Shown here: positions 1-39,889 of the stretch, one piece after another
Position numbering within the stretch: position 1 is the first letter of the stretch
Layout of the letters: every line of letters starts with the position of its first letter
NCBI RefSeq assembly: GCF_014859355.1
Contig: NZ_JACUUJ010000026.1
Location: 1 to 39,889 of the forward strand
Direction: 5' to 3'
Length of the DNA: 39,889 nt
From: Yoonia sp.
GTDB taxonomy: Bacteria > Pseudomonadota > Alphaproteobacteria > Rhodobacterales > Rhodobacteraceae
The notes under the pieces: model-generated
The model's input: only the letters and a program-made list of their open reading frames with translations
Databases searched by the model: none
Told to the model about the DNA's origin: nothing
Position numbers and translations under genes: made by a program

Positions 1-16
1 CTACATTTACGGTCAT
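1..16 (-). CDS. 5' end of a truncated minus-strand gene
   Basis: Only the first five codons lie in the window (ATG ACC GTA AAT GTA on the minus strand). A clear Shine-Dalgarno AGGAG at 23-27 sits 6 nt before the ATG at 16 and only 3 nt before an alternative ATG at 19, so the second ATG is the better start. The gene leaves the window and cannot be identified. It is divergent from the ABC exporter operon and shares with it the 157-bp region that carries an FNR/FixK box. The call rests only on start codon and ribosome binding site. Confidence 0.4.
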
Positions 17-103
17 CATAATCTCCTGTCGGCTATAGGTTTGATCGGCAACTTTACCATTTTCAAGCCTTTTTTCACGCTATCACAGCATCATGACAGG
101 TCA

Positions 104-117
104 TTGATCTGTCTCAA
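104..117. promoter_or_regulatory. FNR/FixK box (anaerobox) before the ABC exporter
   Basis: TTGATCTGTCTCAA matches TTGAT-N4-ATCAA at 9 of 10 fixed positions and fully matches the TTGA-N6-TCAA core. Its centre lies about 63 bp before the TTG start of the ABC ATPase gene, the spacing seen for most other boxes in this window. It would be bound by an FNR/FixK-type regulator such as the one encoded at 7098. Confidence 0.6.
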
Positions 118-173
118 TGTGGTATGGGCGGGGGGGTGCAGGATGAAGTGGCGAAAAGCAAAAGGGTCCATCA

Positions 174-881
174 TTGGCAGAGGTCGTCTTTAAAACCCTT
201 GGTGTGACCAAGGTGTATCAGACCGGAGCTGTCAAGGTTTTCGCCTTGGCCGGGGTCGATCTGGAGCTTTACGCAGGCGAACTGACTGTCTTGCTGGGGC
301 CTTCGGGCAGTGGCAAATCGACCTTGCTGAATATTCTGGGCGGGTTGGATCACGCGACCGAGGGCCGCGTCTGGTTTCGCGATACCGAACTGACGCATAT
401 GTCCGACCGTGGGTTGACTCGATATCGGCGCGATCACGTCGGATTTGTGTTTCAATTCTATAACCTTGTGCCCAGCCTGACTGCGCGGGAAAATGTGGAG
501 CTGGTCACGGATGTTTCCCTTGACCCGATGCCCGCCGAAGAGGCGCTTTCGCTGGTCGGGTTGGACAAGCGCATGGACCATTTCCCGTCCGAGATGTCGG
601 GGGGCGAACAGCAGCGTGTGGCGATTGCGCGCGCGATTGCGAAACGCCCCGAAATCCTGCTGTGCGATGAACCCACCGGCGCGCTGGACAGCACCACCGG
701 GGTGCAGGTGCTTGAGGTGCTGGAAGATATCAACGCGCGCTTTGGCACGACGACGGTGATCATCACCCATAACGCGGATATCCAGAAAATGGCGCACCGC
801 GTGATCCAGTTTCAGGATGGCAAGATCAGCGATGTCAAAGTCAACGAAACCCGCCTTACCCCATCGCAGATTGTCTGGTGA
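174..881 (+). CDS. ABC transporter ATP-binding protein (LolD/MacB type)
   Basis: Cytoplasmic ATPase of a MacB/LolCDE-type (type VII) exporter. Visible motifs are Walker [10 protein letters not shown] (residues 42-50), the Q-loop region around FVFQFYN (91-97), the signature MSGGEQQ (141-147) and Walker B ILLCDEP followed by TGALD (161-171), all intact; 235 aa is the usual length. The start is TTG at 174, with a purine stretch (AAAAGGG) about 9 nt upstream; the ATG at 143 is out of frame. The stop TGA overlaps the ATG of the permease by one base, so the two are translationally coupled. An anaerobox upstream suggests induction at low oxygen. Substrate is unknown: lipoprotein, peptide or drug are all possible. 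Confidence 0.93.
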
Positions 882-3244
882 TGCAGGCGCTTGACCGTAA
901 ATTGCTGCGCGACTTCGGGCGCTTGTGGAAACAGGCGCTGGCGATTGCGCTGGTGCTGGCCTGTGGTGTCGCGATCTTGCTGGCAGCTTTGGGCATGTAT
1001 AAGGCGCTGTCGGATACGCGCGCCAGCTACTATGAACGCAACCGGTTTGCGGATGTCTTTGTCAACCTGCGCCGCGCCCCAGAAACGCTTTTGGCGGAAA
1101 TCGCGGCAATTGATGGTGTCTGGGCGGTCGAGGCGCGCATTGTCGGCGATGCGGTGCTGGATTTGCCAAACGTCACCGAAAGCGTGACAGGCCGGATATT
1201 GTCGTTGCCGACCGATGGCGCACCGCAATTGAATGTGCCGATCCTGCGATCGGGTCGGTTTCCCACGCCCAATGCCACCGATGAGGTGATGGTCAACGAA
1301 CATTTTGCCGATTCCAACGGTTTTGTGCCGGGCGATACGTTTCTTGCCAATCTCGGTGGGCAGAAAAGGGCGTTAATGATCACAGGGACCGCCTTGTCGC
1401 CCGAGTTCATCTATACGATCGGCCCCGGTGCGATCATGCCCGACAATGCGACCTATGGAATTTTGTGGATGTCCGAGCGGGCGGTGGCGGCTGCCTTTGA
1501 CATGACGGGGGCCTTTAATGACCTTTCGCTGAAACTGACGGCGACCGCATTGCCCGCTACGGTGATTGACCGGGTGGATACGGTGCTTGATGCTTACGGG
1601 GGGTTGGGGGCGCATGATCGCAGCCTGCATCAATCGGATTCATTTATCGACGCCGAAATCAAACAGTTGCGCACCATGGCATCGGTGCTGCCGCCGATCT
1701 TTTTTGGCATTTCGGCGTTTCTGGTCAGCATGGTGATGGGGCGGATCATTGCGCTGGAACGCAGCCAGATCGGCCTTCTCAAGGCAATCGGCTATTCCAA
1801 CGCCGAAATTTGCCTTCACTATTTGATGTTGGCGGCGCTGATCGCTGTGGTGGGGCTGATTGTTGGTTGGGGGGCAGGCAGTTTGATCGCGCGTTGGCTG
1901 GCGCAACAATATGCGATTTATTTTGCCTTTCCGTTCCTGATTTTTGGCGCATCACTATGGGTTTACGGGGTGTCGGGGATCGCGGCGCTGTTAACCACGA
2001 CATTGGGTGCGACCCAGGCAGCGTTGCGCGCGGCGCGGCTGGCACCCGCTATTGCGATGCAACCACCCGCACCGCCGCAATTCAAACGGTCAATCATCGA
2101 CCGGACGATGGCGGCGCTCCATTTGCGCCAACAGACGATCATGATCCTGCGCAGTTTTTTCCGCTGGCCCGTGCGCAGCACAATGACGATGCTGGGCCTG
2201 GCGCTGGCGGTGGCGACGGTGGTGGCGCCATCGTTCATGAATGATGCGCTGGATAAAATCGTGGACAGCGCATTTTATGAAACCAACCGGCAGGATGCGA
2301 TGCTGGTCTTTGCCCATGACATGCCCGAAAGCGTGATTGAAACCGTTGCCCGCTTGCCCGCTGTTCTACAGGCCGAAGGCCAGCAATATCTGCCCGCAAT
2401 CCTGCGCAATGGTCCGCACGAAAAACGTGCCGCCATCGAGGCCCGTCGCCCGAATGTGGACCTAAGCCGCGTCATCGACAAAAGTGGTGCGCAGATCAAT
2501 GCGCCTCCGGGTGGGATCGTGCTGTCTGACCGTCTGGCGGAACAGTTGCGCCTGTCGGTCGGGGATCCGGTCGCGGTTGAATTTCTGGGTGGCCGAAAGG
2601 AAACGCTGACCGTCACGCTGACCGGTGTGGTGGAACAGTTCTTTGGCATGGGCGCCTATATGGACCTTGCCGATGTCAATGCCCTGCTGCGCCAGTCGCC
2701 GCGCATATCCATGGTCAACGTGTCGCTGGATGACAGCGCGGTCCCGGAACTGCACACGCGTTTGAAAGACATCCCGAAACTGGTCAGTATCGTCATGATG
2801 TCGGATTCACGCCGCACCTTTACCGAAACCATCGGTGAAAATGTCGTCGTGATGAACACCGTCTATATCGTGATTTCCATGCTTATCACCATCGGTGTGG
2901 CCTATAATGGCGCGCGCATCCAACTGTCGGAACGGGCGCGCGAACTGGCCAGCCTGCGCATCCTTGGCTTCACAAGAGGCGAGGTGTCCTACATTCTGAT
3001 CGGGGAAACGATGTTGTTGGCGGTTTTGGCGCAACCTTTGGGCTGGCTGATTGGCGCACTGATCGCGCAGACCATGGTAAATGGATTTTCCAGCGATCTT
3101 TACAATATTCCGCTGGTGCTGCGCCCTGCAATCTTTGCGCAAGCCAGCCTTGTTGTGCTGACAGCCGCCTTTGTCTCCGTCATGATCGTGCGGCGGCGTC
3201 TGGACAAGCAAAGCCTTGTCGCTGTGATGAAAGTAAGGGAATAA
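881..3244 (+). CDS. ABC transporter permease with two FtsX/MacB-type domains
   Basis: Inner-membrane permease of the exporter, about 787 aa. It has a first transmembrane helix near residues 17-38, a large periplasmic MacB-PCD-like domain, three helices of a first FtsX-like domain (about 265-385), then the same layout again (helix near 435, periplasmic part, three helices near 660-780). This duplicated architecture in one chain matches large FtsX permeases that need no second permease partner. GTG at 878 is an alternative start; ATG at 881 overlaps the ATPase stop (TGATG) and is preferred. It is followed 2 nt later by the adaptor gene, forming an ATPase-permease-adaptor operon. Confidence 0.9.
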   Translation: MQALDRKLLRDFGRLWKQALAIALVLACGVAILLAALGMYKALSDTRASYYERNRFADVFVNLRRAPETLLAEIAAIDGVWAVEARIVGDAVLDLPNVTESVTGRILSLPTDGAPQLNVPILRSGRFPTPNATDEVMVNEHFADSNGFVPGDTFLANLGGQKRALMITGTALSPEFIYTIGPGAIMPDNATYGILWMSERAVAAAFDMTGAFNDLSLKLTATALPATVIDRVDTVLDAYGGLGAHDRSLHQSDSFIDAEIKQLRTMASVLPPIFFGISAFLVSMVMGRIIALERSQIGLLKAIGYSNAEICLHYLMLAALIAVVGLIVGWGAGSLIARWLAQQYAIYFAFPFLIFGASLWVYGVSGIAALLTTTLGATQAALRAARLAPAIAMQPPAPPQFKRSIIDRTMAALHLRQQTIMILRSFFRWPVRSTMTMLGLALAVATVVAPSFMNDALDKIVDSAFYETNRQDAMLVFAHDMPESVIETVARLPAVLQAEGQQYLPAILRNGPHEKRAAIEARRPNVDLSRVIDKSGAQINAPPGGIVLSDRLAEQLRLSVGDPVAVEFLGGRKETLTVTLTGVVEQFFGMGAYMDLADVNALLRQSPRISMVNVSLDDSAVPELHTRLKDIPKLVSIVMMSDSRRTFTETIGENVVVMNTVYIVISMLITIGVAYNGARIQLSERARELASLRILGFTRGEVSYILIGETMLLAVLAQPLGWLIGALIAQTMVNGFSSDLYNIPLVLRPAIFAQASLVVLTAAFVSVMIVRRRLDKQSLVAVMKVRE

Positions 3245-3246
3245 CA

Positions 3247-4464
3247 ATGCGCTGGAAACCACGAACACTTGTCCTGATCGGGTTGGGCACGGCCATGATG
3301 GCAGGGTTGATCTTTGTGGCCTTCCGGCCTGATCCTGTCCCTGTGGATGTGCACGTCGTGACACGTGGTCCGATGCAGATCACGATCAATGCCGATGGGG
3401 TGACGCGCATCCGCGACATCTATGATGTGGCCAGCCCGATTACAGGCATGGCCCTGCGGATGCCCGTCGCGGTAGGAGACCGCGTGGTGGCGGGGGAAAC
3501 GCTGGTCGCGTCGGTGATGCCGGCAACGCCGGGGTTGCTGGACAGCCGCAGCATGCTTCAGGCCGAAGCCAGCGTGCAAGAGGCAGAAGCCGCATTGCAT
3601 GTGGCTGAAACCGATCTGGACAAAGCTCGCGATGATCAAACCTTGGCGCAGACCCAATACGAGCGGGCCACAACGCTGGTGGAACGCGGTGTTGCATCCT
3701 TTACACGGCTAGAGGATGCCGCCCAGCGGTTGGCCGTGGCCAACGCATCGGTTCAGGCCGCACAGGCGCGTATTGACATGGCGCAAAGCACACTGGTGCG
3801 GATGCGCACCTTGGTGCAAGATCCTGGCACATTCGCAGGCACCCAACAGACCTGCTGCATGCAGATCATGGCACCGGCGGATGGTGTGGTGCTGTCTGTC
3901 ACCAGCCCGAGCGAACGGCCGGTCACCACGGGTGCCCCCTTGCTGCGCATCGGTGATCCTGCAAATCTGGAAATTGTCGCCGATCTTTTGTCCAGTGACG
4001 CCGTGCGCGTCGCACCGGGGGCTGTCGCGCGCGTGGAACGCTGGGGCGGGGACGGTTTGTTGCACGCCACGCTGACCCGGATTGCGCCAGCGGCACAAAC
4101 CAAGGTTTCCGCGCTGGGCATCGCAGAGCAACGTGTGGATGCCTATTTTGACATCACATCGCCGCCACAGGATCGCCTGACGTTAGGCGATGGGTTCGGG
4201 GTATTTCTGCGGATCGTGGAATGGGAAGAAAAAGACGCACTTCAGGTTCCGCTGAGCGCGGTTTTCAAACGTGCGGATGCATGGACCGTCTTCCTGGCCA
4301 TCGACAATGTGGTGACGGAACGCACGATCACGCTTGGGCGGCGCAACAGCCAGTTTGCGCAGGTGCTTGATGGGCTGGTCGCCGGCGACGCCGTGGTCGT
4401 GCATCCCAATGATGCGCTGACGGCGGGCCAGCGTATCGTCTTGCGCAGCGCGCTAACGCGTTAA
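3247..4464 (+). CDS. Periplasmic adaptor (HlyD/MacA-like membrane fusion protein)
   Basis: 405 aa. One N-terminal transmembrane anchor (about residues 8-26, LVLIGLGTAMMAGLIFVAF), then a lipoyl-like half (around ITGMALRMPVAVGDRVVAGETL), an alanine/glutamate-rich coiled-coil hairpin (about 95-185), the second lipoyl half (ADGVVLSV) and beta-barrel domains. This is the usual order for a MacA/HlyD adaptor linking an inner-membrane ABC exporter to an outer-membrane channel; no channel gene is in the window. Ribosome binding site AGGGAA lies 6 nt before the ATG. Its stop codon overlaps the stop of the convergent phasin-like gene (TTAA shared). Confidence 0.9.
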   Translation: MRWKPRTLVLIGLGTAMMAGLIFVAFRPDPVPVDVHVVTRGPMQITINADGVTRIRDIYDVASPITGMALRMPVAVGDRVVAGETLVASVMPATPGLLDSRSMLQAEASVQEAEAALHVAETDLDKARDDQTLAQTQYERATTLVERGVASFTRLEDAAQRLAVANASVQAAQARIDMAQSTLVRMRTLVQDPGTFAGTQQTCCMQIMAPADGVVLSVTSPSERPVTTGAPLLRIGDPANLEIVADLLSSDAVRVAPGAVARVERWGGDGLLHATLTRIAPAAQTKVSALGIAEQRVDAYFDITSPPQDRLTLGDGFGVFLRIVEWEEKDALQVPLSAVFKRADAWTVFLAIDNVVTERTITLGRRNSQFAQVLDGLVAGDAVVVHPNDALTAGQRIVLRSALTR

Positions 4465-4820
4465 AGCGGGGTCGCCTTGGTTTCGGTCGGCAACGGCGGA
4501 AAGATTTCGGTGCCCATCTTGATCAGTTTTCCGGTTTCAACCGTGTATTGCACATATGCCCGTTCCAGAAACGCAGCCTGCGCGGCTTGTAGTTCGGCCA
4601 GTGTCTTGCATTGCAGGATCTCGTGCTGCGCTTTGACATCTTCCTGAATGCGATCGGCCATAAAGCTGATCATTTCGCTGCCCATTTGTGCCATGGCTTC
4701 GGTCCATGCGGTGCCCATCCACGTCAATGAACCAAGCCCGGACTCTTGTAATTGATGAAGCGCGGTCTGAAGGGGGTCTGCTGGGTCAGCCTTTGTGGTC
4801 TCTTTTGAAGATTTCACCAT
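4461..4820 (-). CDS. Phasin-like protein
   Basis: 119 aa, no signal peptide, strongly helical and amphipathic, with a central segment (about 35-100: WMGTAWTEAMAQMGSEMISF, then AEHEILQCKTLAEL-like spacing) typical of phasin family proteins, which coat polyhydroxyalkanoate granules or act as related stress proteins. Family assignment is from overall pattern (QxEILQCKTxxELQxxQAxFL resembles the phasin core), not from a search. Start ATG 4820 has AGGGC upstream. A perfect anaerobox is centred 70 bp before the start, and a TATAGA -10-like element at 4855-4860 is correctly placed for activation from it. The gene is convergent with the exporter adaptor. Confidence 0.7.
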   Translation of the reverse strand: MVKSSKETTKADPADPLQTALHQLQESGLGSLTWMGTAWTEAMAQMGSEMISFMADRIQEDVKAQHEILQCKTLAELQAAQAAFLERAYVQYTVETGKLIKMGTEIFPPLPTETKATPL

Positions 4821-4883
4821 GCTATTGCCCTTTATTGTTGCGTCGGTTTTTTCGTCTATACCCGTTTATAACAGAAACCGGTC

Positions 4884-4897
4884 TTGATGTTGATCAA
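4884..4897. promoter_or_regulatory. Perfect FNR/FixK box between phasin and site-2 protease genes
   Basis: TTGATGTTGATCAA is an exact match to TTGAT-N4-ATCAA. It is centred 70 bp before the phasin start, with a TATAGA element between them on the minus strand, and about 121 bp before the site-2 protease start. Phasin is the likely target; the protease may be co-regulated. Confidence 0.75.
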
Positions 4898-5011
4898 ATC
4901 CGTCAGGATCGGTGACAAAGATCGCAGGGCTGATGCTATTGTGGCTGATAAAGGTCAATACCGCCAATGCAGCGATGTCATATGTAAAATAGGGAAATAA
5001 CGGAAACTGCC

Positions 5012-6157
5012 ATGTTCAGCCGATCATTCACTATATTCACCTTGTTTGGTTATGATATCAAGCTCGACCTGAGTTGGTTCTTTATTGCGCTGCTCGTCGT
5101 CTGGAGCCTTGCAACGGGATATTTTCCGCAAACCCTGACACAGGCGACTTCGTTGCAGATTCTGGTGCTGTCTGTGCTTTCGATGCTGGCGCTGTTCGGG
5201 TCGCTGATCCTGCACGAATTATCCCATTCGTTGGTGGCCCACCGCTGCGGTGTTGAAATCAAAGGGATCACGCTGTTCATCTTTGGTGGCGTTGCAGAAC
5301 TGAAAAACGAACCCCAGACGCCGGGCGCCGAATTCTGGATCGCGTTGGCTGGCCCCGCGATGAGCTTTGCCCTGGCGGTTATATTCTGGATCGCGCGGTT
5401 ACTGTCCGAACTGCTGGGTATGCCAGAGCTGGTCACGGCGCTGTTTTCCTACGTGGCCTGGGCAAATGCCATTCTGGCCATTTTCAACTTGTTGCCAGCC
5501 TTTCCCATGGATGGGGGGCGGGTGATGCGGGCGATTGTCTGGCAACGCACCGGCGATCAACTGGAGGCGACAGCCCGCGCAACCAGTGCAGGCAGCGTGC
5601 TGGCCTATATGCTGATCGGCCTTGGGCTGATGAATGTTGCGCTGACCGGGCAACTTGGCAGTTTATGGATCGTGATCATCGGATTTTTCATACTTGCCTC
5701 TGGGCGAGGGGCATATGAAAACATGCGCCTGCACAAGCTGCTGGAACACAGGACAGCGCGCGATGTCATGACGCCTGCGCCGGTGACGGTCTTGCCTGAT
5801 GAAACCCTTGCGACGCTGGTGGATCACTACATCTTGCGGCGGCGCATCAGCTTTGTGCCGGTGGTCGATCGTGATGTGTTGCTGGGGTATATTGACCTTG
5901 ATGTCTTGCGCAGCATTGAACCGGAAAACTGGGCCGACACGCTGGTTGGTGATGTCTATGTCGAAATCAGCCCAGAAAATACCGTCAGCCCGGATGATCC
6001 CGCTGAAAGCGTCTTGCGCAGGCTTTCGCAGACGGGCCGGCGCAAGTTTCTTGTGGTCAAAGGCCGTAAACTGCAAGGAGTCATCACCTTGGCCGATTTG
6101 ATGCGATATCTGACCCTTGTCCAGACAGTCGGGGCACGGCCGCATCAGGCAAGGTGA
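5012..6157 (+). CDS. Site-2 protease family (M50) zinc metalloprotease with CBS domains
   Basis: 381 aa membrane protease. The zinc motif HELSH is at residues 68-72 in a transmembrane helix; the third ligand motif NLLPAFPMDGG is at 159-169 (Asp167). About six transmembrane helices fill residues 15-240. Two CBS domains follow (about 250-370), which probably sense adenosine ligands. This is the S2P-CBS group, distinct from RseP because no PDZ domain is present. Such enzymes cut transmembrane segments of regulators; the substrate is unknown. The ATG at 5012 has CGGAAA upstream. It ends 16 bp from the convergent response regulator gene. Confidence 0.92.
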   Translation: MFSRSFTIFTLFGYDIKLDLSWFFIALLVVWSLATGYFPQTLTQATSLQILVLSVLSMLALFGSLILHELSHSLVAHRCGVEIKGITLFIFGGVAELKNEPQTPGAEFWIALAGPAMSFALAVIFWIARLLSELLGMPELVTALFSYVAWANAILAIFNLLPAFPMDGGRVMRAIVWQRTGDQLEATARATSAGSVLAYMLIGLGLMNVALTGQLGSLWIVIIGFFILASGRGAYENMRLHKLLEHRTARDVMTPAPVTVLPDETLATLVDHYILRRRISFVPVVDRDVLLGYIDLDVLRSIEPENWADTLVGDVYVEISPENTVSPDDPAESVLRRLSQTGRRKFLVVKGRKLQGVITLADLMRYLTLVQTVGARPHQAR

Positions 6158-6173
6158 CCGCGCCGGTTTCGGG

Positions 6174-6923
6174 TCACGTGGATGTGTTCGGCTTCTTGTC
6201 TGAATGTGTCTGCACGTCGCCAGCAAAGGCATAGCCGATGCCGCGCACTGTTTTGATCAGGCGGGGCAGGGCGGGGTCGCGTTCAATTTTTTTGCGCAGA
6301 CGGGCGACCTGATTGTCGATGGTGCGGTCCAGTGGTGCCCAGTTGTTCCCACCAATCAGATCCATCAGCGTTTCGCGCGACAAGGCCCTTTTGCGATGTT
6401 CAAGAAACACCCGCAGCAATTTGAAATCACCGCTGGTCAGATCAACCAGATTGCCGTCACGCCCGATCAGTTCGTACTGTTCCAGCCGGGCCTGCATGCC
6501 GTCAAACCACAGCATTTCCGTAGGCGGTGCGCCTTGTTGATCGGTTGACGGTGCGTCGCGCCCGCGCCGTAAAACAGATTTCACGCGCGCCAGCACTTCA
6601 CGCAGATGGAACGGTTTGATGATGTAGTCATCCGCGCCCAGTTCAAGCCCGACAACACGGTCGATCACGTCACCTTTTCCTGTCAGCATGATGATCGGCA
6701 CCTGCGAAAAAGACCGTATTTGCCGGGCAATATCGAAACCGTCGTCAACCTGTAATTGTAAATCAAGGGTAACAAGGTCAATCTTATGGGCACTTATGGC
6801 GGCAAGCGTGGATGCCGTATCGTCGGCTTCTACGACAATATATCCATCTGTTTGGAGGGTCATTCGCAGTGTTTTTCGAACCTTAGGATCATCATCGACG
6901 ATCAGGATCGTCTTGTCTGACAT
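6174..6923 (-). CDS. OmpR/PhoB-family response regulator, orphan
   Basis: 249 aa from the chosen ATG at 6923, which has GGGGG upstream; a TTG at 6935 would add four residues. Receiver domain: acidic pocket Asp10-12, phosphoacceptor Asp54 (in TLDLQL), Thr81 and Lys103 (IIKPF). The C-terminal winged-helix DNA-binding domain (about 140-235) carries the typical RTIDNQVARLRKKIE recognition helix and TVRGIGYAF wing. No histidine kinase gene is in the window, so the partner is elsewhere. It is divergent from the FixK-like gene, across a region with two overlapping inverted repeats that could be operators. Confidence 0.92.
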   Translation of the reverse strand: MSDKTILIVDDDPKVRKTLRMTLQTDGYIVVEADDTASTLAAISAHKIDLVTLDLQLQVDDGFDIARQIRSFSQVPIIMLTGKGDVIDRVVGLELGADDYIIKPFHLREVLARVKSVLRRGRDAPSTDQQGAPPTEMLWFDGMQARLEQYELIGRDGNLVDLTSGDFKLLRVFLEHRKRALSRETLMDLIGGNNWAPLDRTIDNQVARLRKKIERDPALPRLIKTVRGIGYAFAGDVQTHSDKKPNTST

Positions 6924-6955
6924 GTTGGCCCCCAATTATCTGTCGTTAAAACCAT

Positions 6956-6991
6956 GCTCAGTTCGCATAAACTGAGCCATCTATATGCGAA
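6956..6991. promoter_or_regulatory. Two overlapping inverted repeats between response regulator and FixK-like genes
   Basis: GCTCAGTT (6956-6963) and AACTGAGC (6970-6977) form a perfect 8-bp inverted repeat with a 6-bp spacer. TTCGCATA (6962-6969) and TATGCGAA (6984-6991) form a second perfect 8-bp inverted repeat that overlaps the first. They lie 33-68 bp before the response regulator start. As DNA they look like operators; as RNA they would form mutually exclusive hairpins. Which regulator binds is not known. Confidence 0.5.
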
Positions 6992-7097
6992 TACACAAGT
7001 CACATTACAATTTGATACAATCCATTACGCTGGCAATAATATTACGCGGACAATGCGGGTTCAGGCTGTTAATATACTAACCTAGGGGGCAAACGGC

Positions 7098-7769
7098 ATG
7101 TATGTCACGCGGCCAAACGAACAAATTGAAAACTTTTTATTGCCATTGCGCGCACGTCCGGTTCAGCAGCACCATCTGCACCATATTTGTGCGGGCAAGC
7201 ATCTTTTCCACGAAGGCCAGACAGCACGAAATATATATGAAGTTGTCAAAGGTGTGCTGCGTCTGACCCGTGTGATGGCGGACGGGCGCCGTCAGGTGAT
7301 TGCCTTTGGTTATCCCGGCGATGTTGTCGGCTTTCACAGCGATGACGAATATCACACCGACTGCGACGCGCTGCTTTCGACGACTGTGATCGTGCATAGC
7401 CGCAGCGCATTGGAAAGCCCGGCCGGCAATTCAGCCCTGCACACCAAGCTGCTGCAGGCTGCCTTGCATGAAATCAGTGCAATGCAGGACCATTTTTTGA
7501 TGTTGGGCCGTAAATCGGCGGCTGAGCGGGTCGCGTCGTTCTTGCTGACACTTCAAGAAAGGGTAGGGATGCCGCTTGGCCAGTTCACCCAGTTCGACCT
7601 GCCAATGAGCAGGTCAGACATTGCGGATTTTCTGGGCATGACAACAGAGACCGTGTGTCGCACGCTGACCCGGCTGCGCAAATTGAACATCATCGCATTG
7701 GACCGGGTGCATACGGTCGTTATCCTCAAGCCAGAGGCCTTGATAAAAGAGGCCGAGGGTAGGGATTAA
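7098..7769 (+). CDS. Crp/Fnr-family transcriptional regulator, FixK-like
   Basis: 223 aa. Cyclic-nucleotide-binding-like fold at about 30-115, a long dimer helix, then a winged helix-turn-helix at about 170-200 (SRSDIADFLGMTTETVCRTL). Recognition helix residues Glu184 and Arg188 match the pair that reads TTGA-N6-TCAA sites in FNR/FixK. The only cysteines are Cys31, Cys89 and Cys187, so the four-cysteine Fe-S cluster of FNR/FnrL is absent and oxygen sensing must come from elsewhere. Cys187 is in the recognition helix where FNR has Ser; in FixK2 of Bradyrhizobium a redox-active cysteine (Cys183) also lies in the DNA-binding domain. It is a likely regulator of the anaeroboxes in this window. Ribosome binding site AGGGGG lies upstream of ATG 7098. 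Confidence 0.92.
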   Translation: MYVTRPNEQIENFLLPLRARPVQQHHLHHICAGKHLFHEGQTARNIYEVVKGVLRLTRVMADGRRQVIAFGYPGDVVGFHSDDEYHTDCDALLSTTVIVHSRSALESPAGNSALHTKLLQAALHEISAMQDHFLMLGRKSAAERVASFLLTLQERVGMPLGQFTQFDLPMSRSDIADFLGMTTETVCRTLTRLRKLNIIALDRVHTVVILKPEALIKEAEGRD

Positions 7770-8194
7770 GGCTCTGGCCACAAATCCCGCAATTCCTGGG
7801 GAAGGTTGGCGCGCACGTCTTCAACCTCGCCTCGGGAAATGCGGGCGTTGATGACAGTGAATGTAGCTGTGATATCCATCGCGCCACGATAGTCCAGCAC
7901 ATCGCCAACCTGTTCTTCGATTGCTGCGATAAAATCTTTAGCATGACGTTCCTGCACGGGGGTTTTCTTGGGCTGCCAGCCTTCGAAAAACATGCCGCGC
8001 AGCATGATTGGCAATTGCGCGGAAAATTGTGCCATTTCGTTGACCGGCAGATGGTCGCGGATTTTGCAAAGGACGGTGCGCAATAAACGCAGCGCGTCGC
8101 GTTCGCTGGACCACCCCAGACGACCGGTGAGTTCGTTGACCCAGTCATGGGCCTCGTGGACAGTGCGATCAAATACATGGACAGTGCGGGTCAT
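7766..8194 (-). CDS. DUF2267 domain protein
   Basis: 142 aa soluble protein spanning one DUF2267 domain: VHEAHDWVNELTGRLGW near the start, ALRLLRTVLCKIRDHLPVNE (about 35-55), then MLRGMFFEGW (70-79), all hallmarks of the family. The biochemical role is unknown; family members often sit beside stress and anaerobically induced genes, as here. It lies 26 bp after the polymer-forming membrane protein gene on the same strand, so the two probably form an operon. Its stop codon overlaps that of the convergent FixK-like gene. Confidence 0.85.
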   Translation of the reverse strand: MTRTVHVFDRTVHEAHDWVNELTGRLGWSSERDALRLLRTVLCKIRDHLPVNEMAQFSAQLPIMLRGMFFEGWQPKKTPVQERHAKDFIAAIEEQVGDVLDYRGAMDITATFTVINARISRGEVEDVRANLPQELRDLWPEP

Positions 8195-8220
8195 GCTCAG
8201 GCTCCAGTCTGTTATTCAGG

Positions 8221-9399
8221 TTACGTTGATGTCATATCGACAGTGAGCGCATCGCCGGGATTTCCGATCAGGTGGTTGAACAGCGCGGCAGTCATTGCCC
8301 CAATACCCAGCAACACGAGAGTATAGTTGATGATCCAGCCGACAAAGGGGATAAAGTTCAGCAACGTCACGATGCAGACGGCCAAGGCCAGGACCAGCAG
8401 CCGGAACAAAAGCGAAGGATCAGCCGGCCCGCCCGCGAGCCCCACAACACGCATGGCGACGGCATAGGCGGCTAATACATACCCAAGTGTCCATGCGCCA
8501 ATGATCAGCAGGATGGCAAAGGGGATAAAGGGGATGCCAATGATCGTCAGGGCTGTAATCGGCACCAGCCCGAACAGGACGGACAACCCCAGAATACCCA
8601 GCAAAAACAATCTTCCGGGTCTTTTTGCGATGTCATGCCGCATCTGTGCGACGGGCTGCGGGGCAAATGTCAGAAAAATGCTGCCAGTCAGCACGAAAAA
8701 CGCCAGCGTAATGACAAAGGCCGCAAAAACCGTCAGGAAACCTGGCAACAGGGGCATGTCCATCTGTTGCCATGTCCGGTGGATATCGTCCCACATTGGG
8801 CCTCTGGTCCAGCGTTCAAACCGCACACGATCCGCCGGGATCACCCGATCGGGAATGTCGATCTTTGCGCGGGCACGATAGGTCAGTTGCCCCAGTATCC
8901 GGGCATCTGGTCCAAAACGCATCCTTTCGGTCATGATACGCACATCACCTTGCACAACGCTGTTCAAAACCACCTCGCCTCCGGCCGCGATCAAAGCGCC
9001 TGCAATCGGGCCATCAATGACAATCGCGCGCCCCAGCAGCCGCGCATTCCCGCCGACGGTGGAATCGGGCAACAATCGCACGCTATAACCCATGGCCGAC
9101 AGATCTTGCGCCACATCGGCACCGATCGTCACCGTGGCGCCTGCGGCATATAGATCGGTATCGGTGCTGGTTGTGACGGTCACATCCATACCGGCCACAT
9201 GGATATCGCCCGCTGACCGGCCACTGATGGCAATCACCTCGCCGGCGGCAAAAACATCGCGCCCGGCATCATAGGTTTGGCTGATGGTCGAACCGGTGGT
9301 AAAAAGATCGCCGCCATGCGCCGTGGTGACGCTATCGGCGGCAGCCTGTGTGGTTAGCAGTATCGCTGATAAAGCGATCAGTTTGCCCAGACTGCACAT
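8221..9399 (-). CDS. Exported beta-helix (bactofilin/polymer-forming-like) domain fused to a membrane domain
   Basis: About 392 aa. The TTG at 9420 gives a longer form, but ATG at 9399 has GAGG 7 nt upstream and begins a clean signal peptide (SLGKLIALSAILLTTQAAA), so it is chosen. Residues 25-180 are short repeats with G-D/V patterns (GDLFTTGSTISQTY, AGEVIAISGRSAGDIHVAG, GADVAQDLSAMG) like the right-handed beta-helix of bactofilins, here predicted outside the membrane. The C-terminal 200 residues hold about four to five hydrophobic helices. Function is unknown; a cell-envelope scaffold role is inferred. The anaerobox at 9456 is centred 63 bp upstream. Confidence 0.7.
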   Translation of the reverse strand: MCSLGKLIALSAILLTTQAAADSVTTAHGGDLFTTGSTISQTYDAGRDVFAAGEVIAISGRSAGDIHVAGMDVTVTTSTDTDLYAAGATVTIGADVAQDLSAMGYSVRLLPDSTVGGNARLLGRAIVIDGPIAGALIAAGGEVVLNSVVQGDVRIMTERMRFGPDARILGQLTYRARAKIDIPDRVIPADRVRFERWTRGPMWDDIHRTWQQMDMPLLPGFLTVFAAFVITLAFFVLTGSIFLTFAPQPVAQMRHDIAKRPGRLFLLGILGLSVLFGLVPITALTIIGIPFIPFAILLIIGAWTLGYVLAAYAVAMRVVGLAGGPADPSLLFRLLVLALAVCIVTLLNFIPFVGWIINYTLVLLGIGAMTAALFNHLIGNPGDALTVDMTST

Positions 9400-9455
9400 T
9401 TTGCACCTCGGTTTGTTCAATTGAAGTCTTTTTACCGGAAAGCGGCGTCACCGGA

Positions 9456-9469
9456 TTGAGCCGTATCAA
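9456..9469. promoter_or_regulatory. FNR/FixK box between the polymer-forming protein and hsp20 genes
   Basis: TTGAGCCGTATCAA matches TTGAT-N4-ATCAA at 9 of 10 fixed positions and the full TTGA-N6-TCAA core. Its centre lies 68 bp before the hsp20 ATG, with a TATGGC -10-like element near 9491, and 63 bp before the ATG of the divergent gene, so it could serve both directions. Confidence 0.6.
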
Positions 9470-9530
9470 TCCTTTGGCGGGTGCGGGCGCTATGGCAGTT
9501 GCAGCGTTTTATCATTGAAAGGAAGCACCG

Positions 9531-10010
9531 ATGAAACTGCCGTTGTCCCCTAAACCAAACAGCCCGCACCCTTTGTTGGATACCGTGCAAGAAGAGATAG
9601 AGCGCCTGATCGATCGCTTGCGTTTCAACCCCGCGCTGCATGATGTGTCGTTGCGTCTGGGGGCATCGGGCCAGTTGGTGCCGGCAATCGACATGACCGA
9701 AAATGAATCCGCCGTCGCCATCATCGCCGAGATGCCGGGCGTGGCCAGAGATGATATTTCGATCACCCTTGAAGGCGATCATCTGGTGCTGGAGGGGCAC
9801 AAGCGGGATGATCGTTCGGACGATCAGGCGCTTTATCACCTTGCCGAACGTCGGCACGGACCCTTCCGCCGGGTTATCCCACTGGGTTTCATTCCGGGCG
9901 ATGATCCGGTTGATGCTGTTTTTGAAAACGGAGTGCTGTGTTTGACCGTGCCCAAGACCGGCGGCACGCAAGCCGCACCGCGCAAGGTTCAAATCACTTC
10001 GCCCGCTTGA
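9531..10010 (+). CDS. Hsp20/alpha-crystallin family small heat shock protein
   Basis: 159 aa ATP-independent holdase chaperone. The alpha-crystallin domain runs from about residue 55 (VPAIDMTENESAVAIIAEMPGV) to 150, ending in the typical AVFENGVLCLTVPK; the first 50 residues are the variable oligomerisation arm. The C-terminal I-x-I motif is weak. ATG 9531 has AAAGGAAG upstream. The stop TGA directly abuts the stop of the convergent cbpM (TGATCA). The anaerobox upstream suggests low-oxygen induction rather than, or as well as, heat control. Confidence 0.93.
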   Translation: MKLPLSPKPNSPHPLLDTVQEEIERLIDRLRFNPALHDVSLRLGASGQLVPAIDMTENESAVAIIAEMPGVARDDISITLEGDHLVLEGHKRDDRSDDQALYHLAERRHGPFRRVIPLGFIPGDDPVDAVFENGVLCLTVPKTGGTQAAPRKVQITSPA

Positions 10011-10310
10011 TCAATGCGGAAGCTGCGCCAGCTTGCGTGCCAGCGCGTCGCGTTCCTCGATCAGGTCAAGCACCAGCGCGACACCGGCAAGATTCAGGCC
10101 CAGATCATGTGTCAAACGCCGTGCCTTGCGCGCACGTAACACGTTGGGTGGCGTAAATCGCCAATCGGATGCGTGGCCCCCCAAAGGGTCAAGCACACCG
10201 TAATCCACCAGCGAAACAACCCAGTCAGTTCGCACGTGGCAAAAGTGGCTCAATTCGCCCAATGTCAGTGTTTCAATGATTTCGATTTGGTCATGATCGG
10301 CAAGTCTCAT
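10011..10310 (-). CDS. cbpM: Chaperone modulator CbpM-like
   Basis: 99 aa, all helical, with a MerR-like helix-turn-helix start (LTLGELSHFCHVRTDWVVSLVDYGVLDP, about 15-42) and WRFTPPNVLRARKARRLTHDLGLNLAGVALVLDLIEE, the pattern of CbpM/YccV-linked modulators. CbpM binds the J-domain of CbpA and blocks its activation of DnaK. It overlaps the 3' end of cbpA by 4 nt, so the two are translated together, as in Escherichia coli cbpAM. Confidence 0.85.
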   Translation of the reverse strand: MRLADHDQIEIIETLTLGELSHFCHVRTDWVVSLVDYGVLDPLGGHASDWRFTPPNVLRARKARRLTHDLGLNLAGVALVLDLIEERDALARKLAQLPH

Positions 10311-11227
10311 TGCCCTCCTCCTTGATCTTTGCGGGGATCAAAATTCAGTTCCTTGGCCATGCGTTCGTAAAATGCCCGGGCTTCTGCGGTGTTGACGGGC
10401 GGATTGATGATCTGAAGTTCTGCATAAAGATCGCCGGCGTGCGGTCCGGGCAATCCGCGCCCTTTCAGCCGTAGCCGCTGTCCGCTGCGTGCATTTGGTG
10501 GGACCGTGATCTGCACTTTCCCACCGGGTGTCGGCATGCCTACCTTTGCGCCCAAGGCTGCCTCCCATGGGGTGACGGGCAGGGCGACGGAAATATCCCT
10601 GCCATCCACGCGAAATGTCGGATGCGGGGCAAGTGCCACCTCTAGGATCAGGTCGGCCCCTTGGCCGCCCTTGCCTTTCAGGCGCAAATGCTGGCCTGCG
10701 GCGATCCCTTTGGGGATATTAACGGCGATCCGTTGATCACGCCAGACGACCCTGCCTTGATCATCCAGATCAGGCACCTGCAATCCAAATGTTTTTGTTG
10801 CCCCGGTAAAGATATCTTCCAGTGCGATGTCGATGCGCGCGTGCTGGTCCATGGGGCGGGTAGATGCGCGCCTGCCGAACGGATCTTGCCTGAAGGCAGA
10901 AAAATAATCTTCGAAAATACCTGCATCGGCTTGGCTCATGTCTTCTGGGGCAAAGCCATATCCGCCAGTCCAGCGGGTTTGTTCCTGCTGCTGTTGCTGC
11001 TTCAATGTCTCCCACTCGGGGCCGAATTTATCATAGGCGGCCCGTTTTTCGGGGTCGCGCAGCACGTCATGGGCGTGACCGATGGCCTGAAACCGTGCGG
11101 CGGTATCGGCACCGGTGTTGACGTCTGGATGGTATTTGCGGGCCAGCTTGCGATAGGCGCGCTTGATATCATCGCTGCTGGCATCGCGAGCAACACCCAA
11201 GGTTTTATAAAAATCTTCTTGCACCAT
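10307..11227 (-). CDS. cbpA: DnaJ-like cochaperone CbpA
   Basis: 306 aa from ATG 11227; a longer frame to 11290 would run into the anaerobox and adds residues unlike a J-domain start, so the internal ATG (MVQEDFYKTLGV) is chosen. J-domain residues 5-70 with the HPD motif at 33-35; a glycine/phenylalanine-poor linker; two C-terminal substrate-binding beta domains (about 130-300). No CxxCxGxG zinc repeats, so this is the class B/CbpA type that works with DnaK. It forms an operon with cbpM. The FNR box centre lies 61 bp upstream and a TATGTT -10-like element is at 11255-11260. Confidence 0.9.
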   Translation of the reverse strand: MVQEDFYKTLGVARDASSDDIKRAYRKLARKYHPDVNTGADTAARFQAIGHAHDVLRDPEKRAAYDKFGPEWETLKQQQQQEQTRWTGGYGFAPEDMSQADAGIFEDYFSAFRQDPFGRRASTRPMDQHARIDIALEDIFTGATKTFGLQVPDLDDQGRVVWRDQRIAVNIPKGIAAGQHLRLKGKGGQGADLILEVALAPHPTFRVDGRDISVALPVTPWEAALGAKVGMPTPGGKVQITVPPNARSGQRLRLKGRGLPGPHAGDLYAELQIINPPVNTAEARAFYERMAKELNFDPRKDQGGGQ

Positions 11228-11281
11228 CACAAAACCTTGCACTTTCTGGAACCAAACATAACGGACCGCCGCGGTTGTGGA

Positions 11282-11295
11282 TTGATCCATCTCAA
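11282..11295. promoter_or_regulatory. FNR/FixK box between cbpA and the universal stress protein gene
   Basis: TTGATCCATCTCAA matches TTGAT-N4-ATCAA at 9 of 10 positions and the TTGA-N6-TCAA core. The centre is 65 bp before the universal stress protein ATG (with a GATAGG -10-like element near 11316) and 61 bp before the cbpA ATG, so it may drive both divergent units. Confidence 0.6.
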
Positions 11296-11353
11296 TTTCA
11301 TTTTCGCAGCACTCCGATAGGGATTACCAGCAGCCACTGCAAAGGAGCCGGTC

Positions 11354-12208
11354 ATGCAAAAACAAACAATCCTTGTCCTGCAAGGTCCAAAGGGGACAAC
11401 GGCCGAACTGTCGTATCTGGCCGATATGGCCCGCACACAAGACGCGCATATTTCTGTGCTGCATATTGGCCCGACCGACCCCATCCCCGCCTATGCCTAT
11501 GGTGGCATGCCTTACGGGGCTGTCGAAATTCCTCACAAGTGGATCGAAGAGCGTGAAATCCTTTCGCGCGAACTGGATGAATGCCGACAGAAAACCAACG
11601 CGTTTTTTGAAAAAGAGGGCATATCGGGCGAAGCCGGGATCATCAGCACATTTCCCGCCGGTCTGGATGATATCGTCGCACCACGCGCGATGCTGTGCGA
11701 TGTGGCAATCATTCACAATGATCTGCGCGAATATGACGATGCCTTTCGCAACCTGTTGTATGGGGTTTTGTTCAAATCGCCCACAGGTATCGTGCTGAAC
11801 CCGCACAAGACGGCAGCACCGTTACAACCTGCGCATGTTTTCCTGGCTTGGAACACAAGTAAACCTGCCGCGCGTGCAGTACGCGAGGCGTTGCCGATGC
11901 TGAAGGCCGCCAAGCAGGTGACAATCGGCACCTTTGATGCGGTGAAAAAGGAAACCGCAGCAGGTGAAGAACCCGGTGCGGATCTGGCCAAGTGGCTGAG
12001 CCATCACGGATGCGCCGTAACGGTCCGGCAATATGATTCCGCTGGTGAAGAACTCGGCGCCGCGATCCGCGACAGGGCCTCGGGTGTGGGGGCTGACCTG
12101 ATTGTCATGGGGGCCTATGGGCACACACGGGTCCGCCAGGCTGTCTTTGGCGGCACAACGCGAAGCATGGTCGAACAGACAGATGTGGCGGTGTTTCTCG
12201 CACATTGA
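11354..12208 (+). CDS. Universal stress protein
   Basis: 284 aa, a tandem-sized UspA protein. The C-terminal domain has the nucleotide-binding pattern G-x2-G-x9-G (VMGAYGHTRVRQAVFGGTTRSM, near residues 250-271) followed by VAVFLAH. The N-terminal half (ILVLQGPKGTTAELSYLADM onwards) is more diverged and lacks the second glycine motif. Such proteins bind ATP and accumulate under stress or oxygen limitation. ATG 11354 has AAAGGAG upstream. It is the last gene of the stress island; after it come 190 bp without a gene and a tRNA. Confidence 0.9.
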   Translation: MQKQTILVLQGPKGTTAELSYLADMARTQDAHISVLHIGPTDPIPAYAYGGMPYGAVEIPHKWIEEREILSRELDECRQKTNAFFEKEGISGEAGIISTFPAGLDDIVAPRAMLCDVAIIHNDLREYDDAFRNLLYGVLFKSPTGIVLNPHKTAAPLQPAHVFLAWNTSKPAARAVREALPMLKAAKQVTIGTFDAVKKETAAGEEPGADLAKWLSHHGCAVTVRQYDSAGEELGAAIRDRASGVGADLIVMGAYGHTRVRQAVFGGTTRSMVEQTDVAVFLAH

Positions 12209-12402
12209 TGCGTTGCGCGCGCAGCCGCTGCGCGGCTGGCATTGTTCAACACTGAATTGGGATCGGCGGGGAAAATATTTTCCCGGCCGGTCGCTGTATG
12301 TTTGCGGCGCAGGATCTGCACATTTTGAAATGTGAAAACCACCAATCGCGGCGAATTTTAGTCATCTCTTATTGTTTTACGGTTCCCTGGGTAAGGGAAA
12401 TT
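12209..12402. other. Intergenic region with a stem-loop and a 16-bp palindrome
   Basis: No gene is seen here. CAGCCG (12222-12227) and CGGCTG (12233-12238) form a hairpin just after the universal stress protein stop, without a T-run. At 12269-12284 lies a perfect 16-bp palindrome, GGGAAAATATTTTCCC, of unknown function (operator or terminator stem). At 12383-12399 TTCCCT/AGGGAA forms a short hairpin just downstream of the tRNA on the minus strand that may help end its transcript. Confidence 0.5.
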
Positions 12403-12477
12403 TGGAGCGGGCGAAGAGATTCGAACTCTCGACCCTAACCTTGGCAAGGTTATGCTCTACCCCTGAGCTACGCCCGC
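12403..12477 (-). tRNA. tRNA-Gly (anticodon GCC)
   Basis: Reads on the minus strand with a 7-bp acceptor stem GCGGGCG/CGCCCGC (12471-12477 with 12407-12413), D arm GCTC...GAGC, anticodon stem TAACC/GGTTA with loop TTGCCAA (anticodon GCC), T arm GAGAG-TTCGAAT-CTCTT and an encoded CCA at 12403-12405. All four arms pair. It decodes GGC/GGU glycine codons. Confidence 0.96.
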
Positions 12478-12496
12478 ATCCGTTCCGTGAGCCGTG

Positions 12497-12524
12497 ATTT
12501 ATAAACACTTCGCGTCCGCCGCAA
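12497..12524 (-). promoter_or_regulatory. Putative promoter of tRNA-Gly
   Basis: On the minus strand, TTGCGG (12519-12524) and TATAAAT (12497-12503) are separated by about 15-16 bp, and the -10-like element lies about 20 bp before the tRNA. The match to a sigma-70 promoter is fair and the position is right. Confidence 0.4.
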
Positions 12525-12598
12525 GACCAAAAACACATCGGTGTGCATATTTTCGTGTTGGCCCCCCAGATAAGAAGGGTGGCGCGGTCTTTGTGCAA

Positions 12599-15500
12599 TC
12601 ATTCCAACTCGATCAGCAAATCCTTGGCGTCAATCTGGCTTCCGGCCTGCACCTGCACCGCCTTGACCAACGCGTCGCGTTCGGCGTGAATGCCGGTTTC
12701 CATCTTCATCGCCTCGATGGTCAGCAGCAGGTCGCCCGCCTTGACGTGTTTGCCGACCACAACGGAAACGGTGGCCACAACCCCCGGCATCGGCGCGCCG
12801 ATATGGTTGGGGTTGGCCACGTCCGCCTTGGGGCGCTGCACCTTGTCGGCCGCCGCCAGCCGGTTCATCACGCGGATTGTGCGGGGTTGGCCGTTAAGTT
12901 CAAAGAACACCTTGACCTCGCCATCCTCGTTCATGTCCGACACCGCTTGCAGGCGGATTTCCAGCGTCTTGCCAGGGTCGATTTCGGCGGTAATTTCCTC
13001 GCCCGGTTCCATGCCGTAAAAGAACGTGCGCGTGGGCAGGGTGCGCACCGGCCCGTATTTGCGATGCCGACCCATGTAATCAAGAAACACCTTGGGATAC
13101 ATCATGTATCCGTTCAGGTCTTCATCATCGACGGCTTTGCCCTCCAGCTGCTTGATCAGATCTTCGCGGACCTGTTCCAGATCTACGGGGGGCAGGGATT
13201 TACCGGGGCGTTCAGTGATCGGTTTTTCGCCCTTGAGGATCTTTTTCTGGATCGCTATTGGCCAGCCGCCCGGGGGTTGGCCCAGGCTGCCGCGCATCAT
13301 GTCCACCACACTGTCGGGAAATACGACATCAACGCTGGGGTCTTCGACCTGTGCCCGTGTCAGCCCCTGACTGACCATCATCAGCGCCATGTCGCCCACC
13401 ACTTTGGACGATGGCGTGACCTTGACGATATCGCCAAACATCGCGTTCACATCGGCATAGGTCTGCGCGACTTCGTGCCAGCGGTCTTCCAGCCCCAGCG
13501 ACCGCGCCTGCGCCTTGAGGTTGGTAAATTGCCCGCCGGGCATTTCGTGCAGGTAAACCTCTGACGCGGGGGCCTGCAGGCCGCTTTCAAAGGCGGCATA
13601 GTGGCTGCGGACCTGTTCCCAGTAATTGCTGATCTCGCGGATCGCCTTGATATCAAGTCCGGTATCGCGGTCGGTGCCGCGCAACGCCGATACGATCGAC
13701 CCCAGCGTGGGCTGCGATGTGTTGCCCGAAAGCGCATCCATCGCGGCATCGACGCAATCCACACCGGTATCAGCCGCCGCCAGCACTGTGGCAATCGCCG
13801 CGCCGGATGTGTCGTGGGTATGGAAATGGATCGGCAAGCCGGTTTCCTCTTTCAATGCCTTGAACAGGGCGGATGCGGCGGGGGCTTTCAGCAGCCCGGC
13901 CATGTCTTTCAGGCCCAGCACATGTGCGCCTGCGGCTTCCAGTTCCTTGGCCATGCCGACATAATATTTCAGGTCGTATTTCGCCCGGTCGGGGTCCAGC
14001 ATATCGCCGGTATAGCAGATCGTGCCTTCGCAGACCTTATTGGCGGCAATCACGGCATCCATCGCCACGCGCATGTTTTCAACCCAGTTGAGACTATCGA
14101 ACACGCGGAACACATCGACGCCGCTATCGGCGGCCTGCTTCACGAACGCCTGCACTACGTTGTCGGGATAATTGGTGTAACCCACGCCGTTGGATGCGCG
14201 CAGCAGCATTTGCGTCATGATGTTGGGCATCGCGGCACGGATATCGCGCAGGCGCTGCCACGGACATTCCTGCAAGAACCGGTAAGACACGTCAAACGTG
14301 GCCCCGCCCCAGCATTCCACACTGAACAGTTGGTGCATCTTCGCGGCATAGGCGGGGGCAGCGTTGATCATGTCGATCGACCGCATCCGCGTGGCCAGCA
14401 GCGACTGGTGCCCGTCGCGCATTGTGGTGTCGGTGATCAACAGTTGCGGCTGGTCGCGCATCCAGTCCGCCACGGCCTCTGGCCCGAACTGGTCAAGGAT
14501 CTGGCGGGTGCCGGGGGTGATGTCGGTGGTTGGCCGCACCGGCGGGCGCGGTTTCTTGATATCAGCTGGCGGCAGTGGACGGCCTGCGGTTTCAGGATGC
14601 CCGTTGACGGTAATATCGGCGATATAGGTCAGGATCTTCGTGGCCCGGTCGCGCCGTTTGGTGAATTTGAACAGCTCTGGCGTTTCGTCGATGAATTTGG
14701 TGTGGTATTCATTGTTCAGAAACGTCGGATGCTTCAGCAGGTTTTCGACGAAGGCGATATTGGTGCTGACACCGCGAATACGGAATTCGCGCAGGGCGCG
14801 GTCCATCCGGGCAATGGCCATTTCCGGCGTCGGCGCGCGCGCCGTGACCTTGGTCAGCAGGCTGTCGTAATAGCGCGTGATCACTGCCCCTGAATAGGCG
14901 GTGCCGCCGTCCAGCCGGATCCCCGGGCCGGTGGCAGACCGATACATCTGGATGCGCCCGTAATCGGGGATGAAATTGTTTTGCGGGTCTTCGGTCGTGA
15001 CGCGGCATTGCAGCGCGTGACCGTCAAGTTTCACGTCATACTGCGATGCGCATCCTGTCGCCTCGACCAGTGATTTGCCTTCGGCAATCAGGATCTGCGC
15101 GCGCACGATGTCGATGCCGGTGACTTCCTCGGTCACGGTATGTTCGACCTGCACGCGGGGGTTCACCTCGATGAAATAGAACGCGCCGCTGTCCATATCC
15201 ATCAAAAATTCGACGGTGCCGGCGCATTCGTAGTTCACATGCGCGCAGAGCTTCTTGCCCAGATTGCAGATCTGTTCGCGCTGCGTGCCCGACAGATAGG
15301 GGGCAGGAGCGCGTTCCACCACTTTTTGGTTGCGGCGCTGGACCGAACAATCACGTTCCCACAGGTGATAGATATGGCCATGGCTGTCGCCCAGAATCTG
15401 CACCTCGACATGGCGGGCGCGCATGATCATCTTTTCCAGGTAACCTTCGCCATTGCCGAAGGCCGCCTCTGCCTCCCGCCTGCCTTCGCGGACTTTTTCC

Positions 15501-16042
15501 TCAAGCTCGGATTCGTTCATAATCGGGCGCATCCCCCGGCCACCGCCACCCCATGACGCCTTGAGCATCAGCGGATAGCCCACCTCGGCGGCCTGTTTGC
15601 GGATGGCATCCATGTCATCGCCCAGCACCTCGGTCGCGGGAATCACCGGCACGTCGGCTTCCATCGCGACACGGCGCGCGCTGGCCTTGTCGCCAAGGCT
15701 GCGCATGGTTGCGGCCTTGGGGCCGATAAAGGTGATGCCATTGGCGGTGCAGGCATCCACGAAATCGGGGTTTTCCGACAACAAGCCGTAACCGGGGTGA
15801 ATGGCATCCGCGCCCGACATCTTGGCGACGCGAATGATTTCATCGATGCTCAGATAGGCGGCGACGGGGCCAAGACCCTCGCCAATGCGGTATGCCTCAT
15901 CTGCCTTGAAACGGTGCAGGCCCAGTTTGTCCTCTTCTGCAAAGACCGCGACGGTTTTCTTGCCCATCTCGTTGGCGGCCCGCATGATGCGGATCGCGAT
16001 TTCGCCACGGTTGGCAATGAGGATTTTCTTGAAGTCGGCCAT
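12599..16042 (-). CDS. pyc: Pyruvate carboxylase
   Basis: 1147 aa, the single-chain enzyme that makes oxaloacetate from pyruvate, bicarbonate and ATP and refills the TCA cycle. Biotin carboxylase domain at about 1-460 (GGGGRGMR glycine-rich ATP loop near 165, EVNPRVQVEH near 293), carboxyltransferase at about 530-800 (TTMRDGHQSLLATRMR metal-site start, LKDMAGLL), PYC-OADA allosteric linker, and biotinyl domain at the end with EAMKME, whose middle Lys carries biotin. Full length with no breaks. Start ATG 16042 has AAGGAAC upstream. A LacI-type palindrome lies 84-95 bp before the start. It follows the alpha-hydroxyacid dehydrogenase gene on the same strand after 90 bp. Confidence 0.97.
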   Translation of the reverse strand: MADFKKILIANRGEIAIRIMRAANEMGKKTVAVFAEEDKLGLHRFKADEAYRIGEGLGPVAAYLSIDEIIRVAKMSGADAIHPGYGLLSENPDFVDACTANGITFIGPKAATMRSLGDKASARRVAMEADVPVIPATEVLGDDMDAIRKQAAEVGYPLMLKASWGGGGRGMRPIMNESELEEKVREGRREAEAAFGNGEGYLEKMIMRARHVEVQILGDSHGHIYHLWERDCSVQRRNQKVVERAPAPYLSGTQREQICNLGKKLCAHVNYECAGTVEFLMDMDSGAFYFIEVNPRVQVEHTVTEEVTGIDIVRAQILIAEGKSLVEATGCASQYDVKLDGHALQCRVTTEDPQNNFIPDYGRIQMYRSATGPGIRLDGGTAYSGAVITRYYDSLLTKVTARAPTPEMAIARMDRALREFRIRGVSTNIAFVENLLKHPTFLNNEYHTKFIDETPELFKFTKRRDRATKILTYIADITVNGHPETAGRPLPPADIKKPRPPVRPTTDITPGTRQILDQFGPEAVADWMRDQPQLLITDTTMRDGHQSLLATRMRSIDMINAAPAYAAKMHQLFSVECWGGATFDVSYRFLQECPWQRLRDIRAAMPNIMTQMLLRASNGVGYTNYPDNVVQAFVKQAADSGVDVFRVFDSLNWVENMRVAMDAVIAANKVCEGTICYTGDMLDPDRAKYDLKYYVGMAKELEAAGAHVLGLKDMAGLLKAPAASALFKALKEETGLPIHFHTHDTSGAAIATVLAAADTGVDCVDAAMDALSGNTSQPTLGSIVSALRGTDRDTGLDIKAIREISNYWEQVRSHYAAFESGLQAPASEVYLHEMPGGQFTNLKAQARSLGLEDRWHEVAQTYADVNAMFGDIVKVTPSSKVVGDMALMMVSQGLTRAQVEDPSVDVVFPDSVVDMMRGSLGQPPGGWPIAIQKKILKGEKPITERPGKSLPPVDLEQVREDLIKQLEGKAVDDEDLNGYMMYPKVFLDYMGRHRKYGPVRTLPTRTFFYGMEPGEEITAEIDPGKTLEIRLQAVSDMNEDGEVKVFFELNGQPRTIRVMNRLAAADKVQRPKADVANPNHIGAPMPGVVATVSVVVGKHVKAGDLLLTIEAMKMETGIHAERDALVKAVQVQAGSQIDAKDLLIELE

Positions 16043-16125
16043 GGGTGTTCCTTTGGCTATCTTTTCGCGGTTGCAGCATTTTTAGGCAGGGGCGTGCAGA
16101 TGTCCATACCTTTGCGTGAATTAAT

Positions 16126-16137
16126 GTTAGCGCTAAC
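16126..16137. promoter_or_regulatory. LacI-family-type operator palindrome before pyc
   Basis: GTTAGCGCTAAC is a perfect 12-bp palindrome with the central CG typical of LacI/GalR-family operators (consensus like ATGTTAGCGCTAACAT; the left flank AAT fits, the right flank is GAA). It overlaps the stop codon of the alpha-hydroxyacid dehydrogenase gene and is 84 bp before pyc, so pyc is the likely target. The regulator is not in the window. Confidence 0.5.
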
Positions 16138-17263
16138 GAAGTGTTCCGGGAAGATTTTTCAGATCGCGCGCGCCGATCTGTCCCATGTTGCTGATCATAT
16201 CGGCGCGCAGGATATCCAGCACATGCGCCGCACCGGGTTCACCCAAGGCGGCCAGCCCGTAATGAAACGCGCGGCCCAGCATCACGAAATCCGCCCCCAG
16301 CGCCAGCGCGCGCAACACATCAAGCCCGCCTGCGATCCCGCTGTCAAAGATCAGCGGCAGATTGGTGGCGGCGCGCATCTGCGGCAGCACTTCGATTGAC
16401 GCAGGCCCGCCGTCAAATTGACGCCCGGCATGGTTACTGACCCAGATCGCATCGACCCCGGCGGCGGCCAGACGCGGCGCGTCATCGGGGTTGCCCACCC
16501 CCTTGACGATCAGCGGCCCGTCCCAGTGATCGCGCAGCCATGTCAGGTAATCCCAGTCGGGTGAGGTGCGCAAAAGATAGCCGATATGCTGGTTCGAGGG
16601 CAGGGCGGTCTTGATATCCGAATAGCTTTCCATCAGGCGCAGGCGCGGCATGCCTGTCTTGCGGATACCGTTCAGCCAAGCCGGGCATTGTGCCGCCTGC
16701 AAGGCCAGCCGTGGCGTCAGTTTCGGCGGGTTGGTCAGCCCGCCGCGTGTCTGGCGTTCGCGGCGCGAGGCAACCGGCACATCGACTGTCAGCACCAGCG
16801 TGGTGAAACCGGATGCGCGCGCGCGGTTCAGGATATCCTTGCGAATTTCGGGGTCGCGTGGGGGGTAAAGCTGGAACCACGCGTGTTTGCCAGCCAATGG
16901 CCCAACATCCTCGGGCAGTTGGCTGGCGACGGTGGACAGGGTGTAGGGGACGTTTTCGCGCGCCGCTGTGCGCGCCAGCATCTGTTCTGCCCCCGGCCAG
17001 ATCAGCCCCGACATGCCGACTGGCGCAATCCCGACCGGCAGCGGATATGTCTGGCCCAGAAATGTCGTGGACAGATCCGGCGTGAATTCGCCGTGCAGGA
17101 TGGACGGTTGCAGCAGCACCTTGTCCAGTTCGGTGCGGTTGCGCGCCTGCGTCGCCTCGACCCCGGTGGCGCTGTCAAGATATTCCCAGACGAAATGCGG
17201 TATCCGCCGGCGGGCGCGGCGTTTCAGATCGGCGATGGCGGGGTAGCGGGTGTGCAATGTCAT
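16133..17263 (-). CDS. FMN-dependent alpha-hydroxyacid dehydrogenase/oxidase (LldD-like)
   Basis: 376 aa from ATG 17263 (MTLHTRYPAIADLKRRARRR); a frame opening at 17365 would overlap the LexA box of the divergent gene and adds unrelated residues. FMN-binding TIM barrel: VGIAPVGMSGLIWPGAE near 75-90, TVDVPVASRRERQTR near 165-180, catalytic Lys in LIVKGV and the His-Arg pair in SNHAGRQ. The usual SNHGGRQ has Ala in place of the second Gly here. It oxidises an L-2-hydroxy acid such as lactate or glycolate to the keto acid; the exact substrate cannot be read. With pyc downstream, lactate to pyruvate to oxaloacetate is a plausible route, but this is inference. Confidence 0.9.
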   Translation of the reverse strand: MTLHTRYPAIADLKRRARRRIPHFVWEYLDSATGVEATQARNRTELDKVLLQPSILHGEFTPDLSTTFLGQTYPLPVGIAPVGMSGLIWPGAEQMLARTAARENVPYTLSTVASQLPEDVGPLAGKHAWFQLYPPRDPEIRKDILNRARASGFTTLVLTVDVPVASRRERQTRGGLTNPPKLTPRLALQAAQCPAWLNGIRKTGMPRLRLMESYSDIKTALPSNQHIGYLLRTSPDWDYLTWLRDHWDGPLIVKGVGNPDDAPRLAAAGVDAIWVSNHAGRQFDGGPASIEVLPQMRAATNLPLIFDSGIAGGLDVLRALALGADFVMLGRAFHYGLAALGEPGAAHVLDILRADMISNMGQIGARDLKNLPGTLR

Positions 17264-17319
17264 GGCGCGCACGCTATTGCGATGGATGCGGTTTTGGCAA
17301 GTGGCAGGATGCCTTCGGC

Positions 17320-17343
17320 GAAGGTATTTGAAAACAAAAGAAG
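17320..17343. repeat. Intergenic repeat, copy 1
   Basis: A 24-bp stretch, GAAGGTATTT then AAAACAAAAGAAG, that recurs at 39025-39048 with 22 of 24 bases the same. The copy is preceded by CCTTC-GGC-GAAGG, a short hairpin partly inside the repeat. It lies in the divergent promoter region between the hydroxyacid dehydrogenase and helicase genes. Short GC-hairpin plus TATTT motifs of this kind are scattered between genes in many Rhodobacterales; the role is unclear. Confidence 0.55.
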
Positions 17344-17348
17344 ATGGG

Positions 17349-17363
17349 GAACAGAAATAGAAC
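17349..17363. promoter_or_regulatory. LexA (SOS) box before the UvrD-type helicase
   Basis: GAAC-AGAAATA-GAAC fits the alphaproteobacterial LexA direct-repeat operator GAAC-N7-GAAC (GTTC-N7-GTTC on the other strand) exactly. It lies 30-56 bp before the two candidate starts of a DNA-repair helicase gene, the expected place for an SOS operator. Confidence 0.7.
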
Positions 17364-17404
17364 AAGGGTTTTCTCTGCGTGTCATTGGCGCTATGCTCAA
17401 CGCC

Positions 17405-19795
17405 ATGACCAGTTTTTCCGATGAAGATGCATTCGAGGCCGCCGTGCCGTTAAGCCAACGCGCAATGGCGCGGCCTGCAATGCCCTATCTTGACGGGCTG
17501 AATCCCGCCCAGCGCGAGGCGGTCGAGACGTTGCAGGGGCCGGTATTGATGCTGGCGGGCGCGGGCACCGGCAAGACCAAGGCGCTGATGAGTCGTGTGG
17601 CTCATCTAGTTCTTACCGGAAGCGCACGGTCTGACGAAATCTTGGCGGTAACGTTCACCAACAAGGCCGCCAAGGAGATGCGAAATCGGCTCGAGAACGA
17701 GCCATTTGACATACAGACCCCAATGAAATGGATGGGCACCTTCCATGCGATCAGCGCTAAGCTGCTGCGGCGGCATGCGGAACTGGTGGGGCTGAAATCC
17801 AACTTTACCATTCTGGACACCGACGACCAGATCCGCCTGATGAAACAACTGATCGAGGCTGCCGGAATCGACCATAAACGCTGGCCCGCGCGGATGCTGT
17901 CGGGCATCATTGATGGCTGGAAAAACCGTGCGCTGACCCCTGACAAGGTGCCCGTTGCCGACAGCAGCGCGTTTGATGGCAAGGGCGTGGCGCTTTACGC
18001 CGGCTATCAGCGCCGCCTGTTGGAACTGAACGCCGTTGATTTCGGCGATATCCTGTTGCACGTCGTCACGATCTTTCAAAACCACGACGATATCTTGCGG
18101 CAATACCAACGCTGGTTCCGCTATATTCTTGTGGACGAATATCAGGATACCAACGTGGCCCAATACCTTTGGCTGCGTCTGCTGGCCGCGTCACACAAGA
18201 ACATCTGTTGCGTAGGCGACGACGACCAGTCGATCTATGGCTGGCGCGGGGCCGAGGTGGGCAATATCCTGCGGTTCGAAAAGGATTTCCCCGGCGCCCA
18301 TGTGGTGCGGCTGGAGGAAAACTACCGTTCGACTCCGCATATCCTTGCCGCCGCATCGGGCGTGATTGCCGCCAACAAGGGGCGGCTGGGCAAGGAATTG
18401 TTTACCTCGGTTAAAGAGGGTGAAAAGGTCCGCCTGATCGGCCATTGGGACGGTGAGGAAGAAGCCCGCTGGATCGGCGAGGAGATTGAGGCAATGCGGC
18501 GCGGCACGCGCGGCATGGCACCGCTGGGCCTTGATTCCATGGCGATCCTTGTGCGCGCGTCGCACCAGATGCGCGCGTTCGAGGATCGGTTTTTGACCAT
18601 TGGCCTGCCGTATCGCGTCATCGGCGGGCCACGGTTTTATGAACGCATGGAAATTCGCGATGCCATGGCCTATTTCCGGCTGGCCGTGTCCCCCGCCGAC
18701 GATCTGGCGTTCGAACGCATCGTCAATACCCCCAAACGCGGCCTTGGCGACAAGGCGGTGCAGACCATTCAGCGCACGGCGCGATCCAACGGCGTGTCAC
18801 TGGTGGAAGGCGCGCGTCTGGTCTGTCAGGGTAAACTGCTGGGTGGTAAGGGGTTGAAGGAACTGACGATTCTGGTCGATGCGCTCGACCGCTGGCACGC
18901 GCAGATCCGCGCAGAGGCGGATACCCATGTGGAACTGGCCGAAATGATCCTGGACGAGTCCGGCTACACCGGCTTTTGGCAGAATGACAAGACGCCAGAG
19001 GCGCCGGGGCGGCTGGAAAACCTTAAGGAACTGGTCAAGGCGCTGGAGAATTTCGATAACCTGCAAGGGTTCCTCGAACATGTCAGCCTGATCATGGACA
19101 ACGAAACCGAAGAGCAGGGTGAAAAAGTCTCCATCATGACCCTGCACGCCGCCAAGGGGCTGGAATTTCCCGCCGTCTTCCTGCCGGGATGGGAGGACGG
19201 GTTGTTCCCCAGCCAACGGTCCATGGACGAAAGCGGGCTGAAAGGGTTGGAAGAAGAACGGCGCCTTGCCTATGTCGGGATCACGCGGGCAGAGGCGTTG
19301 TGCAGCATATCATTCGCCGCCAACCGGCGTGTTTACGGGCAGTGGCAGTCACAGATGCCGTCACGGTTCATCGACGAATTGCCCGAGGACCACGTGGAGG
19401 TGCTGACGCCCCCCGGTCTGTATGGCGGCGGCTATGGCGCGGCGGGCATGGCGGCCAGTGCATCGCCGGCGATTGCAGGGGCAGTGGCGTCGAATCTGCA
19501 CCAAAAGGCGCATGATGCGGATGTCTACAATTCACCCGGTTGGCGGCGGTTGCAGACCCGCAGCGCGCAGCGCGGTATGTCGATGCCATCCGAGGCGCGC
19601 AACATGACGATTGATGCGACCGCCGTTTCAGCCTTCTGCGTGGATGACCGCGTGTTCCACCAGAAATTCGGCTATGGCGCTGTTCTGGGGATCGAAGGCG
19701 ACAAACTTCTGATTGCATTCGATAAGGCCGGCGAAAAACATGTCGTGGCACGGTTTATCATCAGCGCCGACGCGGCGGATGATGTGCCGTTTTAG
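17405..19795 (+). CDS. uvrD: UvrD/PcrA-type superfamily 1 DNA helicase
   Basis: 796 aa from ATG 17405; ATG 17393 (MLNA added) is the alternative, and neither has a strong ribosome binding site. The reading frame stays open upstream only as an antisense shadow of the hydroxyacid dehydrogenase gene. Motifs: Walker A AGAGTGKT (51-58), TFTNKAAKEM (83-92), DEYQDT (244-249), GDDDQSIYGWRG (271-282), TLHAAKGLEF and LAYVGITRAE near 580-640. A Tudor-like C-terminal segment (VDDRVFHQKFGYGAV) matches PcrA/UvrD. It unwinds DNA 3'-5' in excision and mismatch repair. The exact LexA box upstream supports SOS induction. Confidence 0.93.
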   Translation: MTSFSDEDAFEAAVPLSQRAMARPAMPYLDGLNPAQREAVETLQGPVLMLAGAGTGKTKALMSRVAHLVLTGSARSDEILAVTFTNKAAKEMRNRLENEPFDIQTPMKWMGTFHAISAKLLRRHAELVGLKSNFTILDTDDQIRLMKQLIEAAGIDHKRWPARMLSGIIDGWKNRALTPDKVPVADSSAFDGKGVALYAGYQRRLLELNAVDFGDILLHVVTIFQNHDDILRQYQRWFRYILVDEYQDTNVAQYLWLRLLAASHKNICCVGDDDQSIYGWRGAEVGNILRFEKDFPGAHVVRLEENYRSTPHILAAASGVIAANKGRLGKELFTSVKEGEKVRLIGHWDGEEEARWIGEEIEAMRRGTRGMAPLGLDSMAILVRASHQMRAFEDRFLTIGLPYRVIGGPRFYERMEIRDAMAYFRLAVSPADDLAFERIVNTPKRGLGDKAVQTIQRTARSNGVSLVEGARLVCQGKLLGGKGLKELTILVDALDRWHAQIRAEADTHVELAEMILDESGYTGFWQNDKTPEAPGRLENLKELVKALENFDNLQGFLEHVSLIMDNETEEQGEKVSIMTLHAAKGLEFPAVFLPGWEDGLFPSQRSMDESGLKGLEEERRLAYVGITRAEALCSISFAANRRVYGQWQSQMPSRFIDELPEDHVEVLTPPGLYGGGYGAAGMAASASPAIAGAVASNLHQKAHDADVYNSPGWRRLQTRSAQRGMSMPSEARNMTIDATAVSAFCVDDRVFHQKFGYGAVLGIEGDKLLIAFDKAGEKHVVARFIISADAADDVPF

Positions 19796-19804
19796 GATCA
19801 CTGC

Positions 19805-20392
19805 ATGCTAGATCTGTCTTGTTTTAAAAACGAAATTCTTGAACCCGCCATACAAGCATTTTCCGACCATCCCAATCGTTTGTTTAACGCATATGCTGCC
19901 GTCTGGGCGGTCGATTCTTATGCTTCGCATTTTGCATGGTCAAAGGTGGACTCGCCTACTTTATCTCAAAAACATCGAAGTGTGGTTGAATTGAATTTTA
20001 AAAATGACCTGTGCAAGTCACCTGACGCTTGGCAGTTCAAAGTAGTCCGCGCTCTATCGAACGCGACGAAGCATGCAGTCAGAAGCAAAGGTAGCGAACT
20101 CGCAACTGACAGTGGAAAGACACGTGTTGAAAATGTTGACGGCTGGCTTTGGTATTTTACGGGTGCAAAAGTTCGGGGGCCTCAGGTTGTGGTCGATCTG
20201 AACCTTACTTGGGATGAAGAAGAAAAAGTATGGCGAGAGGCGGGAGATGATAAAGAAGTTTTTCGCGGACCGCTATTTAGTATGGTCAATGTGTTGGACT
20301 TGATGGAGCCGTCAGTTCAGGCTATTGAAAGCTTCACCCCGCCAACATCGGCCAGAGCGACCCCACCAACAACACTGCCATTGTCACGTTGA
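19805..20392 (+). CDS. Hypothetical protein, AT-rich, tail overlaps the LysE-type gene
   Basis: 195 aa, not recognised. It is soluble and mostly helical with many Trp (WAVDSYASHFAW, DAWQFKVVRALSNATKH). The DNA is clearly richer in A/T than both neighbours, with codons such as TTT, AAA and TTA that the neighbours avoid, which suggests transfer. The last 19 residues (from about 20334) are encoded on the antisense of the LysE-type gene's 3' end and are low-complexity Pro/Thr/Ala, so the native C-terminus was probably lost when this gene landed here. The start ATG lies 9 bp after the helicase stop with no clear ribosome binding site. Expression is uncertain. Confidence 0.6.
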   Translation: MLDLSCFKNEILEPAIQAFSDHPNRLFNAYAAVWAVDSYASHFAWSKVDSPTLSQKHRSVVELNFKNDLCKSPDAWQFKVVRALSNATKHAVRSKGSELATDSGKTRVENVDGWLWYFTGAKVRGPQVVVDLNLTWDEEEKVWREAGDDKEVFRGPLFSMVNVLDLMEPSVQAIESFTPPTSARATPPTTLPLSR

Positions 20393-20933
20393 ACACCCGC
20401 AACCGCCCCGCCGTGCCCAGCCAGCGGCGCAGTTGCACACCCATCCATGCCCAAACCGACACCGATGGCAGGTTGGTTGCCGCAAACACCGCCGCCACGA
20501 TCAATGACCCCACCAAAATGCCCCGATCCTGCGGGGCATAGGCGCTGATCGCGGTGATCGCCATGAACCATGCCTTTGGGTTAACCCATTGGAATGCTGC
20601 GGCCTGCATGAAGGTAAAGGGTTTTCCCGTCGCGGCCTGCGCTTCGGGCGGGACGGCATTGGCGATTTTCCACGCCAGCCACAGCATATAGGCGGCGCTG
20701 ACGACATTGAGCACGATGTTCAGCACCGGATAGGTGACGAAAATCTGCAATAATACGATGCCGACCATGACCACCATGAACGCATGCCCCAGCGAGATGC
20801 CAAGCATATGGGGCACCGTCCGGCGCAGCCCGTAATTGGCGCCCGACGCCAGCAGCATCAGGTTGTTCGGCCCCGGCGTGATCGAACTGGCAAAGGCAAA
20901 GCCGACAAGGGCCAAGAAGATTTCATATGTCAT
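20334..20933 (-). CDS. LysE/RhtB-family amino acid exporter
   Basis: 199 aa inner-membrane protein with six hydrophobic helices. Family signature near the start: FASSITPGPNNLMLLASGANYGLRRTVPHMLGISLGHA (15-52), and WVNPKAWFMAITAISAY (115-131) in the second half. It exports amino acids or related metabolites; the substrate is not predictable. It overlaps the last 59 bp of the convergent AT-rich gene, and its start lies 43 bp after the terminator of the small RNA array on the same strand, so it is probably transcribed separately. Confidence 0.9.
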   Translation of the reverse strand: MTYEIFLALVGFAFASSITPGPNNLMLLASGANYGLRRTVPHMLGISLGHAFMVVMVGIVLLQIFVTYPVLNIVLNVVSAAYMLWLAWKIANAVPPEAQAATGKPFTFMQAAAFQWVNPKAWFMAITAISAYAPQDRGILVGSLIVAAVFAATNLPSVSVWAWMGVQLRRWLGTAGRLRVFNVTMAVLLVGSLWPMLAG

Positions 20934-20975
20934 GACCGCAGCTGATACTGCCCGGTTTTGCCATGCGCCAGATGC

Positions 20976-21016
20976 AAAAAAACGGCCATGCCCGGGAGGA
21001 GGTGGGCATGACCGTT
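20976..21016 (-). terminator. Terminator of the small RNA array
   Basis: Arms 21004-21016 and 20981-20993 give a 13-bp stem (one G-U) around the loop ACCTCCTCCC, followed on the minus strand by seven Ts (20976-20982). The last CCUCCUCC hairpin thus doubles as a Rho-independent terminator. A CTTTTT run on the other side (21017-21022) would let it also stop plus-strand transcripts. Confidence 0.8.
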
Positions 21017-21275
21017 CTTTTTATCAGCGCCTCCTTGCGTCTCGGGAGGAGAAGAAGCAAGGCGCGTCCTCGCCCGCGTTACCCGGGAGGAGGTGGGCGC
21101 GGCAGGCGGTATGATCGGTTCCAACCCGGGAGGAGGTGGGCGGTTCCGAATTCTGTTTTAAAGTGGCGGCATCCGGGAGGAGGTAGATGCCGCCACTTTA
21201 TTTAAGACCGTGCCCCAGGGAGGAGGCAGAGCTACGGTCGTTTCAGGTCAACCCGAATGGGAGGAGAAGGCGGAC
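20976..21275 (-). ncRNA. CcsR/'cuckoo'-type small RNA array, seven CCUCCUCC units
   Basis: On the minus strand, seven copies of (T/-)CTCCTCCC-type motifs (plus-strand GGGAGGAG at 20994, 21044, 21085, 21128, 21175, 21218 and 21259) are spaced 41-50 bp apart. Most sit in the loop of a hairpin with its own arm sequence: 13-14 bp perfect at 21160-21199, 13 bp at 20981-21016, imperfect for 21044, 21085, 21128 and 21218, weak for 21259. In the 20981 stem the one odd pair is G-U on the minus strand but A-C on the plus strand, which supports minus-strand transcription. The array starts right after a DUF1127 gene and ends in a T-run. This is the layout of ccaF1-CcsR1-4 in Rhodobacter sphaeroides, stress-induced RNAs processed from a joint transcript; four copies are known there, seven here. 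The loop can pair with Shine-Dalgarno-like sequences. Confidence 0.85.
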
Positions 21276-21287
21276 CCGATCCGATAA

Positions 21288-21506
21288 TTACTTGCCGTAT
21301 GCCGCTTCGAGAGCGACGGATTTGATCATGCTCCGGCTCATGCCCAGATCTGCCAAATCACGGTCTGTCAGATCTTGCAGTTCGCGCAATGTTGTGGTGT
21401 AGATCTTGTGATTGGCGCGGCGTGCGGTCAGTGCGGTCCGCAGTGCTGCGATCCGATCACCAAAGGAAAAACCGCCGGTAATTGTCTCTGTCTGATATGT
21501 CATCAT
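21288..21506 (-). CDS. Small DUF1127 protein (CcaF1-like)
   Basis: 72 aa from ATG 21506 (ATG 21503 is equally possible); the frame continues upstream to about 22145, but that part is the antisense of mrp. The C-terminal domain LRELQDLTDRDLADLGMSRSMIKSVALEAAYGK (about 40-72) is a clear DUF1127 domain, Arg/Asp-rich and helical. Family members include CcaF1 of Rhodobacter sphaeroides, an RNA-binding protein that helps mature the CcsR RNAs. The first hairpin motif of the array begins about 20 bp after its stop, so gene and RNAs very likely share one transcript. Purine-rich AAAGAAAG lies before the start. Confidence 0.9.
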   Translation of the reverse strand: MMTYQTETITGGFSFGDRIAALRTALTARRANHKIYTTTLRELQDLTDRDLADLGMSRSMIKSVALEAAYGK

Positions 21507-21555
21507 CACATCTTTCTTTAGTTTTGCGGTCACGTTTGCCGCTTCGTTGTGATCA

Positions 21556-21584
21556 ATATGTATGACGATGCTGCGGCTGCACAA
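21556..21584 (-). promoter_or_regulatory. Candidate promoter of the DUF1127-small RNA operon
   Basis: Minus strand: TTGTGC (21579-21584), 17 bp, then ACATAT (21556-21561), about 50 bp before the DUF1127 start. The CATACATAT -10 region resembles RpoH-type sites that drive ccaF1-ccsR in Rhodobacter sphaeroides, but the -35 match is partial, so the sigma factor cannot be assigned. Confidence 0.35.
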
Positions 21585-21750
21585 TGAGTGTTTGGGCAAT
21601 GCTGCTATGCAGAAAATGCATAAGCTATGCTGACCTAAAGTCATCTGGCTGTTACATATCGCGCCATCTGTCATGGGTTGCTTGCACTTTGCCTGAAACG
21701 TGCCAGATGTTGGTCGCAAATCTGCCGTAATGAGAATGGGAACCTTCGAC

Positions 21751-22824
21751 ATGTCCATCAACCGTGATGAAATTTTAGGCGCTCTGTCCCGACTCACGCT
21801 GCCTGGCGGGGATGATATCGTCAGCCGTGACATGGTGCGCGCGTTGCAGATTGACGGCGCATCGGTGCGGTTTGTCATCGAGGCGGCAGATCCAACCGAG
21901 GCCAGAAAGATGGAAGGCGTGCGCATGGCCGCCGAAAATATCGTCAAGGCTTTGCCGGGGGTCGAGACGGTTTCGGTCGTCCTGACGGCGCATGGGCCTG
22001 CCCCCAAGGCGCCGGAACCGCCTTCACTGAAGATTGGGCGACACCCCGCACCGCAGGCCGGCCCCGCAAAGGTGGCGGGCGTTGATCGCATTATTGCAAT
22101 CGGGTCGGGCAAGGGCGGGGTCGGAAAATCGACAGTATCGTCCAACCTTGCCGTGGCATTGGCCCGCGAAGGCCGCCGCGTCGGATTATTGGATGCCGAT
22201 ATCTATGGCCCCAGCCAGCCGCGCATGATGGGGGTCAGCAAACGCCCAGCCAGCCCCGACGGCAAAACGATCATTCCCTTACAGGCACATGGCGTGACGA
22301 TGATGTCGATCGGTCTGATGATGGACCCTGACAAAGCGATTGTCTGGCGAGGGCCCATGCTGATGGGGGCGCTGCAACAAATGCTGGGGCAGGTGCTATG
22401 GGGCGATCTGGATGTACTGATCGTTGATTTGCCACCCGGAACGGGGGATGTGCAGCTGACACTTTGCCAGAAAACCCAGCTAACCGGCGCGGTTGTTGTC
22501 AGCACCCCGCAGGATGTTGCCCTGCTGGATGCGCGCAAGGCTCTGGATATGTTCAGCACCTTAAATACGCCAATTCTGGGCCTGGTTGAAAACATGTCGA
22601 CCTTCGTCTGCCCGTCTTGTGGGACGGAAACGCAGATTTTTGGCCATGGCGGTGTCGCGGCAGAGGCGCAAAAAATTGGCGTGCCTTTCCTTGGGGCCTT
22701 GCCCATTGATCTTGATACCCGGCTGGCGGGCGATGCAGGCACACCGATTGCTGCTGGTGATGGTCCGATGTCTGATGCCTATCGGCAACTCGCGCGGCGT
22801 TTCATCGCAGGTGGGATGGCGTGA
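21751..22824 (+). CDS. mrp: Mrp/NBP35-family P-loop ATPase, Fe-S cluster carrier
   Basis: 357 aa from ATG 21751 ([12 protein letters not shown]); the frame extends to 21700, but this ATG begins the conserved domain. N-terminal MIP18/DUF59-like domain (1-80), a Pro-rich linker (82-108), then the ATPase with deviant Walker [10 protein letters not shown] (120-128), [14 protein letters not shown], and a CxxC pair (FVCPSCG) that bridges the Fe-S cluster in the dimer. It transfers Fe-S clusters to target enzymes in the cytoplasm. The stop overlaps the GTG start of the GNAT gene (GTGA), so the two are coupled. It is divergent from the DUF1127-small RNA operon. Confidence 0.95.
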
Positions 22825-23303
22825 TCATCCGCAGGGCAGAACCCGCGGATTTTGACGCGATCTGGCCCTTGTTGCGCGATGTCTTTCGTGCTGGCACCAC
22901 CTATGCGGTTGATCCGCAGATCAACAAGTCGGCGGCGCGCCGCTATTGGATGACGACTGCGGCCGCCACATTTGTGGCCGAGGATCGCAGCGGGATCATT
23001 GGCACCTATTACATCCGCACGAACCAGCCGGGCGGGGGCGCACATGTGTGCAACTGCGGATATGTTGTGGCAAAGGCCGCACGCGGGCAGGGGGTCGCGG
23101 CGCGTATGTGCATACATAGCCAGGATGAAGCCCGCACGCTGGGCTATCATGCGATGCAGTTCAATTTTGTGTTGGCCAGCAACGCAGGCGCAGTCCGCTT
23201 ATGGCACCGGCTGGGATTTGCCACCGTCGGCACGATACCGGATGCCTTTGCACATCCTGCCCTTGGGATGGTGGACGCATATGTGATGTATAAAAGGCTT
23301 TAG
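22821..23303 (+). CDS. GNAT-family N-acetyltransferase
   Basis: 160 aa covering one GNAT fold: [20 protein letters not shown] at the start, acetyl-CoA-binding loop V-x-x-x-A-R-G-Q-G-V-A ([15 protein letters not shown], about 75-89), and the closing [23 protein letters not shown] (115-137). It acetylates a small molecule or a protein; the acceptor is unknown. GTG 22821 overlaps the mrp stop. It converges with the SRAP gene; the two stops overlap by four bases. Confidence 0.9.
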
Positions 23304-23926
23304 CGGGGGCCATCCACAAGGGTCAGCCTGTCATCGGGCAGGGGTCTTTGCAGGCGCAATGCCTCTGCGGGCGGGGCTGTCAGCCACATATTGATCGCCT
23401 GTGGCGAAATCAGGATCACTGGCATCGCTTTGGGGTGAAAAGAGGCGACGACGCTGTTGGGCGTGGTTGTCAGAAAGCCGAACAGATTGTCTGTTGTCTG
23501 TCCGTCCTTGACCCTGCGCACCGATGTCCAATTTGTCCAAAGCCCGGCAAAGAACGCCAGCGGCTTGCATCCCTCCAGGGCAAACCACCTTGGGCCAACG
23601 CCTGTCTGGTATTCGGAAAAGGCCGTGAACGGGACAACACAGCGATGTTCCACACCAAACCAACGCTGCCAATGCGGCGAGGCCGTATTGCGGATGTTGG
23701 TCACGCCCTTGTCCGCGTTGCGGTTTTTCAATGCAAATGCAGGTGATGGCATACCCCAGCGCATCATGGTCAGCACCCGCCCGCCGGGGGTATTTGCCAC
23801 CACCGGCGCGGCCTGATCGGGGTAGATGCCGGGTAAAGCGGGCAGGTTGCCGGCCTTATCCTGCAAATCGTCAAAAATTGCGCGGATCGCGGCCTGTCCT
23901 TTGGTCAGTGAATAAAGATTACACAC
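23300..23926 (-). CDS. SRAP/HMCES-type protein (abasic-site DNA-protein crosslink)
   Basis: 208 aa. The start was set at GTG 23926 because the family needs Cys as residue 2: translation from GTG gives MCNLYS, and AGGCGG lies 8 nt upstream, whereas the in-frame ATG 23932 is only 2 nt from it and would bury the cysteine at position 4. Active-site residues are all present: Cys2, Asn77 or Asn80 (VTNIRNTASPHW), Glu105 (VVPFTAFSEY) and His164 (ASFHPKAMP). SRAP proteins bind abasic sites in single-stranded DNA through Cys2 and shield them. No LexA box was seen upstream. Confidence 0.93.
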   Translation of the reverse strand: MCNLYSLTKGQAAIRAIFDDLQDKAGNLPALPGIYPDQAAPVVANTPGGRVLTMMRWGMPSPAFALKNRNADKGVTNIRNTASPHWQRWFGVEHRCVVPFTAFSEYQTGVGPRWFALEGCKPLAFFAGLWTNWTSVRRVKDGQTTDNLFGFLTTTPNSVVASFHPKAMPVILISPQAINMWLTAPPAEALRLQRPLPDDRLTLVDGPR

Positions 23927-23932
23927 GATCAT

Positions 23933-24314
23933 TGCCGCCTTGCTTTGTGCAAATATGCCACCAAGACATCATGGGATCAACCGTGCCTGTCATTTTGGGA
24001 AAAGATGGAATCAAGACTGAAGCCGAATCAAATTCCCGTCAAGAACTGCCTAAAATTCAGGCAAACAAAGGTAAAATACAGGATTTCGTAAAATAGAGGG
24101 TTATCGCAGGTAAAAAAACGGGATTTCATGGTGAAGGAGTTTCAACGCGTAAGATAACTATATGTTGTGTTAAAATTTAGAACATTCACTATAAATATGG
24201 CTGCCAGCGCCATGGTCAAGTTGAAAATAGACACTGCTTCTTGCGGATTGGCCCAGTAAGTTCCATGAAATCCCAAAAAACTGTTGCTCGCTGTGCCAAC
24301 TGGTGCGACAACTG
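23933..24314. other. AT-rich region without a confident gene before the mraZ leader
   Basis: This stretch is much richer in A/T than its surroundings and has no frame with a plausible start and family signal except the dehydrogenase-like remnant at 23971-24096. A minus-strand frame at 24142-24405 has a hydrophobic patch but no ribosome binding site and runs into the leader RNA. The promoter of the mraZ leader should lie near its end, but no convincing -35/-10 pair was found. Confidence 0.5.
23971..24096 (+). pseudogene. Possible remnant of a malate/lactate dehydrogenase C-terminus
   Basis: A 41-codon frame that reads TVPVILGKDGIK, then a 27-residue charged helix ending KIQDFVK and a stop. 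VPVILGxxGI followed by a helix with xELxKIQxxxxxIxDFVK resembles the C-terminal end of malate/lactate dehydrogenases. The rest of the enzyme is missing and no good start is present, so it would be a degraded fragment. The resemblance is from memory of the family and is short. The alternative is chance. Confidence 0.25.
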
Positions 24315-24523
24315 TTCCACGGTAACGGCGAACAAGACTTTTAATCGGGGCGCTTAGAACCCCACCGGCAAAGCCAGGTTTCATACAGGCTTCGTCTTTA
24401 CCCAATGAGATCCGGCGCGTGAGCGAGCAGACATCCCCCCAGGTGGCACGCGCAGTCGGACTATCCCAGAAATGGGACGAGGGCGGCGGATTGTGCAGTG
24501 GCAGCAGCGCAATCCGCCGTTTT
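24315..24523 (+). ncRNA. UpsM-like leader RNA upstream of mraZ
   Basis: The sequence before mraZ folds into clear local helices: GCGCGTG/CACGCGC (24415-24421 with 24447-24453), TCCCA-GAAA-TGGGA with a GNRA loop (24464-24477), and a terminator (24484-24523). In Rhodobacter sphaeroides the cell-division cluster has a long 5' leader that mostly ends prematurely and yields the abundant sRNA UpsM of about 206 nt; position and terminator match. The 5' end given here is an estimate from that length. Its likely role is to limit read-through into mraZ and the genes after it. Confidence 0.6.
24484..24523 (+). terminator. Rho-independent terminator/attenuator before mraZ
   Basis: CGGCGGATTGTGC (24484-24496) pairs with GCGCAATCCGCCG (24507-24519) over 13 bp (one G-T) with a 10-nt loop, followed by TTTT. 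It lies 54 bp before the mraZ start in the sense direction, so it acts as an attenuator of the division cluster rather than an end-of-gene signal. Confidence 0.75.
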
Positions 24524-24576
24524 CACATCCAAGGCAGGTTGCGGGGGCGGTTATTAAAAAGGGCCAAGGGGCAGTG

Positions 24577-25068
24577 GTGCTGAGTTTCACAGGCGAACAC
24601 ACCCAAAAGGTGGACAGCAAGGGGCGCATGTCGATCCCGGCTGATTTTCGTCGTGTGCTGGAAGCAGGCGACCCTGACTGGGCCCCGGGGTTAAGCCCGC
24701 GGATGTTTCTGCTGTATGGCGATCACCTGAAAAACGAATTGCACGGCTACACGGTTGATGAATTCAACAAGGTCGTGACCCAGATTAATGCGCTGCCACG
24801 CGGGTCTGACCGCAAGAAAAAACTGTCGCGTCTGATCATCGGGCAATCCATCAAGCTGGACGTTGACAAGGATGGCCGCACCGTGATGCCCATCAAGCAG
24901 CGTCAGAAACTGGGCGTCACCGAAGGCGAGTTGCAGTTCAGCGGCCTTGGTGACCATTTCGAGATCTGGAAGGCGGAAACCTATAGCGCCGAAATTGCAG
25001 ATGATCTGAACGATTGGCTGGCCGCGCAGGGCGATGGTTTCGATCCGCTGATCTTGCTGGACGAATAG
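24577..25068 (+). CDS. mraZ: MraZ, repressor of the division/cell-wall cluster
   Basis: 163 aa from GTG 24577, with AAGGGG 5 nt upstream. The open frame reaches 24472, but that part is the leader RNA terminator, and the MraZ fold starts at [24 protein letters not shown]. Two AbrB-like MraZ repeats are visible: the first at 4-60, the second at about 85-130 ([26 protein letters not shown]). It binds DNA before its own operon and represses it. First gene of the dcw cluster; rsmH follows after 7 bp. Confidence 0.92.
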
Positions 25069-25075
25069 GGGCGTG

Positions 25076-26053
25076 ATGATGTCAGCTGCCGCAGACCCCG
25101 CACCGCATATCCCCGTTTTGATCCGTCCGTTGATTAATGCCGTTTCACCTGTGTCCGGCGTCTGGCTGGATGGCACCTTTGGAGCAGGCGGCTATACGCG
25201 CGCCTTGCTCTCCGCTGGGGCCGATCAGGTGATCGCGGTTGATCGTGACCCTTTGGCGTTTGAAATGGCCGCCGATTGGGCTGGTGACTATGGCGACCGC
25301 ATCAAAATGGTCGAAGGCACGTTTTCAAAGCTGGATGACTACGGTTCCGGGCTGGATGGGGTCGTCTTGGACCTTGGGGTCAGTTCGATGCAGTTGGATC
25401 TGGCCGAACGCGGTTTTTCCTTCATGCGCGAGGGGCCGCTGGATATGCGCATGTCGCAATCGGGGCCTTCGGCGGCCGATCTGGTGAACACAGGAACCGA
25501 GGCGGAACTGGCTGATATCATTTACCTTTACGGCGAAGAACGCGCGTCGCGCAGGATCGCGCGGGCGATTGTCGCGGCGCGCCCTTTGGCGACAACGCTG
25601 GACCTGGCCCGCGTTGTGGAATCCTGCCTGCCGCGCCAGAAACCGGGGCAAAGCCACCCGGCAACGCGGACCTTTCAGGCGCTTCGCATCGCGGTGAACA
25701 ACGAATACGGCGAACTGGCAGCAGGGCTGATGGCCGCCGAACGTGCGCTGAAACCCGGCGGGCAACTGGCCGTCGTGACCTTTCATTCGGTCGAGGACCG
25801 GATGGTCAAACGGTTTTTGCAGGTCCGGTCGGGCAATGTGGCCAATGCCAACCGCTATGCACCCGAAACCGAACAGATCACGCCCGCGTTCCGCATCGAA
25901 AAACGCAAGGCTATCGGCCCGGATGCACAGGAACTGGCGGAAAATCCGCGGTCACGGTCGGCCAAGCTGCGTGTGGCGATCCGCACCGATGCACCGGCTG
26001 CTGTGGTTGATCCGGCAACACTGGGTATGCCGATAATGAAAGGGGGCAAATGA
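25076..26053 (+). CDS. rsmH: 16S rRNA (cytosine-1402 N4)-methyltransferase RsmH
   Basis: 325 aa; GTG 25073 and ATG 25079 are alternative starts, with AGGGG (25067-25071) shared. SAM-binding start [18 protein letters not shown] (about 28-45), [19 protein letters not shown] (LGVSS motif), and [13 protein letters not shown] near the end (about 240-252) define RsmH. It methylates C1402 of 16S rRNA. The stop overlaps the ftsL start (ATGATG). Confidence 0.95.
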
Positions 26054-26412
26054 TGCGCGGATTTCTTTATGTGCTGGCCGCCTTTGCCGTGATGGGCCTT
26101 GCTTTTTGGGCCTATCAGGAAAATTACAAGACTCAGGCCGCCATCAAGGACGTGCGCCAGCTACATGCCGATATTGGCGCCGCGCATGAAAGGCTGAATA
26201 TTCTACGCGCCGAATGGGCCTATCTGAACCGGCCTGACCGGCTGGCTGATCTGGCTGATCTGAACTTTGACCGGCTGGGGCTTTTGCCGCTGATGTCGGT
26301 CGCCTTTGGGCGGGTCGATCAGATCATCTATCCGCTGCCGCCCATTTTGCCAATCACCGACCCCATCGCACTGTCCAGCGAGGCGTTCAACGACTGGGAA
26401 GACCCGCTATGA
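26050..26412 (+). CDS. ftsL: Cell division protein FtsL
   Basis: 120 aa bitopic membrane protein: one N-terminal transmembrane helix (about 5-22, [18 protein letters not shown]), then a periplasmic coiled coil (30-65, [29 protein letters not shown]) ending in [20 protein letters not shown], a hallmark of alphaproteobacterial FtsL. It acts with FtsB/FtsQ in activating FtsWI. The start overlaps rsmH and the end overlaps ftsI, so the three are translationally coupled. Confidence 0.9.
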
Positions 26413-28193
26413 TCCGCACGCCGCTTCGGCCTTTGGCCCGCATTCTCAAAGCCCGGGAAAAGGGCGAAAATCCCGATGCAATTGCCGCCGAAAACCTGCG
26501 CTTGCGCCACGAGGCGATGGCCGACAAGGCCCGCCAACGCGCCGAGGGGCGGCTCTTGGTGCTGGGGCTTGCATTTTTTTGCGCCTTCATCGCGATTGGC
26601 GGGCGGATGGGGACGCTGGCATCGTCCGTGCCCGAAGAACCCCGCGCCGCTGCCGTGGGCAACCCGATTATTGGCCAACGCGCCGATATTGTTGACCGCA
26701 ACGGGCGTATTCTGGCGACCAATCTTGCGACCTATTCGCTTTATGCGCATCCGCGTGACATGATCGACCCGGCGAATGCCGCGCGCGGGCTGGCTGCGAT
26801 TTTCCCCGAACTGGATGCAAAAGAACTTCTTAAGGATTTTACCGGTGAACGGCGTTTTTTGTGGATTAGACGCCAGATCAGCCCCGAACAGATGCAGGCG
26901 GTGCATGACATCGGGTCGCCCGGCCTGCTGTTCGGCCCGCGCGAGATGCGGCTTTATCCAAACGGGCCGATTGCCGCGCATATCCTTGGCGGGGCCAGCT
27001 ATGGCCGCGAAGGCGTGGACAGCGCCGAAGTCATTGGCGTGGCGGGCGTTGAACGGCAGTTTGATGCCTTTCTGCGCGATCCCGCCAACGAAGGCGCGCC
27101 ATTGCAGCTATCGCTTGATCTGACGGTGCAGGCCGCCGCTGAACAGGTGCTTGCCGGGGGCATGTCACTGATGAATGCCAAAGGTGCGGCGTCGGTTCTG
27201 ATGGATATCCACACCGGAGAGATTATTTCCATGGTGTCGCTCCCTGATTTCGACCCCAACAACCGGCCCCGTTTGCCGACCAGTGGGGATCAGTCTGATA
27301 GCCCGCTGTTCAACCGGGCGGTGCAAGGGGTCTATGAGCTGGGGTCTGTGTTCAAGATTTTGACCATCTCGCAGGGGCTTGAACTGGGTCTGATAACCCC
27401 GCAAACCATGATCGACACCAAAGGCCCATTGACCTGGGGCCGGTTTCGCATCCGCGATTTCAGAAACTATGGCCCTGAACTGACCACAGAAGATGTGATT
27501 GTGCATTCGTCAAACATCGGCACGGCCCGGATTGCGATGCAAATCGGGGCGGACCGCCAAAAGGCATTTATGGGGGCGCTGGGCCTGCTTGAACCAACCC
27601 CGGTCGAAATGGTCGAAGCCCCGACAGGCAAACCTTTGCTGCCCGCGAACTGGTCGGAAATATCGACAATGACAATATCCTATGGGCATGGCTTGTCATC
27701 GTCGCCGTTGCATTTGGCGACCGCATACGCGTCATTGCTGAACGGTGGCACCAAAGTGATGCCAACCTTGTTGCGTGTCGATACGGCAAAGCAGGGGCAG
27801 CGTGTTGTCAGCGAAAAGGTCAGCCGCACTGCTGTTGATATGTTGCGCAAGGTCGTTGTGCGCGGCACCGCGTCGCTGGCCGAGGTGCCGGGCTATGCTG
27901 TGGGTGGTAAAACGGGCACCGCGGACAAACCCCGCGCCGCGGGCGGCGGGTATTACAAAGACAAGGTCATCGCGACATTTGCCTCGGTCTTTCCGGCGCA
28001 TGATCCGCAATATGTACTGATCGTGTCGCTGGATGAACCTTCGGAAAATTCAGGCAGTGAACCGCGTCGCACGGCGGGCTGGACAGCTGTGCCCGTGGCC
28101 GCAGAAATCATCCGGCGGGTCGCTCCGTTGTTGGGATTGCGGCCACACGTGGACACCCCCCAGCCGGTCAGTGTAACACTCACCGCAAACTAG
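26409..28193 (+). CDS. ftsI: Septal peptidoglycan transpeptidase FtsI (PBP3)
   Basis: 594 aa. A basic cytoplasmic tail, one transmembrane helix (about 52-72), PBP dimer domain (90-240) and transpeptidase domain with SVFK (Ser313, Lys316), SSN (367-369) and KTG (501-503). It crosslinks septal peptidoglycan. It overlaps ftsL by 4 bp and murE follows after 14 bp. All catalytic motifs are intact. Confidence 0.95.
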   Translation: MIRTPLRPLARILKAREKGENPDAIAAENLRLRHEAMADKARQRAEGRLLVLGLAFFCAFIAIGGRMGTLASSVPEEPRAAAVGNPIIGQRADIVDRNGRILATNLATYSLYAHPRDMIDPANAARGLAAIFPELDAKELLKDFTGERRFLWIRRQISPEQMQAVHDIGSPGLLFGPREMRLYPNGPIAAHILGGASYGREGVDSAEVIGVAGVERQFDAFLRDPANEGAPLQLSLDLTVQAAAEQVLAGGMSLMNAKGAASVLMDIHTGEIISMVSLPDFDPNNRPRLPTSGDQSDSPLFNRAVQGVYELGSVFKILTISQGLELGLITPQTMIDTKGPLTWGRFRIRDFRNYGPELTTEDVIVHSSNIGTARIAMQIGADRQKAFMGALGLLEPTPVEMVEAPTGKPLLPANWSEISTMTISYGHGLSSSPLHLATAYASLLNGGTKVMPTLLRVDTAKQGQRVVSEKVSRTAVDMLRKVVVRGTASLAEVPGYAVGGKTGTADKPRAAGGGYYKDKVIATFASVFPAHDPQYVLIVSLDEPSENSGSEPRRTAGWTAVPVAAEIIRRVAPLLGLRPHVDTPQPVSVTLTAN

Positions 28194-28207
28194 GTGGGAC
28201 CACAACG

Positions 28208-29695
28208 ATGAAAACACTGGCAGAACTTGGGCTGACAGCACAAGGCCGCGCCGAGGCGCAGGTGACAGGGCTGGCCGTGGACAGCCGCGCGGTAAGGCCG
28301 GGCGATCTGTTTGCCGCGCTACCCGGTGCGCAGGCCCATGGTGGCACCTTCATTGCAACTGCCTTGCAGGCGGGGGCTGTCGCGATCCTGACCGATGCAG
28401 CGGGTGCGGCACTGGCGGCTGATGCGCTGGAGCATGCAGAAGTTGCTGTCATCATCGCGCAAGATCCCCGGCAAGCCCTGGCGCAAACGGCATCGCTCTG
28501 GTTCGGGCCGCATCCGGCGACGGTGGTGGCTGTGACCGGCACCAATGGCAAGACATCCGTTTCCACCTTTTGCCGCCAGATCTGGGAGGAAATGGGCATT
28601 GCGGGCGTCAACCTTGGCACCACCGGGGTCGAGGGGGCGTGGGCGCATCCGCTGAAACACACAACACCCGAACCCATCACCCTGCACCGTGTGCTGGCCG
28701 AGGCCGCGCGCAACGGCGTGACCCACGTGGCAATGGAGGCATCAAGCCACGGATTGGACCAACGGCGGCTGGACGGTGTGTTGCTGGCCGCAGGTGGGTT
28801 CACGAATTTCACGCAGGATCATCTGGATTATCACCAGACGTTTGATGCCTATTTTCAGGCCAAGATGGGCCTGTTCACCCGCGTTTTGCCCGAAGAAGGC
28901 GTCGCCGTTATCAACCGCGACGATCCCAAAGGCAATCAGGTTGCCGAGATTTGTGCGGCCCGCGGGCAAGAGGTGATCGGCGTGGGCCGCGCGAATGGGG
29001 CAAGGTTGCGTCTGACAGGCCAACGGTTTGATGCGACGGGGCAGGATGTCTTGTTCACGTGGCAGGGCACGCCGCGTCAGGTGCGGCTGAACCTGATTGG
29101 CGGCTTTCAGGCCGATAATGCGTTGCTGGCCGCAGGGCTGGTGATTGCCGCGGGCGCTGTGCCCGCCGATGTGTTCGATGCGCTGCCGCATCTGGGCACG
29201 GTGCGGGGCCGGATGGAACTGGCCGCGACACGTGAAAACGGGGCGGCAGTATTTGTTGATTACGCTCATACACCCGATGCAGTTGCGACGGCTTTGCAGG
29301 CGATGCGGCCGCATGTGATGGGCCGCATCATCGTGATCGTGGGGGCTGGTGGTGACCGTGACACCAGCAAACGCCCGCTGATGGGCGCGGCTGCGGCGCA
29401 GTGGGCCGATGTGGTGATCGTGACCGATGACAACCCCCGAAGCGAAGACCCATCCGCCATCCGCGCCGCCGTTCTTGCCGGTGCCGTCGATGCGGGCGTA
29501 ACCGATAGCATCACCGAAATCGGCGACCGCGCCGAGGCGATTTTGCGCGGCATTCACATGCTGGCCCCCGGTGACGCGCTGCTGATTGCAGGCAAGGGGC
29601 ATGAAACAGGGCAGATTGTGGGCGACAGCGTGCTACCATTCGACGATGTAGAGCAGGCCAGCGTGGCCGTTGCAGCACTAGAGGGTAAGATATGA
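28208..29695 (+). CDS. murE: UDP-MurNAc-tripeptide ligase MurE (meso-DAP adding)
   Basis: 495 aa ATP-dependent ligase that adds meso-diaminopimelate to UDP-MurNAc-L-Ala-D-Glu. P-loop GTNGKTS (111-117), the carbamylated-Lys region, and DNPR (408-411), the motif that selects meso-DAP over lysine. AGGTGGGA lies before ATG 28208. It overlaps murF by 4 bp. Confidence 0.95.
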   Translation: MKTLAELGLTAQGRAEAQVTGLAVDSRAVRPGDLFAALPGAQAHGGTFIATALQAGAVAILTDAAGAALAADALEHAEVAVIIAQDPRQALAQTASLWFGPHPATVVAVTGTNGKTSVSTFCRQIWEEMGIAGVNLGTTGVEGAWAHPLKHTTPEPITLHRVLAEAARNGVTHVAMEASSHGLDQRRLDGVLLAAGGFTNFTQDHLDYHQTFDAYFQAKMGLFTRVLPEEGVAVINRDDPKGNQVAEICAARGQEVIGVGRANGARLRLTGQRFDATGQDVLFTWQGTPRQVRLNLIGGFQADNALLAAGLVIAAGAVPADVFDALPHLGTVRGRMELAATRENGAAVFVDYAHTPDAVATALQAMRPHVMGRIIVIVGAGGDRDTSKRPLMGAAAAQWADVVIVTDDNPRSEDPSAIRAAVLAGAVDAGVTDSITEIGDRAEAILRGIHMLAPGDALLIAGKGHETGQIVGDSVLPFDDVEQASVAVAALEGKI

Positions 29696-31122
29696 CGCTT
29701 TGGACCTCTGCCGATGCGGTTGCTGCGACGGGCGGGAAAACCACGACTGATTGGCAAGCAAACGGCGTGTCCATTGACACCCGCACCCTGCAACCCGGTG
29801 ATCTGTTTGTGGCCCTGAAGGACGTGCGCGACGGGCATGATTTTGTCGCACAGGCGCTGGAAAAGGGCGCTGCTGCGGCGTTGGTGACTCATCGGCCTGC
29901 CGCTGTGGCGGATGACGCGCCACTGCTGATCGTGCGGGATGTTCTGGCGGCGCTGGTGGCGCTGGGCAAGGCCTCGCGCGGCCGCACGCAGGCGCGGGTG
30001 GCCGCGATTACGGGGTCGGTCGGGAAAACCTCGACCAAGGAAATGTTGCGCGCGGTGCTGTCCGGGCAGGGCAAATGCCACGCCGCCGAGGCAAGTTACA
30101 ACAACCACTGGGGCGTGCCGCTAACACTGGCGCGGATGCCAGCCGATACCGATTACGCCATCATCGAAATCGGGATGAGCAACCCCGGTGAAATCGCGCC
30201 TTTGGCGCGTATGGCCCGACCGCATGTGGCCATGGTGACGACCGTGGCGGCGGCGCATCTGGCGTCATTCGATAATCTGGCGGGAATTGCTGCTGAAAAG
30301 GCGGCGATCATGGACGGGTTGGAACCGGGGGGCGTTGCCGTGCTGAACGCCGATATCGAAACGGTGGGGATCTTGCGTGATCATGCCGCGCAAACTGGTG
30401 CCCGACAGATGCTATTTGGGGCGAACGGGCCAGACTGGACGCTGCGCAACGCAAGGCTTTCGGGCGATGTAACAGTGATAACGGCGCTGCACGACGGGCA
30501 GGAATACCTGTTCAAACTGTCGGTGCCGGGGCGGCATTTTGCGATGAACGCCGTGGGCGTGCTGGCCGTTGCTGATGCGCTGGGGGCGGACCCGCTGGCC
30601 GCATCGCTGGATCTGGCAAGTTGGGTGCCGCCTGCGGGCCGTGGCACCCGGGAAATCATTTTGATCGACCGTGCCAACGAAGGCGAAGATCTGACGCTGA
30701 TCGACGACGCGTTTAACGCTAATCCCACATCGCTGGCCGCATCGCTCGAGGTGGTGGCAGATGGCAAGCCGACTGACAACGTGGGCCGGTTCGTCAAGGG
30801 ACGGCGCATTGCCATTCTTGGTGATATGCTGGAACTTGGGCCGGAAGCCGCGCAGATGCATCGGGCGATGGCGGACAATGCGCATCTGAAATCGCTTGAC
30901 CTGGTCCATTGTGCCGGCCCGATGATGCATCATTTGTGGCAAGCCCTGCCAGAAGGGCAGCGCGGGCAGTGGGCGCCGACTGCTGCTGAACTGGTCGGGC
31001 AGGTATCGCGGCTGGTGGATGCTGGCGATATTGTGCTGGTCAAGGGATCAAAGGGCAGCAAGATCAGTCTGGTCGTTGACGCCATCCGGAAACTGGGGCA
31101 TCGCCGCTCTTACGAAAAATAA
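29692..31122 (+). CDS. murF: UDP-MurNAc-pentapeptide synthase MurF
   Basis: 476 aa ligase that adds D-Ala-D-Ala to the tripeptide precursor. P-loop TGSVGKTST (107-115), [18 protein letters not shown] and [10 protein letters not shown] (about 340-349) are typical for MurF. It starts inside the murE stop region (ATGA overlap) and mraY follows after 10 bp. Confidence 0.95.
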
Positions 31123-31132
31123 GGTTTTTGAC

Positions 31133-32215
31133 ATGCTTTACTGGCTCACGGCGCTTTCGGAAGGCGGCGATTTTTTCAATCTGTTTCGCTATATCACTTT
31201 TCGGGCAGGCGGCGCTTTTATGACGGCGCTTTTGTTTGGGTTCATTTTCGGGCGTCCGCTGATCAATGTGCTGCGCCGCCGTCAGGGCAAAGGACAGCCC
31301 ATTCGTGATGACGGCCCCGAGGGGCATTTCATCAAGGCAGGCACGCCGACGATGGGGGGCTTGCTGATCGTGGGGGCCTTGACCACATCAACATTGCTGT
31401 GGGCGCGTCTGGACAACCCGTTTATCTGGATGGTGTTGTTTGTTACCTTGTCTTTTGCGCTGATCGGGTTTGCCGACGACTATGCCAAAGTGTCCAAGCA
31501 AAACACGAAGGGTGTATCCAGCAAACTTAGGATTTTGCTGGGTATTTTGATTGCCGGGATCGCAGGTTATTGGGCGGCTGCCTATCACCCCGCTGATCTG
31601 ACGAACCAACTGGCATTTCCGATTTTCAAGAACACGCTGGTCAATCTGGGGATATTGTTCATTCCCTTCGCCATTATCGTGATCGTGGGGTCGGCCAATG
31701 CCGTCAACCTGACCGACGGTCTGGACGGGCTGGCGATTATGCCGGTGATGATAGCGGCGGGCACCTTCGGGGTGATTTCCTATGCGGTGGGTCGGACCGA
31801 CTTTACCCAATACCTTGATGTGCATTACGTGCCGCAAACCGGCGAAATCCTGATTTTCACGATGGGCCTGATCGGGGGGGGGCTGGGGTTTTTATGGTAT
31901 AATGCGCCACCTGCTGCCGTGTTTATGGGCGATACCGGGTCGTTGGCCCTGGGCGGGGCGTTAGGGGCGATTGCCGTCGCCACGAAACATGAAATCGTGC
32001 TGGCGATTGTTGGCGGCCTTTTCGTGGTAGAGGCGTTAAGCGTGATCATTCAGGTTCTCTATTTCAAACGGACCGGAAAGCGGGTGTTTCTGATGGCCCC
32101 GATCCATCACCACTATGAAAAAAAGGGTTGGGCAGAACCGCAGATTGTGATCCGGTTCTGGATCATATCGCTGATCCTTGCGATGATCGGGCTGGCCACA
32201 CTCAAAGTGCGCTAG
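31133..32215 (+). CDS. mraY: Phospho-MurNAc-pentapeptide translocase MraY
   Basis: 360 aa from ATG 31133 ([11 protein letters not shown]); the frame runs back into murF to 31019, but this ATG fits the family start. Ten hydrophobic helices; cytoplasmic loops with [15 protein letters not shown] start, [15 protein letters not shown] (catalytic Asp pair) and [23 protein letters not shown] near the end. It makes lipid I at the inner membrane. It is the last dcw gene here: murD, ftsW and murG, which normally follow, are absent. Confidence 0.96.
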
Positions 32216-32227
32216 CACGATCTGCCA

Positions 32228-32241
32228 TTGATTCAAATCAA
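32228..32241. promoter_or_regulatory. Perfect FNR/FixK box before the DksA-like gene
   Basis: TTGATTCAAATCAA is an exact TTGAT-N4-ATCAA site, itself almost a full palindrome. The centre is 62 bp before the DksA-like ATG at 32297 and it starts 13 bp after the mraY stop. Spacing matches the boxes in the stress island 20 kb away. Confidence 0.75.
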
Positions 32242-32296
32242 GGCAAATTCCGTCGTGACGCGCGACCTTGGGTCAGATCTAAAGGGAGAGACCTTC

Positions 32297-32611
32297 ATGG
32301 ATGTCGCGAGTCAAAAACAAAGACTTCTGGCCCGTCGGGCAGAAATAACCGGTGATCTGCTTGAAATCGAGGATCAGCTTGACGACCCACCCACAAAAGA
32401 CTGGGAAGACCGGTCGGCTGAACGCCAAGGCGACGATGTGTTACAGGCGTTGGGTAACCTTGAACTGGATGAGCTTCGACAGATCGACGCGGCCCTGGAC
32501 CGCATTGAAAAGGTAACTTACGGCATCTGTGCAAAATGCGGTGGGCAGATATCGGACGCGCGGCTTGAACTGTTGCCTGCAACTCCACTATGCAAAAAAT
32601 GCGCTGTGTAA
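32297..32611 (+). CDS. DksA/TraR-family zinc-finger regulator
   Basis: 104 aa from ATG 32297, with AAAGGGAGAG upstream; a longer frame to 32228 starts within the anaerobox. N-terminal coiled coil (1-70) with a tip DWEDRS (35-40) that keeps the two Asp of the DksA DxxDxA motif, with Ser for Ala. Four-cysteine zinc finger Cys78, Cys81, Cys99 and Cys102 at the C-terminus. DksA-type proteins enter the RNA polymerase secondary channel and tune rRNA and amino acid promoters with ppGpp; a short TraR-like form may act alone. It has its own terminator and a perfect anaerobox, so it is a separate unit from the dcw genes. Confidence 0.92.
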   Translation: MDVASQKQRLLARRAEITGDLLEIEDQLDDPPTKDWEDRSAERQGDDVLQALGNLELDELRQIDAALDRIEKVTYGICAKCGGQISDARLELLPATPLCKKCAV

Positions 32612-32617
32612 CTTTTT

Positions 32618-32647
32618 CCCGGGCGACTTAAACGCCCGGGTATTTTT
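32618..32647 (+). terminator. Terminator of the DksA-like gene
   Basis: CCCGGGCG (32618-32625) pairs with CGCCCGGG (32633-32640) around ACTTAAA, followed by TATTTTT. It starts 7 bp after the stop codon. Confidence 0.85.
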
Positions 32648-32704
32648 GCGTTGCCGTTACGGCACCATACGGCATGCGGTTTGCGCTACATGCCGTTCTT
32701 CAGG

Positions 32705-32818
32705 TCAAAGCGCGTTGTCCATCGCAGTGCCAGCGTTGCTGATGTCTTGTCCAACGCCTTTGACAGTTTCACAGGCTGTCAGGCTCAGGATGGCCACGAT
32801 GGCGAGAAATCTGATCAT
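32705..32818 (-). CDS. Entericidin A/B-family small lipoprotein
   Basis: 37 aa, below common ORF length limits. MIRFLAIVAILSLTAC is a lipoprotein signal peptide with lipobox LTAC (Cys16), followed by ETVKGVGQDISNAGTAMDNAL, the typical entericidin tail (ETVKGxGxDI). AAGGA lies about 7 nt before the ATG. Entericidins are small outer-envelope lipoproteins linked to stationary phase and stress; their exact role is open. It lies between the DksA-like terminator and the alpha/beta hydrolase gene. Confidence 0.85.
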   Translation of the reverse strand: MIRFLAIVAILSLTACETVKGVGQDISNAGTAMDNAL

Positions 32819-32889
32819 TTTGTGTCCTTTTTTCCTTTGGTCGCTTCAGATTAGGGCGACACCCGCGACGTCGCAAGGCCGACGTGCAA

Positions 32890-33627
32890 TCATGCAAGAA
32901 ATGCGGTGACGGCAGCAATGAATTCAAGCGGTTTTTCGGCGTGCAACCAATGGCCCGCACCGGGGATTTTCGCAAATTGCGCGTTCGGAAACAGCGCCTT
33001 GATCGCGGGGCGGTGGGCTGGTTGGATATAATCAGACGCAGCCCCCGACAAAAACAGCACCGGCCCGTCAAATTGCCCGGCCATATCGGGAAAGCCGATG
33101 ATCTTTTCCATGTCGGCGGCCAATACATCAAGGTTCAGCCGCCAGCGCCGGTCTTTGATATCAAGGCTTTGCAGCAGAAAATCGGCCACCCCCGGTTCCA
33201 GATCCCCCAAGGCTGCACGCGCATCGGCGCGGTTTTCAATCGCTGCCAGATCAACGCCGCGCATCGCATTCAGCGGCCCCATCTGGGTATGGGGGTATGT
33301 CACAGGGGCGATATCGGCCACGATCAGGCGGCGCACCTTGTGCGGATATTTCAGCGCAAGCACCATCGCCGCCTTGCCGCCCATCGAATGGCCCAGCACG
33401 TCCGTGGGCTGGGTGATCAGCTGCGCCAGATCATCGGCCATGTCTTCGTAGGAATTGCTGTCATACCACGGGCTGCCGCCATGGTTGCGCATATCGGCGG
33501 CCATGATGGGCCGCGACCCTGACAAGCGTTTCGCGATCACGCCCCAGTTGCGCGCCGATCCGAACAGCCCGTGGGCGATCAGCAAGGGCGTGGTGGCGGG
33601 GCCTTCATAAGATACCGTGTTCAACAT
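32890..33627 (-). CDS. Alpha/beta-fold hydrolase
   Basis: 245 aa. LIAHGLFGSARNW (16-28) holds the oxyanion region, GHSMGGKAA (79-87) the nucleophile Ser81, and GAGHW the catalytic His226, with the acid Asp between. Overall it resembles YbfF-type esterases (short-chain acyl esters or acyl-CoA). The substrate is unknown. It is full length and has no operon partner on the same strand except the lipoprotein gene 71 bp downstream. Confidence 0.88.
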   Translation of the reverse strand: MLNTVSYEGPATTPLLIAHGLFGSARNWGVIAKRLSGSRPIMAADMRNHGGSPWYDSNSYEDMADDLAQLITQPTDVLGHSMGGKAAMVLALKYPHKVRRLIVADIAPVTYPHTQMGPLNAMRGVDLAAIENRADARAALGDLEPGVADFLLQSLDIKDRRWRLNLDVLAADMEKIIGFPDMAGQFDGPVLFLSGAASDYIQPAHRPAIKALFPNAQFAKIPGAGHWLHAEKPLEFIAAVTAFLA

Positions 33628-33692
33628 GCACCTGTTTTAACCCTTTGCGTCCCACAGATGCCAGAGGCATTGAGCGGCGGCGCAAACATCAT

Positions 33693-33706
33693 TAACCGCG
33701 CGGTTA
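33693..33706. promoter_or_regulatory. 14-bp palindrome at the start of the small membrane protein gene
   Basis: TAACCGCGCGGTTA is a perfect palindrome whose last A is the A of the chosen ATG. It could be an operator or a translation-blocking hairpin; no binder is known. Confidence 0.35.
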
Positions 33707-34074
33707 TGGATAACGGTTTGAACGACAAGATTTCCAAGATCAGTGGGTTGATGCGCAGCCAGTTGCGGATCAGTGGCCGTGATTTGCATGTGCAGTATCG
33801 CAGGGCAGGGCGCCTTTTGCCGCGCACGGTGCGGCGGGATATCCGCTATCTTCTGGATACGGCGGCCTTGGGCGACAACCCGAAACTGGCGCGGATGATC
33901 AACCAGGACAAGATCAGCCGTGCGCATCACAACACGGTGGCTTATCTGCAAGGGCTTGATCCAAAGGCGCAGATGTGGACGCGTGTTCTGAATGTCGCGG
34001 CGTCCATCGCGCTGGCGTTGATCGTGGTTTTCGTCGTGATTCTGTTTGTTCTGGTGCAGCGCGGCTTTGTCTGA
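33706..34074 (+). CDS. Hypothetical small membrane protein
   Basis: 122 aa from ATG 33706 (MDNGLNDKISKISGLMRSQL); ATG 33658 would add 16 residues, and neither has a clear ribosome binding site. Basic helical cytoplasmic part (1-95, with RRAGRLLPRTVRRDIRYLLDTAA and NPKLARMI) and one C-terminal transmembrane helix (about 98-117, ASIALALIVVFVVILFVLVQ). Proteins with this layout occur in Rhodobacterales next to housekeeping genes; function is unknown. It is convergent with glyA across a strong stem-loop. Confidence 0.75.
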   Translation: MDNGLNDKISKISGLMRSQLRISGRDLHVQYRRAGRLLPRTVRRDIRYLLDTAALGDNPKLARMINQDKISRAHHNTVAYLQGLDPKAQMWTRVLNVAASIALALIVVFVVILFVLVQRGFV

Positions 34075-34082
34075 TCGGCGGT

Positions 34083-34110
34083 TGTAGGGTGGGTGATGAC
34101 CCACCCTACA
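34083..34110. terminator. Stem-loop between convergent genes (terminator-like repeat)
   Basis: TGTAGGGTGGGT (34083-34094) and ACCCACCCTACA (34099-34110) form a perfect 12-bp stem with loop GATG. It lies 9 bp after the membrane protein stop and 8 bp from the end of glyA, so it could stop both transcripts. It lacks a long T-run. GTAGGGTGGG-type stems recur between genes in many bacterial genomes. Confidence 0.55.
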
Positions 34111-34117
34111 TATTGGA

Positions 34118-35413
34118 TCAAAGGTTGGTGTAGATCGGAAAGCGGTCGCACAACGCTTCGACCTCGGCGCGCACTTTTTGTTCGACCGCGCCGTTGTCGT
34201 CCTCGCCATTGGCGGCCAGACCTTCGGTCACTTCCACGATCCAGTCTGCGATCTGGCGGAATTCCGGTTCGCCGAAACCGCGCGTGGTGCCCGCAGGCGA
34301 CCCAAGCCGGATACCGGATGTGACGGTCGGTTTTTCAGGGTCAAACGGAATACCGTTCTTGTTGCAGGTGATATGCGCGCGGCCCAGCGATTTTTCCGTC
34401 GCGTTGCCTTTCACGCCCTTGGGCCGCAGATCGACCAGCATCACATGCGTGTCAGTGCCGCCGGTCACGATATCAAGGCCGCCCTTCATCAACTGATCGG
34501 CCAAAGCTTGCGCGTTCTTGATTACCTGCGCCTGATAAGTCTTGAATTCGGGGCGCAGCGCCTCGCCAAAGGCGACGGCCTTGCCGGCGATCACATGCAT
34601 TAACGGGCCACCCTGAATGCCGGGGAAAATGGCCGAGTTGAATTTCTTGGCCAAGCTTTCGTCATTGGTCAGGATCATGCCGCCACGCGGGCCGCGCAGG
34701 GTTTTATGCGTCGTTGTCGTTGCCACATGCGCGTGCGGGAAGGGCGATGGATACAGCCCCGCCGCCACCAGACCGGCGAAATGCGCCATATCGACCAGCA
34801 GATAGGCACCCACGCTGTCGGCAATTTTGCGCATTTTGGCAAAGTCGATGATCCGCGGAATGGCAGACCCACCGGCGATGATCATCTTGGGCTGGTGTTC
34901 GGTGGCTAGGCGTTCCACCTCGTCATAATCCAGCAGGTTGTCTTGCTGGCGCACGCCGTATTGAATTGCGTTGAACCACTTGCCCGACTGGTTGGGCTTG
35001 GCCCCGTGGGTCAGGTGGCCGCCTGCGTCCAGTGACATGCCAAGGATCGTATCTCCGGGTTGCAGCAGGGCGGTGAACACGCCTTGGTTGGCCTGGCTGC
35101 CTGAATTGGGCTGCACGTTTACATAACCGCAGTCGAACAATTCCTTGGCGCGGTCGATGGCCAGATTTTCGGCAACGTCTACATGTTCGCACCCGCCATA
35201 ATAGCGGCGGCCGGGGTAACCTTCGGCGTATTTGTTCGTCATCACGCTGCCCTGCGCTTCCATCACGGCGGCAGACACGATGTTTTCGGATGCGATCAGC
35301 TCGATTTCCTTGCGCTGGCGTTTCAGTTCGGCCTGAATTGCCGCGTGTAACACCGGGTCGCGGGTTTCAAGTGTTTCGGTGAAAAAGCCGTTGTCGCGGA
35401 CGGTGACGTTCAT
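34118..35413 (-). CDS. glyA: Serine hydroxymethyltransferase
   Basis: 431 aa from ATG 35413, with AAGGGGG 8 nt upstream; the frame to 35470 adds non-conserved residues. PLP enzyme that interconverts serine and glycine with tetrahydrofolate. PLP Lys237 in [14 protein letters not shown] (232-245), Asp208 in LLVDMAH, and [10 protein letters not shown] (38-47) at the active site. It is divergent from nadK with 186 bp between the starts; no riboswitch was recognised there. Confidence 0.96.
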
Positions 35414-35599
35414 GGGTAAATCCCCCTTGCAGGTGCCTGTGGCAGAAAAACTGGCGCTGTCATACCCCATGCCCCCCCTGTGCTAAAGGTCCAAAACGAC
35501 CATGATCTTTATGAGCGCGTCATGCATGTTTCTTATGTACGCCTTGCGTTCCGGCTGCGATCATCCCACAACTTGGCGGAACACAAGGAATTTTTGCCT

Positions 35600-36364
35600 A
35601 TGTCACACCGCAAGATTGCATTTGCCGCCAGCTCCATGCCTGTCGCGCAAACAGCCATGACGCAATTGCGCGACATGTATGGCGATGTGCCGCCGGACCG
35701 GGCGGATGTGATTGTCGCGCTTGGCGGGGATGGGTTCATGCTGAAAACCCTGCACGAAACCCAATCACTGAACCTGCCGGTTTACGGCATGAACCGTGGC
35801 ACGGTGGGTTTTTTGATGAATGAATTTCACGCCGATGACCTGCAAGACCGGCTGGATGAGGCGGCAGAAGAGGTGATCAACCCCTTGACCATGACAGCCG
35901 TCACCGCCGACGGTAAAACCCATCACGCCCTTGCCATAAACGAGGTCAGCCTGCTGCGCGCAGGTCCGCAAGCCGCCAAGTTGCGCATCACTGTGGATGG
36001 CAAGCTGCGGATGCCGGAACTGGTCTGTGACGGTGCGCTGGTGGCGACGCCTGCGGGGTCCACGGCCTATAACTATTCGGCGCACGGCCCGATCCTGCCG
36101 ATCGGGTCGGATGTGCTGGCGCTGACGGCCATGGCCGCCTTTCGGCCCAGACGCTGGCGCGGGGCCTTGTTGCCCAAGAATGCCATTGTGCGGTTCGACG
36201 TGCTTGAACCGGCAAAACGCCCCGTCATGGCCGATGCTGATGGTGCTTCGGTGCGTGATGTCATCAGTGCTGAAATCCGGTCGGAACCCAGCATCACGCA
36301 TCGCATTCTTTTTGATCCCGGTCACGGGCTGGAAGAACGGCTGATCCGCGAACAGTTCACTTAA
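35600..36364 (+). CDS. nadK: NAD kinase
   Basis: 254 aa from ATG 35600 (MSHRKIAFAASS); AAGGA lies about 11 nt upstream, and the longer frame to 35480 is not conserved-looking. GGDG (42-45) is the ATP-binding motif, followed by NRGTVGFLMN and ATPAGSTAYNYSAHGPIL, both hallmarks. It phosphorylates NAD to NADP. Shorter than many NadK proteins, as is usual in alphaproteobacteria. Confidence 0.93.
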   Translation: MSHRKIAFAASSMPVAQTAMTQLRDMYGDVPPDRADVIVALGGDGFMLKTLHETQSLNLPVYGMNRGTVGFLMNEFHADDLQDRLDEAAEEVINPLTMTAVTADGKTHHALAINEVSLLRAGPQAAKLRITVDGKLRMPELVCDGALVATPAGSTAYNYSAHGPILPIGSDVLALTAMAAFRPRRWRGALLPKNAIVRFDVLEPAKRPVMADADGASVRDVISAEIRSEPSITHRILFDPGHGLEERLIREQFT

Positions 36365-36378
36365 AGCTGTGTCTGGGG

Positions 36379-36927
36379 TCAGTAGACACCAATCCAGCGC
36401 GCGGACAGATCGGCGCGATGGTCGCGCCCATAGGCGGCAAAGCCCAGACTGGTCATTGATTCAGGCCGCAGACCCTTGCGTATCAGCCTGCTTGAAGGCG
36501 CAAAGACGTCAAAAGGAATGCGGACTTCGGTCCAGTCGGCGCCTGCTTCAAATCCGGCCTGATAGAATTGCCAAGGCAGAACGGTGCCCTTTGTGCGCAG
36601 GTGAACGAAATAGGTTTCGCCATTTCCGCGCACTTGCAGAATGATCCCTTGCGCATCGGCCGGGATCGGATCGGTCAGTGCCACCCGTGTCTGGATAAAG
36701 CCGCCCCGGTTTTGCGTGCTGACATCGCCTTGCAACTGCAAATACGCATCAGCCCCGCTGCCCCTGATTTGGGCGCCACCTGTGCTCACACCGCCCATGA
36801 CCTGATCGCTCAGGTAGGTCCATTGATCGTGCGCAGGCGGGGTGTAGTCAACCATGGCTGTTTGCGTCATGGCCGGCCCCACAAGCCCCAGAAACAGCCC
36901 AAGCAGAGCGATAAAGCGATGGCGCAT
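36379..36927 (-). CDS. Exported CIA30-domain protein
   Basis: 182 aa with a signal peptide (1-21, FIALLGLFLGLVGPAMTQT). The rest is one CIA30/galactose-binding-like beta-sandwich: WTYLSDQVMGGVSTGG (36-51), GGFIQTRV, GNGETYFVHLRTKG and VRIPFDVFAPSSRLIRKG. The eukaryotic relative assists complex I assembly; the role of secreted bacterial versions is unknown. It converges with nadK. Confidence 0.85.
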   Translation of the reverse strand: MRHRFIALLGLFLGLVGPAMTQTAMVDYTPPAHDQWTYLSDQVMGGVSTGGAQIRGSGADAYLQLQGDVSTQNRGGFIQTRVALTDPIPADAQGIILQVRGNGETYFVHLRTKGTVLPWQFYQAGFEAGADWTEVRIPFDVFAPSSRLIRKGLRPESMTSLGFAAYGRDHRADLSARWIGVY

Positions 36928-36984
36928 TCTGTTTTCCCTTCATGGTAAAGAGATAATGTGCCCATCGCCCTGCGCAAGCCGGCC

Positions 36985-38877
36985 TTAGCTCTTTGCATAC
37001 CCCAGCGGTTTCAGGGCCGCGCGAATTTCATCCAGAATAACCGGATCGTCAATCGTGGCGGGCATCTTGAATTCCTGACTGTCCGCGATCTTGACCATCG
37101 TTGCGCGCAAGATCTTGCCCGAACGGGTCTTGGGCAAACGGTCCACTACCGCGACCAGCTTGAAGGCCGCCACCGGCCCGATTTCCTGCCGGACCATGCG
37201 GATGCAATCGGCGACGATTTCGGCATCGGTTCGGGTTGTGCCCTTGTTGGTGCAGACAAATCCCATGGGCAACTGTCCCTTCAGCTCATCACCTACGCCG
37301 ATCACCGCGCATTCGGCAACATCGGGATGGTTTGCCAGCACTTCTTCCATGGCGCCGGTGGACAGGCGGTGGCCGGCCACGTTGATCACGTCATCGGTGC
37401 GCGCCATGATATAAAGATAGCCGTCTTCGTCCATCATCCCCGCATCGCCGGTTTCATAATAGCCGGGGAATGTGTTCAGGTAGGATTTCACGAACCGTTC
37501 TTCGGCGTGCCACAAGGTGGGCAGGGTGCCGGGGGGCAGCGGCAATTTGATGGCGATGGCGCCCAGCGTGCCAGTGGGCACAGGGTGGCCTGCCTCGTCC
37601 AGGATATGCACGTCATAGCCGGGCATCGCCACGGTGGGCGACCCGATCTTGACCGGCAGGGCTTCGATGCCCGCAGGGTTGCCTGCGATGGTCCAGCCGG
37701 TTTCGGTTTGCCACCAGTGATCATAAACCGGCACCCCCAACACGCGCTGCGCCCATTGAATCGTATCGGGGTCGGCCCGTTCGCCTGCCAGATACAGCGC
37801 GCGCAGGCAAGAAATATCGTAATCCTTGATCAGTTCGCCCTGTGGGTCGTCGCGTTTGATCGCGCGGAATGCGGTGGGTGCGGTAAAGAACGACCGGACG
37901 TTATGTTCCGAAATCACCCGCCAGAACGTTCCCGCATCGGGGGTGCCGACAGGTTTTCCCTCGAACACCACGGTGGTGTTGCCGTGAATCAGCGGGCCGT
38001 AGCAGATATAGGAATGCCCCACGACCCAGCCCACATCGGAAGCGGCCCAGAACACATCGCCGGGATCCACGTTATAGATCGCTTTCATTGTCCAGTTCAG
38101 CGCGACCAGATGGCCCGCCGTGTGGCGCACCACGCCCTTGGGTGCGCCGGTGGTGCCGGATGTATAAAGAATATAAGCGGGGTGGTTGCCCGGCACCGGC
38201 ACACAATCGGCAGGGGTGACACCCGCCTGCACCGCGTGCCAGTCATGGTCGCGGCCCGGGATCAGATCACAGGGTTGCTGGTCGCGTTGCAGGATCACGG
38301 TGAAATCGGGCTTGTGGGTGGCCATGTCGATTGCGCCGTCAATCAGCGGTTTGTAGGACACGATGCGCCCCGGTTCCAACCCGCAGGATGCGGCGATAAT
38401 GGCCTTGGGGCTGGCGTCGTCGATCCGCACGGCCAGTTCATGCGCCGCAAAGCCGCCAAAGACGACCGAATGGATCGCCCCCAGCCGCGCACAGGCCAGC
38501 ATGGCGACCAGCGCCTCTGGCACCATGGGCATATAGATGATGACGCGGTCGCCCATGGTGACGCCCTTGTCGCGCAGCGCCCCGGCCAGTGACGCGACCT
38601 GATCCTTCAGTTCGGCAAAGGTGATCTGCACCTTGGTGCCGGTCATAGGGCTGTCGTAGATGATCGCGGCCTGATTGGCGCGGCCGTTTTCCACGTGGCG
38701 GTCCACGGCGTTATAGCAGGTATTGACCGTCGCGTCGGTGAACCATTCATAAAGCGGTGCGCGGCTGTCATCCAGCGCGCGGGTCGGCGGCGTGACCCAG
38801 TCGATCGCTTTGGCCTGTTCCAGCCAGAACCCATTGGGGTCTTTTTGTGCGGCGGCGTATACTTCTGCGTAACCCAT
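36985..38877 (-). CDS. prpE: Propionyl-CoA synthetase
   Basis: 630 aa, acetyl-CoA synthetase family (ANL). WFTDATVNTCYNAVDRHVENGRANQAAII near the start is the PrpE-type version of this region. AMP-binding motif YTSGTTGAPKG, then TGDAGMMDEDGYLYIMARTDDVINVAGHRLS, and the catalytic Lys in TRSGKILR near the C-terminus. It activates propionate to propionyl-CoA through propionyl-AMP; acetate activity is possible. GGGAGGAAG lies before ATG 38877. Confidence 0.93.
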   Translation of the reverse strand: MGYAEVYAAAQKDPNGFWLEQAKAIDWVTPPTRALDDSRAPLYEWFTDATVNTCYNAVDRHVENGRANQAAIIYDSPMTGTKVQITFAELKDQVASLAGALRDKGVTMGDRVIIYMPMVPEALVAMLACARLGAIHSVVFGGFAAHELAVRIDDASPKAIIAASCGLEPGRIVSYKPLIDGAIDMATHKPDFTVILQRDQQPCDLIPGRDHDWHAVQAGVTPADCVPVPGNHPAYILYTSGTTGAPKGVVRHTAGHLVALNWTMKAIYNVDPGDVFWAASDVGWVVGHSYICYGPLIHGNTTVVFEGKPVGTPDAGTFWRVISEHNVRSFFTAPTAFRAIKRDDPQGELIKDYDISCLRALYLAGERADPDTIQWAQRVLGVPVYDHWWQTETGWTIAGNPAGIEALPVKIGSPTVAMPGYDVHILDEAGHPVPTGTLGAIAIKLPLPPGTLPTLWHAEERFVKSYLNTFPGYYETGDAGMMDEDGYLYIMARTDDVINVAGHRLSTGAMEEVLANHPDVAECAVIGVGDELKGQLPMGFVCTNKGTTRTDAEIVADCIRMVRQEIGPVAAFKLVAVVDRLPKTRSGKILRATMVKIADSQEFKMPATIDDPVILDEIRAALKPLGYAKS

Positions 38878-39024
38878 GGTCTTCCTCCCTCACGGTGTTA
38901 CCGCTGTTTTCGCGGGTTTTGCGCAGGGGGGCAAGCCTGCGTGCAGGTCGCAAGGGCAGAGTTGTAAATTGGTTTACAGCGTCATGGTGGCCTGCGGCCA
39001 GCGGGGCTGTCTGCCCCGCACCCC

Positions 39025-39048
39025 GAAGGTATTTTTAAACAAAAGAAG
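39025..39048. repeat. Intergenic repeat, copy 2
   Basis: Matches 17320-17343 at 22 of 24 bases. It is preceded by a GCGGGGC/GCCCCGC hairpin (39001-39007 with 39013-39019). It overlaps the 3' end of the glycosyltransferase-like gene. Confidence 0.55.
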
Positions 39049-39856
39049 GGGGCTGGCGATCCGTATCGCGGGAATAGCGTTCCCAATAGTTTTTGATCCA
39101 TTTTACAGGAAAGAACCCGAATTTTTCGGGCGTACCCCATCGTTTGAAGGGCGTTTTTGTCATGTCCTCGGGGTTGGGCGTTCCGTGAAACATGACTATG
39201 TAACTGTCTTCGGGTCGTTTGATCGGACGCAGCAGATTAACGGGGAAGTGGAAAACAAGATCTTTCTTAAAGCTCAGCACCCAGCTCGTTGGCCAGCTAT
39301 GCCGGTCTTTGGCATTGTGGTGGATAAAATTCTGGTCGTTCCCGATCGCGCGCAAGTCATCATAAGTCTTGTCGGCAAACATGTCGAACAGGTGGTCTTG
39401 CGTGCCTGATATGAAGCCCACCACGGATGAGTTTGACAACAGGGGCTTACCAAAGATTGAGGGAAAAAGCCGTGGCAGTGTATCGGGGATTTCGCGTATG
39501 ATGTGCAAGCCACCCTGCTTTCGCAGGTGGTCGATCAGCGGGGTCAGATCGCGTAAGACGACCACATCCACATCCATCATAATGACGGGTGTGCCATGGG
39601 GCGTGATCCCGGGGGCAAAGGCACAGAGTTTGGGCCACATGCCTTTTTGCCAGTCGGTCTGGTCCATGCGGAAGGGCGGGATCGGCTGCGTTTCAATCCC
39701 GGGGGCGAGCCCCCGGGGGTCATCCGTCAGGCAGATGAAACGAAACGGCGTTGTCATCAGGTCGGACAAAGCACGAAACAGGATATTGGTGTAAATGCAG
39801 GGATAACCCGCGCCCCACTTAAAGCAGATAAAAGCAGGCGTCAAATTCTCACCCAT
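39035..39856 (-). CDS. Glycosyltransferase-like protein
   Basis: 273 aa, no signal peptide or membrane helix. A GT-A style nucleotide-sugar start (FICFKWGAGYPCIYTNILFRAL), FICLTDDPRGL (40-50) and the DxD motif MMDVDVVVL with Asp95 and Asp97, which binds the metal-nucleotide. A later conserved-looking part is HFPVNLLRPIKRPEDSYIVMFHG. It probably adds a sugar to a surface polymer or lipid; donor and acceptor are unknown. ATG 39856 is the best start. The rest of its neighbourhood lies outside the window. Confidence 0.7.
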   Translation of the reverse strand: MGENLTPAFICFKWGAGYPCIYTNILFRALSDLMTTPFRFICLTDDPRGLAPGIETQPIPPFRMDQTDWQKGMWPKLCAFAPGITPHGTPVIMMDVDVVVLRDLTPLIDHLRKQGGLHIIREIPDTLPRLFPSIFGKPLLSNSSVVGFISGTQDHLFDMFADKTYDDLRAIGNDQNFIHHNAKDRHSWPTSWVLSFKKDLVFHFPVNLLRPIKRPEDSYIVMFHGTPNPEDMTKTPFKRWGTPEKFGFFPVKWIKNYWERYSRDTDRQPPSFV

Positions 39857-39889
39857 AATGCGCCACCGGTGTTCCTGCCAGTGCGGACA

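Follow-up and report, generated by a model that had tools for sequence, protein, structure and literature searches.

Seven hairpins lie between a ccaF1-like gene and a T-run

On the minus strand of the window, by which we mean the whole 39,889-nt stretch of DNA analysed here, seven copies of the core CTCCTCCC are strung out between a DUF1127 (CcaF1-like) gene and a T-run. In plus-strand coordinates the cores start at 21266, 21225, 21182, 21135, 21092, 21051 and 21001, with successive spacings of 41, 43, 47, 43, 41 and 50 nt, and the layout given in the first-pass annotation (seven motifs 41-50 bp apart, from a DUF1127 gene to a T-run) is thereby borne out. The annotation had given the seven motifs as CCTCCTCC; seven CTCCTCCC cores are indeed present, but exact CCTCCTCC occurs in only five of the seven units, with TTCTCCTCCC in units 1 and 6. 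The full CCUCCUCCC is likewise found in five of seven units, and CUCCUCCC in all seven. Across the window there are 6 exact copies of CCTCCTCC against 0.68 expected, the single non-array copy lying at 10314, and none of 100 shuffled windows reached six. The ORF 5' of the array encodes 72 aa and matches PF06568 (E 2.5e-10). The features of the locus are:

21739-22824, plus strand: Mrp-type ATPase gene, divergent flank
21607-21620, minus strand: upstream TGCA-N6-GCAT box (LysR-type, T-N11-A), candidate regulator site
21568-21581, minus strand: downstream TGCA-N6-GCAT box, 39 bp from the upstream box, candidate regulator site
21288-21506, minus strand: ccaF1-like gene for the 72-aa DUF1127 protein (PF06568), stop codon included
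21158-21289, minus strand: Rfam ar14 match over units 1-3 (57.6 bits, cut-off 58.8), proposed first RNA, putatively processed
21242-21279, minus strand: predicted hairpin unit 1, core 21259-21266; two-sided changes at 10 of 11 pairs
21206-21239, minus strand: predicted hairpin unit 2, core 21218-21225; single-loop motif in 46 of 53 arrays
21159-21200, minus strand: predicted hairpin unit 3, strong stem, core 21175-21182; two-sided changes at 10 of 14 pairs
20978-21154, minus strand: units 4-7 as matched by Rfam ar14, a 51-nt insert included (52.6 bits, cut-off 58.8), proposed second RNA, putatively processed
21115-21149, minus strand: predicted hairpin unit 4, weak stem, core 21128-21135; single-loop motif in 51 of 53 arrays
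21071-21108, minus strand: predicted hairpin unit 5, core 21085-21092; two-sided changes at 6 of 7 tested pairs
21027-21065, minus strand: predicted hairpin unit 6, core 21044-21051; single-loop unpaired motif in only 18 of 53 arrays
20976-21021, minus strand: predicted hairpin unit 7 with T-run, terminator-like end, core 20994-21001; two-sided changes at 6 of 15 pairs, 99% of cells paired
20334-20933, minus strand: LysE-type gene, downstream flank

When the 50-nt units were folded, each gave a hairpin around its core (-11.9 to -28.3 kcal/mol), in agreement with the annotated placement of the motifs in hairpin loops with arms of their own; in the predicted fold of unit 6 the motif is partly paired. 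The perfect 14-bp arm pairing described for the 21160-21199 unit is present, and the seventh hairpin itself continues into the T-run ending at 20976. The last stem (20981) does need the minus strand, as had been claimed, since a U-G pair there becomes C-A on the plus strand.

The array resembles ar14 and cuckoo RNAs in a ccaF1-CcsR-type locus

At gathering cut-offs, Rfam matched only tRNA in the whole window and left the array unmatched. Relaxing the cut-offs produced array matches on the minus strand only: to ar14 with the two scores listed above, to ar7 at 35.2 and 29.7 bits (cut-off 60), and to CcsR1 (RF02791) at 28.0, 23.5, 14.3 and 14.1 bits (curated cut-off 65.3). This covariance-model search had been suggested in the first-pass annotation; it found ar14 and CcsR1 matches on the minus strand, with every score below its cut-off. 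Because the scores stay under the Rfam cut-offs, the window's copy is not formally a member of ar14 or CcsR1. The orthologous array of Yoonia litorea scores 59.4 bits for ar14, over the cut-off, which among 18 related loci scored was passed by 8 of 14 from Rhodobacterales and 4 of 4 from rhizobia. The two ar14 matches in the window do not overlap, one covering units 1-3 and the other units 4-7 with the insert.

Three traits place the locus among known systems. Adjacent hairpins with a CCUCCUCCC-type loop and variable stems are found, as in cuckoo and ar14 RNAs; a same-strand DUF1127 gene lies directly upstream, as in ccaF1-CcsR (CIN1) loci; and the promoter has two TGCA-N6-GCAT boxes, as in RNAs controlled by LsrB/VtlR. 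Judged by its sequence, the array is of the ar14/cuckoo kind and stands in a ccaF1-CcsR-type locus. The earlier assignment to cuckoo/CcsR-type RNAs on the minus strand with DUF1127 linkage was right in these terms, given the sub-cut-off ar14 and CcsR1 matches and the PF06568 ORF.

The ccaF1-CcsR1-4 locus of R. sphaeroides (CIN1), as described in the available excerpts, similarly has a DUF1127 gene followed by same-strand CCUCCUCCC-loop hairpins and a terminator. It differs in having four two-hairpin RNAs, whereas the window has seven evenly spaced hairpins that ar14 fits better, and in its reported RpoHI/RpoHII promoter (excerpt of PMC10253847), where we find paired LysR-type boxes. NfeR1/ar14 RNAs (RF02344) of rhizobia share the anti-Shine-Dalgarno (anti-SD) loops and variable stems, and a TGCA-N6-GCAT box reported at nfeR1; NfeR1 is described with three hairpins under a promoter of its own, in contrast to the at least seven hairpins behind the ccaF1 gene here. 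The cuckoo family also combines a conserved loop motif with stems whose sequence need not be conserved. Cuckoo RNAs are described with 2-4 hairpins per RNA (as cited in an excerpt of PMC4504443), whereas the window has seven hairpins in one array, though cleavage of this array may yield RNAs of that size.

Seven units are the norm of the genus

We next compared arrays across the genus, where an adjacent motif pair was found in 54 of 56 genomes. Arrays were extracted from 54 genomes; the two others are G121, which is 72% complete and lacks a pair match, and G136, which is 83% complete and has a CcaF1-like gene on a piece that bears no array. Seven recognisable positions were present in 51 of these arrays; all seven CTCCTCCC cores were exact in 33 of the 51, and the other 18 were counted with one or two altered motifs that sit at the expected spacing. 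Six units and a double-length gap were found in G129 and G132, and eleven units in G109, where those four apart average 0.81 identity. Besides its eleven-unit array, G109 carries two further three-motif arrays with 43 nt spacing (L140, L141).

In the family, a three-motif match was found in 144 of 394 genomes, with 5 matches (seven motifs) in the window's own genome; this survey used the 8-mer, the reversed pattern being a poor control for CTCCTCC. The largest count was in G220, with 24 matches and, once the locus was read, 26 motifs, and the fetched family loci hold arrays of three to 26 motifs. The large arrays are built of repeated blocks, with an average identity of 0.84 in G220 and 0.77 in G327 between units three apart, and of 0.85 in G025 between units two apart. 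In the window's array the average identity stays at or below 0.48 at every lag from 1 to 4, and its units are therefore old. In many family arrays, L034, L021 and L015 among them, spacings of 38-43 nt alternate with spacings of 62-70 nt, the pattern that tandem two-hairpin RNAs would give. TTTTT follows within 52 nt of the last motif in 28 of 53 family arrays, against 3.6% of random windows, so that a terminator-like end is common, not general, in the family. The complete chromosome of Paracoccus kondratievae (NZ_CP045072.1) has a 12-motif array behind a CcaF1-like ORF (L160).

A survey of the class found matches in 4 of 289 genomes, and both non-family matches look low-complexity. A pattern scan of genome contigs returned at least 120 matching stretches, a figure that gives no distribution. 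On viral contigs 89 stretches match the three-motif pattern (L262-L350); 55 of the 91 arrays in them have well-paired arms, 51 being of exactly three units, and no well-paired array has a CcaF1-like ORF within 900 nt upstream. By sequence these may be ar14-like RNAs in or beside proviruses, lying either in phage sequence or in host flank.

The first-pass annotation had described the array as expanded from the four units of R. sphaeroides, which compares hairpins with RNAs. We take the R. sphaeroides transcript RS0680a to be CcsR1. The Rfam CcsR1 model is 83 nt long with two hairpins, and its two better matches in the window span two units each. RS0680a is described with two stem loops and the motif in each (PMC3927594, section 2.7). 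Because each CcsR RNA has two hairpins, CcsR1-4 amount to four RNAs with about eight hairpins. Nor is an expansion in this genome supported, given that 51 of 54 genus arrays share the seven positions and that family arrays reach 26 motifs. With two-hairpin RNAs in R. sphaeroides and seven units as the genus norm, we rejected the term 'expanded'. The seven processed RNAs that had been expected are not obvious either; the non-overlapping ar14 matches suggest one three-hairpin and one four-hairpin RNA. Record size was also ruled out: by a count made by eye, 43 of 394 family genomes, the window's own included, have at least five three-motif matches, where the matches of one genome may span several arrays and G365 also has 7 control hits. 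The partial literature covered yielded no larger arrays, and we do not claim a first report.

Compensatory changes keep the stems of four units

We then asked how the arms of each unit behave. The longest helix formed by a unit's own arms averaged 9.2 over 368 family units, against 5.2 when the 3' arms were dealt among units (20 shuffles, highest 5.3), and 8.8 against 5.1 over 325 genus units. At non-Watson-Crick stem positions flanked by good pairs we counted 161 G-T and 14 A-C in the family, and 125 and 7 in the genus. Because G-U far exceeds A-C at these positions, the RNA is the CCUCC (minus) strand.

RNAalifold applied to 53 genus arrays gave 53 pairs, 35 with two-sided changes. A covariation test was restricted to the 47 pairs of units 1, 3, 5 and 7. 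Paired cells made up 97.3% (88.4 in shuffles), two-sided changes occurred at 32 of the 47 pairs (16.4 in shuffles), the covariation score was 0.394 (0.222 in shuffles), and 0 of 500 shuffles matched the real array in any measure, in tests inflated by the relatedness of the sequences. Sliding the partners by 1-3 columns left just 31-45% paired, a comparison in which the real structure is favoured because it was derived from the same alignment. The alignment thus indicates that the array's stems are under selection in units 1, 3, 5 and 7. In these units compensatory changes keep the stems; the first-pass annotation had named the opposite outcome as evidence against itself.

The number of arrays, out of 53, in which one hairpin loop holds the motif unpaired is 29, 46, 53, 51, 48, 18 and 53, from unit 1 to unit 7. 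Mean column identity is 93% in the loop motif and 77% in the rest across the 53 genus arrays, in line with the earlier view that the loop is conserved and the arms differ. The arms are not simply free, however, as unit-specific arms can be recognised across genus orthologues. Within 21066-21150 on the minus strand, most genus arrays also preserve two short elements to a degree that the stems do not require: TTTCGG ahead of unit 4, and GAGGA in the stretch from unit 5 to unit 6. It is possible that they are processing or pairing sites.

Paired promoter boxes, and an array that has outlived ccaF1

A same-strand CcaF1-like ORF precedes the array in 53 of 54 cases in the genus and in 48 of 53 distinct family arrays (L006, L030, L031, L070 and L075 are without it), and 54 of 56 genus genomes have a CcaF1-like match. 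Upstream of ccaF1, two TGCA-N6-GCAT boxes were found in 44 of 53 genus loci, one in 8 and none in 1; the boxes of a pair are 39 bp apart in 41 loci and 40 bp apart in 3. At least one box is present in 40 of 48 family loci, with 21 pairs, all at 39 or 40 bp. Among 2400 random 250-nt windows from the same loci, 187 had a box and 78 had two at any distance, a control that is inflated because random windows could cover real promoters. In the window's own genome the long form TATGCA-N5-TGCATA is confined to a single place.

At nfeR1, TGCA-N6-GCAT is reported as the LsrB motif (excerpt of PMC10746234). The available parts of the sources on VtlR/LsrB in Brucella, Agrobacterium and Sinorhizobium describe anti-SD RNAs and DUF1127 genes that are driven by a LysR regulator; in Brucella, VtlR is an activator of AbcR2 and of DUF1127 genes (excerpt of PMC12595884), and its reported box is written differently from TGCA-N6-GCAT. 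A heading in one partly available source calls LsrB unique to Rhizobiales (PMC11975290). The regulator adjoins trxB in Brucella according to these excerpts, whereas trxB of the window's own genome has no LysR-like ORF beside it within the 3.9 kb examined, its neighbours being Lrp-like and sulfurylase-like ORFs (named by eye). We infer from their sequence that the paired boxes are candidate sites of a LysR-type regulator.

In Yoonia litorea (G101) no CcaF1-like match was found in the genome at E 0.001, nor upstream of the array. This species keeps seven units and, next to an Mrp-like gene, the two boxes, which precede the first motif by 113 and 74 nt. The array has outlived ccaF1 in Y. litorea.

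Predicted targets include uptake components

In the window's own genome GGGAGGAG-N3-12-ATG occurs at 9 sites, two of which fall within the array itself, against 0 for the reversed control, and GGAGGAG-N3-12-ATG at 23 sites (control, 0). Among predicted targets of at least 100 aa behind GGAGGAG, 9 of 17 are uptake components (solute-binding types, DctQ, ABC ATPase), one of which, L410, may not start at that ATG. As a control we took the first 30 of 63 AAAGGAG sites, which gave 22 ORFs; 21 were scanned, the other being the gene of a GGAGGAG match. None of the 21 was an uptake component (Fisher p 1.5e-4 vs GGAGGAG), one porin-like outer-membrane protein not being counted as uptake. Uptake components made up 4 of 21 GGAGGAG ORFs in a second Yoonia (26 sites listed of 40; p 0.11 vs the control set), 1 of 15 in a distant genome (24 sites), and 0 of 4 in a family genome without a three-motif array (10 sites fetched of 124). 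The transporter bias of the predicted targets is a lead, strong in this genome only. A 241-aa SDR-family gene has GGAGGAG before its ATG in both Yoonia genomes (L407, L454) and is a candidate conserved target.

Discussion

The architecture, the strand, the selected stems, the family resemblance, the gene linkage and the conserved boxes are what the analysis shows, and we consider it probable that they mark a polycistronic cluster of cuckoo/ar14/CcsR-type sRNAs in the ccaF1 3' UTR of a Yoonia-group genome, whose anti-SD loops block ribosome-binding sites. Transcription, processing, the boxes as regulator sites, the targets and the blocking enter this reading as proposed steps. The minus strand would be transcribed from a promoter 5' of ccaF1 bearing the two LysR-type boxes 39 bp apart, and transcription would stop at the seventh hairpin. 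RNase E probably cuts the precursor in A/U-rich linkers, and the likeliest products are about two RNAs, one of units 1-3 and one of units 4-7. The CUCCUCCC loop of each hairpin would imitate the anti-Shine-Dalgarno end of 16S rRNA and could pair with GGGAGGAG-like ribosome-binding sites, blocking translation of the targets, perhaps those of uptake systems. Such steps are reported for relatives: the three redundant loops of NfeR1 (ar14) silence ntrB at its ribosome-binding site (excerpt of PMC10746234), and RNase E releases the CcsR RNAs from the ccaF1 transcript (excerpt of PMC10253847), while PNPase trims them (excerpt of PMC7866481).

One loop repeated in many copies, up to 26 motifs in a family array, would also suit a decoy whose loops mainly hold protein (CcaF1, Hfq) or another RNA, with unit number setting its capacity; CcsR RNAs are reported to interact with Hfq (excerpt of PMC8307010) and CcaF1 to bind RNA (excerpt of PMC10253847). 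We regard this as unlikely. CcaF1 binding cannot be the sole role of the array because the Y. litorea array persists without ccaF1, and in the relative NfeR1 the loops act on mRNAs directly, silencing them (excerpt of PMC10746234). Still less probable is an array that mostly serves the ccaF1 mRNA from its 3' UTR, by protection or termination, with loops that have no targets: the array does sit between ccaF1 and the T-run, but Y. litorea has promoter boxes and array with no ccaF1, and the loop motif is conserved above other columns. Low-complexity sequence can match the pattern, as both non-family matches of the class survey appear to, yet the shuffles, own-arm pairing, covariation and unit-by-unit conservation leave practically no room for a chance or low-complexity repeat without RNA function.

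Returning to the sRNA cluster, its kind is known, a cuckoo/ar14/CcsR array, here well conserved. What is new is the genus-wide seven-unit orthology with covariation, the range of sizes, the paired boxes, and one species that has lost ccaF1 and kept the array. A single window has thus become a genus-wide RNA operon conserved unit by unit, and the comparison of four against seven has been corrected. The paired promoter box gives a definite starting point for asking how these loci are turned on. Arrays of 3-26 motifs, a genus member with eleven units and a species that keeps boxes and array without ccaF1 are natural experiments, which make it testable whether identical loops repeat for dose, redundancy or processing; the P. 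kondratievae chromosome with its 12 motifs is handy for experiments.

More tentatively, and with somewhat less than even confidence, we suggest that the ccaF1 3' UTR of Rhodobacteraceae is a modular anti-SD cassette. It would have grown through tandem duplication, in blocks of two, three or four hairpins, reaching 26 hairpins in one genome, behind a promoter with a conserved LysR-type box pair (39-40 bp), and it would be the lasting output of the locus, able to outlive CcaF1, as in Y. litorea. If this is true, the series of array sizes would be a natural test of hairpin number against silencing dose, and the modular cassette would tie the CcsR arrays of Rhodobacteraceae to the rhizobial logic of LysR regulator, anti-SD RNA and uptake transporter.
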